From NCBI GenBank assembly GCA_903910555.1, contig CAIVZZ010000003.1:124001-188000 (forward strand): 64,000 bases of DNA. Reading direction: 5' to 3'. The position numbers and the translations under genes were made by a program. The notes below the pieces were generated by a model. That model did not search any database. It saw only the letters and a program-made list of their open reading frames with translations, and had not been told where the DNA came from. Below are positions 1-64,000 of this stretch, piece by piece (within the stretch, counting starts at the first letter, position 1; every line of letters begins with the position of its first letter). Source of the stretch: an uncultured Gemmatimonadota bacterium (GTDB lineage Bacteria > Gemmatimonadota > Gemmatimonadetes > Gemmatimonadales > Gemmatimonadaceae).

Positions 1-2306
1 AGATCCCCTATGCGTACGGATCGCTGTTCATGGATTTCATCGCGCGCACGCAGGGCCCCGAGAAAATGCGCGAGTTTGTCGACGGCACTGCAGGGCGCAC
101 GATTCCATTTCTGCTGAACTCGAACGCAAAGCGCGGGTTCGGTATTTCGTTCGACAGCGCGTGGAAAGTCTGGACCGACTCGATCCGCCGAAATGCGTTT
201 TCGCTCGCAGCGAAGAACACTCCGGTTCACGACATCACGGGGCGCGGCTGGACTGCGGAGCGTCTTCGATGGATCGATCCTGCGCATATCGTTTACGCGA
301 GCGATGACGGTCGCTCGATTCCCGGCTTGCGCGAAGCGTCGGTCGATGGCGGCCGCACAACACTGATTGCCGAGCGCAAGACGCTCGATATCACATCGCC
401 GCTGCCGAACGGCGCGCGTGTTTTTGCGGAGGGTGACTTTGTCGACCCCTACACGATTCGCAACGATCTCTATATCGAGCGGAATGGCCGCACGCGCCGC
501 CTGACGAACGACGCGCGTCTCATGCAGCCCGACGCGCGGTTGCGCGCAGGTGCGGGGAGTGGCGATTCGCAGACGATCGATATCGTCGCAGTGCAGGTGA
601 CGCCGGGAGCCGACCGGCTCGTTCGTGTGAATCTCACTGGAGATTCTGTCGAGATTGTCCCGCTCACCGGAGCGAGCCTCGATACGATCTGGTCGGAGCC
701 GCGCTGGTCGCACGATGGAACGCGGATCGCGACGACACGCTGGACGCATGGCGGCGAGAGCGAGATCGCGATTCTCGATCTTTCGGGTCGGGTGATCAAA
801 ACGGTCGCGCATGCGCACGCGGTGAACAACGCGCCTGCGTGGAGTGCGGACGATCGTGAGATCTATTTCACGAGTGATCGCAGCGGCCGTTCCGCGCTCT
901 ATCGCGCCACCGTTTCAAACGGCCAGCTCGTGCGCATCGCAGAATCCGCGACCGGACTGTTTGAAAACGAGCCGAGCGCCGATGGCACCCAGCTCGCAAC
1001 GCTGCATTACAAGGGCGACGGATTTCACGTCGCGCTCGTGCCCGCGCGCGGCGTGTTTCCGTCGGCGGATTCGTCGAGTGTGCTTGCGCGGTCGCGGCAC
1101 GACACGAGCGTAACGGTGACGACGCCGGCGAAAACATACTCGCCATTTCTTTCGCTGCTGCCGCACTACTGGCTTCCCGCGCTCCAGCAGAGCGACGATC
1201 ATCGGCCGATGTACGGCTTCGTCACGAGCGGCGTCGATGCGATCGGGCGGCATCAATACGAAGTGCAGATGACGTACGAGCCGAATCGGGCGGAGCCGAA
1301 CTGGAATACGTCGTATCAGTACGCCGGTTTGGGGAATCCGGTGCTCGGCGTGACGACGGTAGAAGAGTGGGAGCACGGAGCTATTGTCGCCACGAACTCC
1401 GGCGGTGCGCAGTCCGCTGCGGGAACAATCGCACGGCGCAGAAGGATCGTTGATGTCGCACTGACGGAGCTGCACCCGCGCATTATGTCGAGCGCGTATT
1501 TGTCGGTGGGTGTGGAGAACGAGTGGCAGGACTATCGCACCGACCCGCGGTCGCTTCTTGCGAAGCTCGACACGGGATTTCTGACCACGTATTCGTATCC
1601 GGCGTTTTTTGTGAATATCGGATGGGGGAATGCCCGTCAGCCGACGCTGGCGATTTCGCCGGAGAATGGAATCCAGGTTTCGGCGTCGGCCAAGCAGCGC
1701 TGGCTCGCAAGCGATCCGACATTCACGCGCAGTACGAGCGTGATCGGCATTGCATCGGGATTCAAGTCGCTCGATCTTCCCGGATTTTCGCATCACGTGC
1801 TCGCGCTGCGCGTTGCCGCGGGATGGGAGGACGAGAAGGCGACAAACGAACTCGACGCGGGTGGAATCAGTGGATCGTCGCTGAGCATCGCGCCCGGTGT
1901 GACACTTGGCGATCCCGAGCGGACTTTTTTCGCGCGTGGATTTCCGGCGGGGGTGCAGCAGGGAACGCGCGCGCTCGGCGCGAATCTCGAATATCGCGCG
2001 CCGATTTCGCTGGCAGCTGTGGGAATCAAGATGCTCCCGGTTTTTCTCCAGCGGCTGAGCGGTGTGGTGTTCACCGATGCGGCGAGTGCGTGGTGTCCGT
2101 ATGGACTCACCGAGTCTGTGCTCTGTCCGGACGGAACGCCGCGCGATTGGATGGCAAGCGCCGGTGCGGAGCTTCATGCTGACGCGGCGCTCGAATACGA
2201 TGTCCCGTACACATTTCGCTTTGGCATCGCGACGCCGCTTGCCGGGCGCCAATATTTTGGAGGAGGAAACGTGGTCGTCTACTTCGCACTGGGGCTGGCA
2301 TTCTGA
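1..2306 (+). CDS. Peptidase-MA-like / TolB-type propeller / outer-membrane beta-barrel protein, 5'-truncated
   Basis: The reading frame is open to the left window edge (first whole codon at base 3), so the N-terminus lies outside. The first ~60 visible residues (PYAYGSLFMDFI, then RTIPFLLNSNAKRGFG) resemble the tail of an MA-clan metallopeptidase (gluzincin) domain; its HExxH would be upstream and is not seen. Residues ~70-350 carry PD40/TolB-like blades (PRWSHDGTRIATTRW, PAWSADDREIYFTSD). The last ~350 residues alternate polar and hydrophobic strands and end in FALGLAF, with an FFARGFP motif, as in BamA/Omp85-type surface antigens. The likely site is the outer membrane, with the soluble domains in the periplasm. 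Its TGA overlaps the next ATG by one base, so the two are probably co-transcribed. The architecture is read from motifs; the substrate is unknown. Confidence 0.75.
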   Translation, partial: IPYAYGSLFMDFIARTQGPEKMREFVDGTAGRTIPFLLNSNAKRGFGISFDSAWKVWTDSIRRNAFSLAAKNTPVHDITGRGWTAERLRWIDPAHIVYASDDGRSIPGLREASVDGGRTTLIAERKTLDITSPLPNGARVFAEGDFVDPYTIRNDLYIERNGRTRRLTNDARLMQPDARLRAGAGSGDSQTIDIVAVQVTPGADRLVRVNLTGDSVEIVPLTGASLDTIWSEPRWSHDGTRIATTRWTHGGESEIAILDLSGRVIKTVAHAHAVNNAPAWSADDREIYFTSDRSGRSALYRATVSNGQLVRIAESATGLFENEPSADGTQLATLHYKGDGFHVALVPARGVFPSADSSSVLARSRHDTSVTVTTPAKTYSPFLSLLPHYWLPALQQSDDHRPMYGFVTSGVDAIGRHQYEVQMTYEPNRAEPNWNTSYQYAGLGNPVLGVTTVEEWEHGAIVATNSGGAQSAAGTIARRRRIVDVALTELHPRIMSSAYLSVGVENEWQDYRTDPRSLLAKLDTGFLTTYSYPAFFVNIGWGNARQPTLAISPENGIQVSASAKQRWLASDPTFTRSTSVIGIASGFKSLDLPGFSHHVLALRVAAGWEDEKATNELDAGGISGSSLSIAPGVTLGDPERTFFARGFPAGVQQGTRALGANLEYRAPISLAAVGIKMLPVFLQRLSGVVFTDAASAWCPYGLTESVLCPDGTPRDWMASAGAELHADAALEYDVPYTFRFGIATPLAGRQYFGGGNVVVYFALGLAF

Positions 2307-2800
2307 TGATCGATCCGAGCTCGTTCATTCATGAGACCGCTGTTGTGATTGGCGATGTGCACCTTGGCGCGCGCTCGAGCATCTGGCCGACCGCGGTGAT
2401 TCGCGCGGATTGCGACCGCATCGAGGTTGGTGAGGACAGCAACGTGCAGGACGGTGCGGTGCTGCATTGCGATGAAGGAATTCCGTGCATTGTCGGGAAG
2501 CGGGTGACGATCGGTCACCGCGCGATCGTGCACGGCGCGCTGGTTCAGGACGACGCGCTCATTGGCATGGGTGCGGTGGTCTTGAACAAGGCGGTGGTGG
2601 GGCGGGGGAGTTTGATCGGCGCGGGGGCGGTGGTTTCGGAGGGCGTGGTGATTCCGCCGGACAGTCTGGTGCTCGGCGTGCCGGGGAAGGTGGTGAAGAC
2701 GTTGACGCCGGAGCAGAGGGAGAGGCTCGCGTCTGGTCACGTTTCATATGTAGGGATGCGCGAGCGGCACAGAGCCGGAGAGTTTCCGCGGCATCGGTAG
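2306..2800 (+). CDS. Gamma-carbonic-anhydrase-like hexapeptide-repeat protein
   Basis: A 164-residue left-handed beta-helix protein of the YrdA/PaaY/CaiE family. Imperfect hexapeptide repeats run from residue ~10 to ~125 (VIGDVHLGARSSI, ALIGMGAVVLNKAVVG). The three histidines that bind metal in gamma carbonic anhydrases are at H54 (AVLHCDE), H71 and H76 (GHRAIVHG). R33, D35 and Q48 of the conserved RAD and NVQDG motifs are also present, so a metal site is plausible. Family members act as trimers on CO2 hydration or on CoA-thioester or acyl substrates; the sequence does not decide which. The start overlaps the upstream stop (TGATG), implying translational coupling with the preceding outer-membrane protein, an unexplained pairing. 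Confidence 0.88.
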   Translation: MIDPSSFIHETAVVIGDVHLGARSSIWPTAVIRADCDRIEVGEDSNVQDGAVLHCDEGIPCIVGKRVTIGHRAIVHGALVQDDALIGMGAVVLNKAVVGRGSLIGAGAVVSEGVVIPPDSLVLGVPGKVVKTLTPEQRERLASGHVSYVGMRERHRAGEFPRHR

Positions 2801-3189
2801 CTGGCCAAATCGTGACGTTGCGCGCGAAGCAGTCCCTCGTCGATTAAGGCGGCTATAGAGTGTCGTGTGAGCGAGCAAGGCACTAGCGAAGCGAACCCGA
2901 AGGCTCTACTGTTCCCCTCCCCGGTACGACCTCGTTTTTGAGAGTGAGAGAGACGCGAATTCGTCGCAAATGTGGGTTACCATGTTCATCCACACGGCCG
3001 TCACTGATCTGTGACTTTGCACTTTCAAGTTATTGATTTATAACGAGTTACTTCCTTCTTGCGCGGACTCACGACCGCCCGTAGCTTCATCCCCCTTGGC
3101 TCTGCTCCACCGGTACCGTCGGTACCACCGATTCTACGCTTCCCAAGTTTCATAGATTTCATAAGACCACCCCGTTGGAGAAGTCGGAA
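2801..3189 (+). promoter_or_regulatory. nrdJ leader with candidate sigma-70 promoter
   Basis: No gene is supported in this 389-nt stretch. An AT-rich island contains TTGCAC (3017-3022), a 16-nt spacer and TATAAC (3039-3044), a good vegetative promoter match that would start RNA near 3051 and leave a ~140-nt leader. GGAGAAG at 3177-3183 lies 6 nt before the ATG at 3190 and fixes that codon as the start, rather than the in-frame TTG at 3175 that overlaps it. The leader also holds GGTACCGTCGGTACC, a small inverted repeat. I see no convincing B12-box, so a cobalamin riboswitch is not claimed. Confidence 0.45.
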
Positions 3190-5700
3190 ATGCCGCTGCC
3201 TGCAAACCCACCCAGCACGCCCGCGTCGCTCAGCAGCAATGCACGCACAGTTCTCGAGAAGCGTTACCTAGTAAAGGACAAGACAGGCAAGCCGGTAGAA
3301 GCGCCGGAGGACATGTTCTGGCGTGTGGCTACGGTGGTGGCCGAGGCAGACAGGCGGTACGGGGCAACGGACGAACAAGTCTCGGCGGTGGCCGCGACCT
3401 TCTATGCGCTGATGACTCAGCGCCGGTTCGAGCCGAATTCGCCCACTCTAATGAACGCCGGCCGTCCTCTGGGCCAGCTTTCGGCGTGCTTCGTCCTTCC
3501 AGTCGACGATGCGCTGAGCAACGGACATGCGGGCATCTACGACACGCTTCGCTCGATGGCGCTCATCCATCAGAGCGGCGGCGGAACGGGATTCTCGTTC
3601 TCGCGTTTGCGCGGCAAGGGCTCGATGGTGCGTTCGACGACGGGCGTCGCGAGCGGTCCCGTGAGCTTCATGAAGCTGTACGATGCGAGCACTGACGCCG
3701 TTAAGCAGGGTGGCACGCGTCGCGGCGCGAACATGGGAATCCTGCGCGTCGATCATCCGGATATTCTGGATTTCATCGCGTGCAAAGAAGACCTGACGCA
3801 GATCGTGAACTTCAACATTTCGGTTGGCGTCACGACGAAGTTCATGGAAGCGCTCGCAGTTAACGGCGAGTACGATCTCGTCGATCCCGTGAGCAAGAAA
3901 GTCACGGGCCAGATGCACGCGAAGGATGTGTGGGACAAGATGCTCGTCGGCGCGTGGCGCACGGGCGAACCCGGCGTGTTCTTCATCGACGAAGCGAACC
4001 GCTACAATCCCGTTCCGCACTTGGGCGCGTACGAAGCGACCAATCCGTGCGGCGAGCAGCCGCTGCTCCCGTATGACGTGTGCAATCTCGGTTCGATCAA
4101 CGTCGGCTACTATGTAAACGATGGCGCGGTCGACTGGGATTCGTTTGCGAAAGACATTCATCTGTCGACGCATTTCCTCGACAACATCATTGATGTAAAC
4201 AAGTACCCGCTGCCAGAAATCGACTCGCTCGCTAAACGCATCCGCCGCATCGGACTCGGCGTGATGGGCTTTGCAGACGCACTCGTGCGCCTCGGTATTC
4301 CGTATGACAGCCCCGAGGGCGTTGCGTTCGGCAAGCAGGTGATGGAGTTCCTCGACGTCGAAGGCAAAAAGGAGAGTGAGCGCCTCGCGACAGATCGCGG
4401 CGCGTTCCCAGAGTGGGCGCAGAGCATCTGGGGTCCCGATGCCACGTGCGCACGGGATGAATCGGGTGCCCGGATCCGTCCGATGCAGGCGCTGCGCAAT
4501 TGCAACGTCACCACGGTTGCACCCACCGGAACGATCTCGATCATTGCGGGCTGCTCGAGCGGGCTCGAGCCGTTGTTCGCAGTTGCGTTCATGCGCAATC
4601 AGGCCGGCGTTCGCATGCCGGACGTGAACGAAGATTTCACGAACATCGCGAAAGCCGAAGGCTGGTACAGCGACGAGCTCATGGAGCGCATCGCGAACGC
4701 TGGTCACATCGGATTCCCCGAGGTGCCGGCCAAGTGGCAGCGCGTGTTCGTCACGGCAAATGCGATTGCGCCGGAGTGGCACATCCGCATGCAGGCCGCG
4801 TTCCAGGAGCATTGCGATTCTGCAATCTCCAAGACGACGAACTTCGCGGGGAGTGCGACGCAGGAAGATGTGCGCGCGATCTACGAGCTCGCGTACAAGT
4901 CGCATTGCAAAGGTGTCACCGTCTATCGCGACGGCTCGCGCGACAATCAGGTGCTCTCGACGGGCGCCACCGATGTCGCCAAGGCCGAGCGTGAGAAGAC
5001 CGGCGAGTATCGTGTGGAAGTCGCCGATCTCCACAGCGCGATCACGGAGAAGGACGCAGAACTCGAGCGTCTCAAGAAAGTTCTGTTCGAAGTAGAGGCG
5101 GAAAACCTCCAGCGCCGCCAGAAGCGCGCGCGCCCGGATACGCTCCGCTCAACGTCGATCAAGAAAGAGACGCCGCTTGGTGTGATGTTCGTGCACATCA
5201 CCGAAGACGACAAAGGTCAGCCGTTCGAAGTGTTCATCAATCTCGGCAAGGCAGGCGGCAGCGCGATGGCCGATGCTGAAGCGGTGGGCCGTTTGATGTC
5301 GCTCGCACTTCGCTCTGGGATTTCGCTCCAGGCGTTGCATCGCCAGCTGCGAGGGATTTCCTCGGATCGCGCGGTTGGACTCGGACCGAACAAGGTTCTC
5401 TCGGTGCCAGATGCAATCGGTCTGGCGCTCGAAGACTGGATGAAGATGAAGCAGGGAGTGCAGCAGGAGCTGCTCGCATCAAGCGCGACCATCGATGCCG
5501 TTCAGCCGCCGATGTCGTTGAAGCCGCAGAATGTGATGGTGCGGAATACGTCGGGTGGGCTGGAGCATGTCGCGATGTTCGAGGCTTCCGGAAATGATGG
5601 TGCGGCGTTTATTGGAACGTGCCCGGACTGTGGATCGCAGTTGGAGATGGCTGAAGGGTGCGCAAAGTGCCATACCTGCGGATTTTCTGAGTGCGGGTGA
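3190..5700 (+). CDS. nrdJ: Adenosylcobalamin-dependent (class II) ribonucleotide reductase
   Basis: Reduces ribonucleotides to deoxyribonucleotides using a B12-generated thiyl radical; cytoplasmic. Counting from the ATG at 3190, the barrel has the first redox cysteine at C100 (LSACFVLP), the radical-site N285-P-C287-G-E289 and the partner cysteine C298 (DVCNLGSIN). The class II signature [14 protein letters not shown] follows. Residues ~600-650 are charged and heptad-like ([16 protein letters not shown]), a probable coiled-coil linker before the C-terminal domain. The C-terminus has CPDCG, then a CAKC..CGFSECG zinc-ribbon/swinging-arm tail that relays electrons. The length (836 aa) is normal for the long NrdJ form. 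No nrdR or thioredoxin gene is adjacent. A strong hairpin terminator lies 79 nt after the stop, so it is probably monocistronic. Confidence 0.97.
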
Positions 5701-5778
5701 AGGATTTACGGCCGAACAGCGTAGAGCTTTGACAACTAAAGCGGTGAGCTGATAGCGGTGAGCTGTTAGCTATGAGTA

Positions 5779-5819
5779 ACAAGCGGATCCCGCCGATTGG
5801 CGGGGTCCGCTTGTTTTTT
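5779..5819 (+). terminator. Rho-independent terminator of nrdJ
   Basis: A 17-bp stem runs from 5779-5794 through the loop GATT to 5799-5815, with one G-T wobble, and is followed by a run of T to 5819. It lies 79 nt after the nrdJ stop. Just before it, AGCGGTGAGCTG is repeated twice (around 5739-5765), an AGCT-rich motif like those in other intergenic regions of the window. Confidence 0.9.
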
Positions 5820-5848
5820 GATTGCGTGCGAAGTCGATTCATTCTTAC

Positions 5849-6715
5849 ATGACTGCACGACGGGAATTTCTGACGGCCACAGGCGCGGCGGCGGGTGCGC
5901 TCATTGTGGGATCGGCATGCGGCGCCGCGCGTTCAGGCGCGATGGTCGAGCGGCCGCGACCGAATACAAAGCCGCTCGACATCCTCATCCTCGGCGGAAC
6001 CGGTTTTATCGGACCGCATCTCGTGCGATATGCGGTTTCGCGCGGACATCGCATCACGATCTTCACGCGCGGGCGGCATACTGCCGATCTTCCGGAATCG
6101 GTGATTCATCTGGAAGGCGATCGCAACGGACAACTCGAGTCGCTCCGCGGAAAGCGTTGGGATGCCGTGGTCGATGATTCGGCTACCAATCCCAAATGGG
6201 TCCACGATTCCGCTGAGCTGCTGCGCGATTCCGTCGGTCGATATCTCTTCACATCGTCGACGGGCGTCTATTATCCGTATCTGCACCGCGGAATCGACGA
6301 ATCCGGGCCGGTGCCGCTGGTGGCCGCCGATCCGAAAGACGGTTCTGCGACGTTCGGCGTCGCGAAAGCTCTGTGCGAACAGGAAACGCGGCGTGTATTT
6401 GGTGAGCGCGCGATCATCGTGCGGCCGACCTATATCGTCGGCCCCGGTGACACGACCGATCGCTTTCCGTATTGGCCCGTTCGGTTGGCGCGCGGCGGTG
6501 AAGTGCTCGCGCCCGGGCGCAAAGATGATCCCGCGCAGTTCATAGACGTGCGCGATCTCGCCGAATTCATGGTGCATCTGCTCGAGGGACAGCGATCAGG
6601 CGCGTATAACGTGGCAGGTCCGCGCTCTGCGACAACGGCGCGTACGTTCCTGGAGACCGCGCGAGCCGTGATCAATCCGACCGTCAAGTACACAAGCAAG
6701 CCCGGCCGCTCGTGA
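5849..6715 (+). CDS. TAT-exported NAD-dependent epimerase/dehydratase, short C-terminus
   Basis: An extended-SDR protein. A twin-arginine leader (MTARREFLTATGAAAGAL, with a cysteine after GSA) precedes the Rossmann motif GGTGFIG. The catalytic region STGVYYP has the Y but then reads FGVAKALCE, so Y...K occur in displaced positions. RPTYIVGPGDTTDRFPYW and FIDVRDLAEFMV are typical of NAD-epimerase proteins of this TAT subgroup. ATG 5849 is preferred over GTG 5822 because it places RREFL correctly for export. The protein stops at ~288 residues right after the domain in which relatives continue for roughly 70 more residues (from family memory), suggesting a truncation or a shortened variant. It follows the nrdJ terminator and so has its own promoter. 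Substrate unknown, possibly a sugar. Confidence 0.75.
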   Translation: MTARREFLTATGAAAGALIVGSACGAARSGAMVERPRPNTKPLDILILGGTGFIGPHLVRYAVSRGHRITIFTRGRHTADLPESVIHLEGDRNGQLESLRGKRWDAVVDDSATNPKWVHDSAELLRDSVGRYLFTSSTGVYYPYLHRGIDESGPVPLVAADPKDGSATFGVAKALCEQETRRVFGERAIIVRPTYIVGPGDTTDRFPYWPVRLARGGEVLAPGRKDDPAQFIDVRDLAEFMVHLLEGQRSGAYNVAGPRSATTARTFLETARAVINPTVKYTSKPGRS

Positions 6716-6759
6716 GTTTTTTGCGGCGGAATGCAAAGCCGCAGCCGCGGTGATGATCT

Positions 6760-7707
6760 ATGAAAATCACATCGTTGGCTCTCGCTCTGCTTTCGCTCGC
6801 GAGCGGTATTGCGGCGCCCGCGCGTGCGCAAAAGACCGGAGCGCTTCTCCGGGTGAAGGATTCGGTTCGCACCGCTGAGCAAGCGCAGGGGATTCGAACA
6901 GCGGATGCGCACGATGCGAAGGCCGACACGGTTTTCGCGGCGCTGGTGTTCGATCCATCGCTGACAGCGCCCGCGCGATCATCCGCGTGGACAGCGAGCG
7001 TGTCACCGTCGGGGCCGGCCAAGGAAGCGAGAATCCAGGTGAACGTCTGCGATATCGCGGTCGCAATCTGCGGCTCGCGCGGTGCGGCGAGTCTGATGCT
7101 CGCGGGCCCGCTCAACAAGGATGATCCGTTCACGCGACTCGGCGATCTCGACGGGCTGGTCGGTTCCGCGCGCGTGCAGGCGACGTACACCACCAACGTG
7201 ACGACGGTCGGCTCGTTCTACTCGTTTTCCGGAACGCTTAGTCAGCCGAGCTTTTCCTATCGTGACACCGCCGCACTGACCGAGCACAGTGTGCTGCACA
7301 CTGCGTACGCGCTCGAGGCCGACGGTGGATATCGCCTGTCCTCGATGACGTTGAGCGGGTCTGTGCGGTGGGAGCAATCGTATCGCGCGCACACGTCGCA
7401 AAACGTGTGCGCACCGGCGTCGTTCGGGCCGAGCGGAACCGAAACGTGCGCGGACATGGTGCTCGGCGCGCCATTCACGCGAGCGCGCGCAATCGCGAGC
7501 GTCTCCGGCGCGTGGAGTGTCGGCGGGAACGGCGCGGTGCGGCTTACGATCTCACACGATCTGCGCCGCGGAACGACCGGGATCGATCTCCCCGTGTGGA
7601 TGATCCAGAACGCGGCCGGCGGGCTCGCGGGTGGAGTGCGCTTTGGCTACCGCACGAACTCGAGGCAGGTGACGGTCGCGCTGTTCCTCAGTGAGTTTAA
7701 GCTGTAA
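6760..7707 (+). CDS. Hypothetical exported protein, possibly beta-rich
   Basis: I do not recognise the family. A clear Sec signal peptide (MKITSLALALLSLASG, cleavage after APARAQ) is followed by ~290 residues rich in Ser, Thr, Ala and Gly with alternating hydrophobic strands. It ends in VALFLSEFKL; a terminal aromatic-containing strand is common in outer-membrane barrels. Two cysteine pairs (CDIAVAICG; CAPASFGPSGTETC) suggest disulfides. It starts 44 nt after the truncated epimerase and may share its transcript. Periplasmic or outer-membrane location is inference; function unknown. Confidence 0.7.
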   Translation: MKITSLALALLSLASGIAAPARAQKTGALLRVKDSVRTAEQAQGIRTADAHDAKADTVFAALVFDPSLTAPARSSAWTASVSPSGPAKEARIQVNVCDIAVAICGSRGAASLMLAGPLNKDDPFTRLGDLDGLVGSARVQATYTTNVTTVGSFYSFSGTLSQPSFSYRDTAALTEHSVLHTAYALEADGGYRLSSMTLSGSVRWEQSYRAHTSQNVCAPASFGPSGTETCADMVLGAPFTRARAIASVSGAWSVGGNGAVRLTISHDLRRGTTGIDLPVWMIQNAAGGLAGGVRFGYRTNSRQVTVALFLSEFKL

Positions 7708-8089
7708 TAAGTTTGTGTTCATGACGAGCGCGCTAGTCGCGGACACATTTGCGCCAGCTGCCGCTGTGCTGAACAGCTGGCGCAATCTCAAGTGCACCGA
7801 CGCAAGGACGACCGTCGCGTCGGCTCGAGACTCTTATCTATAGATAGCGTAGTCAAAACTCACGACGCGTATTACGGGTGCTTGCTATGTCCGCCATATT
7901 GGATCGCGTCCATCCGGGGAGCTCTGTCATACGATGCCGTGGCATCATCTGTCTGAGTCTCCATGCGCCGCGACGACATCTGGGTTGCAACCGCAATCCG
8001 CGAGGCGCTATAGGCGCAGAGGGTGTCACCAGCGCGATGATTCACGCTGAACTGACTCCGAACGATCTCTCACAATCTGCATCCAAATA
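7708..8089. other. Gene-poor stretch with a hairpin and a short palindrome
   Basis: No protein is supported here. TTGCGCCAGCTG (7749-7760) pairs perfectly with CAGCTGGCGCAA (7774-7785) across a 13-nt loop; there is no T-run, so it is a weak terminator candidate for the preceding gene. TATCTATAGATA at 7835-7846 is a perfect 12-bp palindrome in an AT-rich patch and could be an operator or promoter element. The rest shows nothing I can name. Confidence 0.4.
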
Positions 8090-8506
8090 GTGCAAACCAA
8101 AGTGCGTCGCCTCACGCTACCACAACTCATCGGCTTGGCGGTCGCTGGAATGTTTCTCGTGAAGGCGCTCGTTGAAATCCCATTGATGGTTATGGATCAA
8201 TGGACGGTGCTCCAGCTGATCGCTGGCGTATCACCGCTGCTATTTCTACGAGGGGATGGCGTCAGAAGATACTTTGGCGGGTCAGTCTTCGCCGCCGCTG
8301 GCGTCGGCGTCGTGCGCTTGCTCGGAAACCCGATGCATTGTCTGCAGAATGACTCGATCTGCGTCCACTACAATATGCGAAGCGTTTTGATCGCGGGAGG
8401 TGCGTATGCGGCACTTACCGTGGTCGGGTTCCTCATCGTGCGACCCTTACCAAAAAAGCCGCGACAGACGTCGCTTTACGATTGGTTGACGCACTTTACC
8501 CGTTGA
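8090..8506 (+). CDS. Hypothetical small membrane protein
   Basis: A 138-residue protein starting with GTG. Hydrophobic segments occur at about residues 10-30 (LIGLAVAGMFLVKALVEIPL), 38-52, 63-80 and 98-117 (GGAYAALTVVGFLIVRPL), so three or four membrane helices are likely. The C-terminal tail is short and basic (PLPKKPRQ). I do not recognise the family and see no motif. The codon use is less GC-rich than that of its neighbours and it stands alone between two intergenic stretches, so it may be an acquired or poorly conserved gene. Confidence 0.5.
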   Translation: MQTKVRRLTLPQLIGLAVAGMFLVKALVEIPLMVMDQWTVLQLIAGVSPLLFLRGDGVRRYFGGSVFAAAGVGVVRLLGNPMHCLQNDSICVHYNMRSVLIAGGAYAALTVVGFLIVRPLPKKPRQTSLYDWLTHFTR

Positions 8507-8651
8507 TGTGCGACGGAGGCTATCCCTCAGACTGATTCAGGCACACCGCGTAGCGCTGTTCGCGTGTTGAAGTTTCGCGGCGCCAACTTGATCATGTCCA
8601 GCGAGAGTTTGCCACCGACCAAGAAAGCGCAGTCGACAGTCTCAATGCTGA

Positions 8652-9416
8652 TTAGCGCGCCGTCGGCGAAAACTCTACCGCGAGAAATCGCACAGCGACT
8701 TTGTTCGGATTGTGGATCGTGCACTGTGCCGAACCCATGACCCGGTAAGTATTTCCCGACCGCGACTGCATCGTGAAGCCCTTTGGCTGATCGGCGACAG
8801 GGCAGGTGGTGTGCACCACGCCGGCGACGTCGTCCACAGCGATGAGAACCGGCGAGCGCTTCCGTTTTGCGAGTTCGATCTGCTCGTTGGGCAGGAGCGT
8901 GAGTACCGTTACGCGCTCCTGGTCCGTTTCGAACGCCGGACGAACTCCGACGCCGATGAACAGTTCGCGGGCGCGCTTCGTGGCTGCGTCGCAATCGGCG
9001 GGCTGATCGGCGATCACCACTTCGCAGAGATTGCGCGCGTTCGTCTGCGTCTCGGGCATCTCGACGGTGACGTTCCGAAACGGAACCGCGCCATCAACGC
9101 GCGCGAGGTGCGAGAAGCCGCCGCGCGTGTAGTGCACGCTCCCGTCGGCCGCCGTCACGAGCGCCTCTGGTTTGCCGACGGACGCGTTCACAAACTCGCT
9201 CGCACCGACGCCGATCCAGAAGTAATCGGTCACATGCTCGTGAATGAGCGTCGCGCTGTGCGCCGGAACTTCCACGCGGAACACGCGAATCTTGTCGCCG
9301 GTGTAGACGAGGTGATGATGTGGTTCGCTCGTCACAGGAACACCCTTCTGTGCGAGCGCGGGCGCGGCGAGGCCGCACATTACGAGTCCGAAAACGGCGA
9401 TGTCGATGCGTTTCAT
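8652..9416 (-). CDS. Exported cupin-like protein
   Basis: Starts with a Sec signal peptide (MKRIDIAVFGLVMCGLAAPALAQ). Residues ~30-80 contain EPHHHLVYTGDKIRVFRVEVP and HSATLIHEHVTDYFWIGV, a cupin-type His-rich strand pair. The region after residue ~165 (PAFETDQERVTVLTLLPNEQ) could be a second, metal-less cupin half. Members of this exported group are usually unnamed. The strand just upstream of the start holds an AT-rich TATATATAAAT patch that could serve as a -10 region. It lies downstream of the ADOP permease on the same strand with a 52-nt gap, so co-transcription is possible. Enzymatic role not known. Confidence 0.72.
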   Translation of the reverse strand: MKRIDIAVFGLVMCGLAAPALAQKGVPVTSEPHHHLVYTGDKIRVFRVEVPAHSATLIHEHVTDYFWIGVGASEFVNASVGKPEALVTAADGSVHYTRGGFSHLARVDGAVPFRNVTVEMPETQTNARNLCEVVIADQPADCDAATKRARELFIGVGVRPAFETDQERVTVLTLLPNEQIELAKRKRSPVLIAVDDVAGVVHTTCPVADQPKGFTMQSRSGNTYRVMGSAQCTIHNPNKVAVRFLAVEFSPTAR

Positions 9417-9468
9417 ATATATAAATCATAACGCAACCGACATCGCACCACATCACCCGCTTCTATCT

Positions 9469-11988
9469 TTAGTCAGATCGCAGCGCCCGGTTCGGATCGA
9501 CATTCGCCGCGCGGCGCGCTGGAATGAAGCTCGCGATCATCGTCACGGAGAGCAAAACTGCGGCGACCGCGCCGAAAATCAACGGGTCGCGCGGCGATTC
9601 GCCAAAGAGCAGCGGCTTGATCCAGCTCCCCGCCGCGAGCGCGACTGCTCCGCCGATCGCGACGCCGATCACGCCGAGCGTCATTCCTTCGCGGACCACG
9701 AGCCTGATCAAGTCGCTCATCTGCGCGCCGAGCGCCACGCGCACGCCGAGCTCATGCGTGCGCTGCGCCACGTTGTATGAGATCACGCTGAACAAGCCAA
9801 TCGCGGCGAGCGCGAGCGCGAGAATGCCGAACGCCAGGAACATGCTCGCGCCGAGTGACCAGGACTGCGTCTGGCTCCCGATCACTTCCGAGAACGGTGT
9901 CACCGTGAGATACGACGCGCCGGGCATGTCTGCCTGTAGCCGCCGGCGGATCGACTCGGCGAGCGGAGCGCCGCGGCCGCGCGTGCGGATGAACAAGCCG
10001 CCGTTGTTGGGATGGAATTGGGCGATCGCCAGATAGTAGTAGTAATCGTCGTTGTCCCCGTCGAGTTTCTGCGCCTTGATGTCCTCGGCGATTCCCACCA
10101 CGTACGTGCACGGCATCGTGTCCGCGCCAACTTTCACGCACTGGCCGATCGCGTCCGCCGCGGGCCAAAGGCGCTTCGCCATTTTTGCGCTCACGACCAT
10201 CGCGCCGGGAGCACCTGCGCGATCGGCGTCTGTGATCCCGCGGCCGCGGAGAATATGCGTACCGAGTGCGGCGAAGTATTCGGGGCTCACGCCGTTAAGA
10301 TCGAATTGGCCGAGCTTCTGCACCGTATCTATCCCGGCAATGAACAGTCCCGTACTCCACGTGCTCCAAAACGGAACGCTGGTCTGGCGCGACGCGGTCT
10401 CGACTTCCGTGAGTGTCTTGGCGTCGGCGAGCAGCTTGTCCTTGAGCAACACGGTTTGGGCGCTGTCGAGCACGACGCCGCGCATGTTCAAATTGACCAT
10501 GAGCACGGGATCCACATCGTAGCCGAGTCGCGTGTTGTTGACGTTGCTGAGACTGCGGACGAACAGTCCGGCACCGATGAGCAGCACGACCGAGAGCGCG
10601 CCTTGAAGGATGAGCAGCCCGATTCTCAGGTTCGAGCGGTGATACGTGCCTTCGCGCGCACCGGCCTTGAGGTCGGATGTGAGATTCACGCTGCGCAGCT
10701 GAAATGCCGGCGCGAGCCCGGTGAGCAAGCCTGCGCCGAGCGCGACGGCGAGCGCAAACAATAGAGTGCGTGGATCGGCAAGCAGCGGTGCGGGGGTGGA
10801 CTTCGGCAGGAACGCCGCGCGCAGGAACACACCGGCTCCTTGAGCGATCAGTAATCCAGCCGTGCCGCCGAGCGCACCGAGAAGCACACTCTCGGTAAGC
10901 AGCTGCGCAACGAGCCGGCGGCGGCTGACACCGAGTGCGAGCCGCACGGCGATTTCACGCCGGCGATTCAAAGCGCGCGCGAGCAGGAGATTCGCGACAT
11001 TCGCGCACGCGATCAGCAGCACGATCAGCGCAACGCCGCCGATCCAGGCGGCGACCTTCGACAGCTGACTCGGACTTGGGCCCCGCTGGAGAATGATCGA
11101 GGCGGCAACCGCGCGCGGCTTGGCGAGATCGAACGGCGTCCCGGCTGGCTGGTCCGCTAACTGAACGCGATAGCTCCGCTGAAACGCGGCGGTCAGATCT
11201 GCGTCTGCGCGGGCGATGCTGACGCCGGGCTTGCGCATCGCGATCGCCTGCGACCACGTCCAGTTGTACGTCGTCCACCACGTCTTGCCTTTCTGATTTA
11301 GCGTCTGCGTGCTCGCGTAGCTGCTGATCGGGATGTACACGACCGGCAGCTGGTCAGGCCACAGGCCGGCAAATCCCGCCGGCTCCACGCCGATGATCGT
11401 ATACACGAGTGGGCCGACGCGAATCGTTTGTCCTATCGCATCGCGCCGGCCGCCGTACGCGCTCTGCCAATAGCTGTAACCCAGAACGGCAACCGGCGCG
11501 CCCGCCGGCGTGGAGTCTTCCGCCGGCGTGAAGTTTCTGCCGATGACGGGTGGCGCGTCGAACATATCGAAAAAGGTCGCGCTCACGATCGCGACGCTCA
11601 TCTCGCGCGCATCGCCGCCGCTGCCGACTGCGATGTCGCGTCGCGTGGTTTGCGCGAGTCGAGAGAACGACGTAGTCCAGTTCGTGAGATCGACGTAGCG
11701 CGCGAACGGCATCCCGTTGCCGAGGTATTCCTTCCCGCGGTACGTCGTGCCGAGGAAGATTCGGTGTGTCAGCGTCGCGTCGCGCAGCATCGGCGGCGGC
11801 CGGAAGAGCAGGCGATCGACGATTGAGAACATTGCCGCGTTCGCACCAATGCCGAGCCCGAGCGTGAGCACCACCGCGATCGTGAACGCAGGCTTTGCGC
11901 GCAGTCCGCGCGCGGCGTAGCGCAGATCTTGTAGGAACGATTCCCACCACGGGGCGCGGGCGGACGCGTTGGTCTGTGAATCGCTCAT
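9469..11988 (-). CDS. ADOP-family ABC transporter permease (MacB/FtsX type)
   Basis: An orphan duplicated permease of the acidobacterial ADOP group: ~839 residues with two MacB periplasmic-core domains and two FtsX helix bundles and no ATPase of its own. The N-terminal helix (TIAVVLTLGLGIGANAAMFS) and prefix SFLQDLRYAARGLRAKP are diagnostic. FtsX helices are near residues 320-440 (LIVLLIACANVANLLLARAL, with the following RRREIAVRLALG) and again at the C-terminus (GVRVALGAQMSDLIRLVV, FIPARRAANVDPNRALR). ATG 11988 is chosen because GGAG sits 7 nt upstream; an in-frame start at 12024 lacks this. Such permeases pair with MacB-type ATPases encoded elsewhere and act in lipoprotein, peptide or drug export; the substrate is not evident. 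Confidence 0.95.
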   Translation of the reverse strand: MSDSQTNASARAPWWESFLQDLRYAARGLRAKPAFTIAVVLTLGLGIGANAAMFSIVDRLLFRPPPMLRDATLTHRIFLGTTYRGKEYLGNGMPFARYVDLTNWTTSFSRLAQTTRRDIAVGSGGDAREMSVAIVSATFFDMFDAPPVIGRNFTPAEDSTPAGAPVAVLGYSYWQSAYGGRRDAIGQTIRVGPLVYTIIGVEPAGFAGLWPDQLPVVYIPISSYASTQTLNQKGKTWWTTYNWTWSQAIAMRKPGVSIARADADLTAAFQRSYRVQLADQPAGTPFDLAKPRAVAASIILQRGPSPSQLSKVAAWIGGVALIVLLIACANVANLLLARALNRRREIAVRLALGVSRRRLVAQLLTESVLLGALGGTAGLLIAQGAGVFLRAAFLPKSTPAPLLADPRTLLFALAVALGAGLLTGLAPAFQLRSVNLTSDLKAGAREGTYHRSNLRIGLLILQGALSVVLLIGAGLFVRSLSNVNNTRLGYDVDPVLMVNLNMRGVVLDSAQTVLLKDKLLADAKTLTEVETASRQTSVPFWSTWSTGLFIAGIDTVQKLGQFDLNGVSPEYFAALGTHILRGRGITDADRAGAPGAMVVSAKMAKRLWPAADAIGQCVKVGADTMPCTYVVGIAEDIKAQKLDGDNDDYYYYLAIAQFHPNNGGLFIRTRGRGAPLAESIRRRLQADMPGASYLTVTPFSEVIGSQTQSWSLGASMFLAFGILALALAAIGLFSVISYNVAQRTHELGVRVALGAQMSDLIRLVVREGMTLGVIGVAIGGAVALAAGSWIKPLLFGESPRDPLIFGAVAAVLLSVTMIASFIPARRAANVDPNRALRSD

Positions 11989-12033
11989 GGCGTTCTCCAA
12001 AGTTTTCCCGTGTTGCTCGAACACGATCAGGAA

Positions 12034-12062
12034 TTGAACGGGTGGGATCCGATCATTTTAGA
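12034..12062 (+). promoter_or_regulatory. Weak promoter candidate for the serine-hydrolase-like gene
   Basis: TTGAAC (12034-12039), a 17-nt spacer and TTTAGA (12057-12062) match sigma-70 boxes at 4 of 6 positions each, in the 129-nt gap between the divergently oriented ADOP permease and serine-hydrolase-like genes. Confidence 0.25.
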
Positions 12063-12117
12063 CACGCGCCGGCCGGAAATCGTTGACAGCAGCATGATCC
12101 GGCGCGAGCGTTCCTCT

Positions 12118-13587
12118 ATGAAATCCCGCACCCCATTGCTCGTTGCCGCGATCTTCGCGGCAGCCGTCGTATCACCGGCTCGCGCCCAAACGAAACAATC
12201 AGCGGCGCCGGACCTCGACGCGATCGCCAAGAAGGTCATCGCGCGCGAGCAGGTCGTTGGCGCGTCGGTGTTGGTCACCCAAGGCGGCAAGGTGCTGCTG
12301 CACAAAGGATACGGATACGCCGAGCTCAATCTTCAGGTGCCGGCAAAGGACGAGACGGTTTATCACGTCGTCGGGCCGCTGATGCCGTTCACGGGCGTTG
12401 CGGTCATGCAGCTCGTCGAGAGCGGAAAGCTCTCGCTCGACGCGGACATCTCCACGCTCATCTCTGAATTTCCGCTGCAAGGCCATCACGTCACGGTTCG
12501 CGATCTCCTCGGCCACACCTCGGGCATAGTCGACTATCACTACTTGGGCGACGCGATCGACGGCACAAGCCGCCAGCCGAAGGCTCTTGATGAAGTCATC
12601 ACGCTGTTCTCGCACCGGCCGTGGATTAATGATCCCGGCACGACCTGGGATTGGTCGATCTCAGGGTTCGTTTTGCTAGTGGATATCATCGAACGCGTGA
12701 GCGGTCAGAGTTTCGACGACTACATGCAGCAGCACATCTACGGACCCGCAGGAATGAAGTCGACCACGCTGTGCGATGACTTCACGCTCACTCGCGGCCT
12801 GTCGCCAGGATATCGCCGCACCGCCGACGGCCATGTGCAGGCCGCCGAGAACGACATGGCGTTCAACTACGATCTCCGCTACTGCAGCACCGTCGGCGAT
12901 CTCGACCGCGGCTGGCAGGCGGTGCGCGATCACAAGCTGCTCAAGGGCGAATCGCTCACGCTGATGAGCACGCCGACCGGGCCGGGGATGCACATGAGCC
13001 CGACCGACGCCGAGATGCACTACGGGCTCGCGCTCACTCTGAATCATGAAGACAAGCATCGCAGCCGCGGACAGCATGGCTCGCTGCTCGGCTATGCCGG
13101 CGCGATGTATGAATTTCCGGAGGATCAGCTGACGGTAGTGGTGCTCACAAACACCGAGAATCAGAACGCGTATTCGGTTGCGCGCGCGCTGGCTCGTGCG
13201 GTGCTCAAGCTGCCGGAGCTTCCCGCGCCGCCCGCGCCTCAGCCGCCGCGTATACTGGCCGACGAACCAATGGCGCCGATCGCGCGTGCGCAGTTGCTAG
13301 GTGATTTTACGGTGCGCTACGACAAACTGCCGGCCGATCTGCACGGGTCGTTCACCCAATACCGCCGCACGTACCGAATCTTTGATGAAAACGGACGGCT
13401 GATGATCGAGCCGCGTGGTGAGGGTGCCGAACGTCTGCTCAAGCAGCCGGACGGCACGTTCGCGATGCGGTCGGCTCCGCGCACGGTGATCACCTTTACG
13501 ATCGAGAAGAACCGTGCGTCGCGCATGACGATGCAGTCGCCGGGTGCAGGGCGCACGCTCGCCGGAGGGAGAACCGGCACTGAGTAG
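12118..13587 (+). CDS. Exported beta-lactamase/serine-hydrolase-fold protein, catalytic motif lost
   Basis: A class C beta-lactamase/transpeptidase-like (PF00144 type) protein with a signal peptide (MKSRTPLLVAAIFAAAVVSPARAQ) starting at ATG 12118; in-frame ATG 12094 is an alternative. The fold is recognisable throughout: VLVTQGGKVLLHKGYGYAEL, VMQLVESGKLSLDADIS, VRDLLGHTSGI, FVLLVDIIERVSGQSFDDYM, HGSLLGYAGAMYEFP. The SxxK motif normally just before the FTxxAxMQLVE helix is replaced: Ser by G86 and Lys by M89. The YxN motif is W179-S-I181. Without Ser, Lys and Tyr it should not acylate substrates, so it is probably a binding or scaffold protein. Residues ~400-490 form an extra C-terminal lipocalin-like or DUF domain. 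Identity as a family member is sure; the role is unknown. Confidence 0.85.
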   Translation: MKSRTPLLVAAIFAAAVVSPARAQTKQSAAPDLDAIAKKVIAREQVVGASVLVTQGGKVLLHKGYGYAELNLQVPAKDETVYHVVGPLMPFTGVAVMQLVESGKLSLDADISTLISEFPLQGHHVTVRDLLGHTSGIVDYHYLGDAIDGTSRQPKALDEVITLFSHRPWINDPGTTWDWSISGFVLLVDIIERVSGQSFDDYMQQHIYGPAGMKSTTLCDDFTLTRGLSPGYRRTADGHVQAAENDMAFNYDLRYCSTVGDLDRGWQAVRDHKLLKGESLTLMSTPTGPGMHMSPTDAEMHYGLALTLNHEDKHRSRGQHGSLLGYAGAMYEFPEDQLTVVVLTNTENQNAYSVARALARAVLKLPELPAPPAPQPPRILADEPMAPIARAQLLGDFTVRYDKLPADLHGSFTQYRRTYRIFDENGRLMIEPRGEGAERLLKQPDGTFAMRSAPRTVITFTIEKNRASRMTMQSPGAGRTLAGGRTGTE

Positions 13588-13598
13588 TTACGGCTGAG

Positions 13599-16343
13599 TT
13601 ATGGCTTGCGCCGTTCTTCGCGTTCTTCCTTTTCGTCATCTGTTAAATCCACAGCGAGCGGGAAGAAGAGCGAACGCTGAATTTTTGGGTACGGCACGGT
13701 CCAGCCGCGCGCATCGTGCCAGAGAATCCGATTCAGCTGCTCGGTCGGCGCCGCATCGGGGACGCGAAAATTCATTTTCCCTGATGCGACAGTCGCCTTT
13801 CGTTTAGCGTCGGCATCGGGGCCGGCGATGTCGCCGACGCGCTGATTCACGTCGTACAGCGACTGGTTCGGCGTCAGCGCGGTGTACGGCGCGAAGTCCG
13901 GCGCTGCATCCGGCGCGTTGAAGCTCGCGTGCATATCCGTCGCGACGAGATCGAACATGCTGAGCGCGGGCAGGCCGAGCATGAGTTCGACCGTCTTCAC
14001 CATGCTCTGCAAATTGTAGAACGTGCTGTCGATCACGCCGCGTCTCGCGAACGGGCTAGCCACCAAAGCAACGGTCCGGTGTCCATCGACATGATCGACG
14101 CCGTCCTGCGCGTCGTCCTCGACGATCACAATCGCCATCGATTTCCAGAACTGTGAATGCGATAGGGCCTCGACGATCTGCCCGAGCGCGAGATCGTTGT
14201 CCGCCACGCATGACTTTGGCGTGCACCAGCCGGCGCTCGTGCCCTGTGTGTGATCGTTCGGGAGCACCATCATTACGAGATTCGGCATCTCGCCCTTGGA
14301 TTCCCATTCGCGCAGATGCTCGCGCACGACGTCGGCCTTCACAACGTCGGGAATTTCTTCGGTCCACCCGGGATACTCGCGCACGAGCGCACGATCGAGC
14401 GACGGTATGTCGGAGTGCGTGTTGAATCGCTTGGCGAGTTGATCGCGAAAGAACGCCGGATTGTGCGGAAGGGAATCGCGGTACTGCGCGAGCAGGCGTG
14501 TGCGAATGCTCGCGTCGTTGCGCGCCGGTGCGGGCGCGTACTCACCGAAAACGCTGACGGTTTTCCCTTTGGTCTGCGCGGCTTCCCACAAGAATCCGCC
14601 CGACGAATACGTCAGCGCGTCGTTCCCCTCCGATGGATAGCTGCGGCCGAAATACAGCGGCCACATCGGATACTCCGTCTCGTTCGCCTGTGTGAGCCAC
14701 TGGTGGCCATCGGCCGAGTTGCCGCCCGATGCAAAGAAGTGATCGAACAGCACGAATTGATTCGCGAGCGCATGCGCGTTGGGCGTGACGTCGCGGCCAT
14801 ACATCGTGAGCGACGGATCGCTCGCGCCTTTGCCGATATCGCCCAGTACTTGATCGTATGTGCGATTTTCGCGGATGATATACACAACGTGCTGCACGAG
14901 CGACGCTTCGCCGGGTCGCTCGGGCACTGCGCGCGCAACGGCATCGCGGCGCGGCGCGAGCGATGGCGCATCAGGCCCCGATCGCAGCGCAAGCCGGTTG
15001 TTTTGCGCAACGCCAGTTGTGTATGCGGCGAGTTCGGCGTCGGACGGAACGGGAATCACATTCACCGCCCCGCGAACCGCATGCACGTAGCGTCCTTCGA
15101 GTGTTGCCGGACGTCCCGTGCCGGATCCGACGCCGAGCAGCGTGCCGACCGCGATCGTCTTGCCGTCAGCACTCACGTCGAGCGATGACGGATACCATCC
15201 GGTCGGGATCAGTCCGCGCAGCCGCGCAGTGCGGCTGCCGGTGACTCCAGACACCTCATACATCGCGACTGCATTCACTCCGCCGAGTGCCACGTAGAGT
15301 GTGGCACCATCCGGCGAGAGTGCGACGGCGGTCGGCGCAAGCCCAATGCGGTCGAGTCTGAACGGCGCGATGGCGATCGTCGTGATGACTGCGTCGGTAT
15401 GCGTGTCGATGACCGAGACGTTATCGCTGTTGCCGTTGGCGACGTACAAGCGCGACGCGCGCTCATCCCACGCGATTCCCGATGGATGCAGTCCAACCGG
15501 GATTACTGTCGTGACTTTGCCGGAAACGAGGTCTATACGGGACACGTTACCGGCTTCGGCAATCCCGCGCGCGTCGATGCGCACACGCTCGGCGCGCGGG
15601 TCGCAGCACTCGAGTGCCGCGCGTTCACCACTCGCAGGCCTCGGGCCGCCGAGGTTCGTGACGTACGCCGCGGAGCCGTCGTGCGCGATCACCGCGCCGA
15701 CAGGGAGCACGCCGAGGGGAATCGTGCTGATGAGCGCGTTGCTCTCGGCGTCGAGTACCGCGAGCGCATCATTTGCGGGAAGTGCGACGATCGCAACGCG
15801 ATGTCCTGACGCATTTGCCGTTCGCGCAACTGCGGTCGCACCCGCGAGAAAATCGCCGAGCGACGCTGATGATCCGACGACCGCCGCACTGTCTCCGCCG
15901 TAGGCGTCGCGCACCGATTTTCCCTCGGCAGAGTAGGTGAACAGCTGGATGACCGATTTCGCGCGCGGAAGCGGCGGGCCGCCGGGAGTGCGCTTCAGCG
16001 TGAGGTCCGCCGGGAGCCGTCCTACCGTTGAGACGAGCGCGTTGCCATTGACTGGATCGATTGCGACGCCGTACACGCCGGGGCGGCCATCGAACTTCGC
16101 GCTCGCCGCCATGCGATTGTCGAGCCAGGCGAGGCGGTACGCCGCTCCTGGAACTGCAACCCAGATTTCCGCCGGGTTCTTGCCGAATCTCACTCCGCCG
16201 ACTCGTCCATCGAACACGCTTTGCAGCCCGGCTGGAGTCACGCGCTGCTCGGTCGCGATGATGCCCGGGTCCGGAACTTCGCGGACAGGTTTCCTGGGCG
16301 GTTGCTGCGCGCCCTGAATGAAGAACAGGAGAGGGAAGAGCAT
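13599..16343 (-). CDS. Bifunctional YncE-type beta-propeller / alkaline-phosphatase-superfamily phosphoesterase
   Basis: About 914 residues. A short hydrophobic leader (MLFPLLFFIQGAQQ) suggests export. Residues ~30-440 are YVTN-like propeller blades (RLYVANGNSDNVSVIDTHTD, VALSPDGATLYVALGGVNAV). Residues ~480-880 form a phosphoesterase domain: IIRENRTYDQVLGD, FDHFFASGGNSADGHQW, VMMVLPNDHTQGTSAGW, IVIVEDDAQDGVDHVDGHR, which supply the Asp and His metal ligands of the alkaline phosphatase/phospholipase C superfamily. It is expected to hydrolyse a phosphoester in the periplasm; the substrate is unknown. GTG 16379 in frame is an alternative start; ATG 16343 is preferred for the leader. It is divergent from the lipid-kinase gene with a 113-nt gap. 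Confidence 0.93.
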   Translation of the reverse strand: MLFPLLFFIQGAQQPPRKPVREVPDPGIIATEQRVTPAGLQSVFDGRVGGVRFGKNPAEIWVAVPGAAYRLAWLDNRMAASAKFDGRPGVYGVAIDPVNGNALVSTVGRLPADLTLKRTPGGPPLPRAKSVIQLFTYSAEGKSVRDAYGGDSAAVVGSSASLGDFLAGATAVARTANASGHRVAIVALPANDALAVLDAESNALISTIPLGVLPVGAVIAHDGSAAYVTNLGGPRPASGERAALECCDPRAERVRIDARGIAEAGNVSRIDLVSGKVTTVIPVGLHPSGIAWDERASRLYVANGNSDNVSVIDTHTDAVITTIAIAPFRLDRIGLAPTAVALSPDGATLYVALGGVNAVAMYEVSGVTGSRTARLRGLIPTGWYPSSLDVSADGKTIAVGTLLGVGSGTGRPATLEGRYVHAVRGAVNVIPVPSDAELAAYTTGVAQNNRLALRSGPDAPSLAPRRDAVARAVPERPGEASLVQHVVYIIRENRTYDQVLGDIGKGASDPSLTMYGRDVTPNAHALANQFVLFDHFFASGGNSADGHQWLTQANETEYPMWPLYFGRSYPSEGNDALTYSSGGFLWEAAQTKGKTVSVFGEYAPAPARNDASIRTRLLAQYRDSLPHNPAFFRDQLAKRFNTHSDIPSLDRALVREYPGWTEEIPDVVKADVVREHLREWESKGEMPNLVMMVLPNDHTQGTSAGWCTPKSCVADNDLALGQIVEALSHSQFWKSMAIVIVEDDAQDGVDHVDGHRTVALVASPFARRGVIDSTFYNLQSMVKTVELMLGLPALSMFDLVATDMHASFNAPDAAPDFAPYTALTPNQSLYDVNQRVGDIAGPDADAKRKATVASGKMNFRVPDAAPTEQLNRILWHDARGWTVPYPKIQRSLFFPLAVDLTDDEKEEREERRKP

Positions 16344-16456
16344 GTGAGGAATGTGGTTCACTGGGCCCGCCGGAGCCACCGGTCTGCCCCGTGTGAATCG
16401 TCACGAACATGTCGCTTCTATATGAAGGCGGCCTGCCTCCCCGTATCCTTCGCCGC

Positions 16457-17524
16457 ATGAAGGCTACAACCGCTTGCCTTGTCGTCCATCCGCGGTCGGG
16501 ACGAAACCTCACGTGCGTATCCGACATCACGTCCGTATTTGCGCGCGCGGGGTGGTCGACCGATGTGGTTGTGAAGGAATCGAAGGGACAGACAATGGAG
16601 CTCGCCGCGCGTGCGGCTGAGGCCGGCTACGACTGGGTCATCGCATACGGCGGCGACGGCACCGTAAACCATGTCGTCAACGGTGTGCTCGCGCTTTCCG
16701 GCAAACGGAATACGGCGGTTGGCGTCATTCCCGGCGGCACCGCGAATGTTTGGGCCGCCGAAGTCGGCGTGCCCTCCGATCCCGTGCGAGCGGCGCAATC
16801 GCTGGTCGAGAGTGACATCCGCGATGTGGACGTCGGGCACGTGGGCGTCGAGTCTCTCACACTCGGCGGCGCTTCGAGTGAGACGGATCACTACGCAGCA
16901 TCCGCATCGGGGCCGCGACGTCACTTCTTACTCATGGCAGGGCTCGGGGTTGATGCGGCGCTGATGCGCAGCACGCCAACAGAGCTCAAACACAAACTTG
17001 GCATCGCCGCGGTGGTACTCTCGGCGGTGAAGATGCTGCCGACGCTGCAGACATATCCCATTGAGATTCGATCGGGGAATGCCGGCGCGCTCGTGTGGGA
17101 AGGGAAGGCGCTGCAATTGGTGGTGGGAAACACGCGACTCTACGGCAAAGTGGCGCGCATGACACCCGATGCGCTGCTCGACAGTGGTGAACTCGACATC
17201 TCGGTAGTCTCTGCACAGAGCAAAATGAGCGCGCTCATGCAGGTGATCGGCATCATGCTGCGCGGCCGGCCGAGTCGCGATGGAGCGAAGGCTGCGCGCA
17301 ACGCGTATTTCCACGTGCGCGCGCCGGCATCGGTGGATCTGCAGCTTGATGGAAGCGCCGTAAAACTCAAGAAATATCTCACCGCCGGCGCCCGTGACGC
17401 ACTCACCCGCGCCGGAGATCCGGCGCGGGTGATGGTCAACTATCGGTTTGACGCGGTGCCTGGTGCGCTGCGAATCGCGGTGCCGCGGACATACGACGGA
17501 CCGCTATTCCGCGCTAATTCTTGA
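16457..17524 (+). CDS. Diacylglycerol/sphingosine-kinase-family lipid kinase
   Basis: A DAGK-catalytic-domain protein of ~355 residues, YegS/DgkB-like. The nucleotide-binding loop is AYGGDGTVNHVVNG at ~residues 61-74, followed by the second glycine motif VIPGGTANVWA. The C-terminal beta-sandwich contains the usual LLDSGELDISVV. It is cytoplasmic or peripheral to the membrane and phosphorylates a lipid or long-chain base. ATG 16457 is chosen since MKATTACLVVHPRSG aligns with family starts; the frame remains open to 16409. Its 3' end overlaps the convergent lipoprotein gene by 11 nt. Confidence 0.93.
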   Translation: MKATTACLVVHPRSGRNLTCVSDITSVFARAGWSTDVVVKESKGQTMELAARAAEAGYDWVIAYGGDGTVNHVVNGVLALSGKRNTAVGVIPGGTANVWAAEVGVPSDPVRAAQSLVESDIRDVDVGHVGVESLTLGGASSETDHYAASASGPRRHFLLMAGLGVDAALMRSTPTELKHKLGIAAVVLSAVKMLPTLQTYPIEIRSGNAGALVWEGKALQLVVGNTRLYGKVARMTPDALLDSGELDISVVSAQSKMSALMQVIGIMLRGRPSRDGAKAARNAYFHVRAPASVDLQLDGSAVKLKKYLTAGARDALTRAGDPARVMVNYRFDAVPGALRIAVPRTYDGPLFRANS

Positions 17525-18383
17525 CCGCTTTTCCGGTGGCCAGATCGAGCGTGTACGTCTCATTCCCGACCGTCATCGGCACGAACTCCGTCCCGTTGAA
17601 TGTGATTCCGACGTTGCGCGAGATCGTGATGGTTCGCGTGCTGTCGCCTTTCGTCACGACGCCGCTGCCGGTCACGACACGTGCGATGCTGCCCGAGGCC
17701 GGATACGGATTTGCAGACCGCGGCAGGTTGACGACGATATTCGAGAACGTTGAGCTGTAACTGACGTCGGCCGTGCGCGTTGCCGCGCTGTCCGACCAGT
17801 ACGCGCCGTGTGTGCCGCCACCGCTGCCGTTCCAGGTGCGCGTGGTGTTGTGGCCGAGCAGGCCAGTGGCTGTGAGGTCACGCGCGCCGTTCACGGTATC
17901 TGCTCCTGCGGTCGTCGCAACGACGCCGCTCAGCGTTGCCTGAACATCCATGGAAGCCGTGGTGGAATCGAAGTGGTTCATCGGCGCGCCGCTCGCATCG
18001 AAAAACGCGAGGCTGCGGACGACAGTCACGCCATTTGCGTTGACGGTCGGCGGGCAGTCAAAGCGGCCGTCGGCTGGATTGAGCGTGCAGCCGCTGCCGG
18101 GGCCCTGCGAGAATGCCGCGCCGCCTGCGGAGATCACGCTCATCGAGACGCCGGAACCTGTGTTGCTGCCGAGGCTCCATCCCATCGTGGATGAAACGCC
18201 GTTGATGGTGTTCACGTCGGAGATGGTTGCATCGGCGGACGCGTGCACGGCGATCAGTGCGCTGTCGACGGCCGTGACCTGAAACTTGAGCGACGTCGGC
18301 TGAGTCGACGAATCACTCGAGCCGCATGCGCCCATCGCGATGACGAGCGCACCAGCGCCGGCGGTAAGCAGGGAACGTTTCAT
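17514..18383 (-). CDS. Hypothetical lipoprotein
   Basis: A type II signal with a clear lipobox (VIAMGACGSSDSS) predicts lipidation at C20. The mature part is ~270 residues, Ser/Thr/Gly-rich and beta-like, with one cysteine pair (GCTLNPADGRFDC). I know no family for it. The tail FNGTEFVPMTVGNETYTLDL may be a small beta domain. It stands alone, convergent with the lipid kinase and divergent from the cyanophycinase-like gene. Confidence 0.75.
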   Translation of the reverse strand: MKRSLLTAGAGALVIAMGACGSSDSSTQPTSLKFQVTAVDSALIAVHASADATISDVNTINGVSSTMGWSLGSNTGSGVSMSVISAGGAAFSQGPGSGCTLNPADGRFDCPPTVNANGVTVVRSLAFFDASGAPMNHFDSTTASMDVQATLSGVVATTAGADTVNGARDLTATGLLGHNTTRTWNGSGGGTHGAYWSDSAATRTADVSYSSTFSNIVVNLPRSANPYPASGSIARVVTGSGVVTKGDSTRTITISRNVGITFNGTEFVPMTVGNETYTLDLATGKAVKN

Positions 18384-18540
18384 TGGCGTATATCCTCCAC
18401 GTGCAGGTTGAACTTGGGCCTGTGGTTTCGATTCAGCTGGGAGACGAAGGCGCCGCGGAAACGTTTAGTGATGCGGAACACAGTTGGCGAAATATTTTCA
18501 GCAGGCTTTCTGACCAGGCCGTTTTGATGCATCTTCTGGC

Positions 18541-20178
18541 ATGTTTCCCTCTATGAGAATCTCAATGTCCGGTCTTTCTCCGCTCTCGATCCGCACGCTT
18601 GCCACGCTCACCGTTCTCGCGGTTATCACCGCGGGCTGCACCGCGCCGCACGCCGGCACCGGTGTAGCCGCCACTCCTGCGGGAACGCCGCGCGTCGGCC
18701 CGGTGCATGGGTCGGTGATTGTGGTTGGCGGCGGAGCGATGGGGCCGGAGGTGTACGCGAAGTTCATTGAACTCGCGGGTGGGCCGGACGCTGTGATCGT
18801 CGATGTTCCAACAGCCGGCGGCGATTCTGTCTATCCCGCCGATTGGCGCGGCGCGGCAGGGTTCAAAGCGGCGGGCGCAAAGAACATTGTTGTTCTGCAT
18901 ACGATCAATAGAAAGGTCGCGGACTCGGACGAGTTCATCGCGCCGCTGAAAACTGCCGGCGCCGTCTGGTTCGAAGGCGGCCGTCAGTTCCACCTCGTGG
19001 ATTCGTACGGCGGCACGAAAACCGAAAAGGCGTTCATGGAAGTAATGGAGCGCGGCGGCGTGATCGGCGGTTCATCCGCCGGCGCGTCGATTCTCGGCAG
19101 CTACATGGTTCGCGGCGCGCCGTCGAACGACAACTACATCATGTCATATCCGGGCTACGAGCGCGGATTTGGCTATCTGCGCGGTGTCGGCATCGACCAG
19201 CACGTGGTCGCCCGCGAGCGTCTCGCCGATCTCGCGGATTCTGTGATGCCGCGGCATCCAGAGATTCTTGGAATCTCAGAGGACGAAGGGACGGCCTGGG
19301 TCGTGCGCGGCGATTCCGCCGAAATTATTGGAAGAGATAAAGCATTCGTTTACGGCGGCAAGGACGCCACCGATCCGGGGAAGCCGTTCCTCACGCTGCA
19401 TCCCGGCGACAAGTACAACCTCGCCTCCCGCCGTGTGACGCATCGTGCGATCACGGAGACCGCAGTTTCACAGGCGTTCATCGATTCGCTGTTCACGGAT
19501 TTCAAGCAGCCCGGCGGACCGATGGCGACCGTGCTCGTCGCGCAGAACGGCAAAGTGTTTATCGATGCGGCATATGGAATTGGACCGCAGCGAAAGTACA
19601 TGCCGGCGACGACCATACCGCAATTTCCGCTGCTCGGTCTCTCTGCCGGCTTCAACGCCGCGGCGATCATCGGCCTGGAGCATGAAGGCAAACTGAAGTT
19701 CGACGATGTATTTCCGGACGGATCCGGGCTGACCATTCGCGATGTGCTGCTGCAATACGAGCAGTCGCTCGCGCGGCGCAAATCGATCGTGTCGCTGATC
19801 TCGAAGAAAGGCGGTGCATCGTACACGGCGCAGATCACGCGCCGGATTTACACGCCGATCGGCATGCACAAGACGGAGGCCGATTCAACCACCGGAGAGT
19901 TCCAGTCCGATGTAGACGAGCTCTACCGCTGGGAACTCGGGCTCACCGATATCAAAGGGCTGCGCCAGGGCTCATATGGCTGGCGGATCGACAACTTCAA
20001 GGGGAACGTGCGCGAGAGCGAGTTCGGCACGAGCGATGGACGGCGCAATGCATTCGTGCGATTCCCGGCGCAGCACGCCTCGATCATCATCCTCACGAGC
20101 AGCCCGACCGCCGACACGCGGGGGATTGCCGAGAAAATCGCTCAGCGTTTGATATTTCCGGCAGGTGCGTCGAAGTAA
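18541..20178 (+). CDS. Cyanophycinase-like (S51) lipoprotein fused to a degenerate serine-hydrolase domain
   Basis: The N-terminus is a lipoprotein signal (LTVLAVITAGCTAP). Residues ~55-300 match cyanophycinase/peptidase S51: VIVVGGGAMGPEVY, then the nucleophile elbow GGSSAGA with S179, and IDQHVVARERL. S51 enzymes cleave cyanophycin or beta-aspartyl peptides. From residue ~320 a second domain begins (MATVLVAQNGKVFIDAAYGIG; FNAAAIIGLEHEGKLKFDD) that follows the beta-lactamase/serine-hydrolase fold, but its SxxK positions are G366 and A369 and it looks shortened. Starts at ATG 18541, 18553 and 18565 are all possible; none has a strong ribosome site. The last 37 nt overlap a convergent small membrane-protein gene. 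Confidence 0.88.
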   Translation: MFPSMRISMSGLSPLSIRTLATLTVLAVITAGCTAPHAGTGVAATPAGTPRVGPVHGSVIVVGGGAMGPEVYAKFIELAGGPDAVIVDVPTAGGDSVYPADWRGAAGFKAAGAKNIVVLHTINRKVADSDEFIAPLKTAGAVWFEGGRQFHLVDSYGGTKTEKAFMEVMERGGVIGGSSAGASILGSYMVRGAPSNDNYIMSYPGYERGFGYLRGVGIDQHVVARERLADLADSVMPRHPEILGISEDEGTAWVVRGDSAEIIGRDKAFVYGGKDATDPGKPFLTLHPGDKYNLASRRVTHRAITETAVSQAFIDSLFTDFKQPGGPMATVLVAQNGKVFIDAAYGIGPQRKYMPATTIPQFPLLGLSAGFNAAAIIGLEHEGKLKFDDVFPDGSGLTIRDVLLQYEQSLARRKSIVSLISKKGGASYTAQITRRIYTPIGMHKTEADSTTGEFQSDVDELYRWELGLTDIKGLRQGSYGWRIDNFKGNVRESEFGTSDGRRNAFVRFPAQHASIIILTSSPTADTRGIAEKIAQRLIFPAGASK

Positions 20179-20399
20179 CGCCATGGGCGCAGCAAGACGA
20201 TGAACCATCGCTTGAGCGTCGCGTGCATTTTCGGCAGCCACGCGATGCCGGTCGCGCGCCCTAGCGCGGCGAACGGCCAGGTCCCGAGATAGACGACGCC
20301 GAGCAAGAGCAGCACCGGCGGCCAGAGAACTACGGCGACCGGAATGAGCACCACGAGCAGCGGTGCCACGAACATGCACGGGCCGAACGCGAGGATCAC
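20142..20399 (-). CDS. Small hydrophobic protein in the ClC operon
   Basis: An 85-residue protein with one long or two short membrane segments (residues ~8-45, rich in V, L and P) and a basic C-terminal part (LPKMHATLKRWFIVLLRPWRYF). Its ATG overlaps the stop of the ClC gene by 4 nt (ATGA), which argues for a real, translationally coupled gene. Family unknown; it could be an accessory subunit of the channel. It overlaps the convergent cyanophycinase-like gene by 37 nt. Confidence 0.6.
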   Translation of the reverse strand: MILAFGPCMFVAPLLVVLIPVAVVLWPPVLLLLGVVYLGTWPFAALGRATGIAWLPKMHATLKRWFIVLLRPWRYFDAPAGNIKR

Positions 20400-21820
20400 G
20401 CTGCGGATCCTCGCTCACGAACATGTTCGGCGTCGTGCAGCCGCTGGCGAATCAATGCGATAGTCTCCGCGTCGAGTTCGCCGTCAAAGTGCGAGAGCGG
20501 ATCCACCGCGTACTCCCGATTCACATGGTGTCCGCGGCGCGCGACTTTCTCCGTGAGGATCGAGCGCCGCATGATGAGCACCGTGACGGCGTGCGCCGCC
20601 GTGCAGGCAATCAACAGACCGGTGAGCAGGTTGATGTCGTGCGTGAGTTCGAGCAAAAAGATGACCGCAGTGAGCGGCGAGCGCATCGTGCCGCCCATCA
20701 TCGCCGCCATGCTGATCATCGCCCACAACCCGGCATCGTGTCCCGGGATGATCTGTGATTCGATTGCGCCGATCGCGCCGCCCATGATCAGTAATGGCGC
20801 GAGCACGCCGCCGGAAGTTCCCGACCCCAGCGCGATCGCCCACATCAGCGCCTTTGCGATGAGCAGTCCAACCGCCGCACCTGCGATGAGATTGCCGGCG
20901 AAGAGGTCGCGGATCACGTCGTAGCCGACACCGAGCGCGCGCGGCGCAAAGAGGCCGCCGACGCCGACGGCCAGTCCGCCAATCATCGGCCACCACATCC
21001 AGTGGATCGGGAGTTTCGCGAAGCTGTCCTCGCAGAAATAGCAGAGCTTTGTGAGCAGCGCCGATGCGAATCCTGCGACGACGCCAACACCGAGTCCGAC
21101 TGCGAGGCCGGTCATGCCGAGCATCGCGTGCGGCGGAACGGGGAAGACGGCACCCCCGCCGAGCAGCGGCACACGCATCGCCGCGCCGACTGTTGCGGCA
21201 ACGGCCACAGGGACGAAACTGCGCGGCTTCCATTCAAACAGGAGCAGTTCGACGGCGAGCAGGACCGCGGCCATCGGCGCGGCGAATATCGCTGCCATTC
21301 CTGCGGCTGCTCCGGCGACGAGCAATGTTTTCCGCTCGCTGTCCGACAGATGAAACGCCTGCGCGAATACCGAGCCGAACGCCGCGCCCGTCATGATGAT
21401 CGGGCCTTCTGCGCCGAACGGGCCGCCTGTCCCGATCGCAATCGCCGAGGACAGCGGCTTGAGCACGGCGACCTTGGCGCTCAGCCGGCTCCGGCCGATG
21501 AGGATGGCTTCCATCGCCTCGGGAATTCCGTGGCCGCGAATTTTTTCAGAGCCATACCGGGCGACAAACCCGATGATCAGCGCGCCGGCGACCGGTACCG
21601 CGATTGCCCAAAGGCCGAGCCTGTTTTGGCTTGGCGGCGTGCCGACGGCGGACAGCGTGTGGAAGTAGGCGAGCGCGGTGATGCTCTCGATCAGGCGGAC
21701 GAGCACCCAGGCGACGCCGGCACCGATCGCGCCGACGATCGCGGCCATGGCGGCGATCAGGAGCATCCGTGACGTGGCGGTGAAGTCGCCGAGGGTGTCG
21801 CGGGCGTGGGAAGCGGTCAT
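20396..21820 (-). CDS. ClC-family chloride channel/antiporter
   Basis: A 474-residue ClC protein with ~16-18 hydrophobic stretches. Selectivity-filter motifs: GHGIPEAM (residues 96-103), GPFGAEGPIIMTG with the gating glutamate E138, and GTSGGVLAPLL for the third filter loop. There is no CBS pair; the C-terminal ~60 residues are polar. Bacterial ClCs are either H+/Cl- exchangers or channels; motif reading alone does not decide which. The start lies 2 nt from a 16-bp palindrome that could be its operator. It is co-translated with the small downstream membrane protein. Confidence 0.95.
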   Translation of the reverse strand: MTASHARDTLGDFTATSRMLLIAAMAAIVGAIGAGVAWVLVRLIESITALAYFHTLSAVGTPPSQNRLGLWAIAVPVAGALIIGFVARYGSEKIRGHGIPEAMEAILIGRSRLSAKVAVLKPLSSAIAIGTGGPFGAEGPIIMTGAAFGSVFAQAFHLSDSERKTLLVAGAAAGMAAIFAAPMAAVLLAVELLLFEWKPRSFVPVAVAATVGAAMRVPLLGGGAVFPVPPHAMLGMTGLAVGLGVGVVAGFASALLTKLCYFCEDSFAKLPIHWMWWPMIGGLAVGVGGLFAPRALGVGYDVIRDLFAGNLIAGAAVGLLIAKALMWAIALGSGTSGGVLAPLLIMGGAIGAIESQIIPGHDAGLWAMISMAAMMGGTMRSPLTAVIFLLELTHDINLLTGLLIACTAAHAVTVLIMRRSILTEKVARRGHHVNREYAVDPLSHFDGELDAETIALIRQRLHDAEHVRERGSAA

Positions 21821-21822
21821 AC

Positions 21823-21838
21823 CATCAATATATTGATG
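21823..21838. promoter_or_regulatory. 16-bp perfect palindrome at the ClC start, operator candidate
   Basis: CATCAATATATTGATG is a perfect 16-bp palindrome lying 2 nt upstream of the ClC start codon, in the gap before the divergent quinone oxidoreductase gene. It takes the place of a ribosome site, so a bound repressor or the folded RNA could block translation. The shape resembles MarR/TetR-type operators, but no such regulator is encoded nearby. Confidence 0.45.
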
Positions 21839-21937
21839 TCAATGGACAACGGCAGGGGCAATGCAGGATGCAGGAGAGGAATGCGGGATTGGGAAGGGGC
21901 CGGATGCGGAAGGGACAAACGGGGATAGATTCGTCGT

Positions 21938-22927
21938 ATGCGAGTCATCGAGATCTCTGTTTCGGGCGGGCCGGAAGTGCTCGTGGTGGGGGAGCGGGCC
22001 ACGCCGATCGCCGGGCCCGGCGAGGTGCTCATTCAGGTCGCGGCGGCGGGGGTGAACCGGCCGGATGTTGCGCAGCGAAAGGGGATGTATCCACCGCCTC
22101 CTGGCGCGTCGGACATTCCCGGGCTGGAGATTGCCGGCACGGTGGTCGCGCTCGGTGACGGGGTCACATCGCTCGCGGTTGGTGATCAACTCTGCGCGTT
22201 AGTGACCGGCGGAGGGTATGCCGAGTTCTGTGTCGCGCCCGCGGTGCAGTGCCTGCCGATTCCGCGCGGACTCACGATGATCGAGGCGGCGTCGCTTCCT
22301 GAGAATTATTTCACCGTGTGGTCGAATGTGTTCGACCGCGGCCGGCTGATGCGCGGCGAGTCGCTGCTCGTGCAGGGTGGGTCGAGCGGGATCGGCGTCT
22401 GCGCGATCCAGCTCGCACACGCGCTCGGCAGTCGCGTGTTCGCCACGGCGGGCTCGCCGGCGAAATGTGAAGCGTGTGAAAAGCTCGGTGCCACGCGCGC
22501 AATTAATTATCACACCGAAGATTTTGTTGAGGTCTTGAAAGTCGACACGGCCGGCCGCGGTGTCGACGTCATTCTCGACATGATCGGCGGGGCGTACGTG
22601 CCGCGTGAAATCACCGCGCTCGCCGAAGAGGGGCGCCTCGTCATGATCTCCACGCAGGGCGGCGCGAAAACAGAAATCGACTTGCGCGCGCTCATGGCAA
22701 AGCGCGCTTCGATCACCGGGTCGACGCTTCGGAACCGGCCGCCGGCGTTTAAAGGAGGCATCGCGCGATCGCTGCGCGAGAAGGTGTGGCCGCTGCTCGA
22801 AAGCGGTGCCGTGAAGCCCGTGATTTTTAAGACGTTTCCGTTTGCGCAGGCGAGCGACGCGCATCGCCTGATGGAATCGAGCGAGCACATCGGCAAGATC
22901 ATGCTCGCGGTTCAACAGAACTCGTAA
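21938..22927 (+). CDS. NAD(P)H-quinone oxidoreductase, zinc-free MDR (PIG3-like)
   Basis: A 329-residue medium-chain dehydrogenase without zinc ligands. Substrate-domain motifs are GEVLIQVAAAGVNRPDVAQRKG (PIG3-type), and the Rossmann nucleotide motif is LVQGGSSGIGVCAIQLA (residues ~143-159). C-terminal SLREKVWPLLESGAVKPV matches the family. It reduces quinones with NADPH in the cytosol. Only 13 nt separate it from the next SDR gene, so they are probably one operon. The leader contains GGGACAAACGGGGA (21912-21925), which also occurs in the repeats near 31.28 kb. Confidence 0.95.
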   Translation: MRVIEISVSGGPEVLVVGERATPIAGPGEVLIQVAAAGVNRPDVAQRKGMYPPPPGASDIPGLEIAGTVVALGDGVTSLAVGDQLCALVTGGGYAEFCVAPAVQCLPIPRGLTMIEAASLPENYFTVWSNVFDRGRLMRGESLLVQGGSSGIGVCAIQLAHALGSRVFATAGSPAKCEACEKLGATRAINYHTEDFVEVLKVDTAGRGVDVILDMIGGAYVPREITALAEEGRLVMISTQGGAKTEIDLRALMAKRASITGSTLRNRPPAFKGGIARSLREKVWPLLESGAVKPVIFKTFPFAQASDAHRLMESSEHIGKIMLAVQQNS

Positions 22928-22940
22928 ACGAGGACTCACC

Positions 22941-23735
22941 ATGACTGGCAATCGTCCTCTCGCGTTCGTCACCGGCGCATCGAGCGGAATAGGCGCGGAT
23001 CTCGCGCGCGAGCTCGCGCGCCATGGGCACGATCTCGTACTCACCGCGCGCCGCACGGAGCCGATGCGTGCGCTCGCGGATGAACTCAAAACGCTCGGCG
23101 CGGCGAGCACGGTGATTTCCGCTGACTTGAGCAAACCCGGCACCGCGGAGGCACTCGCGCGTGACCTCGAGACGCGCGGGCTCGCGATCGACGTGCTCGT
23201 GAACAACGCGGGACTCGGCGCGGGCGGTCCGTTTCATGAATCCGATCCGGCGCGCGTTTCGGAGATGCTCTACGTGAATGTCGTCGCGCTCACCGAGCTC
23301 ACCCGCGCACTGCTCCCATCGATGGTGAAGCGGAAAAGCGGTCGCGTGTTGTTGGTCGCGTCGACCGCGTCATTTCAGCCGGGACCATCGATGGCCGTCT
23401 ACTGCGCGAGCAAGGCGTTCGTGCTCAGCTTTGGCGAAGCCATCAGCTACGAGCTTCGCGGCACCGGAGTGACCGTCACGACACTCTGCCCCGGGCCGAC
23501 GCATTCGGAGTTCACCACGGTTGCGAAGACCGACACTTCTATGCTCTTCGAAGGTCCGGGAGCCTCGGTGATGACATCAGCCGAAGTCGCTCGCCAGGGA
23601 TATCGCGCGATGGCAGCGGGGAAACGCGTCCACATCGCCGGTCTCATGAACAAGATCATCGCTGCGTCGGGCCGCTTTTCGCCGCATGCGATCTCGCTCC
23701 CCGTCACCTCTGCCATCTTGAAGCCGGGGAAGTAA
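22941..23735 (+). CDS. SDR-family oxidoreductase
   Basis: A classical short-chain dehydrogenase of 264 residues: GASSGIGADLAREL (NAD(P) loop, residues ~11-24), NNAGLG, catalytic Ser in VASTASFQ and YCASK with the active Tyr and Lys. A ribosome site GAGGA lies 6 nt before ATG. It resembles the DltE/YqjQ branch of SDRs (ALLPSMVKRKSGRVLLVAS). It follows the quinone oxidoreductase by 13 nt; both probably deal with reactive carbonyls or quinones. Substrate not determined. Confidence 0.93.
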   Translation: MTGNRPLAFVTGASSGIGADLARELARHGHDLVLTARRTEPMRALADELKTLGAASTVISADLSKPGTAEALARDLETRGLAIDVLVNNAGLGAGGPFHESDPARVSEMLYVNVVALTELTRALLPSMVKRKSGRVLLVASTASFQPGPSMAVYCASKAFVLSFGEAISYELRGTGVTVTTLCPGPTHSEFTTVAKTDTSMLFEGPGASVMTSAEVARQGYRAMAAGKRVHIAGLMNKIIAASGRFSPHAISLPVTSAILKPGK

Positions 23736-23783
23736 GCGACGTATATAGAAGGAACAGAACACTCCTCAATTGGGAGCACGTCC

Positions 23784-25343
23784 ATGTCCGAGAAGAACCC
23801 TACGCGTCGCGATTTCGTCGAGAAGGCCGCAAAGACCGCCCTCGCCGCCGCGTTCGTCCCCGCCGGTTTCCCGATGATCGTGCCGCGCCACGTGCTCGGC
23901 GGTCCGGGATATCAGGCGCCGAGCGATACGCTGAACATCGCGATCGTCGGATTCGGCGGGATGGGATCTGGAAACTCCGAAGTGCTCGCGCAGGCGGAGA
24001 ACATCGTTGCGATTTGCGACGTGGATCTCGCGTTCGCCGATAAGAACGTGACTGATAAAGAAAAGGGCCGCGACGGTCCGCGTCCGCAGGGACTGAAGCT
24101 TCGCGAGCAGTTCAACAAAGCCGCGAAGTACCGCGACTTTCGCGAAATGCTCGACAAGCAGAAAGACATCGACGCTGTGCTCGTCGCGACGCCCGATCAC
24201 AATCACGCGATCGTCGCGAAATCCGCGATGCAGCTCGGCAAACATGTGTACGTGCAGAAACCACTGACGACCACCGTGCACGAGGCGCGTGCGCTCGCGC
24301 AGATGGCGCGCGACAATCCCAAAATCGCGACGCAGATGGGAAATCAGGGTCATTCCGGCGACGGCACGCGAAACGTCGTCGAGTGGATCCAGGCCGGCGT
24401 CATCGGTCCCGTGCGCGAAGTGCACGTGTGGACCAACCGTCCGATCTGGCCGCAGGGCGTTCCGCGTCCGCTCGCACCGGCGCAGCTCACGCCCGCCGGA
24501 TCTTCGTTTGGCAACGGCTGGAATTCGCGCGCGATCGATAACGCGGCCGCAGCGGGGATGTCGGCCGGCGGAACACCGATGCCGGAAGGAATGCGCTGGG
24601 ATTTGTATCTCGGCGGCACGGCGGAAGACGTTCCGTATCACCCGATCTATCATCCGTTCAACTGGCGCGGATGGACGGATTTCGGCGTCGGCGCACTGGG
24701 CGACATGGGCGCGCACCTGATCGATCAGCCGTATTGGGCGCTCGGTCTCACGCAGCCGATCAGCATCGAAGCAACGTCAACACCGTGGGGCACAACGCCG
24801 ATGCCGCCGTTGCAGGCCGGCGGACGAATGCGCAGCAAGCCGGTGTGCTATCCGCAGGCGATGCTCGTGCACTATGAGTTCGCAGCGCGCGGGAAGATGC
24901 CGCCGGTGAAGCTCAGCTGGTACGACGGCGGACTTCAGCCGCCGCGCCCCGATCTTCTTCCAGACGATGTCGAGATGCTCCGCGAGGGCGGCGTGATCTT
25001 CATTGGCGAGAAGGGCATCCTGATGCACGAGACGTACGGCAACAATCCGCGCATCTGGCCGGAAGCACTGATGGAAAAGGCGAAGGCCGTGCCGAAGACG
25101 CTGCCGCGCATCACCGTGTCGCACGAGTTCAACTGGGTCGCCGCGTGCAAAGGACTCGGCAAGGCGAGCTCGCCGTTCGAGTACGCGGCGGGGCTGACGG
25201 AGACGATGGTGCTTGGCATCGTCGCGCTGCGCGCGGGGCAGGGGAAGAAAATTATTTATGACGGCGCGGCGTCGAATGTCACGAACGTCGCGACGGTCAA
25301 TCAGTATCTGACGAAGGAGTATCGCTCGGGCTGGGCTGTGTAA
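23784..25343 (+). CDS. TAT-exported Gfo/Idh/MocA-family oxidoreductase
   Basis: The twin-arginine leader ([16 protein letters not shown]) is followed by the Rossmann motif [14 protein letters not shown]. The usual EKP is QKP here ([15 protein letters not shown]), typical of the large exported subgroup found in Planctomycetes, Acidobacteria and Gemmatimonadota. The C-terminal part has [17 protein letters not shown] and TGG-like substrate loops. It is probably a periplasmic NAD-binding sugar oxidoreductase or isomerase. The SD GGGAG (23772-23776) sits in a small hairpin with CTCC at 23762-23765, a possible translational brake. Length (519 aa) is slightly above the family norm (~430-480). Confidence 0.92.
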
Positions 25344-25346
25344 AAG

Positions 25347-25392
25347 ACAGGGACGGGCGAGGCATGAGGGGCGACTTGGCGAAGGGCGATGG
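25347..25392 (+). repeat. Dispersed intergenic repeat, copy 1
   Basis: This 46-bp stretch fills the gap between two converging genes and differs at only 3 positions from 31321-31366. A third, inverted copy is at 31375-31423. Core words are GGGACGGGCGA, GCATGAGGGGCGA and GGCGAAGGGCGATGG. It touches the stop codon of the metallo-hydrolase gene, marking the 3' border of the six-gene operon. Confidence 0.8.
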
Positions 25393-26361
25393 CTATTTTT
25401 TGTCGAGTTCGCGGTACCACGCGGTGAATGCACGCTCGAAGAAAATCTTGTTGAACAACACCCAGTCACCGAGTGAGGCGGGGAGCGCGTAGTTCGCGCC
25501 GAGCTCTGCGGGTGTTTGTCCTTTCTCGTGCCCCTGCCGGGCGGCGTGTTCGACTTCGTCGATCATCGCGATGTAGCGGTCGAAGTCCGCTTCCTTTGCG
25601 AGCGCGCCGTGGCCGGGGACGTACGTCGTCGCCTTCTGGCGGCGCAGCGCGCGCGCCGACTTCGATAGCTGCGTGGGAACAGCGTCGACATAATTCGGAA
25701 ACATCGCGTTCCAGACGAGATCGCCGGTGAAGACAATGCTGGGATCGTCGAGCTCAAGCGAAACGTCGCTCGATGTGTGGCCGCTGCGCGGAATGACGCG
25801 CACCGTACGGCCGCCGAGGTCCACGACGGACGGCGCGGTGCCGCTGAAGAACGTCACGTCTTTCAGAGCGTCAGTGCGCGCCGGATCGGCGGGGAGATTC
25901 TTCTCGAGGACCTGGCTGCGCGTCGCCTCGGTAGACCGTACCACGGGTTTCGCATCGGGACGTTCGTAACCGGCGACTCCGTTCGCGTGATCGGAGTGAT
26001 AGTGCGTGAGTGCGACGTGTGTCGGCCATTTGCCGGTGAGTTCCTTCGCGCGCGTCGCGAGCCATTCCGCGCCTGCCGGCATGTTGAAACCTTCAATGGC
26101 CAGCACGCCGCTGCGTCCGGCGATGATGCCGCCGTTCGAGAGCGTGGTGCGATCACCGGTGAGCGGCGTGGAGATCAGCGCCCACACACCATCGGATATT
26201 TTCTCGAGACTGCCGAACGGTTCGCGCGCGACAACAGCGCCAAGCGGTCTGTTCGCCCACATCGCGCGCAGTGCGGGCGGCATTGCAATGGATGCGAGTG
26301 CGATATGCGCGGCGCATGAAGTCGATTTCGACAGAAAGTCGCGGCGATTGAGTTCGGTCAT
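25393..26361 (-). CDS. TAT-exported MBL-fold metallo-hydrolase
   Basis: The N-terminus carries a twin-arginine leader (MTELNRRDFLSKS). The metallo-beta-lactamase metal motif is THYHSDH: H120, H122, D124 and H125, with a later histidine in IPRSGHTSSD and the aspartate in VFTGDLVW; YVPGHGALA provides the last ligand. It therefore has a full two-metal site and should hydrolyse something in the periplasm. It is the last gene of the six-gene operon, its start overlapping the aconitase small subunit stop by 4 nt. It could open a lactone or amide before uptake of the product, which is inference from context. Confidence 0.9.
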   Translation of the reverse strand: MTELNRRDFLSKSTSCAAHIALASIAMPPALRAMWANRPLGAVVAREPFGSLEKISDGVWALISTPLTGDRTTLSNGGIIAGRSGVLAIEGFNMPAGAEWLATRAKELTGKWPTHVALTHYHSDHANGVAGYERPDAKPVVRSTEATRSQVLEKNLPADPARTDALKDVTFFSGTAPSVVDLGGRTVRVIPRSGHTSSDVSLELDDPSIVFTGDLVWNAMFPNYVDAVPTQLSKSARALRRQKATTYVPGHGALAKEADFDRYIAMIDEVEHAARQGHEKGQTPAELGANYALPASLGDWVLFNKIFFERAFTAWYRELDKK

Positions 26362-26873
26362 GTTCCTCTCGGAGTCAGAGCGCGATTTTCCTTCATATAT
26401 GGCACGAGTCCACCGTGGTCGAGGATATCGAGCACGATGCCGGTTAGCGGCGGGCAGGTGAGCGTGAGCGCCTTGGCGTGATTCTCCACCGAAAGCGCGG
26501 CGCCGTCGAGAACAACGGAGAGCGCGTCGCCCTCGTCAAAACGGCTGGTGTCGCACTGAACGGGAATCAGTCCGTTGTTGATCGCGTTTCTATAGAACGT
26601 TCTCGAAAAACTCTGTGCGATCACCGCTTTGATTCCCGCGGCGAGAATCACCGTAGCGGCCACTTCCATGGCGGAGCCGCAGCCAAAGTTGTGACCGGCG
26701 ACGATGATATCGCCTTCACGCACAGACGCGGCGAACGACGGATCGAGAGTTTCGAGCAGCCATTGTTTCAGCAGCTGCTCGTCGATCGTATCCCGCTTGC
26801 GCGTGGACGCGATGATGTAGTCCGTATTGATGTTGTCGCCGAGTTTGCGCGCGCGGCCATCGAGGCGGATCAT
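26358..26873 (-). CDS. Aconitase-family hydro-lyase, small subunit (LeuD/HacB-like)
   Basis: About 171 residues of the swivel domain: RKLGDNINTDYIIASTRK, VAGHNFGCGSAMEVAATVI (substrate-binding loop), AQSFSRTFYRNAINNGLIPVQ. These match 3-isopropylmalate dehydratase small subunits. ATG 26873 overlaps the large-subunit stop by 4 nt. It pairs with the large subunit to move water on a C4-C6 di- or tricarboxylic acid. No other leucine genes are here; the neighbours are a transporter, an aminotransferase and an aldolase-like protein, so a catabolic hydratase is more likely than leucine synthesis. Confidence 0.92.
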   Translation of the reverse strand: MIRLDGRARKLGDNINTDYIIASTRKRDTIDEQLLKQWLLETLDPSFAASVREGDIIVAGHNFGCGSAMEVAATVILAAGIKAVIAQSFSRTFYRNAINNGLIPVQCDTSRFDEGDALSVVLDGAALSVENHAKALTLTCPPLTGIVLDILDHGGLVPYMKENRALTPRGT

Positions 26874-28141
26874 CGTGAGACGCGCGCCGCGCGAGGATCG
26901 GTGATCTTGCCCGTAGCCGCGGACGCGCCGCACGCCGCCGGAGAGGCCAGATAGATCGACGCCGATGCGTTCCCCATCCGCGACTTGAAGTTCCGGTTCG
27001 CGGTGGAGAGTACGTTCACGCCGTCGGTTGGAATCACTCCACTCGTGCCGCAGCAGGCGCCGCAGCCGACGGTTGTGATCTTCGCGCCGAGCGATTCGAA
27101 TGCTTCGAGCGTCCCATCAGCACGAAGAATCTCGTCTACCTCTCGCGAGGCGGGCGTGACAACCAGCTGCACGCCCTCGGCCACTGTGCCGCCAGCGCGA
27201 TAGAGCGCGGCGAGCGCTTCGTGAAAATCGCGGACGCGTCCGCCCGTGCATGTTCCAAGGAATACCATTTGGATCGGCGTGCCGGCGGCCTCTTCAATCG
27301 GCACGACGTTGTCCGGTGCGTGCGGCAGCGCCACGCGCGGCGACAGGCGTGAAATATCGAGCGTGATTTCGCGTGCGTACACCGCGTGCATATCGGCGGT
27401 GACCGGCGCGTCGAGTCCGACTTTGCGTCCGGCGAGATATTCGTTCGTCGCGCCATCCGACGGAAAAATCGCCGCCTTTGCATCCATCTCGACGCCGAGG
27501 TTGCAGATCACCATCCGTTCTTCGAGTGCGAACGCACTGAGCGCGGAGCCGTGGAACTCGAGTGTCTTGTAGTTCGCGCCTTCAGGGCCGATCGCCTTCA
27601 CTAGTGCGAGCGCGACATCCTTCGCGCTGAGAAACGCGGTGCGCGTTCCAGTCAACGTGACCTTGATCGACTCGGGGACGCGCAGCCATACCTGGCCGGT
27701 GATCATCGCTGCGGCGAGATCCGACGATCCCACGCCGGTCGCAAACAAATTCAGCGCGCCGGCGGTAACCGTGTGGCTGTCCGCACCAATGATCAGCGAG
27801 CCCGGGAGCGCGCTCCCCCGCTCGGCGAGCAGCTGAAAACTGATCCCCTCGCCTACATCGCAAAGTTCGGCGCCGTACTTTTTCGCGAACACGCGAACGC
27901 GCTCGTGCAGCGCTTCGGTCTTGGCCGAGGCCGCGGGCGAATAGTGATCGAACGCGAACATGACCCGCGACGCATCGAACAGGCGCTGGCCGCCCATCTT
28001 CTCGAAATAGTCGATCGCCATCGGGCTCGATGCGTCTGTGCCGAGCACATGATCGACCGTGCACATCGCGATCTCGCCGGCGTGGACTTCACGTCCGGCT
28101 TTTGCGGAGAGAATCTTCTCGCTGATCGTACGGGCGGTCAC
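26870..28141 (-). CDS. Aconitase-family hydro-lyase, large subunit (LeuC/HacA-like)
   Basis: 423 residues starting at GTG 28141, which overlaps the symporter stop (GTGA). The 4Fe-4S cluster cysteines are C298 (GTCTGGR), C360 and C363 (GCGACCG). Substrate loops MCTVDHVLGTD, GADSHTVTAGALNLFATGVGSSDLA and VVTPASREV are as in isopropylmalate/homoaconitate dehydratases. It needs the small subunit encoded next. The family covers IPM, homoaconitate, citramalate/mesaconate and dimethylmalate hydro-lyases; the sequence alone does not settle the substrate. The wider open frame upstream (to 28927) is only a shadow of the symporter gene. Confidence 0.93.
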   Translation of the reverse strand: MTARTISEKILSAKAGREVHAGEIAMCTVDHVLGTDASSPMAIDYFEKMGGQRLFDASRVMFAFDHYSPAASAKTEALHERVRVFAKKYGAELCDVGEGISFQLLAERGSALPGSLIIGADSHTVTAGALNLFATGVGSSDLAAAMITGQVWLRVPESIKVTLTGTRTAFLSAKDVALALVKAIGPEGANYKTLEFHGSALSAFALEERMVICNLGVEMDAKAAIFPSDGATNEYLAGRKVGLDAPVTADMHAVYAREITLDISRLSPRVALPHAPDNVVPIEEAAGTPIQMVFLGTCTGGRVRDFHEALAALYRAGGTVAEGVQLVVTPASREVDEILRADGTLEAFESLGAKITTVGCGACCGTSGVIPTDGVNVLSTANRNFKSRMGNASASIYLASPAACGASAATGKITDPRAARVSR

Positions 28142-29421
28142 GCCGGCTGCTCGCTGCGCCCGGTCATTGCACCGATTTCGCTGCGCGAAATCCAGGCGGC
28201 ACCAACGAGATTTGCGAGCGTGTTGACCATCGAGCGGATCATGTCGAGCGGGCGATCGACTGCAACGACGAGCGCGATCGCAGCTTCGGAGTGCGCGCCG
28301 AGTCCGATGGCGTTCAGCACGATGAGCGTCGTGACCAGTGAACTGCCGGGCACGCCCGCTCCTGAAAACGCTGCGACAGTTGAGACGAGCACGATGGTCA
28401 GCAGCGTCCCCGGCCCGAGCGGGACGCCGTACAGGTTTGCGATGAACACCGCGGTCGCGGCCTTGTAGACCGCGGCGCCGTTCTTGTTGAGTGTCACGCC
28501 CGTTGGAAGAACGAAGCTCGCGACTTCGTTCGAGATTCCAAGGCGATCCCGCGCGGCTTCGATGCTCACCGGCAGCGCAACACTCGATGACGCCGTTGAG
28601 AACGCGAGCATGAGGACGTCGCCCGTCTTCCGCAGAAAGTCGGAAACGCTGAGCCGCGCGCCAAAGCGAAGTGCCGGAACGAGAGTGACGAGCACATGCA
28701 CGGCAGTCGCCGCGACCACCACCGCGCAGTAGGGCGCGAGACTGCGCAGCAGGTCCAATCCGGACTTCGCAACGGTTGCGGCGATCAAAAGAAACACCGC
28801 GGCCGGCGCGAGCGTCATCAGCCAGCGAATCACCACCATCGAGAGTTCGTTGACGCCATTGAAGAAACCCACCACCGCGCGCTTGCCGTCGGTTTGGATG
28901 GCCGTTGCCGCCGCACCAAAAATGCAAACTGCAACAATCAGCGGCAGCAGTTCGCCCGTCGATGCAGCGGCGAACGGATTCGACGGGATCATCGCGAGCA
29001 GCGTCTGCGTCAGCGTGGGCGCCGTGACCTGCGCCGCCGCGGTGCCGTGCTGTTCGAATTGTGTGGTGAGCGAATCGCGTGTTGCGGCATCCAGGCCTTC
29101 GCCGAGCCGTGCCATAAGCGCGGCGGCCAGCCCGATCGTCGCGGCGATCAGCGTCGATCCAAGAAACCAGGCGAGTGTTTTGCCGCCGATTCGTCCCAGC
29201 CGCCGCACGTCGCCAAGCGATGCGACTCCAACAAAGAGGCTCGCGACGATCAGCGGCACGATCGTCATCGTCAGCAGACGGATGAACATGATGCCGAGCG
29301 GTTCCAGCGTCAGCACGGCGCGCTGCAATGCGCCGAGCTCCGGCATCCGTGCAATAATCCCGACGATGATTCCCGCGACGAGACCTGTGAAGATCTTCGT
29401 TTGCAGGTTAATCCCTGTCAT
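28138..29421 (-). CDS. Dicarboxylate/amino-acid:cation symporter (DAACS) with altered NMDGT motif
   Basis: A 427-residue GltPh/DctA-type carrier with 8 helices and two hairpins. HP1 carries the serine motif STASSSVALP; HP2 has GAGVPGSSLV. Helix 8 keeps VDRPLDMIRSMVN, including the Arg that pairs with an acidic side chain in aspartate transporters. The helix 7 motif, NMDGT in nearly all relatives, reads N312-K313-N314-G315-A316 (28474-28488). These positions hold sodium and substrate in GltPh, so coupling may differ. It should import an acidic substrate for the enzymes of this operon. Start and stop both overlap the neighbouring genes by 4 nt. Confidence 0.93.
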   Translation of the reverse strand: MTGINLQTKIFTGLVAGIIVGIIARMPELGALQRAVLTLEPLGIMFIRLLTMTIVPLIVASLFVGVASLGDVRRLGRIGGKTLAWFLGSTLIAATIGLAAALMARLGEGLDAATRDSLTTQFEQHGTAAAQVTAPTLTQTLLAMIPSNPFAAASTGELLPLIVAVCIFGAAATAIQTDGKRAVVGFFNGVNELSMVVIRWLMTLAPAAVFLLIAATVAKSGLDLLRSLAPYCAVVVAATAVHVLVTLVPALRFGARLSVSDFLRKTGDVLMLAFSTASSSVALPVSIEAARDRLGISNEVASFVLPTGVTLNKNGAAVYKAATAVFIANLYGVPLGPGTLLTIVLVSTVAAFSGAGVPGSSLVTTLIVLNAIGLGAHSEAAIALVVAVDRPLDMIRSMVNTLANLVGAAWISRSEIGAMTGRSEQPA

Positions 29422-30536
29422 CGCGCGACCCGCAGCTCAGCGAGTGTTTCTGCGAGCGCCACGAGCGTGCGATCCACATCTGCCATGCGGATGTCACCCA
29501 TATGACCGATTCGGAACGATGTGTCCGCGTATTTTCCGAGTCCGCCTGCGGTGAGCACACCGCGCACGCGCATCCCGTTGCGCAATTCTTTCGGCGCGAC
29601 GCCTGCGGGCGCGGCGATAGCCGTTAGCGTCGTCGAAAACGATCCGAAGTTTGGACACTGCAGTGCGAGGCCGAGTTCGGCGGCACCGTTGCGTGCGCGT
29701 TCCGCCATTTGAGCGTGCCGCTGATACACCCGCTCGAGTCCCTCTTCGTGCATCAGCCGGAGCGCCTCGGCGATCTGCAACACGATATCCACCGGCGGCG
29801 TGCCGGGCGTCTCGGGGCATTCTTTCGAAATCTCTTTTTGTATCGCGGCGAAGTCCCAATAGTTGCGGGGCAGTTTCGCGCGGGATGTGGCTGTCCACGC
29901 GCGATCGCTCAGCGCGACGAACGACAGTCCCGGACTCGACATGAGGCACTTCTGGCTCGCGGTCGCGGCGAAATCGACGCCCCATGAATCAAATGCAAAC
30001 GGCATCCCGCCGATCGACGAGACGCCGTCAACGAGCACGAGCACATCGGGCCGCACCGCGCGGATCGTGCGCGCGACGGTCGCGATGTCGTTCGATACGC
30101 CCGTTGAGGTATCGGAGTAGGTGAGCGCGACGGCGCAGATCTTTGGATGAGTTTCCAGCGCGCGCGCGACATCCATCACGTCCACTTCGCGCGTCCAATC
30201 GGTGCAGATGCGATGCACGATGATGCCGTACGATTCCGCGAACCCCGCCCACATTTCGCCGAACTTTCCGTTGCAACAGACTGCGATCTCGTCGCCAATC
30301 GAAAGGAAATTGCAGATTGCCGCCTCGAGTGCGCCGCGTCCTGTTGTATGCACCGGAAGAACGGGCGCCTCCGTGCCGAACACCGGTTTCAGTAATTCGA
30401 CGACAGTCGCGAGCTCCGCTGAAAACTCGCGCGTGCGATGGTGGATCATCGGGCGTGCGCCCGCGCGAAGTACGCGCTCAGGGACTCGCGTGGGGCCAGG
30501 CGTCATCAGCAGCAACGGCGCCGCAGCTGATGTCAC
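29418..30536 (-). CDS. Class V PLP aminotransferase (alanine-glyoxylate/AEP transaminase-like)
   Basis: A 372-residue fold-type I enzyme. Motifs: LLLMTPGPTRVPERVL at the N-terminus, TTGRGALEAAI for cofactor phosphate binding, LVDGVSSIGG with the Asp that contacts the pyridine nitrogen, and TASQKCLMSSPGLSF with the Schiff-base lysine. C-terminal TSFRIGHMGDIR contains the carboxylate-binding arginine. Relatives use alanine, serine, 2-aminoethylphosphonate or ureidoglycine as donors with glyoxylate or pyruvate as acceptors. In this operon it could remove the amino group of the imported acid. It overlaps both neighbours by 4 nt. Confidence 0.93.
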   Translation of the reverse strand: MTSAAAPLLLMTPGPTRVPERVLRAGARPMIHHRTREFSAELATVVELLKPVFGTEAPVLPVHTTGRGALEAAICNFLSIGDEIAVCCNGKFGEMWAGFAESYGIIVHRICTDWTREVDVMDVARALETHPKICAVALTYSDTSTGVSNDIATVARTIRAVRPDVLVLVDGVSSIGGMPFAFDSWGVDFAATASQKCLMSSPGLSFVALSDRAWTATSRAKLPRNYWDFAAIQKEISKECPETPGTPPVDIVLQIAEALRLMHEEGLERVYQRHAQMAERARNGAAELGLALQCPNFGSFSTTLTAIAAPAGVAPKELRNGMRVRGVLTAGGLGKYADTSFRIGHMGDIRMADVDRTLVALAETLAELRVAR

Positions 30537-31213
30537 TCGATCACTCCCTTCTTGCGCAGCGTCTCGTCGATCTCGGCTTTAAAAATCTGCCCCGAGTCGA
30601 TTTCCGCGACGCGCTTCGACTCGCGGTTCATCAGTTCCACGACGCGCGCGAGCACTTCGGCGGCGCTGTCTCGCGGCACCACGGCGATGCCATCGGCGTC
30701 GCCAACGATGATATCGCCCGGCGAGACTACGGTGCCGCCGCAGCTGATCGGAACGTTGATCTCACCCGGCCCGTCTTTGTCGCAGCTCCCGGGGCACACG
30801 GTGCGACTGTATGCGGGAAATCCGAGCCGCTTGATTCCCTCGACATCTCGAACGGCGCCGTCGACGATGATGCCGCCGAGTTTCGCGGCGGTGGCCGTGT
30901 GGCACATGAGCTCGCCGAACACTGCGCTGGTTGTATTGCCGCATGTACTGACGACGACGATGTCGCCGGGCTTTGCCACCTGCAGCGCCTTGTGCACCAT
31001 GAGATTGTCAGCGGGGCGACATTGCACCGTGACCGCGAGTCCGCACATCGCGAGTCCGCTGCGCGATTGCATTCCCGGGTCCATGAATCCGAAGCGTCCC
31101 ATCGCGTCGGCAACATTCGAACTGGCGAGCCCGCGAAAGCGCTCGAGGAGATCGGCGCTGATGCGCGATGGAGCGGGGAGGACGCGGAATCCAGGCTGGC
31201 CTGCGGCGGGCAT
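30533..31213 (-). CDS. RraA-like aldolase/decarboxylase family protein
   Basis: About 226 residues of the RraA / 4-hydroxy-4-methyl-2-oxoglutarate (HMG) aldolase fold. Key motif: GGIIVDGAVRDVEGIKRLGF, with the Arg and Asp that bind pyruvate enolate and metal in LigK/HMG aldolases. SSNVADAMGRFGFMDPGM and VSPGDIIVGDADGIAVVP are also typical. The true start is ATG 31213, preceded by AGGAGA; the frame stays open to 31396 only because it reads through repeats. As the first gene of the operon it is nearest the promoter. It may split a 4-hydroxy-2-oxoacid to pyruvate; RraA-type RNase regulation is unlikely here. Confidence 0.9.
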   Translation of the reverse strand: MPAAGQPGFRVLPAPSRISADLLERFRGLASSNVADAMGRFGFMDPGMQSRSGLAMCGLAVTVQCRPADNLMVHKALQVAKPGDIVVVSTCGNTTSAVFGELMCHTATAAKLGGIIVDGAVRDVEGIKRLGFPAYSRTVCPGSCDKDGPGEINVPISCGGTVVSPGDIIVGDADGIAVVPRDSAAEVLARVVELMNRESKRVAEIDSGQIFKAEIDETLRKKGVIE

Positions 31214-31272
31214 CTTCGAATATCTCCTGAGCGGTGAGCGACGCCGAAAGTTACGAGGTTCTCCGGCGACGG

Positions 31273-31423
31273 GCGATGGGACAAACGGGGACGAGCGAAG
31301 CATGAGGTGCGATGGGACAAACAGGGACGAGCGAAGCATGAGGGGCGAATTGGCGAAGGGCGATGGGAGTTGAGTCCCGTCGCCCTTCGCTCTCATCGCC
31401 CCTCATGCTTCGCCCGTCCCCGT
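31273..31423. repeat. Tandem and inverted copies of the dispersed repeat, 5' border of the operon
   Basis: Two 36-bp tandem units (31273-31308, 31309-31344) differ at 2 positions. The second continues into a 48-nt arm (31321-31368) that pairs with 31375-31423 across a 6-nt loop, with a few mismatches and one indel. On RNA this would be a very stable hairpin. The arm is nearly the same as 25347-25392. It lies 59 nt upstream of the RraA-like start and 17 nt from the stop of the YXWGXW gene, so it also caps the 3' end of neither strand's coding sequence. Confidence 0.85.
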
Positions 31424-31440
31424 ACGTCTCCTCGCTGCAG

Positions 31441-31779
31441 TTAGCGCCAGCGGCCTTCGACGTGGTACCAACCATGGCTGTCATGCTCCCAATGATCAGC
31501 CACCCACTCGCGCCGTCCCTCGGCCGGACGTTCCCAGCGCCCCGAGACCCAGGCGAAATCGGATCCCTGCCAACCCCAGTAGCCCTTGATCCAGACGTAG
31601 CCGACGCCGGGCGACGCTGAAACGACTTCTACTCGTTCAGCGGGTGGTTCGCGCGAGATGTATGTGACGCCGAGACGCGGGCGTCCGTACACCGCACAAC
31701 CCGTGACCGGCGCAGCGAGCGCGGCCAGCACGAGCATCGTACCAAATTTACCAAGTTTCCTTGTCATCGTCATGGTCAT
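31441..31779 (-). CDS. YXWGXW-repeat lipoprotein
   Basis: A 112-residue protein with a lipoprotein signal (LAALAAPVTGCAVYG). The body has Trp-rich repeats: YVWIKGYWGWQGSDFAWVSG, then WERPAEGRREW and WYHVEGRW. This is the YXWGXW/BcpO-related repeat of small envelope lipoproteins of unknown role. It is alone; the repeat cluster borders its 3' end. Confidence 0.85.
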   Translation of the reverse strand: MTMTMTRKLGKFGTMLVLAALAAPVTGCAVYGRPRLGVTYISREPPAERVEVVSASPGVGYVWIKGYWGWQGSDFAWVSGRWERPAEGRREWVADHWEHDSHGWYHVEGRWR

Positions 31780-31882
31780 CTCCGGTGAGGTTCTCTTACG
31801 CCTTCGAGCGATCCTACACCGGTTTCAAAAAAAGTTGCCACGCGAAAAAATGCTTCGTGACACGCGTCACGATTATGGTGTT

Positions 31883-32911
31883 CTATGCTTTGCGCTGCAC
31901 TCCGGTGCGCACGGTTTCTGGAAACACGTAGCCGCGAATTCCGTGCGGCCGATACGGCGCTTCCAAGGCGGCGCACTCTTCGTCCGTGAGATTCAGTCCT
32001 ACTGCTTTCAGTGCGGTGTCGAGATGTTCCGGCTTCGTCGCGCCAATAATCGGCGCGGCAACTCCGGGCCGCCCCATCAGCCATGCGAGTGCAACTTCCG
32101 CCATCGACACTCCGCGTGCACTCGCAACGCGCGCTACTGCATCGACGACATTCCAATCATCCGGGCTGTCGTACAATGCCTCTGTGTATTTGTCGTTTCC
32201 GGCGCGCGCAGTTCCGGCGTCAACAATCTTCGCCGTTGCGGGTCGCGGCCTGGCGAGCAGGCCGCGTGCGAGCGGACTCCATGGCACGAGACCGACCCCG
32301 CCGTCGAGGCAGAGCGGAATCATCTCACGCTCTTCTTCGCGGTACATGAGGTTGTAGTGATTCTGCATGCCGACGAATTTCGCCCAGCCGTTTTTCTCTG
32401 ACGTCGAAAGTGCCTGCGCCATCCGCCAAGCCGGACCCGAGCTGGCGCCGATGTAGCGCACTTTCCCCCACCGCACGAGATCGTTGAGCGCCTCGAGCGT
32501 TTCGTCGATCGGCGTCTTTTCATCAAAGCGATGGATCCAGTAGAGATCGATCACATCGACGCCGAGTCGCTTGAGGCTCGCTTCGCACGCCTGCACGACA
32601 TGCTTGCGCGACAGGCCGCCCATGTTCGGACCGGACGTCATCGCGAAGTTCAATTTTGTCGCGAGGACTATTTCCTCGCGATTCGCGTATTCCTTGAGCG
32701 CGCGGCCGGTGACTTCTTCGCTGGCGCCGAGCGAGTACATGTCGGCGGTGTCGAAAAAGTTGATTCCGGATTCGACCGCTTTGCGGAAGAACGGTTTCGC
32801 GGCGGGTTCGTCGAGGACCCAGGGGCGCCACTTGGAGCTGCCGAAGCTCATGCAGCCCAGGGCGAGGCGCGAGACGGTGAGGCCGGTGCGGCCTAGCTGA
32901 GTGTATTCCAT
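31883..32911 (-). CDS. Aldo/keto reductase
   Basis: A 342-residue NADPH-dependent TIM-barrel enzyme of the AKR11/YdhF-like group. Motifs: MEYTQLGRTGLTVSRLALG, GINFFDTADMYSLGASEEV with the catalytic Asp and Tyr, LATKLNF with the Lys, LYWIHRFD with the His replaced in context by WIHR, and the C-terminal PIIGATKPEHLD for cofactor binding. Cytosolic carbonyl reduction; substrate unknown. It is separate from the upstream and downstream genes by ~60-100 nt. Confidence 0.95.
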   Translation of the reverse strand: MEYTQLGRTGLTVSRLALGCMSFGSSKWRPWVLDEPAAKPFFRKAVESGINFFDTADMYSLGASEEVTGRALKEYANREEIVLATKLNFAMTSGPNMGGLSRKHVVQACEASLKRLGVDVIDLYWIHRFDEKTPIDETLEALNDLVRWGKVRYIGASSGPAWRMAQALSTSEKNGWAKFVGMQNHYNLMYREEEREMIPLCLDGGVGLVPWSPLARGLLARPRPATAKIVDAGTARAGNDKYTEALYDSPDDWNVVDAVARVASARGVSMAEVALAWLMGRPGVAAPIIGATKPEHLDTALKAVGLNLTDEECAALEAPYRPHGIRGYVFPETVRTGVQRKA

Positions 32912-32972
32912 GAACGGATATTAGCGCGAGATTCCCGGCTTCGCCCCATCGAAGACGATAGCAGCCGGGGGA

Positions 32973-34229
32973 CTAGTGAACGGTCGCGCGTTCGAGGCGC
33001 GTGATTGATCCGTCAACGACTCCCATGTAGACCGTCCCGCCCGGTCCGAACCCCGCAATTACGCGTCCCGGCGGGACGAGCACGCGATCGACGAGCGTGC
33101 CTTTGTTGTCGATCACATCGTACTCCGCCGCACCGTTGACGATCTTGCTGGTGCGGATCCAGAGATTCCCGTCTGCGTCGCCTCTTGCGGCGCCCTGGCG
33201 GAACGCCGGCCGGTAGTCGGGAATCTCGTCGGCGTCTACGAGCGCCACCGGAGGCGCTGCTGCTTGTACTGTCGGCGACGCACCGCGGGCCGACGATGCG
33301 GACGTACCAGCCGCAGCCGCGCGCACCGCCAGTCTTGCAGCAACCACTTTTTCCAATTCGGTGCGCGTCGAATCGAGAATCGCTCTCTTGTCGTCGTCGG
33401 TGAGGCGCTGCCACTCGAACGGAAGTTTCGGCCCCGATGTCAGCTTGTCGGTGCCGTCGATGAAATCCACGCGATATTCGCGACCGCGCACAATCGCGAT
33501 GGTGCCGTCGGAGAGCAGCGCCCAGTCATCAGTCCACGGGACTGGGTTCACGACCGAGCTCGCCCCAGTCCCCGTATGGTCTCCAATCTGAATGGTGAAG
33601 AGCGAGAACCGGATCTTCGGAATCCCGAACGTGACGACGGTGTCGAGTTTCCGGCTTGCGAGATCGACGCGCACGACCAGCGCAGAATCGGGCAGCGGTG
33701 GCGGCGTTGGGAGAGAACCATCGGCTGGCGGTGGTCTCCGCTGCGCGCGAATTCCTATACGGTACACAAGCCGTCCCTGTGAATCGAATCCCGGCGTGCC
33801 GAACGGCCCTCCAATGAGATTTTGGATGTCGCTCGGCCGCGGCGCCGCCAACGTGCGCCTGATTGCACCGTTCGCATCGATCATCAGCATGGATAGGGAA
33901 GCGGGATCTACGAACAGCGTTGAGTCGCCGCGATAGGCAATCAGTCCGCCCAGGCGCGAACCGTACGCGTTTGCAGTGGTTCCCGTGGAATCAGCGATGA
34001 CGGTGACGACCTTCAGCGTCGAATCGAACAGCAGCACCCGACGGCCGGTCACGTCGTTCACGATCAGCCGGCCGCCGGGCAACCCGCGCACCTGCGACAC
34101 GCTCGCGAGCGCCTCAGTCGACGTCGCGCGCACGCGTCCAAGCGGGCGCGGCGTCGGCGGCGTTTGCGCTGCGGCGATCGATACGAAAACGACCGTCGCG
34201 AATAGTCCGGGTCTCAGCATGTTGCTCAT
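32973..34229 (-). CDS. Exported beta-propeller-like hypothetical protein
   Basis: The preferred start ATG 34229 gives a short signal peptide (MSNMLRPGLFATVVFVSIAAAQT). The ~395 residue body shows blade-like patterns (VRGLPGGRLIVNDVTGRRVLLFD, GFDSQGRLVYRIGIRAQ, WALLSDGTIAIVRGREYRVDFID), similar to 6-bladed NHL-type proteins common in Gemmatimonadota. An Ala/Ser-rich linker is at ~residues 310-335. There are no catalytic motifs I can name. It is divergent from the sortilin-like gene with a 183-nt AT-richer gap that probably holds both promoters. Confidence 0.75.
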   Translation of the reverse strand: MSNMLRPGLFATVVFVSIAAAQTPPTPRPLGRVRATSTEALASVSQVRGLPGGRLIVNDVTGRRVLLFDSTLKVVTVIADSTGTTANAYGSRLGGLIAYRGDSTLFVDPASLSMLMIDANGAIRRTLAAPRPSDIQNLIGGPFGTPGFDSQGRLVYRIGIRAQRRPPPADGSLPTPPPLPDSALVVRVDLASRKLDTVVTFGIPKIRFSLFTIQIGDHTGTGASSVVNPVPWTDDWALLSDGTIAIVRGREYRVDFIDGTDKLTSGPKLPFEWQRLTDDDKRAILDSTRTELEKVVAARLAVRAAAAGTSASSARGASPTVQAAAPPVALVDADEIPDYRPAFRQGAARGDADGNLWIRTSKIVNGAAEYDVIDNKGTLVDRVLVPPGRVIAGFGPGGTVYMGVVDGSITRLERATVH

Positions 34230-34412
34230 GCTCTCAGTTATGGAATCGTCCTCGTCGACGCGACCGCCTTCGTGAGACGATACAAGAAGTCCTGCCCGTC
34301 GTAAAAGCTCTATGACAACTACATGACAGGTCAACACTCTTTAACATAGTATCGTAGAGATTCATTCACCGAATGCAGTGGTAAGAACCACACCCCCCTC
34401 GGCTGACAAGGT

Positions 34413-37400
34413 ATGCAACGCACTCGAATTCTCCCCGCACTCGCTGGCGCCGCGCTGGTATTCAGCGCCGCCGCTGTCCCCGCGCAAACCGTCGACTCCG
34501 CATCGATCGCCGGCATGAAATGGCGCGAACTCGGCCCCGCCGATTTCGAAGGCCGCATGTCCGATGTCGTCGGAATTCCAGGACCGTCCAAGACGCTGTT
34601 CGTTGCAGCGGCCGGCGGCGGTATCTGGAAAACGACAAACAACGGCACCACCTGGCGTCCGGTGTTCGACGACAAGCGCGTCGTCTCGATGGGAATGCTC
34701 GCCATCGCGCCGTCCGACACGCAGCAGGTATGGGCCGGCACGGGGGAACCCAACTCGCGCAATACGATCGAAGCGGGCGCCGGCATCTACAAGTCTGTCG
34801 ATGGCGGCATGCACTGGAATTTCATGGGCCTCGAGAAGACACAGCACATCGGTCGCATCGTTGTCCATCCGCGCGATCCGAACACGGTGTACGTCGCCGC
34901 GCTCGGCGCCGCGTGGAAGTCGAGCCCCGATCGCGGACTCTACAAGACGACCGACGGTGGCGTGACCTGGAAGCTGATCAAGTTCATCAGCGACAAAGCC
35001 GGATTCGTCGACGTCGCGATGGACCCGCGCGATCCGAATCATCTCTACGCCGCGGCATGGGAGCGGCTGCGCACGCCGTATTCGCTCAAGTCCGGCGGCC
35101 CGGGTTCGGGGCTGTGGGAGACGAAGGATGCCGGCGCAACATGGACCGAAGTGAAGGGTGGCGGATTCCCAGAAGGCGCGAAGGGCCGCATCGGTCTGGC
35201 GATTTCGCTGAGCGATCCGAACTACATCTACGCTGAAGTCGAAGCAGCAGCGCCGTCGAAAGATGGCAGCTACGTCCCCGCGCGCGTTCCGGAAGGCACA
35301 GGCCTCTATCGCTCGACGGACGCAGGAAAGACCTGGACGCGCACGAACACCAACGACACGCGCCCGTTCTACTACTCGCAGGTTCGCGTCGATCCCAAAA
35401 ATCGCGATCGCGTCTATTTCTCGTCGACGCAGATCATGGTCTCGGATGACGGCGGCAAGACGGCACGTCCGGCTGCGCAGCAGGTGCACGTCGACGATCA
35501 CGGTCTCTGGATCGATCCGAACGATCCGGAGCGCTGGGTGCTCGCGAACGACGGCGGCCTCTCGATCACGTTCGATCGCGGCGGCAACTTCATCCAGACG
35601 ACGAATCTTCCGATCGGTCAGTTCTACGAGATCACGTACGACTACGCCGTTCCGTACAACGTCTGCTCAGGCGCGCAGGACAACGGTGCGTGGTGCGGTC
35701 CGAGCCGTCGCAAGGCGGGCGGCACACCGAACGCGTACTGGCAGACGATCTCAGGCGGCGACGGTTTCTACACGGCACAGGATCCGACCGACCCGAATAT
35801 CGTCTACGGCGAATCGCAGGGCGGCAATGCATCGCGCTTGAATCTGAAGACCGGCGAGCGGCTGAACTTCAACAAGCCGTCGTGGCAGGAGCGCTACAAG
35901 TGGTGGGAAGATTCGATCGCTGTCATGCGCGGCGATCCGCTCAAGCCCGAAACGAAGGACATGGCGAAGTCGCTCAACGCGCTGCGCGCGCAGCAGAAGC
36001 AGGACTCTGTCGATCTCACGCTGCGTTTCAACTGGAACTCGCCGTATTTCATCTCGCCGCACAATCCGCAGGTGATTTATTTCGCCGGCAATCGTGTGCT
36101 GAAGTCGGTGAAGCGCGGTGAGGATTTCGTTCTCATCTCGCCTGATCTCTCCAAGAAGAACTGGGCCAAGATCGATACGTCGATCACGTGGACCGGCGGC
36201 ATCACGCTCGACGCAACCGGCGCCGAAACATTCGGCACCGTGGTCGCGCTGATGGAGTCGTATGTGAAACCCGGCCTTCTCTACGCCGGTACGGACGACG
36301 GCAATGTGTGGAAGACGGTGAACGACGGCGCCTCGTGGGAAAATCTCACGACACATTTCCCCGGTCTGCCGAATGATTCCTGGGTCTCGCGCATCGAACC
36401 TTCACACTTCGACACGCTGACATTCTACGTGACGTTCGAAGATCATCGTGTGAACGACTTCACGCCGTACGTCTACGCGACGAACGACGGCGGCAAGACG
36501 TTCCATTCGATCGTCAACGACCTTCCGAAAGATGGTGTCGCAGATTTTGTGCATGTGATTCGCGAAGATCCCTCGAACCGCGATCTGCTCTTTGTGGGAA
36601 CGTCGCTCAGCGTGTACGCATCGATCGACCGCGGCATGCACTGGACGAAGTTCGCGGCGAATCTGCCGTCGGTCGCGGTGTACGACCTCAAGATTCACCC
36701 GCGCGATCACGAGCTGATGGCCGCAACACATGGCCGCAGTCTCTGGGCCGTGGACGTTGTGCCGATCGAGCAGATGACGGCCAAGACGCTTGCCGCGTCG
36801 GCGACGCTGTTCGAACCGAAGGTCGCGCTGCAGTACGGCGAAGGCCCGACGCTCTCGTCCACAGGAAATGGCAATGCGCAGGCGTTCTTCTCTGTGCCGA
36901 GCCCGACGTACGGCGCGGAAATCTCTTATCGACTCGGCGCGGGCGCGCCGGCCGGCGGCGTACGCATCTATGTGAGCGATGCGCGCGGCGACACGATCGC
37001 GACGCTGAACGGTGCAGGCGGACCGGGCGTGCACACAGCGATCTGGAACTATCAGGGTGCGCGTCGCGTGGCGCCGGTCGTCGAGAGTCTCTCGCCGTCG
37101 GAACGTCGCGACAGCATTCTGAAAGCGGTTCGTGCTCCGATGGTGCTCGACTCGTTGAAAAAGGCTGGCTTTGATTCGACCGCGGTCGCTCGTGTTCGCA
37201 CGATGTTGGCCGCCGGTCCTGCAGCGGCCGGATTCGGTGGACGTGGCGGCGGCGGCGGTGGTGGTGGCCGCGGCGCAGGTGCGGCATGCGAGCGCCCGAT
37301 GACGCAGTGGGAACCGTTCTGCGCGCGTCCGGGTGAGGGCGAGGCGGGCGGCGGAGGCGGCGGCGGTGGTGGTCGCGGCGCAGCCAACCCGGAATCGGCC

Positions 37401-37637
37401 GATGTAATCAAGATCTTCGGAATCATCGGCATGAAGCCGCCGGCAGGCGGCGGCGGACGCGGCGGCCGTGGCGGCGGTGGTGGTGCACGCGGCGCTGTTG
37501 TCGCAGGGTCAGGCGAGTATCTGGTGACGATGACGGTCGGCGGGCAGACGTACAAACAGGTTCTGCGCGTCGAGCATGTTTCGGGTAGCGAGGAAGGCGG
37601 GTTCCAGTTTGGTGGAACGCCGGACAAACAGCCGTGA
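34413..37637 (+). CDS. Exported sortilin/BNR-type WD40-like glycosyl-hydrolase-like protein
   Basis: 1074 residues. A signal peptide (MQRTRILPALAGAALVFSAAAVPAQT) is followed by ~10 BNR/VPS10-like blades up to residue ~770: GGGIWKTTNNGTTW, GIYKSVDGGMHW, GLYKTTDGGVTW, GTDDGNVWKTVNDGASW. Asp-box (SxDxGxxW) motifs recur. After this an alpha/beta linker leads to a fibronectin-like part (TYGAEISYRLGAGAPAGGVR). Two glycine-rich runs (residues ~940-960 and ~975-1040) precede the final beta strands (EYLVTMTVGGQTYKQVLRV). Such proteins are highly amplified in Gemmatimonadota and Acidobacteria; activity is not established. Extracellular or periplasmic. Confidence 0.9.
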   Translation: MQRTRILPALAGAALVFSAAAVPAQTVDSASIAGMKWRELGPADFEGRMSDVVGIPGPSKTLFVAAAGGGIWKTTNNGTTWRPVFDDKRVVSMGMLAIAPSDTQQVWAGTGEPNSRNTIEAGAGIYKSVDGGMHWNFMGLEKTQHIGRIVVHPRDPNTVYVAALGAAWKSSPDRGLYKTTDGGVTWKLIKFISDKAGFVDVAMDPRDPNHLYAAAWERLRTPYSLKSGGPGSGLWETKDAGATWTEVKGGGFPEGAKGRIGLAISLSDPNYIYAEVEAAAPSKDGSYVPARVPEGTGLYRSTDAGKTWTRTNTNDTRPFYYSQVRVDPKNRDRVYFSSTQIMVSDDGGKTARPAAQQVHVDDHGLWIDPNDPERWVLANDGGLSITFDRGGNFIQTTNLPIGQFYEITYDYAVPYNVCSGAQDNGAWCGPSRRKAGGTPNAYWQTISGGDGFYTAQDPTDPNIVYGESQGGNASRLNLKTGERLNFNKPSWQERYKWWEDSIAVMRGDPLKPETKDMAKSLNALRAQQKQDSVDLTLRFNWNSPYFISPHNPQVIYFAGNRVLKSVKRGEDFVLISPDLSKKNWAKIDTSITWTGGITLDATGAETFGTVVALMESYVKPGLLYAGTDDGNVWKTVNDGASWENLTTHFPGLPNDSWVSRIEPSHFDTLTFYVTFEDHRVNDFTPYVYATNDGGKTFHSIVNDLPKDGVADFVHVIREDPSNRDLLFVGTSLSVYASIDRGMHWTKFAANLPSVAVYDLKIHPRDHELMAATHGRSLWAVDVVPIEQMTAKTLAASATLFEPKVALQYGEGPTLSSTGNGNAQAFFSVPSPTYGAEISYRLGAGAPAGGVRIYVSDARGDTIATLNGAGGPGVHTAIWNYQGARRVAPVVESLSPSERRDSILKAVRAPMVLDSLKKAGFDSTAVARVRTMLAAGPAAAGFGGRGGGGGGGGRGAGAACERPMTQWEPFCARPGEGEAGGGGGGGGGRGAANPESADVIKIFGIIGMKPPAGGGGRGGRGGGGGARGAVVAGSGEYLVTMTVGGQTYKQVLRVEHVSGSEEGGFQFGGTPDKQP

Positions 37638-37666
37638 GTCGTGAGCCGACGGCTTTGAAACTGAAC

Positions 37667-37790
37667 GACGTCAGACGTTAGCTCTTAGCGAATAGCTCTG
37701 AGATAAACGGCCTCTTTACAGATCTGTGCGCCGATCTGTAAGGAGGCCGTTTGTCTCGCGGCTAATCCCTCGCAGCTAACGTCTGACGTC
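37667..37790. terminator. Nested stem-loops after the sortilin-like gene
   Basis: The outer stem is perfect: 17 nt at 37667-37683 pair with 37774-37790. Inside, 20 nt at 37705-37724 pair with 37733-37752 with one wobble and an 8-nt loop (TGTGCGCC). The inner hairpin starts with AAAC and ends with GTTT, a shape typical of bidirectional terminators, but there is no long T-run. It probably ends transcription of the preceding gene; the outer stem is unusual. Confidence 0.65.
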
Positions 37791-37866
37791 GGGCGGTTTG
37801 ATCTGGCAGCTGTCGTCGTTTAGTTAAAGGTCTCTCGCCTTAAGCCTCCTCTTTCGAATCGAACCA

Positions 37867-38253
37867 ATGTCCCTCCCCAACAAGCAGCCCTGGTCTTCCG
37901 TCAAACTCGAAGTTTTGACTCCGATGCTCTCGCGCCGCGTCCTCACCGCCGAGAAGGCGATGATCGCGCAGGTCTATTTGAAGAAGGGCGCGGTGGTAAA
38001 AGCGCATGAACACCACAACGAACAGATCACTTATATCCTCGAAGGCGGCCTGCGCTTCTGGCTCGGCGAAAATGCCGACAAGGCGCCGAACGGCGAGTAC
38101 GTCGACGTGATGGCTGGTGAGGTCCTGCTGATCCCGGGCGGACTCCGCCATCAGGCTGAAGCGCTCTCTGACACACTCGATCTCGACGTGTTCACGCCGC
38201 CGCGTGAAGACTGGCTCAACGGATCGGACGCGTATATCCGCGAGCAGAAGTAG
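37867..38253 (+). CDS. Small cupin protein
   Basis: A 128-residue single-domain cupin without a signal peptide. Motif 1 is KAHEHHNEQITYILEGGLRFWLG with two or three His and a Glu for metal; motif 2 is LIPGGLRHQAEAL with the remaining His. It lies 4 nt before the next SDR gene, so they form a unit. Cytosolic; relatives are small dioxygenases, isomerases or sensory cupins. Role unknown, but pairing with an SDR suggests a sugar or keto-acid substrate. Confidence 0.88.
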   Translation: MSLPNKQPWSSVKLEVLTPMLSRRVLTAEKAMIAQVYLKKGAVVKAHEHHNEQITYILEGGLRFWLGENADKAPNGEYVDVMAGEVLLIPGGLRHQAEALSDTLDLDVFTPPREDWLNGSDAYIREQK

Positions 38254-38257
38254 TCGT

Positions 38258-39046
38258 ATGGACCTCGGACTATCGAAGCGGATCGCGCTTGTCTGTGGTG
38301 CGAGCAAGGGAATCGGTTACGCATGCGCGGAGGAGTTTGCGCGTGAAGGTGCGTCGGTCGCGATCGTCGCACGCGACGCGAACTCTGTCGCCGCTGCCGC
38401 AGCGAAGCTGGGCAAGCACGGCGCGAACATTTTCCCGATCATTGCGGATCTCAGCACGAGCGAAGGAACGGCGGCGACCGTCGCGAAGGTGATCGAGCAC
38501 TATGGCCGCGTGGATGTTCTCGTCACGAATACAGGCGGCCCGACGCCGGGCCCCGCTCTTTCACACGACTGGGCGGCCTGGACGAAGGCGATCGAGCTGC
38601 TGCTGCGCAGCGCGGTGGAACTCACGCGCGCGCTCGTGCCCGGCATGCAGGAGCGAAAATGGGGACGCGTGATCGGCATCACCTCGATCGCCGTGAAAAA
38701 GCCGGTGGCGAGCCTGGTGTTGTCGAACAGTTTGCGCGCGGGCGTGACGGGCTACTACCGCACACTGGCAAATGAAATCGGAATCGATGGCGTGACGGTG
38801 AACACCGTGCTCCCGGGCTACGTCGCGACCGAGCGGCTCGAACAGCTCGCAGAAGCCACGGCGAAGCGGACGGGTGCGACGCGCGACAGCATTACGGATT
38901 CATACAAGGAAGGGACGCCGGTCGGGCGTGTTGGCACGCCGGCGGAGATCGCGGCGGTCGTGGCGTTTCTGGCCTCGGAAAAGGCGTCGTTTGTTACGGG
39001 GCAGGCGATACTCGTTGATGGCGGGCGGTCGGGGACGCTGTTCTAG
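38258..39046 (+). CDS. SDR-family protein lacking the catalytic Tyr/Lys
   Basis: 262 residues with the NAD loop GASKGIGYACAEEF, NTGG (for NNAG) and VLPGYVATERL. Catalytic S143 is present (GITSIAVKKP), but the expected YxxxK reads S156...R160 (LSNSLRAGV). This atypical sub-branch (SN..RAG) recurs in FabG-annotated proteins and may act without the classical tyrosine, or be a regulator. Start ATG 38258 is 4 nt after the cupin stop. A 253-nt inverted repeat starts 17 nt after its stop, so transcription could run into a strong hairpin. Confidence 0.88.
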   Translation: MDLGLSKRIALVCGASKGIGYACAEEFAREGASVAIVARDANSVAAAAAKLGKHGANIFPIIADLSTSEGTAATVAKVIEHYGRVDVLVTNTGGPTPGPALSHDWAAWTKAIELLLRSAVELTRALVPGMQERKWGRVIGITSIAVKKPVASLVLSNSLRAGVTGYYRTLANEIGIDGVTVNTVLPGYVATERLEQLAEATAKRTGATRDSITDSYKEGTPVGRVGTPAEIAAVVAFLASEKASFVTGQAILVDGGRSGTLF

Positions 39047-39063
39047 GCGGAGTGGGAGTTAGA

Positions 39064-39316
39064 GGTGAGTGGGAGTTGAGAATGAGAGGTGAGTAAGAGA
39101 GGGAGGGATGAGTTTGAGCAAGATCAGAGGGAGTTTGAGGGATGAGAGTGAGGTTGAGTCGGAGTTGAGTCGGAGTTGAGTCGGAGTTGAGCGGGAGTCT
39201 CCTCCCTCGCCACTACTCGCACTCAATCTCACTCTCGCCCCTCAAACTCCCACTGCGCGTACTCAAACTCATCCCTCCCTCTCTTACTCACCTCTCATTC
39301 TCAACTCCCACTCACC
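39064..39316. repeat. 253-nt near-palindrome, cytosine-free on one arm
   Basis: Outer arms 39064-39118 and 39262-39316 are a perfect 55-bp inverted repeat. Two 10-nt unpaired segments (39119-39128, 39252-39261) face each other, then inner arms 39129-39158 and 39222-39251 match at 27 of 30. The apex has three tandem 11-bp units TCGGAGTTGAG (39159-39191). The left arms contain no C and the right arms no G. It lies between the SDR stop and the TTG start of the DEAD-box helicase, 53 nt from that start. Confidence 0.95.
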
Positions 39317-39369
39317 GCTAAGTCCCGCAGTTTGGTTAGATTTCCGGCTTACCCCAGTCCGGAATCCAC

Positions 39370-40689
39370 TTGTCGTTTAGTTCACTCCAGCTCCACCCCA
39401 GCCTCCAAAAAGGCCTCAAAGAACTCGGCTATACCCGCCCCACGCCGATTCAGGCTGATTCCATCCCGCCGGCGCTCGAAGGGCGCGACGTTCTCGCCTG
39501 CGCGATGACCGGCAGCGGCAAGACTGCTGCGTTCGTCCTGCCGATTCTGCACAAACTCATCGATCGTCCGCGGGGCACCACGCGCGCGCTCGTGCTCACA
39601 CCCACGCGCGAACTCGCGGCGCAGATCCTCGAAAGCATCAACGACCTCGCGGTGCACACGCCAATCACCGGCGCGGCTGTTTTTGGCGGCGTTGGAATGG
39701 GCCCGCAGGAACACGCGTTCCGCAGCGGTGTCGATATCATCGTCGCCACGCCGGGGCGGCTGCTCGATCACTTTCGCTCGCCGTACGCGAAACTCGCCGG
39801 CCTTGAATACCTCGTGCTCGACGAAGCCGATCGCATGCTCGACATGGGATTCCTGCCCGACATCCGCCGCGTGATCAAACATCTGCCGCCCAAGCGGCAG
39901 ACCTTGTTCTTCTCGGCCACGATGCCGCCGCCGATCGCCACGCTCACGCGCGAGATGCTGCACGATCCGGTCACGCTGAATGTCGAGCGTGAATCGAAGC
40001 CTGCGGTCGGAATCACGCAGGCCGTCTATCCCGTCACGCAGGATCTGAAATCCGCGCTCCTGTTGGCGCTGCTCACGAGTGGCGAGATGAAAGAAGCGCT
40101 GGTCTTCACGCGCACGAAGCACCGCGCGAATCGCATCGCCGAGTATCTCGTGCGTCACGGCATCAAGGCGGAACGCATCCACGGCAATCGCTCGCAGTCG
40201 GCGCGCACTGCCGCGCTCGCGGGATTCAAGGACGGCACCTATCGCGTGCTCGTCGCCACGGATATCGCTGCGCGCGGCATCGACGTGGAAGCACTCGGCC
40301 ACGTCGTGAATCTCGACGTCCCCGCCGCGCCGGAGGATTACATCCATCGCGTCGGCCGCACGGCGCGCGCCGAGCTCAAGGGTGACGCGTTCACGTTCGT
40401 TGCGCCCGACGAAGAGGCGGATCTGCGCAATATCGAGCGCGCGATCGGACGCCGTCTGCCGCGTGTCACGGTCCCCGATTTCAATTACAACGCGAAGCCC
40501 GAGGGAAAACTCGAGGTTCCACTTGCCGAACGTCTCGCGAAGCATCGCGCGAATAAGGCCGGTGATCGCATGCGTGCCGCGGAGAATGCAAAGCGCCGCG
40601 GCAACGCGCCGCCGGCAGGTGGCGGACGCCGCGGCGCCGGTGGGTCTGGTTCGGGGCAGGGCGGTCGCGGCGGCGGACGGTCCCGCTAG
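39370..40689 (+). CDS. DEAD-box RNA helicase (RhlE-like)
   Basis: 439 residues beginning at TTG 39370. Motifs in order: Q-motif TRPTPIQADSIPPAL, Walker A CAMTGSGKTAAF, PTRELAAQI, ATPGRLLDHF, VLDEADRMLDMGF, FFSATMPPPIA, then the helicase-C motifs VATDIAARGIDVE and HRVGRTARA. The C-terminal tail is Gly/Arg-rich (GGRRGAGGSGSGQGGRGGG), for RNA contact. It unwinds structured RNA in ribosome assembly or RNA decay. The leader contains the large hairpin described at 39064-39316, so it may control its own mRNA (inference). Confidence 0.97.
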   Translation: MSFSSLQLHPSLQKGLKELGYTRPTPIQADSIPPALEGRDVLACAMTGSGKTAAFVLPILHKLIDRPRGTTRALVLTPTRELAAQILESINDLAVHTPITGAAVFGGVGMGPQEHAFRSGVDIIVATPGRLLDHFRSPYAKLAGLEYLVLDEADRMLDMGFLPDIRRVIKHLPPKRQTLFFSATMPPPIATLTREMLHDPVTLNVERESKPAVGITQAVYPVTQDLKSALLLALLTSGEMKEALVFTRTKHRANRIAEYLVRHGIKAERIHGNRSQSARTAALAGFKDGTYRVLVATDIAARGIDVEALGHVVNLDVPAAPEDYIHRVGRTARAELKGDAFTFVAPDEEADLRNIERAIGRRLPRVTVPDFNYNAKPEGKLEVPLAERLAKHRANKAGDRMRAAENAKRRGNAPPAGGGRRGAGGSGSGQGGRGGGRSR

Positions 40690-40720
40690 GCGGATTGTGT
40701 CTGCCGCGAGGATGTCGCGC

Positions 40721-42112
40721 ATGACGCATTCCAGACTCAGTCGCAGTCTGGGACTCGCGCTGGCGCTCGCGTTCGCGGCATCCACTGCGCGGGCGCAGGC
40801 GCAGCCGGTTCTGTTGCCGGTGCCGAAGGATCTTTCGGCGCTGATCGGCGCCGTCGACGACAGCATTCGCGGCGGCCGGCTCATTGGCGCGCTCGTGACG
40901 GTCGTCGATGCAAATCGCAGCGGCCTGACGGATGCGAACGGCATCTTCATCATCGACAGCATCGCGCCGGGTGAACATCGCCTGATGGTGACGCACCCGC
41001 TGCTCGACACGCTGAGCCTTCAGGTGCTGTCCGCGCCGATCGCATTCGTTGCGGGAGCGCGGCAGCAGGTTGAAGCGCATACGCCGTCGTTTGAAGAAGT
41101 GCGCGCGAAGGCCTGCGCGCGCGGCGGCGTGTCCACCGGAACTTCGATTCTCGTCGGCCGCGTGCTTCAGGCGGACAACGGAGAGCCCGCCGCGGGCGCG
41201 ACCGTGTCGCTCGTGTACAAGGACGTCACGCAAAAGGAAGCCGTCGACCGCGTGCGCACGGGGCGCGTGAGCGCGAACGGGGCATTTTCAATCTGTGGTT
41301 TGCCCTCGACCCTCTCCGGAAATTTGCAGGCGTCGTTCGGGGGCGTTACGACCGCGGATTTGCCGCTCAAGACCGTCGACGTATCTATCTCGACGGCGAT
41401 CCTTTCAATCGGCGGCACGTCGACCGGAACATCCGTGCTCAAGGGAATCGTCACCGCACGCGGCGGCGGACCGATTGAGGGCGCGCAGGTGACTGTCGTT
41501 GGGACGACGACGGTGGTGACGACTTCTTCCGGCGGCGAGTTCACGCTGACGAACCTCCCGTCGGGCACGCACGAAGCGGTGATTCGTAAAATCGGATTTG
41601 CGAAAGCATCGGAAATCGTTCACCTCGCCGCGGCCGCGCCCGTCAACGTCAATATCGCGCTCGAACAGGCCACGGTGCTCGGCACCGTGCACATCGTCGG
41701 CAAGATGGACGATGGACTGGCAAAACTTGGATTTCTCGCGCGTAAACAAATGAGCCGCGGCTGGTATCTCACGCCCGAGCAAATCGCAGAAAAAAATCCG
41801 AACGTGACGACCGATCTCTTCCGCATGGCGCAGGGAATACGCCTCATGGATCAGGGGCGCGGTCGTTACATCACGTCGACGTCGAGCACGGGGTCAACGA
41901 CGCCGGGCTGCATCAACTTCTTCATCGATCACGCACGCTTCGATCAATACCAGCCCGGTGATATTGACGATGCCGTCCCGACGGGTGACCTCGGCGCGAT
42001 TGAGTATTACTCGAATCCGTCGATGGTCCCCACGGAGTTTGTCGTCGCGGGAAAGACCTGCGCGGCGCTCGTGATCTGGACGAAGACGCTGTTGATCACG
42101 CTCAAGCCCTGA
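40721..42112 (+). CDS. Exported carboxypeptidase-regulatory-like / plug-domain protein without barrel
   Basis: 463 residues. ATG 40721 has GAGG 9 nt upstream and gives a good signal peptide (MTHSRLSRSLGLALALAF, cut after ARAQAQ). There are three CarboxypepD-reg-like beta-sandwich units (VTVVDANRSGLTDANGIFII; GRVLQADNGEPAAGATVSLV; VTARGGGPIEGAQVTVVG). The C-terminal ~130 residues resemble a TonB-receptor plug (GWYLTPEQIAEKNPNVTTDL, FIDHARFDQYQPGDIDD, IEYYSNPSMVPTEF), but there is no beta-barrel. This plug-only layout recurs in Gemmatimonadota. The function is unknown, perhaps a periplasmic or surface binding protein. Confidence 0.85.
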   Translation: MTHSRLSRSLGLALALAFAASTARAQAQPVLLPVPKDLSALIGAVDDSIRGGRLIGALVTVVDANRSGLTDANGIFIIDSIAPGEHRLMVTHPLLDTLSLQVLSAPIAFVAGARQQVEAHTPSFEEVRAKACARGGVSTGTSILVGRVLQADNGEPAAGATVSLVYKDVTQKEAVDRVRTGRVSANGAFSICGLPSTLSGNLQASFGGVTTADLPLKTVDVSISTAILSIGGTSTGTSVLKGIVTARGGGPIEGAQVTVVGTTTVVTTSSGGEFTLTNLPSGTHEAVIRKIGFAKASEIVHLAAAAPVNVNIALEQATVLGTVHIVGKMDDGLAKLGFLARKQMSRGWYLTPEQIAEKNPNVTTDLFRMAQGIRLMDQGRGRYITSTSSTGSTTPGCINFFIDHARFDQYQPGDIDDAVPTGDLGAIEYYSNPSMVPTEFVVAGKTCAALVIWTKTLLITLKP

Positions 42113-43150
42113 TTACGTCGCGCGTCCGTTGGCGTGCAGTGTGAGAATAGCGGCGGTGAAGAGGAGAACAGCGCCGGCCTGATGTGCTACGCCGAGTGCG
42201 ACGGGCACTCCTGTCAGCAGCGTCGTGATGCCGAGCGCGACTTGCAAGAGCGCCGCGGCGAGCACCAGCTGCGATGCGCGCGCGACTCGTGTGTTTGCCG
42301 GGCTGCGCGCACGATACCAAACCCAGAGTGCGAGTATGAATGTGCTCGTCGCAATCACGCGATGATTGAACTGCACTGCAGCCGGGTTCTCGAACAGATT
42401 TCGCCAGAACGGACTCAACTGGCCGTATTCCGGCGGCACGAGCCCCGCGCCCATCAACGGAAACGTGTTGTAGATCTTTCCTGCGTGAAGTCCGGCTACA
42501 AACGCGCCACTCGCCGCGGTGAAGGGCACCATCAGCGCGAGCGCGCGCACACCGAACGTCAACGCGGCATCATCGTCTTTTGCGCGCACGTCGCGCGGTT
42601 CAATCAGCTCTGCCGCCGTCCACACGGTGAACGCGTACAGCGCGAGCGCCGTGACGAGATGCGCGGCCAGACGGTATTGGCTGACGCTCGTGCGCTCGCT
42701 GAGCCCGCTCATCACCATCCACCAGCCGAGCGCGCCTTGGAGGCCCAGCAGGACGAGCAAGCCCAATAGTCGCGGCCACAGTTCGCGCGTGATGCGTTTG
42801 CGATTGACAACCAAGATCAGCACGAGCGCGACGCCGAGCAGCCGCCCCCAGAGCCGGTGAACGTATTCCCAGAGGAAAATCGACTTGAACTCGGCAAGTG
42901 ACATCGCGTGATTCAACAGCTTGTACTGCGGAATTTGCTGATACTTTGCGAACTCCGCCGTCCATTGCGCGTCACCGATCGGTGGAATCACGCCGGCAAA
43001 CGGCTGCCACTCGGTAATCGACAGCCCGCTTTCCGTGAGACGCGTCGCGCCGCCGATCAGAACGAGCAGCCCGACCATTGCGGCCCAGAGCGCGAGCCAA
43101 CGGCCGATTGCGCGCGCGTCGTCGCGGGTTGAGGAACCGGGTGCACTCAC
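42113..43150 (-). CDS. ctaA: Heme A synthase (CtaA/COX15)
   Basis: Oxidises heme O to heme A for cytochrome oxidase; an integral membrane protein with 8 helices. GTG 43150 overlaps the dehydratase stop (GTGA), giving 345 residues. Conserved parts: GGATRLTESGLSITEWQPF, WEYVHRLWGRLLG with heme-ligand His, LQGALGWWMVMSGL, RLAAHLVTALALYA with His, NHRVIATSTFILAL with His, and AHQAGAVLLF with the last His. It is translationally coupled to the threonine-dehydratase-like gene upstream, an unusual pairing. Confidence 0.95.
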   Translation of the reverse strand: MSAPGSSTRDDARAIGRWLALWAAMVGLLVLIGGATRLTESGLSITEWQPFAGVIPPIGDAQWTAEFAKYQQIPQYKLLNHAMSLAEFKSIFLWEYVHRLWGRLLGVALVLILVVNRKRITRELWPRLLGLLVLLGLQGALGWWMVMSGLSERTSVSQYRLAAHLVTALALYAFTVWTAAELIEPRDVRAKDDDAALTFGVRALALMVPFTAASGAFVAGLHAGKIYNTFPLMGAGLVPPEYGQLSPFWRNLFENPAAVQFNHRVIATSTFILALWVWYRARSPANTRVARASQLVLAAALLQVALGITTLLTGVPVALGVAHQAGAVLLFTAAILTLHANGRAT

Positions 43151-44109
43151 GGAATGTCGCCCGAGAGAATCGTCGCGAGTTTCTTGGTGTCGATATTTCC
43201 CCCCGAAATCACGCACACGATTTTGCGCGCGTCGATCTTATTCGCGAGCGCGGCGGCGACTGGCGCCGCGCCCGCGCCCTCCGCCACGACTCGCGCGCGC
43301 TCGACAAGCAGCCGCACGGCGTCCGCGACCTGGCGCAGCGATGCCGTGACCGATCCGGCGAGAACTTCTTTCGCGAGCGGCCAGATATCATCGAGCACGC
43401 TCTTGCCCCCGATGCCGTCTACAAAGCTCGCCGTGTAGTCGATCGTCGTCGCGTGGCCGGCGGCGAGCGACGCGGCGAACGGCGCGCGTCCTTCGAGCTC
43501 GCTCGCATACACGCGGGCGGTTGGCCGCAGTGCCCGAACGGCACACGCAATACCGCACGCGAGCCCGCCGCTTCCATATGGCACGAGAACGGCGTCGACC
43601 TCCGGAAGATCTTCAACGATCTCGAGGCCGATCGTACCGTTTCCCGCCATGACCATCGGATCTGCACCCGGATGGATGAACGTACCTCGTTCGCCGGGTA
43701 CCGCATGATCGAGAATCGCGCTCCACCAATCGGCAAACGGAATGAGGCGGACGCTCGCGCCGAGTCGCTCGATCGCTTCGATCTTGGTGCGCGGAGCGTG
43801 ATCCGGCGCGATCACTCTGCATGGCACGCCGAGTTCGCGCGCGGCCCACGCGAGTCCCTGCGCCATGTTGCCCGCGCTCGCGGTGTAGACGCCATCCGCC
43901 ATCTTTTCGGGCGGCAACGCGCGCATCGCGTTGAGCGCGCCGCGCAACTTGAACGAACCGATCGGTTGAAGAGTCTCAAGCTTCAGGTAGATCTCCGCCG
44001 GCGCGTCGACCTGCAGCCGCACGAGAGGCGTTCGGACCGCGGTACCGGCAATCCGGCCGCGAGCGGCCTCAAGTTCAGCGAGGGAGATGGGGGCGATCGG
44101 TATGCGCAC
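43147..44109 (-). CDS. PLP-dependent threonine/serine dehydratase or racemase
   Basis: A fold-type II enzyme of about 320 residues. The lysine motif is QPIGSFKLRGALNAM; the phosphate-binding glycine loop is VPYGSGGLACGIA. ASAGNMAQGLAWAA and KIVCVISGGNID also fit threonine deaminase/serine racemase. GTG 44109 has GAAGG 5 nt upstream and is preferred; TTG 44130 in frame is possible. There is no ACT domain, so it is the short catabolic or racemase form. It makes 2-oxobutyrate or pyruvate. Coupled to ctaA by a 4-nt overlap. Confidence 0.92.
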   Translation of the reverse strand: MRIPIAPISLAELEAARGRIAGTAVRTPLVRLQVDAPAEIYLKLETLQPIGSFKLRGALNAMRALPPEKMADGVYTASAGNMAQGLAWAARELGVPCRVIAPDHAPRTKIEAIERLGASVRLIPFADWWSAILDHAVPGERGTFIHPGADPMVMAGNGTIGLEIVEDLPEVDAVLVPYGSGGLACGIACAVRALRPTARVYASELEGRAPFAASLAAGHATTIDYTASFVDGIGGKSVLDDIWPLAKEVLAGSVTASLRQVADAVRLLVERARVVAEGAGAAPVAAALANKIDARKIVCVISGGNIDTKKLATILSGDIP

Positions 44110-44201
44110 TAGAGCCTTCGAAGCTGTCAAGAGTCTGTAAACCGAAATGATTGCCCGAGGTACTCAACAAACAGGGCCCCGGGAGTGTTAATAGATGGTG
44201 C

Positions 44202-44240
44202 GGTGCAGGCGCTAATCAAACCCTTCACCGAGCCTGCACC
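44202..44240. promoter_or_regulatory. Leader hairpin ahead of the Bat-like operon
   Basis: GGTGCAGGC (44202-44210) pairs perfectly with GCCTGCACC (44232-44240), loop 21 nt, in the 174-nt gap before the first gene of the plus-strand operon. No T-run follows. It may be a leader structure; function not shown. Confidence 0.35.
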
Positions 44241-44283
44241 CGCCCGGCACCACCCGCGCCGCCTTTACAATCTCATCCATCTG

Positions 44284-46620
44284 ATGGCGAATCCGCTCGG
44301 CGCACTGTTCGCGTTCTTCTTCAAGTACCGGCCGGCGGTCTTCGAGCAGGGGGACTTCACCTTTGGTGCGCCCGCGCCGATCGCGGTGCTCTTGCTGGTC
44401 GGTGCCGCGATCGCGGTGCCGGCCGTGCTGAGCTATCAGCGAGTCCGTGGGAAGAGCTCCGTGCGCGACCGCTGGATTCTTCGCGGCCTGCGGATCGCCG
44501 CGCTGGCCGTATTGATTGTCTGCCTGCTCCGCCCGATGCTGTTGCTCAATGCAGCGGTGCCGCAGCGCAATTTCGTCGGCGTGCTGATCGACGATTCGCG
44601 CAGTATGCAGATTGCCGACCGCAGCGGCCGGCAGCGCGCGGACTGGATTCGCGATTCAGTGTCCGCGCCGAACACTGCATTGCTCAAATCGCTCCGCGAG
44701 CGTTTTCAAGTGAAACTGTTTCGCATGGGCGCCACCGCCGAACGCACCGATAGCGTGACCGCACTGCCGTTCGATGCAAACGAAACGAAGCTCGGCGCGT
44801 CGCTCGAAGCGGCGCGTCGCGAACTCGAGATGGTGCCGCTCTCGGGTCTCGTGGTTCTCACAGACGGCGCTGACAACTCCCGCGCGCCGATCGCGGATGA
44901 GCTCTTGTCGCTGCGCGCAAAACAGATTCCTGTGTTCGCGGTGGGCATCGGGTCCGAACGCTTCTCGCGCGACATTGAAGTGCGCAGTGTGCAGGCGCCG
45001 GGCACCGTGCTGAAAGGGGGCACGCTCGTTGCCGACGTGCTCATCCGGCAGCGCGGCTTCAATGCGGCGAAAGTTCCGCTGATGGTCGAGGATGACGGGC
45101 GTTTAATCGGCCAGACCGAAATCTCGCTGCCGCCAGACGGCGACGTGGCGCCCGTGCGAGTCGAAGTGAAGATGTCGACGGCGGGCGCGCGCGTACTCAC
45201 ATTTCGAATTCCGCTTCAGAGCGGCGAACAGGTCACGCAGAATAACGCGCAGCAAGCCCTGGTCCGTGTGCGCGATGGCCGCGAGAAGATTCTGTACATC
45301 GAAGGCGAGCCGCGTTACGAAATGCGCTTTGTGCGCGCCGCCGTTGAAGCAGACTCGAATCTTCAGCTCGTCGCGCTCCAGCGAACCGCGGACCGGAAGT
45401 TTCTCCGGCTGAATGTGGACGGGCCCGAAGAACTCGCCAACGGTTTTCCGGTCACGCGCAGCGAACTGTATGCGTACCGCGCGATCGTGCTCGGCAGCAT
45501 CGAGGCGAGTTTCTTTTCGCACGCGCAGATGGTGATGCTCGCCGATTTCGTCAGTGTTCGCGGCGGCGGCCTCTTGTTTCTCGGCGGACGAAGATCGTTT
45601 GCAGAAGGCGGATACGCGGGAACTCCGCTGGCCGAGGTCATGCCGGTTGTAGTCGAAGGAAATGCGACGGGCGACAGCGTGTCGTTCATCGCGGATCTCA
45701 CCGCGTCGCTCACACCCGGCGGCGCGTCGCACGCGGTGACGCAGGTCGCGGCCGACGCGGCGAAGTCGGCGGAGCGGTGGAGAACGCTTCCGGCGGTGAC
45801 ATCGGTGAACAGGATTCGCCGTGTGAAGCCTGGTGCGGTCACGCTGATTGATGGAAGAGTGCCCAAGGCGGGGCGCGAGGGCGCGCTCGACGGTCAGCAG
45901 CTGCGCGGATACGAACAGCCTTTGCTCACGTATCAGCGTTTCGGCCGCGGACTCGCGGTCGCTATGCCGATTCAGGATTCGTGGACCTGGGCGTTCGACG
46001 CATCGATTCCCTATGGCGATCCGACCTTTCCGACCCTCTGGCGCCAGTTGCTTCGATTCTTGACGGCCGACGTCCCGGATCGCGTTACGGTGCATGTCGC
46101 CGCGGATCAGGTGAATCCGCACACGCCCGTCGACGTGCGCGCCGAAGTTGTGGACAGTTCATTTTTCAGCGTGAACGATGCTCGCGTTGTGGCGCATGTC
46201 TCCGGGCCGGGCGGACCGCCGCGCGATGTGCCGCTTGAATGGGCGGTCGATCGCGACGGCGAATATCGCGCTTCGTTCACGCCGGACGCACCCGGGATTT
46301 ACGTGGTGCGAGTCGATGCGACGGCGCACGATGGCTCTGTCGCGAGTGACTCGACGTTTGTACGTGTCGCGGATCTCAATGCCGAGTACGTCGACGCCGA
46401 GATGCGCGCGTCGCTGCTGCAGCGCCTCGCGCGCGAAACAGGCGGCCGGTTCTACACGCCCGAGACGGTCGGCACGCTCGCCGCCGATGTTGCCATGAGC
46501 AAGCGCGGCGTGACGGTCGCGAACGAAATGGATCTGTGGGACATGCCGGTGAATCTCCTCCTGCTCGTGACGCTGCTTTCCGCGGAATGGGGATATCGCA
46601 AATTGCGGGGGCTCGCATGA
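44284..46620 (+). CDS. Membrane VWA / class-I-glutamine-amidotransferase-like protein
   Basis: 778 residues from ATG 44284. Two N-terminal helices (PIAVLLLVGAAIAVPAVLSY; LRGLRIAALAVLIVCLLRPM) precede a VWA domain with the MIDAS start VLIDDSRSMQ and LVVLTDGADNSR. After residue ~240 come CARDB/Ig-like strands, then a GATase1-like segment (IVLGSIEASFFSHAQMVML, FLGGRRSFAEGGYAGTPL) without a nucleophile cysteine. A final helix lies at NLLLLVTLLSAEWGY. This layout occurs with BatA/DUF58/MoxR genes. It overlaps the next gene by 4 nt. Role: probably an envelope assembly or stress complex. Confidence 0.88.
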   Translation: MANPLGALFAFFFKYRPAVFEQGDFTFGAPAPIAVLLLVGAAIAVPAVLSYQRVRGKSSVRDRWILRGLRIAALAVLIVCLLRPMLLLNAAVPQRNFVGVLIDDSRSMQIADRSGRQRADWIRDSVSAPNTALLKSLRERFQVKLFRMGATAERTDSVTALPFDANETKLGASLEAARRELEMVPLSGLVVLTDGADNSRAPIADELLSLRAKQIPVFAVGIGSERFSRDIEVRSVQAPGTVLKGGTLVADVLIRQRGFNAAKVPLMVEDDGRLIGQTEISLPPDGDVAPVRVEVKMSTAGARVLTFRIPLQSGEQVTQNNAQQALVRVRDGREKILYIEGEPRYEMRFVRAAVEADSNLQLVALQRTADRKFLRLNVDGPEELANGFPVTRSELYAYRAIVLGSIEASFFSHAQMVMLADFVSVRGGGLLFLGGRRSFAEGGYAGTPLAEVMPVVVEGNATGDSVSFIADLTASLTPGGASHAVTQVAADAAKSAERWRTLPAVTSVNRIRRVKPGAVTLIDGRVPKAGREGALDGQQLRGYEQPLLTYQRFGRGLAVAMPIQDSWTWAFDASIPYGDPTFPTLWRQLLRFLTADVPDRVTVHVAADQVNPHTPVDVRAEVVDSSFFSVNDARVVAHVSGPGGPPRDVPLEWAVDRDGEYRASFTPDAPGIYVVRVDATAHDGSVASDSTFVRVADLNAEYVDAEMRASLLQRLARETGGRFYTPETVGTLAADVAMSKRGVTVANEMDLWDMPVNLLLLVTLLSAEWGYRKLRGLA

Positions 46621-47615
46621 GCGTCGCACGGTCCCTTGTTCTCGCCTGCTGTCTTCTGCCGTCCGCCGTCTGCCGCCTCGAATCACAGACCCGTGTTGTG
46701 ATCGTCAGCGGACTCGGCGGCGAGCCCGCGTTCAGCACCGCGTTCGCGGCCCAGGCCGAAGCGCTGGCCACCGCGCTCCACAATCGCTTCGGCATTCCCG
46801 ACGCGAATATCTCCTGGTATGGAGAGGACAGTGTCGGCCATACGCCTCACTACCGGGGAGAATCGACCAAGCCGAACGTAGAGAAAGCAATCACGAACAT
46901 CGCTGCGCGGGCCGAGCCATCTTCGCAATTTGTGCTGGTGCTCATCGGGCATGGTGCGGGCGACGGCGCCGACACGCGCATCAGTATCCCGGGTCCGGAT
47001 CTCGACGCCCGCGATTTTGCGCGCCTCCTCGCGGCGTTTCCTACGCAACGCGTGGCGTTCATCAACCTGACGAGCGCGAGCGGCGACATGATCGCGACGG
47101 TCGCGGCGGCGAATCGCGTCATCATCACCGCCACAAAAACGGCGTACGAGCGGAACGAGTCGCACTTCGGAGCCTATTTCGTCGACGCCTTCACAAAGGA
47201 CGGCGCCGATACCGACAAAGACGGCCGCGTCTCTCTGCTCGAAGCGTTTCGATATGCGCAGCTCGAAACAAAGCGTTTCTACGATAACGGCAGCTTGATG
47301 CAGAGCGAGCATGCGCAGCTTGCAGACGACGGCACGAAAGAAGGAAGCGCAGCGCCGACGGGGCGCGCAGGCGACGGCGCGCTCGCCCGCCGTTTCTTTC
47401 TCGACGGCGGCAAGGTTGCAACGCTCGCGGCCGGCGGCGATCCCAAACTTGCGACGCTCTATTCCGAAGAGTTTGCGCTGCAGGAGCAGGTTGATCTTAT
47501 ACGTGCGAAAAAGGGACAGCTCGCCGCCGACGCGTACGACGCGGCGCTCGAACCGCTGCTGATCTCACTCGCGCGAAAAGCGCGCGAGATTCGCACGCTG
47601 GAAGGGCGCGAGTGA
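46617..47615 (+). CDS. Exported caspase-like (C13/C14 fold) protein with Cys replaced by Ser
   Basis: 332 residues starting in an ATGA overlap. Signal peptide MSVARSLVLACCLLPS. The fold reads VIVSGLGG..., then LVLIGHGAGDGAD with catalytic-type H112, and VAFINLTSASGDMI where legumain/caspase proteins have CxSG; here the Cys position is S153. ADTDKDGRVSLLEAFRYA (from D198) is a perfect 12-residue EF-hand loop pattern, often seen in this family. It should be periplasmic. It may be a pseudo-protease or use Ser as nucleophile. Genes on both sides overlap by 4 nt, so it belongs to the Bat-like operon. Confidence 0.8.
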   Translation: MSVARSLVLACCLLPSAVCRLESQTRVVIVSGLGGEPAFSTAFAAQAEALATALHNRFGIPDANISWYGEDSVGHTPHYRGESTKPNVEKAITNIAARAEPSSQFVLVLIGHGAGDGADTRISIPGPDLDARDFARLLAAFPTQRVAFINLTSASGDMIATVAAANRVIITATKTAYERNESHFGAYFVDAFTKDGADTDKDGRVSLLEAFRYAQLETKRFYDNGSLMQSEHAQLADDGTKEGSAAPTGRAGDGALARRFFLDGGKVATLAAGGDPKLATLYSEEFALQEQVDLIRAKKGQLAADAYDAALEPLLISLARKAREIRTLEGRE

Positions 47616-50032
47616 ACGCGCGCGCCAGTCTCGCAGTTATCGCCGCGCTCGTTTGCGCGCAGCAGGCGCGCGCGCAGAACGCGCTCGGCGTCGAGCTGCG
47701 CGGTCACGGGAAGATCGCCGCCGCCGAAAGCGCGTTCGTTCGCGGAATTGCGCAGCACGCACCCGACAGCCTTGCGGCGATGGTCAACCTTGCGCGCCTG
47801 CACTACGATCGCGGCGAGCGTGACCTCGCAATGAAGGAGTTCGATCGCTTCATCGATATCTACAACAGCAGTGCGGGGACGCTCACGAGCGCCGAGCTCA
47901 CCGCAGTCGGGATCGCATGCCAGTACCTCGGCCGCGAGAATCCCGAACTCTTCAAGGACGCCCTCAAATCGTTCGACCGGGCGATTCTTCTCGACGGCAC
48001 GAATATCGACGCGAAGCTCGACGTCGGTGAGCTGTTTCTCGAGAAATACAACAGCGCGGATGCGCAGACTGCGTTCGAGGAAGTGCTCACGTCGAATCCG
48101 GCCAGCGCGCGCGCGCTGCTCGGAGAAGCCAAGCGCCGCATTTTCGATTCGCAGCCCGGAGTCGACACGCTGATCACTCGCGCGCTCGCCGTCGATCCGA
48201 ATTTCGTCGAGGCACGCGTCCTGCGGGCGCAGCTGCTGCTCGAGATCGAGGAACCGGCGCTTGCGCAGAAAGAGGCGGAGCGCGCGCTCGCGATTGACCC
48301 GGCCTCGTCGGACGCGCTCGCTGTGCTCGCAGCGGCACGCTACGTGACGGGTGACACAAAAGGCTACGAGGAAATCCGTCAGCGTGCGCTCGCGCTCAAT
48401 CCGGCCAACGCCGAGTTCTATGTGGCGATGTCGACGGCGGCGAGCAGGATTCGTCTGTATGCCGTCGCGGCGTCATTCGCAACGCAGGGCATCGCCGCGG
48501 ATCCGATGAGTTGGGAAGCGCACGGATTACTCGGGATGAACCTGCTGCGCCTCGGAAAGATGACCGAAGGGCGCCAGGCCCTGGAGGCCTCGTTCAAGGG
48601 TGATCCATACAACGTCTGGATCAAGAACACGCTCGATTTGCTCGACACGTTCGGCAACTACGACGATGTGACCGAGGGGAAGTTCGACACGATGATCGAG
48701 AAGAGTGAGTCTGCGCTCTTCTCGATCTACCTGCGCGACCTCGCTGAGCGCGCGTACTCGACATTCCAACAGCACTATCAATTTTCACCCGCGCCGCCGA
48801 TTCGCATCGAGGTATACAAGAGCCACACGGATTTCTCGGTGCGGACCGTTGGGCTTGGGGGGCTTGGCGCGCTCGGTGTGAGCTTCGGTACGACGCTCGC
48901 GTTCGACTCGCCGGCGGCGAAAGATGCGGGCCCGTTCAACTGGGGCTCCACCGTTTGGCACGAGCTCGCGCACACATTCACGCTTGGCCTGACCGATCAG
49001 CATGTGCCGCGCTGGTTTTCCGAAGGGCTGTCCGTGTACGAAGAACACCATGCGCGGGCCGGCTGGGGCTCGAACGTCTCGGTCGAGTTTCTCGACGCGT
49101 ATGCGGCGGGGAAGCTCGTGCCGGTGAGCCGGATGAACGATGGCTTCATGCGTCCCGCGTATCCGGAGCAGGTGATTCTCTCGTACCATCAGGCGTCCGT
49201 CGTGTGCGATCTGATCGCGCGCGATTACGGAGAGAAGGCGATTCTTCAGATGCTGCTCGAGTACAAAGCCGGGCGTACCACGCCGGAAGTGTTTCAGAAA
49301 GTCTTGGGAATGGACCCAAAGGCGTTCGATAAAAAATTCGACGCATACATGCGCGAGCGATATGCGCCGCCGCTTGCCGCGCTGAAAGACTCGCTGAAGG
49401 CCGGCAGCGAGACACCTCCGGCAGACTTGCTGGCGCAGGCCAACGCGTCGCCGCAGAGCTATCGCATTCAGATGCTCGCCGCGGTCGTATTAGCGAAGGC
49501 GGGGCAGACGGACACGGCGATCAAACTGCTCGAGCGCGCGCGTTCGCTCTTTCCAGAGTACGGCGGCGGCGACGGACCGTACGCGGGGCTCGCCCAGCTC
49601 TATGCGGCCAAGGGAGATTCGAAAAAAGCCGCGGATGCACTTTCGCAGTACGTGCTGCACAACGAGACGGACTATCCGGCGCATCTCGAGCTTGCTCGTT
49701 TACGCACGGTCTCCGGCGACAGCGCGGGCGCCGCCGACGCGCTCGATCGCGCGCTGTACATCAATCCGTATGACATCGCGCTGCATCAGCAGCTCGCCGG
49801 TTTATACAGCGGCCTTCACGACAAGGTGAAAACTGTCCGCGAGCGTCGCGCGGTTATCGCGCTGGGGCCTGCGGACAAATCAGAGGCGTATTACCAGGTC
49901 GCGCTGGCGTATCACGACGCGGACGACGATCCGTCCGCGCGGAAGGCGATCCTGCGGTCGCTTGAAGAAGCGCCGAACTACGCGCGTGCGCAGGAGCTGC
50001 TGCTGCAGATCATCGATGGAAAAAAACCTTAA
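47612..50032 (+). CDS. TPR protein with MA-clan metallopeptidase domain
   Basis: 806 residues from GTG 47612 (GTGA overlap). Signal peptide, cleavage after QARAQ. TPR repeats fill residues ~25-370 and ~620-800 (AALDRALYINPYDIALHQQL-type units). Between them is a zinc peptidase domain: H450-E451-L-A-H454 (VWHELAHTFTLGL) and E471 in WFSEGLSVYEE, the three ligands of gluzincins. The domain looks active. It probably clips or binds an envelope substrate for the MoxR complex. Related TPR proteins are standard members of Bat operons (BatE), but the peptidase insertion is unusual. Confidence 0.88.
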   Translation: MNARASLAVIAALVCAQQARAQNALGVELRGHGKIAAAESAFVRGIAQHAPDSLAAMVNLARLHYDRGERDLAMKEFDRFIDIYNSSAGTLTSAELTAVGIACQYLGRENPELFKDALKSFDRAILLDGTNIDAKLDVGELFLEKYNSADAQTAFEEVLTSNPASARALLGEAKRRIFDSQPGVDTLITRALAVDPNFVEARVLRAQLLLEIEEPALAQKEAERALAIDPASSDALAVLAAARYVTGDTKGYEEIRQRALALNPANAEFYVAMSTAASRIRLYAVAASFATQGIAADPMSWEAHGLLGMNLLRLGKMTEGRQALEASFKGDPYNVWIKNTLDLLDTFGNYDDVTEGKFDTMIEKSESALFSIYLRDLAERAYSTFQQHYQFSPAPPIRIEVYKSHTDFSVRTVGLGGLGALGVSFGTTLAFDSPAAKDAGPFNWGSTVWHELAHTFTLGLTDQHVPRWFSEGLSVYEEHHARAGWGSNVSVEFLDAYAAGKLVPVSRMNDGFMRPAYPEQVILSYHQASVVCDLIARDYGEKAILQMLLEYKAGRTTPEVFQKVLGMDPKAFDKKFDAYMRERYAPPLAALKDSLKAGSETPPADLLAQANASPQSYRIQMLAAVVLAKAGQTDTAIKLLERARSLFPEYGGGDGPYAGLAQLYAAKGDSKKAADALSQYVLHNETDYPAHLELARLRTVSGDSAGAADALDRALYINPYDIALHQQLAGLYSGLHDKVKTVRERRAVIALGPADKSEAYYQVALAYHDADDDPSARKAILRSLEEAPNYARAQELLLQIIDGKKP

Positions 50033-50045
50033 CAGGAAATCCCCC

Positions 50046-51077
50046 GTGGCTGCGAACGTTACAAGCCCTGCGCTCGAGTCTTCCGATGATATCGCCCACG
50101 CCGACCGCCTTAAGGCCGGCTGCGACCTGATTCGTGCGGAACTGCGCAAACTGATCGTCGGTCAGGACAACGTCGTCGAGTTGATCCTGCTCTCGATTCT
50201 GACGGGCGGCAACAGTCTGGTGATCGGCGTGCCGGGTCTGGCGAAGACCCTTTTGATCAACACGTTCGCGAAGGCGCTCGATCTCAAGTTCTCGCGAATT
50301 CAGTTCACGCCGGATTTGATGCCCAGTGACATCACCGGCACGGAGATCATTCAGGACGATCCAAATAGCGGAACGCGGAGGATGGTATTCGTGCCCGGGC
50401 CGATTTTTGCGAACATCGTTCTGGCGGACGAAATCAACCGAACGCCGCCCAAGACGCAGGCGGCGCTGCTCGAAGCAATGCAGGAGCACCGGGTGACGGT
50501 GCAGGGGCAGACGTACACGCTGAAGGAACCGTTCTTCGTGTTCGCGACGCAGAACCCGATCGAACTGGAGGGAACGTATCCGCTCCCCGAGGCGCAGCTC
50601 GACCGTTTCATGTTCGAGATCGTGATCGACTATCTCACGGAGAATCAGGAAGTCGAAGTGGTGATGTCGACGACCTCGGTGCAGAAACACGAATTCAAGC
50701 ATGCGGTGACCGGTGCGGATATTGCCGGGTTCCAGCAGCTCGTGCGCCGGGTGCCGGTCGCGGATGCCGTTGCGCGCTACGCCGTGAATCTCGCGCGGAC
50801 GAGCCGTCCCGGACCGAACGCGCCGGATTTTGTTAAGCAGTGGGTCTCGTACGGCGCGAGCGTTCGCGCGCCGCAGCACCTGCTGCTCGGCGGAAAAGCG
50901 CGCGCGCTGATGCAGGGACGCTATCACGTGAGCTTTGACGACATTCGCGCGCTGGCAAAGCCCGTGCTGCGCCATCGCGTGCTGCTCAACTTCCACGCAG
51001 AGTCCGAGCGTGTGACGTCGGATCAGGTGATCGACAAACTGCTCGAAGCCGTTCCCGTGCCGCGGTCGGGCATGTGA
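50046..51077 (+). CDS. MoxR-family AAA+ ATPase
   Basis: 343 residues. AGGA 8 nt before GTG 50046 makes this the preferred start; ATG 50016 in frame would overlap the TPR gene. Walker A is GVPGLAKTLL, Walker B is IVLADEINR, sensor 1 is FATQNPIELEGTYPLPEAQLDRFM. The C-terminal lid follows. MoxR ATPases work as chaperones with VWA and DUF58 proteins to mature or insert metal into envelope enzymes. The DUF58 gene follows with a 4-nt overlap. Confidence 0.97.
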   Translation: MAANVTSPALESSDDIAHADRLKAGCDLIRAELRKLIVGQDNVVELILLSILTGGNSLVIGVPGLAKTLLINTFAKALDLKFSRIQFTPDLMPSDITGTEIIQDDPNSGTRRMVFVPGPIFANIVLADEINRTPPKTQAALLEAMQEHRVTVQGQTYTLKEPFFVFATQNPIELEGTYPLPEAQLDRFMFEIVIDYLTENQEVEVVMSTTSVQKHEFKHAVTGADIAGFQQLVRRVPVADAVARYAVNLARTSRPGPNAPDFVKQWVSYGASVRAPQHLLLGGKARALMQGRYHVSFDDIRALAKPVLRHRVLLNFHAESERVTSDQVIDKLLEAVPVPRSGM

Positions 51078-52021
51078 ACGCGGAGAGTCTCCTCGATCCA
51101 ACAGTCCTCGCCAGAATCGGCAATCTGGAGCTTTTGGCGCGCACGGTGGTCGACGGTTTCGTGAACGGGTTGCACCGGTCGCCGCATCTCGGGTCGTCCA
51201 CCGATTTTGCGGAGCACCGCTCGTATATGCCGGGCGATGATATCCGCGGAATCGACTGGAAGCTGTACGCCCGCACCGATCGCTACTACGTGAAGCAGTT
51301 CGAGGCGGAGACGAACACGAACTTCATGGTTCTGCTCGACGTGTCGCCGTCGATGCGCTATCGCGGCGCCACAGAAGGCCCGGGGAGCGTGAGCAAACTC
51401 GACTATGGCTGCTACCTCGCCGCCGCGCTCGCGTATTTCTCGAGCACGCAGCGCGATCGTGTCGGACTGGCAACGTTCGATCAGGACATTGTCGAATACG
51501 TGCCGCCGTCTTCGAAGCATCTGCGACTTGTGTTGCATGCGCTGGAACGCACGGCAAAGAGTGCGGCGTCCGAGCCGGAACGCCCGGCGGGCGCACCGTC
51601 GCGTGCCGCGGCGCTCGAGGCGCCGCTGCAGAAGCTCACGGAGTCGCTGCGGCGCCGCAGCATCGTGCTGCTCATCTCCGATTTGTACGAAGAGCCAGAT
51701 GCCGTTCTCTCTGCGCTCGCGAACGTGCGCGGCCGCGGGAACGACATGATCGTCTTTCACCTGCTCGATCGCAACGAGATCGAGTTTCCCTTTGCGGACG
51801 CCACGAACTTCATAGATCTCGAGACGGGCGAACGCATGCCCGTGATTCCGGAATATCTGCGCACGCAGTATCGCGAAGTTGTCGCGCAGCACACGGCGAC
51901 ACTCGGACAAAAGATGCGCGAACAGCGGATCGACTATGCGCTCTTTGATACGTCGAAACCGCTCGACAAAGCGCTGTTCACCTACCTGCTGGCGCGCGAG
52001 CGATTCAGCACGGCGCGCTAA
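51074..52021 (+). CDS. DUF58 protein
   Basis: 315 residues from GTG 51074 (overlap GTGA). The DUF58 core motif is FAEHRSYMPGDDIRGIDWKLYARTD, followed by a VWA-like fold: FMVLLDVSPSMRY (DxSxS) and VLLISDLYEEPD. It is cytoplasmic or membrane-associated and the classical MoxR partner. Nine nt separate it from the BatA-like gene. Confidence 0.96.
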   Translation: MNAESLLDPTVLARIGNLELLARTVVDGFVNGLHRSPHLGSSTDFAEHRSYMPGDDIRGIDWKLYARTDRYYVKQFEAETNTNFMVLLDVSPSMRYRGATEGPGSVSKLDYGCYLAAALAYFSSTQRDRVGLATFDQDIVEYVPPSSKHLRLVLHALERTAKSAASEPERPAGAPSRAAALEAPLQKLTESLRRRSIVLLISDLYEEPDAVLSALANVRGRGNDMIVFHLLDRNEIEFPFADATNFIDLETGERMPVIPEYLRTQYREVVAQHTATLGQKMREQRIDYALFDTSKPLDKALFTYLLARERFSTAR

Positions 52022-52030
52022 CAAGCACAT

Positions 52031-54115
52031 ATGGGATTTCTCGCGCCGGCGTTCTTCGGTGGATTGATCGCGATCGGCATTCCGATTGCGATCCATCTGA
52101 TCAATCGCGAACGGCGGGTGGTGGTGCAGTTCCCGTCGCTGATGTTCTTGCGGAAAGTGCCGTATCGCTCGGTGCGCCGGCAGAAACTGCGGCACCTGCT
52201 GCTGCTCGCGATGCGGTGTCTGGCGCTTGCGCTGCTCATTGCGGCGTTTTCGCGGCCGTTCTTCTCACGCCACGCGGCTGCGGCGTCATCACTGATGGGC
52301 GCGAAAGAACGTGTGATTCTTGTCGATCGCTCGTACAGCATGGGCTATGCGGATCATTGGAAGCGCGCGCTCGATGCGGCGCGCTCGGCGGCGCGCGGCG
52401 TGACGGGGAACGATCGCGCCACTCTTGTTTTCTTTGCGAATGATCCGGCGGCCGCCACCGAGCCGACTGCGAATCAGGCGCGGCTGGAGCACGCGATCGC
52501 CGGTGCAAAGCTCTCGTCAGAGGGAACACGCTATGAGCCCGCGCTGAAACTGGCGGCGCAGATTCTTTCCGCGTCGAATCTGCCGCGTAAAGAAGTCGTG
52601 ATGATCAGCGACTTTCAGCGAGTTGGGTGGGGCCGCAGAGACGACGTGCAGCTCCCCGCCGGCGCCGTGATGACGACGGTGGATATCGGTGGCGCGCCAG
52701 CGACCGACCTCGCCGTGACGCAGGTGTCCACGGACCGGGATCGCGCGGGCGACCGCGATCGTGTTACCGTCACGGCGCGCGTTACGAATACCGGCGCTGC
52801 TGCACGGACGGTGGATGCGACGCTGGACATCGGCGGTCGCGCGGTGGAGAGCAAGAGCGTGACCGTTCCGGCGAAGGGCGTTGCGCAGGCGCGCTTCTCA
52901 CCCAGCGTTGTTCCCGCCGCGGCGACGCGCGGCACGGTTCGCATCACGCACGATTCGTTGCCGGCCAACGACTCGTTCAACTTTACGCTGGCGCCCGGCG
53001 AAGCGGTGTCGGTGCTCGTTGTGCGCCCATCCAAGCCGCGAGAGAATCAGAGTCTCTACCTGAGTCGCGCGCTGAATATTGGCGACCGTCCCGCGTTTCA
53101 CGTCGATGTGCGCGCCGAAGATGCGCTGCGTGCCGCGGATCTGACGTCACGCTCGTTGGTCGTCCTCGACGAAGTCGCTCCGCCGAATGGTGCGATTGGC
53201 GCGCGTCTGCGTGACGCGATCAATGCGGGTACCGGACTGCTCGTCGTGCCCGGCGATCTTCCCGCTGCGCGGTGGACTCCCGAGTGGCGCGCGCTGATGC
53301 CGGCAACACTCGGTGCCGTTGTAGATCGCACGCGTGATGCGGGCGGGAAGGTGGCATCGGTCGACTATGGCCATCCCGTGTTCGAACAGTTCTCCGCGCC
53401 GCGCAGCGGTGATTTCTCGACCGCCCATCTCTTTCGGTATCGCCAGCTGGTGACATCAGGAGACAGCGGTGTCATTGCGAAACTTGATGACGGCGCACCG
53501 GCGCTCGTCGAGAAAACTGTCGGCGGCGGCAAGGTGCTGATGTGGGCCTCGTCGCTCGATGAATACTGGACTGACCTTCCGCTGCAGCCGGTGTTTCTCC
53601 CGTTCATGCACGAGCTGGCGAAATACGCGGGCCGTTACGGTGACGCGCGCACCTGGTTCCAGGCCGGAGACGTGCTCGATCTCTCGCGACATGGCGAGCT
53701 GACCGGGCCCTTCGTGACAGACGCCGGCACCGACGCGGCGACTGCGGCGCTCGTGCTCGAGTCGCCGTCGGGTCATCGCGCGCCGCTGACGCCCGCTGGC
53801 CCGGAGCACCTCGCGACGCTCAGCGAGCAGGGTTTCTACGAGCTGCGCGGACTCGGCATCGCCGCCGGAAGCGGCCGCCCGATTGCCGTGAATGTGGACC
53901 CGAAGGAGTCGGACCTCTCTCACTTCGACCCGAACGAGCTTGTGGCGGCTGTGACCGCGACGCCCGGCGCGGGTACTCAACAGAAGGGGGAGGCCGCCGC
54001 ACCCGAGGAGCTCGAACGCGGCCAGACTCTCTGGTGGTATCTTTTAATGGTGGCTCTGCTGCTGATGGTCGCGGAGACGATTCTCTCGAATCGCCTGTCG
54101 AAGGCCGAAGCATGA
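52031..54115 (+). CDS. BatA/VWA-type membrane protein
   Basis: 694 residues. The N-terminus has the BatA signature: helix FFGGLIAIGIPIAIHLINR, then FPSLMFLRKVP and LLLAMRCLALALLIAAF. The VWA domain follows (VILVDRSYSMGYADH, MISDFQRVGWG). Residues ~215-310 are CARDB-like (VTARVTNTGAAARTVDATL). Then a GATase-like fold and a last helix at WYLLMVALLLMVAET. Its N-terminal residues sit in the membrane with the body in the periplasm. It partners with the DUF58 and MoxR proteins encoded next to it. Confidence 0.93.
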   Translation: MGFLAPAFFGGLIAIGIPIAIHLINRERRVVVQFPSLMFLRKVPYRSVRRQKLRHLLLLAMRCLALALLIAAFSRPFFSRHAAAASSLMGAKERVILVDRSYSMGYADHWKRALDAARSAARGVTGNDRATLVFFANDPAAATEPTANQARLEHAIAGAKLSSEGTRYEPALKLAAQILSASNLPRKEVVMISDFQRVGWGRRDDVQLPAGAVMTTVDIGGAPATDLAVTQVSTDRDRAGDRDRVTVTARVTNTGAAARTVDATLDIGGRAVESKSVTVPAKGVAQARFSPSVVPAAATRGTVRITHDSLPANDSFNFTLAPGEAVSVLVVRPSKPRENQSLYLSRALNIGDRPAFHVDVRAEDALRAADLTSRSLVVLDEVAPPNGAIGARLRDAINAGTGLLVVPGDLPAARWTPEWRALMPATLGAVVDRTRDAGGKVASVDYGHPVFEQFSAPRSGDFSTAHLFRYRQLVTSGDSGVIAKLDDGAPALVEKTVGGGKVLMWASSLDEYWTDLPLQPVFLPFMHELAKYAGRYGDARTWFQAGDVLDLSRHGELTGPFVTDAGTDAATAALVLESPSGHRAPLTPAGPEHLATLSEQGFYELRGLGIAAGSGRPIAVNVDPKESDLSHFDPNELVAAVTATPGAGTQQKGEAAAPEELERGQTLWWYLLMVALLLMVAETILSNRLSKAEA

Positions 54116-54128
54116 GGAGGGTGTAGCA

Positions 54129-57100
54129 ATGGGCAGCGTGCAAGGATTCGCGGACGACCGCGGGCGTCTCGCCGGCGTGGTGAGTGGCGTGCGCAATCGC
54201 TGGCGCCTCAAGCGCGCGCTTCACGGCGCGACGATCACGGTGATCGTTGCCTTCGTGGCACTCGCGATTTCGGCGTATGCCACGCGAGCGCTGCACTACG
54301 GCGACTCCTCGCTGTGGATCTTCCGCCTGTTGTCGCTCGCGGCGATTGCTTCGTGCGCCATCCGATTCATTGTGAAGCCGCTGCGCACAACTCCACAGGA
54401 CGCTCAGGTTGCGCTCTACATCGAAGAGCATGAACCGGCGCTCGATGGCGCGGTAATCACTGCTGTTGATGTTCACGCCGCAGGCGCTGCGGCCGCGCGT
54501 TCACCCGCACTCGTTGCGAAGCTCGTGCGTTCGGCGCTCGATCGCATGCGCGGCGCGGAGGATGGACGCAGCGTTGACGCGAGTGACTTGCAGCGCACAT
54601 CGATCATTTTCGCGGCCGTGACCGCCGCGTCAGTCGGGCTCGCCATATTCGGACCCGCTGTACTCCGTCACGGATTCAGTTTGATGCTCGTGCCGTGGGG
54701 CGAAGCGAATCCGGCGAGCGTGTTTGCGATCGCGGTGAAGCCCGGAAACGCAACCATCGCGAAGGGCGGCGATCAGCTCGTGACGGCGTCGCTGCGCGGG
54801 TTCAACGCGGATCGTGTCGACCTGCTCGTGCGCTCCGCTGATTCAACCGACTGGACGCGCGTGACCATGTCAGCCGACAGCGCCGGACGTTACAACTACC
54901 GGCTGTTCGATCTCGCGAAGGTCACCGAGTATGCCGTTGAGGCGAGCGGCGTGCGATCGGCCGTGTATCGTCTCGATGTTGCCGACCTCGCGTTCGTGAA
55001 ACGTCTCGATTTGGAATACAGGTATCCCGCGTACACGCAGCTGCCGAATCAGCGCGTCGATAGTACGGGTGATATCGCCGCGCTCAAAGGCACGATGGTT
55101 CGTGTGCGCGTCACGCCGACGCGCGCGACGAGCGGCGGCCGCGTGATTGTTCAGGGCGGTGATACGCTGCAGCTGGCACGCACCGCAGACGGCGCACTTA
55201 TCGCGATGCTGCGCGTTGACCGCGAGGGCTTCTATAAGGTTGAGCTCGAGGGACCTGACGGTCGCATGGTCACCGGTTCTCTGGAGTACACGATCGACGC
55301 GCTGCCAGATCGTCCGCCGACGGTCAGCTTTGTGAAACCGGGTCGCGACGTGAAAGTGCTCTCGGTAGACGAGGTGTTCACTGAAGTTCGCGCGCAGGAC
55401 GACTACGGCGTGGCGAAGCTCGAGCTGGTCTACTCGGTGAACGGCGCAGCGGAGAAATCGATTCCGCTCTATGCGTCCACCGGAAAAGTCATGCGCGACA
55501 TTTCGGCCGGACACACGTTCATGCTCGAGAATGAGCATCTCGCCGCGGGCGATGTCGTCTCGTACTACGCGCGCGCCACCGACAACAACGCCGTCAGCGG
55601 GCCGGCGACAGCGACCACCGATATTTATTTTCTGCAGGTTCGCCCGTACGGCCAGGACTATCGTCAGCAGCAGGGCGGCGGTGGCGGCGGCGGGGGAGGG
55701 CGCGGTGGTGCGCAGGATCCGGGCCCGCTCTCCGAGCGTGAACGACAGGTGATTGCCGCCTCGTTCAACACCGCTCGTGACAGCGCGAAGCTCGACAAAA
55801 AAACGCTCGACGAAGATCTCGCCACGCTGCGGCTGTCGCAGCAAAAACTTCGCGAGGAAGTCGAGCAGCTCGTTAAGAAACTCGTTGACCGCGGAATTGC
55901 GTCGACAGATTCTGGCTGGAAAAAAATTGCGACGATCCTGCCGAAGGCCACGGCGGAGATGGACAGCGCCGAGAAAAATCTCGCGAAGGGGACGCCGCGT
56001 GGTGCGCTCTCGCAGGAGCAGCGCGCGCTCGTGCAGCTGCAGCGTGCAGAAGCCGTTTTTCGTGATATTCAGGTCTCAATGGGCGGCGGCGGCGGTGGTG
56101 GCGGCGGCGGTGGCGGCAGTACGCGCGCGCAGGACCTCGCCGACATCTTCGAGCTCGACAAAGACAAGGTGCGGAATCAGTACGAGTCCGTGCAGCGCGG
56201 ACAGGAACAGCAGGCGCAGCAGAGCGATGCGTCACAAGTGGACGAAGCGCTCGACAAGTTGAAGCAGCTTGCCACGCGCCAGCAGCAGGAAGACGAGCGG
56301 ATGCGTCGCAAAGCGGACAGTCTCCGCGGGCCGGGTTCGAGCGGATCGTCGAACGGCACGGGCGAACGTGACCTCGCGCAGCAAACAGAACAGGCCGCAC
56401 GTCAGCTCGAACGGCTCGCCCGCGAGAAGCAGTCGCAGCAGCTCGCCGACGCGGCGCGCAAGCTTCAGGACGCGGCGAATTCAATGAAGCAGGCCGCGGC
56501 GAATGGAAAGAGCGGTTCGGCCGAATCAAAGAATGCGAACGACAGGCTCGCCGAGGCGCGGCGGCTGCTCGAGCAGGAAAAGACGAGTGGCGCGCGGCGC
56601 GGATTGGACGACGTTCAGAAATCGGCACGGGCGCTCGCGGAGCAAGAAAAGCAGGTCGCCGGTGATGTTGCGAAGATGAACGTGCAGTCGCCGAACCCGC
56701 AGCAGTCACCGCAGCAGTCACCGCAGCAACGCTCGCTCGCGGCCGAGAAAGGCGCGATGGCGGACTCGCTGCGCGATCTCACGCGTCGTATCGATCAGCT
56801 CGCCGGCGAGCAGAGCCGCTCACAGCCCGGCGCGTCGCGCGCGCTCGGCGAAGCCGTTGATTCACTCCGCGCGCGCCGGATTGAGGATCGGATTCGCGAG
56901 TCTCAGCAGCAGCTGGGACAGGCATCGCAGCAGTATCTCGACAATCTCGAACGGTCGATCGCCGATGGGTTGAACGACCTCGGCCAGAAGCTGCAGAAGG
57001 CGGGTGAAGCGTCGTCGCAGGCGTCAGCGGGCGACAAGCAGCAACAGGCACTTGATCGCATGCGTGACCTCGTGCGGGGTATGGAAACGCTCGATGATCG

Positions 57101-57839
57101 CGTGCGTCAGCAACAGCAGCAGGGAAAAGATGGACAGCAGGGAAAAGATGGACAGCAGGGTCAACAGCAAGGGAAGCAGGGACAGAGCGGACAGCAGGGC
57201 CAACAAGGCCAGCAGGGTCAAGGACAAGGTCAGGGGCAGCAGGGTCAACAGGGTCAGCAGGGTCAGCAGGGACAAGGCCAAGGTCAGGGACAAGGTCAGG
57301 GACAAGGCCAAGGCCAACAAGCCGGACAGGGCAACGGTGGCCGCGGTGGTCGTGGTGGTGTCGGCGGCAACGGCACTGGCAGCGGCACAGGCAACGGCAC
57401 GGTTGCACAAGGCGGCCAAGGCGGCAATCGCCTCTCGCAAAACGACGCCCGTCAATTCTCCGCGGAGATGCAGCAGCGCGTTCGCGATGCCGAAGCGCTG
57501 CGGAACGAACTCGCGAAGCAGGGCGCTGATGTTTCCGCGCTCGATCGCGCGCTGGACGCAATGCGCGCCGCGGCAAATCAGGAAAATCTGAAAGACCAAA
57601 AATCCGGCGGCGAACTTCGCACGCAAGTCATCGACGGACTCAAGGCGTATGAGTTCGCTCTGCGCCGCACGATCGACGGAAAAGAGAACGCCCAAGTCCG
57701 ATCCGGAAATAACGGCGACGTTCCCGCAGAGTTTCGGGCCTATGTAGAAGAGTATTATCGTTCATTGGCACGTCCGGCCCACTCCGATTCCACGGCCCGG
57801 CCGAAACAGCAGACACCACAGGCGCCGCAGTCGCGCTGA
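54129..57839 (+). CDS. DUF4175-family large membrane protein with Gln/Gly tract
   Basis: 1236 residues, GAGGAGGG 9 nt before the ATG. Two N-terminal helices ([34 protein letters not shown]) and a third at ~residue 165. [21 protein letters not shown] is the DUF4175-like start. Residues ~210-520 hold Ig-like strands; from ~540 onwards charged coiled coils dominate. A low-complexity Gln/Gly/Lys segment covers residues ~995-1085. The C-terminal helical end ([16 protein letters not shown]...ALRRTIDGK) is conserved. It closes the Bat-like set and is likely a periplasmic scaffold. Confidence 0.93.
57113..57330 (+). repeat. Low-complexity CAGCAGGGTCAA-type repeat within DUF4175 gene
   Basis: Imperfect copies of CAGCAGGGACAA/GGTCAAGGACAA encode the QQGQ tract. 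The stretch is prone to slippage, so its length may vary between strains. Confidence 0.85.
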
Positions 57840-57858
57840 GTTCATAACGAGGCATCCA

Positions 57859-58311
57859 GTGTCAATCAAGAAACCAGAAAACCCAGAGCTGAAAGCCAGG
57901 CTCACGCCGCAGCAATACGAAGTCACGCAGTGCAGTGCCACCGAGCCGCCATTCCAGAACGAGTTTTGGAATAATCACGAAGACGGCATTTACGTCGACG
58001 TCGTCTCTGGTGAACCGCTCTTTTCATCGACCGACAAGTTCGACTCCGGAACCGGCTGGCCGAGCTTCGTTCAGCCGATGGTAAAAGAGAATGTCGTCGA
58101 GCACTCCGACAACACGTACGGTATGCGCCGCGTCGAAGCGCGTTCGGCAACCGGCGACTCACATCTCGGCCACGTTTTTCCCGACGGACCCGGACCGACC
58201 GGTCTTCGTTACTGCATCAACTCCGCGTCGCTGCGATTCATTCCCAAAGCGAAACTCGACGGCGAGGGCTACGGAGAATTTCTCCAGCTGTTCGGCGGAG
58301 GCGCAAAGTGA
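57859..58311 (+). CDS. msrB: Peptide-methionine (R)-S-oxide reductase
   Basis: 150 residues from GTG 57859 with GAGG 7 nt upstream. Motifs: [17 protein letters not shown] and the catalytic cysteine in RYCINSASL. The two CxxC zinc motifs of many MsrB proteins are absent, so it is the zinc-free type. It repairs Met-R-sulfoxide. There is no signal peptide, hence cytosolic. It is 19 nt after the DUF4175 gene and overlaps msrA by 4 nt. Confidence 0.97.
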
Positions 58312-58850
58312 GCGACCGGATTGAATACGCGTCGCTCGCGGGCGGCTGCTTCTGGTGCCTCGAGGCGGTGTTCCTCGAGATGAAGGGAGTGCAGGCTGTG
58401 CAGAACGGATATGCAGGCGGCAAACGTCCGAATCCGACGTATGAGCAAGTTTGCAGCGGCGCGACCGGTCATGCCGAAGCCGTGCGCGTGACGTTCGATC
58501 CCGAGATCGTGAGCTACAAGGATCTCTTGGACGTGTTCTTCACGATTCACGATCCGACGACGCTCAATCGCCAGGGCGGCGACAAAGGCACGCAATATCG
58601 CTCCGCCGTTTTCTTTGAGTCGCCGGAACAGGAGCGTATCGCACGCGAGACGATCGTCGAGTTCGACACGGCGAAAGTGTGGGATGATCCGATCGTCACC
58701 GAGGTCACGGCGCTCGAAAAGTTCTGGCCGGCGGAAGAATATCATAACAACTACTTTGCGCTGAACCCGCAGAATCCGTACTGCTCCGTCGTGATCGCAC
58801 CAAAAGTTTCCAAAGCGCGAAAGCTGTTTCTCGAAAAACTCGCGAAGTAG
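58308..58850 (+). CDS. msrA: Peptide-methionine (S)-S-oxide reductase
   Basis: 180 residues. The active-site motif is [12 protein letters not shown] with the catalytic Cys13-Cys16 pair; GYAGG and [11 protein letters not shown], then [12 protein letters not shown] are typical. GTG 58308 overlaps the msrB stop by 4 nt. No signal peptide. With MsrB it restores both methionine sulfoxide forms. Confidence 0.97.
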
Positions 58851-58854
58851 CGCC

Positions 58855-60774
58855 ATGCGTAGAATCGCGCTGGCGCTCTTGTTATCGGCCGCGCCGGCGC
58901 TCGCGCAATCCGTCGACTGGCCCGCATACGGGAACGATGCGGGTGGGTTGAAGTATTCGTCGCTTGCCGACGTGAATCGCTCGAACGTCGCAAAGCTCGC
59001 GATCGCATTCACGTGGGAAGCACACGAGAGCGCCGTCCCTGCAAGCGATGGACAGAAGGCTGCGCGGCCCGGGCAGTTTCAAGTCACGCCGCTCGCGATC
59101 CACGACACGCTCTTCTTCTCAACGCCCTTCAATCGCGTGATCGCGCTCGATGCGACGAGCGGTCGAGAGTTTTGGGCGTACGACCCGCAGGCATGGAAAG
59201 TGTACGGCCAGCCGAGCAATGGCACGGGATTCGTGCACCGTGGCGTCGCGACATGGACGGACGGCAAGCAGCGCCGCGTGTTCATGAACTCGCGCTGGCG
59301 TCTCATCGCGCTCGACGCGTCGACGGGTAAACCAATCGACTCGTTCGGCACGCACGGCGAGGTGGACGTCACGCAGAATCTTTCGCGGCCCGTGCGAAAG
59401 GAGCACTATAGCAACACGTCGCCGCCGGTCGTTTGGGGCAACCTCGTGATCCTTGGCAACGGCGTCGGAGACCGGCTCGTCTATCACGGCGATCCGCCGG
59501 GGGACATTCAAGCGTTCGACGTCCGCACGGGAAAACGCGTGTGGCGATTCAAGACCGTGCCGGAACCCGGTGAGTTTGGCAACGATACGTGGCAGGATGG
59601 CGCGTGGAAATACATGGGGCACACGAACGCGTGGGCGCCATTCACGGTCGATTCCGCGCGCGGGTATGTCTATCTGCCAGTCGGCACGCCGAGCGATGAC
59701 TGGTACGGCGGGGAGCGAAAAGGCGCGGACCTATTCGGCGAGACGATCCTCTGTCTCGATGCGCGCACCGGAAAACGGATCTGGCATTTCCAGACTGCGC
59801 ATCATGGACTGTGGGACTACGACCCGCCGGCGCCGCCGAACCTCGTCACGGTAAATCATGACGGGCGGAAGGTGGATGTCGTCATCGCGCCAACCAAGCA
59901 GGGATTTCTGTTCGTGTTCGATCGCGTGACTGGAAAACCGCTCTGGCCGATCGAAGAGCGCGCGGTGCCACAGAGTGATGTCCCCGGCGAAGCGAGCTGG
60001 CCCACCCAGCCGTTCCCAACCAAGCCTGCGCCGTTCGCGAAACAGGGGTTCTCGCTCGACGACGCGATGGACCTCACGCCAGAGCTGCACAAGATGGCGG
60101 TCGACGAGCTTTCGAAATACAAACTTGGCCCGCTCTTCACGCCGCCTTCGATGCAGGGCACGATCGTTGCGCCCGGTGTGATCGGCGGCGCGGGGTGGGG
60201 CGGCGCCGCCGTGGACCCCGAGACCGGCTGGGCGTATGTGAAGTCGTCCAACTCGCCTGCGTTCATGATCATCGAGAAACACGACACGCCGAGTGACACC
60301 GTCGACTCGCCGTACATGCTGAATCTTGGCCGCCAGGGACTGAGCATTCGCTTCGGGCCGAACGCCGCCGGTGGGCGTCCGTGGCCGGCGCTGCCGATTC
60401 AGAAACCGCCGTACGGAAATCTCACTGCCATCGATCTCAACACCGGCGAAACAAAATGGTCGATTCCGTTCGGTGATTCACCGGAGATCAGAAATCACCC
60501 GGCGCTCAGAGGCGTCCAGCTTCCCGATAAGCTTGGAGTGAGCGGATCACCGGGCGCGATGGTCACGAAGGGCGGCCTCGTGTTCGCGACGGGCGGCGGC
60601 AGCGTGTTGTACGCAATCGACGCAAAGGACGGCAGCACGGTGTGGCAGTACGACCTCGGGCAGATCGCGTATTCGAACCCGATGACGTATCGCGCTCGCG
60701 ACGGGAGGCAGTACGTCGCGATCGCGACTGGTGCGGGGAGTACGTCCAAGCTCGTGGTGTTTGGTTTGAAATAA
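58855..60774 (+). CDS. PQQ-dependent dehydrogenase, exported
   Basis: 639 residues with a short signal peptide (MRRIALALLLSAAPALAQ). Eight-bladed quinoprotein propeller: DWPAYGNDAGGLKYSSLADV, then Trp-docking repeats such as GKRVWRFKTVPEPGEFG, GKRIWHFQTAHHGLWDYD, GSTVWQYDLG. The HHGLWDYD region carries Asp/His groups that contact PQQ and Ca2+. It oxidises an alcohol or sugar in the periplasm. There is no cytochrome c domain. It starts 4 nt after msrA and so ends the ten-gene run. Confidence 0.93.
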   Translation: MRRIALALLLSAAPALAQSVDWPAYGNDAGGLKYSSLADVNRSNVAKLAIAFTWEAHESAVPASDGQKAARPGQFQVTPLAIHDTLFFSTPFNRVIALDATSGREFWAYDPQAWKVYGQPSNGTGFVHRGVATWTDGKQRRVFMNSRWRLIALDASTGKPIDSFGTHGEVDVTQNLSRPVRKEHYSNTSPPVVWGNLVILGNGVGDRLVYHGDPPGDIQAFDVRTGKRVWRFKTVPEPGEFGNDTWQDGAWKYMGHTNAWAPFTVDSARGYVYLPVGTPSDDWYGGERKGADLFGETILCLDARTGKRIWHFQTAHHGLWDYDPPAPPNLVTVNHDGRKVDVVIAPTKQGFLFVFDRVTGKPLWPIEERAVPQSDVPGEASWPTQPFPTKPAPFAKQGFSLDDAMDLTPELHKMAVDELSKYKLGPLFTPPSMQGTIVAPGVIGGAGWGGAAVDPETGWAYVKSSNSPAFMIIEKHDTPSDTVDSPYMLNLGRQGLSIRFGPNAAGGRPWPALPIQKPPYGNLTAIDLNTGETKWSIPFGDSPEIRNHPALRGVQLPDKLGVSGSPGAMVTKGGLVFATGGGSVLYAIDAKDGSTVWQYDLGQIAYSNPMTYRARDGRQYVAIATGAGSTSKLVVFGLK

Positions 60775-60794
60775 CGGCAACTACATTTTGATTT

Positions 60795-60893
60795 TGCCGC
60801 GGGTTTTCGCGGAAACGCGCTGGTTGATCCGCGTTAACCCGCGCAAACCCGCGGCAGAAAAAGTTGTTCTTTTCTTTTTCTTTTTATTTTCTC
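60795..60893 (+). terminator. Inverted repeat and polypyrimidine leader between PQQ dehydrogenase and alcohol dehydrogenase
   Basis: TGCCGCGGGTTT (60795-60806) pairs with AAACCCGCGGCA (60845-60856). It is followed after a few A by a T/C-only stretch (about 60863-60893) running to the ATG of the next gene. It can serve as terminator for the upstream gene; the pyrimidine tract lacks any Shine-Dalgarno and may bind ribosomal protein S1. Confidence 0.55.
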
Positions 60894-61988
60894 ATGGCAA
60901 AAACGATTCGCGCCGCGGTGATGACCGCGCCGCACAAGCCGGTCGAAGTTCGTGAACTGCCGTGGCCCACGCTGGAGCCGGGCGCCGCGATGCTGAAGAC
61001 ACTCTACTCCGAGGTCTGCGGCACCGACGTGCACCTCCTTCACGGCAAGCTCGCGGGCGTGCCGTATCCGATTGTGCCGGGCCACGTATCAATCGGGCAT
61101 CTCGCTGAGATCCGCGGCAAGGTCACTGATATCAATGGCGATGAATTTCACGAAGGCGACCTCGTGACATTTCTCGACGTGCACGAGACATGCGGGCGAT
61201 GCTACGAATGTCTCGTCACGAAGCAGACGACGCGTTGTCCGTCACGCCGCGTGTACGGAATTTCTTACGGAGTAGCAGACGGACCGCTCGGCGGATGGGC
61301 CGATCATATCTGGATGAAGCCGGGCGTGAAGATGCTGCGGATTCCGAAAGGCGTCGATCCGATTTCGTTCATCGCGGGCGGGTGCGGATTGGTTACGTCG
61401 GTGCACGCGGTGGAACGCGGTGATGTCCGGCTCGGATCATCCGTTGCCGTGCTCGGCGCGGGTCCGGTAGGCCAAGGTGCCATCGCGCTCGCGCGGCTCG
61501 CCGGCGCATATCCCGTGATCGCGATTGGTGCGCCGGCACCGCGTCTCGAGTTCGCGAAGAAAATGGGAGCGACGCACACGATCAGTCTCGACGTACCCGC
61601 CGATGATCGTGCGGCCCTCGTCCGTGAGATCACCGGTGGACATGGCGTTGATGTCGTGATCGAAGCGGCCGGCGATCCGCGCGCGGTGCCGCAAGCGCTC
61701 GATCTCGTGCGCGATGGCGGACGCGTCGTGATTGCCGGCCAGTACACCGACCACGGCGACATCTCGATCAATCCGCATTTGCAGATCAATAAGAAGCACG
61801 CCGAGATTCGCGGCTGCTGGGGATGTGATTACTCGCATGTGCATCGCGCCGTGCAGGTCCTCGCGCATCAGGGGAACGCGCTGCCGTGGGCGGAGTCGAT
61901 TACTGCGAAGTTCGGGATCGATCAGGCGAACGAGGCACTCGCGGCTGTTGAGAATCGCAGCGTGATCAAGGCAGTAATCATTCCTTAA
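60894..61988 (+). CDS. Zinc-dependent alcohol dehydrogenase (MDR)
   Basis: 364 residues. Catalytic-zinc Cys in EVCGTDVHLLHG and the His in VPGHVSIGHL (where most relatives have GHE). The structural-zinc lobe reads CGRCYECLVTKQTTRCP. The nucleotide motif is VLGAGPVGQGAIALARL. It oxidises an alcohol or polyol with NAD; this GHVS branch is unassigned. ATG 60894 is the only ATG near the family start. No ribosome site is visible in the pyrimidine-rich leader. Confidence 0.95.
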   Translation: MAKTIRAAVMTAPHKPVEVRELPWPTLEPGAAMLKTLYSEVCGTDVHLLHGKLAGVPYPIVPGHVSIGHLAEIRGKVTDINGDEFHEGDLVTFLDVHETCGRCYECLVTKQTTRCPSRRVYGISYGVADGPLGGWADHIWMKPGVKMLRIPKGVDPISFIAGGCGLVTSVHAVERGDVRLGSSVAVLGAGPVGQGAIALARLAGAYPVIAIGAPAPRLEFAKKMGATHTISLDVPADDRAALVREITGGHGVDVVIEAAGDPRAVPQALDLVRDGGRVVIAGQYTDHGDISINPHLQINKKHAEIRGCWGCDYSHVHRAVQVLAHQGNALPWAESITAKFGIDQANEALAAVENRSVIKAVIIP

Positions 61989-62132
61989 GCTCACAGTCCT
62001 AGCTCCCAGCTCGCCAGCTCATTGCTTGGCCGTGTCATAGCTCGAGCTGAGTGCGTCTGGGCGGGGCTGGGAGCTTGAGCTCTGACAAGGCCAAGCTGGG
62101 AGCTCACGAACTTGGAGCTCGAACTGTGAGCT
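61988..62132 (+). repeat. Direct repeat A flanking the four-helix-bundle gene
   Basis: The 132-bp core 62001-62132 aligns without gaps with 62580-62711, 115 of 132 identical. AGCT-rich and self-complementary (AGCTCACAGT at 61988-61997 pairs with ACTGTGAGCT at 62123-62132; GCTTGGCC pairs with GGCCAAGC). The edge of the repeat contains the stop codon of the gene at 62131. Confidence 0.92.
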
Positions 62133-62496
62133 AACCTCCGCTGGCTGGGCGGAGTCTCTTCTGCAGTCCGATGAGCATCCTGCGAACCTCGATGACATCG
62201 GGCAGATATTCCTTTACACGGTCAGCGGGAATCAGCTTTGCCTGTGCGACGAATTCCAGATGGCATTCGAGCTCGGAGCTCGAACCGATGGCGATCTGAA
62301 CGAACTTTGCAAAATCAGAATCCGAAGCGCGACCACATCCTTCGGCGATGTTCGTCGGGATCGAGAGGGCCGCGCGGCGAAGCTGACTGACCAAACCGGA
62401 ATTTCCCCGACGCGGGATCAGATCGGTCAGCCGATGCACATTGAGCGCGAGAGTCTGGGCTTTTTGCCAGACTGTGAGTTTATGGAAATCTTGCAT
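62131..62496 (-). CDS. Four-helix-bundle protein (S23 / 23S rRNA intervening-sequence protein family)
   Basis: 121 residues: MQDFHKLTVWQKAQTLALNV, then FVSQ-like RRGNSGLVSQLRRAALSIPT and NIAEGCGRASDSDFAKFVQI, the diagnostic motif of the TIGR02436 family. These small basic helical bundles were first found in rRNA intervening sequences and are related in fold to the bAvd accessory protein of diversity-generating retroelements. It is alone on the minus strand and sits between two 132-bp direct repeats. Role unknown. Nucleic-acid binding is likely. Confidence 0.93.
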   Translation of the reverse strand: MQDFHKLTVWQKAQTLALNVHRLTDLIPRRGNSGLVSQLRRAALSIPTNIAEGCGRASDSDFAKFVQIAIGSSSELECHLEFVAQAKLIPADRVKEYLPDVIEVRRMLIGLQKRLRPASGG

Positions 62497-62579
62497 CTGG
62501 CGAACGTATTGGAAACGGCTCCGCCGAGTGTCATCATTTCGCCGCTGTGTGTAGCGTTAAGTCGTTCGCTCCGAGCTCC

Positions 62580-62711
62580 AGCTCCCAGCTCGCCAGCTCA
62601 GTGCTTAGCCGTGTCATAGCTCCAGCTGATCGCGTCACGGCGGGGCTCAGAGCTTGAGCTTTGAAAAGGCCAAGCGGGGAGCTGACGAGCTTGGCGCTTG
62701 AACAGTGAGCT
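62580..62711 (+). repeat. Direct repeat B flanking the four-helix-bundle gene
   Basis: Second copy of the 132-bp repeat, same orientation as copy A, start-to-start distance 579 bp. 83 nt separate it from the four-helix-bundle start; these probably hold that gene's promoter. Between copy B and the DUF305 start only 54 nt remain. Confidence 0.92.
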
Positions 62712-62765
62712 CATAAACCCAGCCATGGATTGATCGCATCCCGATTGCGGTGCATCTTACTCCAT

Positions 62766-63368
62766 ATGATCAGCCGCCCCCGCCTTTTGATCGCAGTCAT
62801 TGCGTTGTGCAGTTCGCCGCTCGTGGCGCACGCGCAGGGAGATATGTCCGGCATGAATATGCCCGGCCATATCATGATCCCGAGCGGATCGATCATCACC
62901 GTAGCCGATGTCGAATTCATGCAGGGGATGATCGCCCACCATGCCCAGGCCATCTATATGAGCCGCATGGCTGATGCGCATGGCGCGAACCCCCGCCTGC
63001 TGCGGCTCGCGACCAAGATTGATCAGTCGCAGGTCGCGGAGATTCGCATAATGCAGGACTGGCTCCGCCGGTGGGACCAGTTCGCGCCCGATACCTCATC
63101 GTGGCGCACGATGCATATGTCCGGGATGCTCACCGCAGAGCAGTTGAAAACTCTCGAGTCATCGAAAGGCGTAGACTTCGACCGAAATTTTCTCGTGATG
63201 ATGATCCAGCATCACAACGGCGCGCTCAAGATGGTCGCGGATCTTTTCGCCACACCGCGCGCCGGTCAGGAAGTCGACGTCTCCGTGTTTGCGAACGATG
63301 TCGTATCCGTGCAGACCGCCGAGATTGGTGTCATGCAGCAGATGCTCGCGCAGTTACCTGAGAAATAG
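62766..63368 (+). CDS. DUF305 exported protein
   Basis: 200 residues from ATG 62766 with a signal peptide (MISRPRLLIAVIALCSSPLVAHAQ). The two DUF305 motifs are FMQGMIAHHAQAIYMSRMA and FDRNFLVMMIQHHNGALKM; a His/Met-rich stretch (GDMSGMNMPGHIM) precedes them. The HH pairs and Met suggest metal (copper) binding in the periplasm. It may form a unit with the LVIVD gene 36 nt downstream. Confidence 0.93.
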   Translation: MISRPRLLIAVIALCSSPLVAHAQGDMSGMNMPGHIMIPSGSIITVADVEFMQGMIAHHAQAIYMSRMADAHGANPRLLRLATKIDQSQVAEIRIMQDWLRRWDQFAPDTSSWRTMHMSGMLTAEQLKTLESSKGVDFDRNFLVMMIQHHNGALKMVADLFATPRAGQEVDVSVFANDVVSVQTAEIGVMQQMLAQLPEK

Positions 63369-63404
63369 AATAAAAACCGCCCCCATCATCTGGAGTATTT
63401 CGTG

Positions 63405-64000
63405 ATGCAGAACGTTCGCAGGATTGCAGCGCTCACCGCTGCCGTCATAGTTCCCGCGCTGCTCGCTGCGCAGACTTACCCGACCGGCAACGATCCTCGC
63501 AACGGACTCAAATCCGGCCGCCTCGACGCCGGAACGGCGGCGAGCAACATGCGCCAGGTCTCGTTCTCGCCGAAGCCCGCGCAGTTCGACACCGTGCGTG
63601 GCCTGACGTTCATCAACTCCGACATGGCGTTCGGCACGCACTTCGTCTATCAGGGAAACTTCGCGGGATTCTCCATTTGGGACGTGACGAGTCCCGAGAA
63701 ACCCGTGCTTGCATCGGTGGTCGAGTGCATCACGTCGCAGGGCGACCCCTCAATCATCGGCAACCTCCTGTTCATCTCCGCCGAGGGCGGCGGCAACCGG
63801 AATGATTGCGGCAAGGGCGGCGTGCAGAATCCGAAGGATCACATGGCGGGCGTTCGCATCTTTGACGTCTCGAACCCGCGCGCGCCAAGGCTCGTGAAGA
63901 ACGTGCAGACGTGCAAAGGCTCTCACACGCACACCGTTGTCCCGAGTCCAACAGACAAGAACATCGTCTATCTGTACGTGTCGGGAAATCAGGGCGCGCG
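63405..64000 (+). CDS. LVIVD-repeat exported protein, 3'-truncated
   Basis: Open from ATG 63405 (GGAG at 63392-63395) to the window edge without stop, ~198 residues. Signal peptide (MQNVRRIAALTAAVIVPALLAA). Repeats: GFSIWDVTSPEKPVLASVVE and GVRIFDVSNPRAPRLVKNVQ match LVIVD/choice-of-anchor propeller units. The gene continues outside the window. Probably a surface or periplasmic beta-propeller. Confidence 0.85.
   Translation, partial: MQNVRRIAALTAAVIVPALLAAQTYPTGNDPRNGLKSGRLDAGTAASNMRQVSFSPKPAQFDTVRGLTFINSDMAFGTHFVYQGNFAGFSIWDVTSPEKPVLASVVECITSQGDPSIIGNLLFISAEGGGNRNDCGKGGVQNPKDHMAGVRIFDVSNPRAPRLVKNVQTCKGSHTHTVVPSPTDKNIVYLYVSGNQGA

Follow-up and report, generated by a model that had tools for sequence, protein, structure and literature searches.

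Introduction

In REPIN/RAYT systems, each RAYT gene has its own family of hairpins (PMC3116915). The 23S rRNA intervening sequences (IVSs) are cut by RNase III, and an old proposal held that the IVS open reading frame served mobility; the role of its product, IVP/S23p, and the mobility of the intervening sequences have been in question for decades (PMC4990558).

Here, we describe a long hairpin at positions 39054–39326 of the window, which is the whole 64-kb stretch of DNA that was analysed. The hairpin arms characteristic of 23S rRNA IVSs were found both in this hairpin and in the flanks of IVP genes, and a coding member of its family encodes an IVP, whereas its location, between an SDR gene and a helicase gene, is not that of an IVS. 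As in REPIN/RAYT systems, the extragenic hairpins and the flanks of a cognate gene have sequence in common, the gene in this case being that of the IVP. The best reading of these observations, with a probability of roughly 0.6, is a REPIN/RAYT-like system related to the 23S intervening sequences, in which the IVP is the partner of cognate mobile hairpins.

Results

Structure and setting of the 39054 hairpin

The window belongs to a genome of 3.2 Mb in 32 contigs (G000). The features at the locus are the following, the sister genomes being referred to as G012, G010, and G002.

38204–39046, plus strand: SDR-type oxidoreductase gene, the upstream host gene; neighbour conserved in G012, G010, and G002
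39054–39326: ORF-less hairpin (inverted repeat) with arms 39054–39172 and 39208–39326 and perfect stem 39064–39118/39262–39316
39119–39128: left side of the internal loop, with its partner at 39252–39261
39156–39190: tip with three 11-bp tandem repeats, in the place that holds the IVP gene in the coding member
39370–40689, plus strand: DEAD-box helicase gene with a TTG start, the downstream host gene

The hairpin begins 7 nt past the stop of the SDR gene (39046), and its arms, of 119 nt each, are 87% complementary and separated by a spacer of 35 nt. The architecture described in an earlier sequence-only reading was reproduced: 39064–39118 is the exact reverse complement of 39262–39316 over 55 bp, with the perfect run ending there, the symmetric 10x10 internal loop and the three 11-bp tandem repeats at the tip are present, and the perfect stem is followed, after 53 nt, by the TTG-start DEAD-box gene. 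The description of the hairpin as cytosine-free applies to the left arms, which contain no C (the right arm contains no G), but not to the hairpin as a whole, as its right half is C-rich. This C-free/G-free composition is a property of the GAG-rich words of this family, and most other hairpin families of G000 are not purine-biased.

The minimum free energy of the hairpin as RNA was –218 kcal/mol, compared to –108 kcal/mol for shuffled sequences (z = –20.3), and the fold of the same sequence as DNA gave z = –19.9 against shuffles. The features of an intrinsic terminator were not observed, with no U-tract after the hairpin and no terminator-like sites in 38900–39600. The hairpin itself contains no IVP/S23p ORF, which is present in the coding member on contig C25.

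The stretch of about 45 nt between the hairpin and the helicase start (39327–39369) contains a small inverted repeat, TTCCGG...CCGGAA, and is well conserved in G012, G010, and G002, unlike the adjoining hairpin. This stretch is a candidate promoter or 5' UTR element.

A dispersed family with an IVP-coding member

The sequence-only reading had recommended a search for further copies, and relatives of the hairpin were found at about 10 loci of the same genome (contigs C30, C9, C4, C6, C13 (two), C16, C25, and C26 (two)), which excludes a chance origin. The copies share their arms and the position of the internal loop, and a defect of 7–10 nt at this position is kept in all seven aligned copies, while the tips differ and are built of short tandem words. 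Compensatory changes were seen in 18 of the 99 consensus base pairs, a level that was reached by none of 500 shuffles.

The arms within a copy (similarity 0.91) are more alike than the arms of different copies (0.86; permutation P = 0.0013, or P = 0.007 leaving out the 39054 hairpin), and entire families change together between species, so that the earlier proposal of recent formation or active correction stands in a modified form. Autoregulation of the helicase, which had also been proposed, is not supported, as the sister copies follow unrelated genes, at their 3' ends; the helicase is simply the downstream neighbour. An assembly artefact is not supported either, given the long hairpin at the same site in three other genomes and the sister copies at other loci.

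The coding member, at C25:11981–12824, carries the family arms on both sides of an IVP gene, and the arms of the 39054 hairpin are 90–92% identical to these cognate arms. The gene product belongs to PF05635 (23S_rRNA_IVP; 50 bits) and to TIGR02436 (four helix bundle protein), reaching the curated score, and its AlphaFold2 model (mean pLDDT 89) has the four-helix fold and matches the S23-family structures 2rld and 2gsc. The site lies between accD and rodA, gene names read from the neighbouring reading frames, and not in rRNA. The 39054 hairpin and the C25 locus are copies of one dispersed palindromic element: the former lacks an ORF, and the latter has the same arms around an IVP gene. Among the origins proposed earlier, that of a palindromic mobile relic comes closest to the evidence, given the multi-copy ORF-less family and its IVP-coding relative; the mobility is inferred from the dispersal.

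A copy on contig C13 is flanked on both sides by classical terminator-like hairpins with T-runs (L082:13085–13120 and 13421–13458), and is therefore additional to the terminator there rather than a replacement for one.

The same IVP model also showed a weak match to Avd of a diversity-generating retroelement (4dwl, 8ub7). This fold similarity would be consistent with an IVP that acts like Avd while a reverse transcriptase copies the hairpin RNA. However, no reverse transcriptase match (PF00078) was found in G000, G002, G010, G012, or G023, all of which are IVP-rich; such retro-mobility is disfavoured and highly improbable, unless a divergent reverse transcriptase was overlooked.

Hairpin families are matched to IVP genes

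The census of long hairpins covered stretches totalling 454 kb of the 3.2-Mb G000, and gene calls came from a home-made codon model. When the 34 long hairpins in these stretches were clustered with the IVP gene flanks, 29 fell into nine families with one or two IVP genes per family, whereas five had no IVP partner, and every IVP gene of G000 anchors a hairpin family. G000 has at least nine IVP-plus-hairpin families. Direct matches to IVP flanks of their own genome were observed for 26 of the 34 hairpins, and to IVP flanks of other genera for none; in the control, the flanks of 11 random genes gave 0 to 15 hairpin matches, a neighbouring hairpin often being included in the flanks.

All four window hairpins (31273, 37658, 39054, and 61988) are members of IVP-anchored families. 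Two of them are the following.

31273–31435: ORF-less hairpin, family of the IVP at G000:C15:260405
37658–37799: ORF-less hairpin, family of the IVP at G000:C18:43859, 20 nt past a stop codon

The hairpin at 31273–31435 is contained in a 702-bp segment (31215–31916) that G012 and G002 lack at the corresponding site. This segment holds a small minus-strand gene with a lipoprotein-like start and a W/Y/G-rich product, with the hairpin at its 3' end.

Among the same-genus genomes, those with 0–1 IVP genes contained one long hairpin in 680 kb, whereas those with at least three IVP genes contained 47 in 692 kb. In G023, which represents another genus, six of the 11 hairpins match IVP flanks of the same genome. 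A Holophagales genome contains about 20 dispersed matches to the arm of one of its IVP elements, several of them in a hairpin arrangement. The exceptions, both from other genera, were G021, where 100 kb held no long hairpin despite eight IVP genes, and G020, with no IVP genes and three long hairpins in 100 kb.

Although G020 has no PF05635 gene to go with the three long hairpins in its 100 kb (L317–L321), the genome has three Y1 transposase genes, and a different hairpin system may therefore operate there.

Several contigs end inside hairpin-family arms, namely at the starts of C6 and C26 of G000 (L012, L017) and in C50, C121, C131, and C157 of G012. These repeats therefore probably cause short-read assemblies to break, and counts of them from MAGs are probably too low.

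IVP genes are framed by inverted repeats

G000 contains 11 PF05635 genes, all of which are framed by inverted repeats of 45–170 bp and none of which lies beside rRNA. One of these elements lies in the window.

61988–62132: hairpin left of the window IVP gene
62131–62496, minus strand: window IVP gene (PF05635, 110 bits; TIGR02436), the coding member of another family
62564–62711: hairpin right of the window IVP gene, an inverted copy of 61988–62132

No Rfam family was matched by the 64-kb window or by the sequence flanking the 11 IVP genes of G000. Inverted repeats also frame 23 of the 29 IVP genes in relatives; the controls gave 5 framed loci among 400 random positions and 1 among 19 SDR loci. 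The contigs of many phyla were scanned with a second IVP profile (A2), the first (A1) being too diverse, and the closest named matches were from Gemmatimonadetes MAGs, which makes this phylum the most likely source of the window. Framing was found at 46 of the 71 loci with full flanks, compared to 2 of 140 control positions shifted by 900 bases. Signatures of 23S rRNA were present at only three of these loci (Gracilibacter, Lentibacillus, and Alkaliphilus), and free-standing IVP elements are therefore the rule in this sample.

Dispersed ORF-less inverted-repeat copies are also what would be expected of ordinary MITEs, that is, internally deleted relatives of a DNA transposon with a transposase encoded elsewhere and the IVP as accidental cargo. 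However, arms frame IVP genes across phyla and, within G000, in nine families with unrelated arms, and accidental cargo is unlikely because the same protein family is framed each time. In addition, no target-site duplication was seen, and Y1, the only transposase family covered, is absent. We regard this explanation as improbable.

Placement at the 3' ends of genes

Among intervals longer than 60 bp, long hairpins occur in 13 of 24 between convergent genes, 14 of 85 between codirectional genes, and 3 of 31 between divergent genes (convergent versus divergent, P = 0.0007), and many start about 10 nt or less from a stop codon. When mismatches were read in the sense of transcription, G.U exceeded A.C at codirectional sites (47 versus 24, P = 0.009) but not at convergent sites (31 versus 36). 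The excess at codirectional sites hints at maintenance as RNA, although a strand-biased C-to-T mutation would give the same skew.

These features bear on the alternative that the hairpins are terminators or RNA processing sites kept by the host under selection, and that IVP genes are passengers that invade the tips and carry the arm sequence along. The location of the hairpins at stop codons and in convergent intervals, the hairpin at the same intergenic site in four species, and the G.U excess are all consistent with this alternative. In contrast, the near absence of hairpins from same-genus sisters with 0–1 IVP genes, the sequence common to different loci within a family, the match of one or two IVP genes to each family, and the missing U-tract of the 39054 hairpin argue against it, and a coding-strand C-to-T bias could produce the G.U skew. 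Host-kept structures are an unlikely, though not negligible, explanation.

Hairpin families change in step between sister species

The SDR-helicase interval was compared in the sister genomes, as had been recommended, and a long hairpin was found in each of G012, G010, and G002, with a sequence unlike that of G000: the hairpin type is GAGTTGAG in G000, GGGGAGTGGCGAG in G012 and G010, and a third type in G002. In both genomes, the G012/G010 type recurs at tens of dispersed places, and it also frames their IVP gene at the accD-rodA site, with flanks that are 83–85% identical. The IVP orthologues at this site are about 75% identical, whereas the arms barely align. Species-specific hairpin types were also found at the uvrA-adjacent site (in G010, one arm being left in G000) and at the queD site, and, as a half-hairpin, at a fifth site. 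Across the accD-rodA IVP locus and the SDR-helicase, uvrA-adjacent, and queD sites, the sites are inherited, while the arm sequence of the family has been rewritten genome-wide in step with the cognate IVP arms.

G012 and G010 carry the loop of the SDR-helicase hairpin in opposite orientations, although a misassembly could account for this. Such an inversion, as well as the higher similarity of arms within than between copies, would be expected if template switching at replication forks both created inverted duplications and maintained their perfect match, with no mobility involved. However, this process leaves the dispersed families and their IVP match unexplained. As a full account, it is very unlikely; as a secondary process, it may keep the arms alike.

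Orthologous copies of the hairpin at 37658–37799 are present in G012 and G010, the site in relatives being at L200:5999–6136, L201:8492–8629, and L204 about 4145–4196. At this site, G002 has a short hairpin, the outer ends of which (AACTGAACG/CGTTTAGTT) are those of the long hairpin of G010. This comparison raised the idea that elements insert at the tip of an existing terminator hairpin, as IVSs do in 23S helices. The idea is not supported, as the outer flanks in the rest of the family are largely unpaired.

Discussion

In the REPIN/RAYT-like system favoured here, each IVP would recognise its own hairpin as single-stranded DNA or RNA, probably acting as a pentamer like its solved relative, and would promote the copying of the hairpin into 3'-flanking DNA and the homogenisation of the copies. 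Host enzymes would perform the DNA chemistry, since the IVP has no known catalytic domain. In the host transcript, the long stem could be a substrate of RNase III, the cleavage of which would split the SDR from the helicase mRNA, as in the IVSs of 23S rRNA. No clean empty site with a target-site duplication was found for the 39054 family, and hairpin 31273 sits in a larger indel, so that transposition is inferred from dispersal.

The Y1 transposase (PF01797), the sole transposase family covered, had no match in G000 or in the same-genus genomes searched, and the arrangement has the look of a mobile repeat system of a kind not yet recognised, which lacks any known transposase. More tentatively, and at somewhat below even odds, IVP-hairpin systems may constitute a widespread mobile class, in which a non-catalytic four-helix-bundle protein and its cognate hairpin spread and homogenise via host enzymes only, the 23S IVSs being copies that landed in rRNA genes. 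A search of the openly licensed literature, which is weak evidence on this point, yielded no account of free-standing IVP genes accompanied by dispersed hairpins.

The IVP gains a concrete candidate partner, its own hairpin, and many natural IVP-hairpin pairs become available for studies of specificity. The system also accounts for a class of long palindromes in intergenic DNA at which short-read assemblies break. If the reading is true, it represents an independent counterpart of the REPIN/RAYT arrangement that operates without a transposase.

Compared with the known systems, the elements resemble REPIN/RAYT (PMC3116915) in that extragenic hairpins form distinct families, each tied to a single-copy gene flanked by the same palindromes, and in that the gene is vertically inherited and co-evolves with the repeats. 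In contrast, the partner is an IVP four-helix bundle instead of a Y1 tyrosine transposase, and the hairpins measure 100–350 bp rather than tens of bp; because the Y1 transposase is absent, the IVP-hairpin system is not a member of REPIN/RAYT. The elements share with MITEs the short, ORF-less inverted repeats common with a coding member, but that member encodes an IVP rather than a transposase, and no target-site duplication was found. The resemblance to Avd of diversity-generating retroelements (4dwl, 8ub7) is a distant one, of the fold of the IVP model, and, unlike those retroelements, G000 has no reverse transcriptase (PF00078). As in the 23S rRNA IVSs with an S23p/IVP ORF (PMC4990558), inverted-repeat arms surround an ORF of the same family and form a hairpin RNA with the gene in its loop, whereas the present elements lie between protein genes and have dispersed ORF-less copies. 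Free-standing IVP elements with non-coding derivatives are the nearest summary of what they are.
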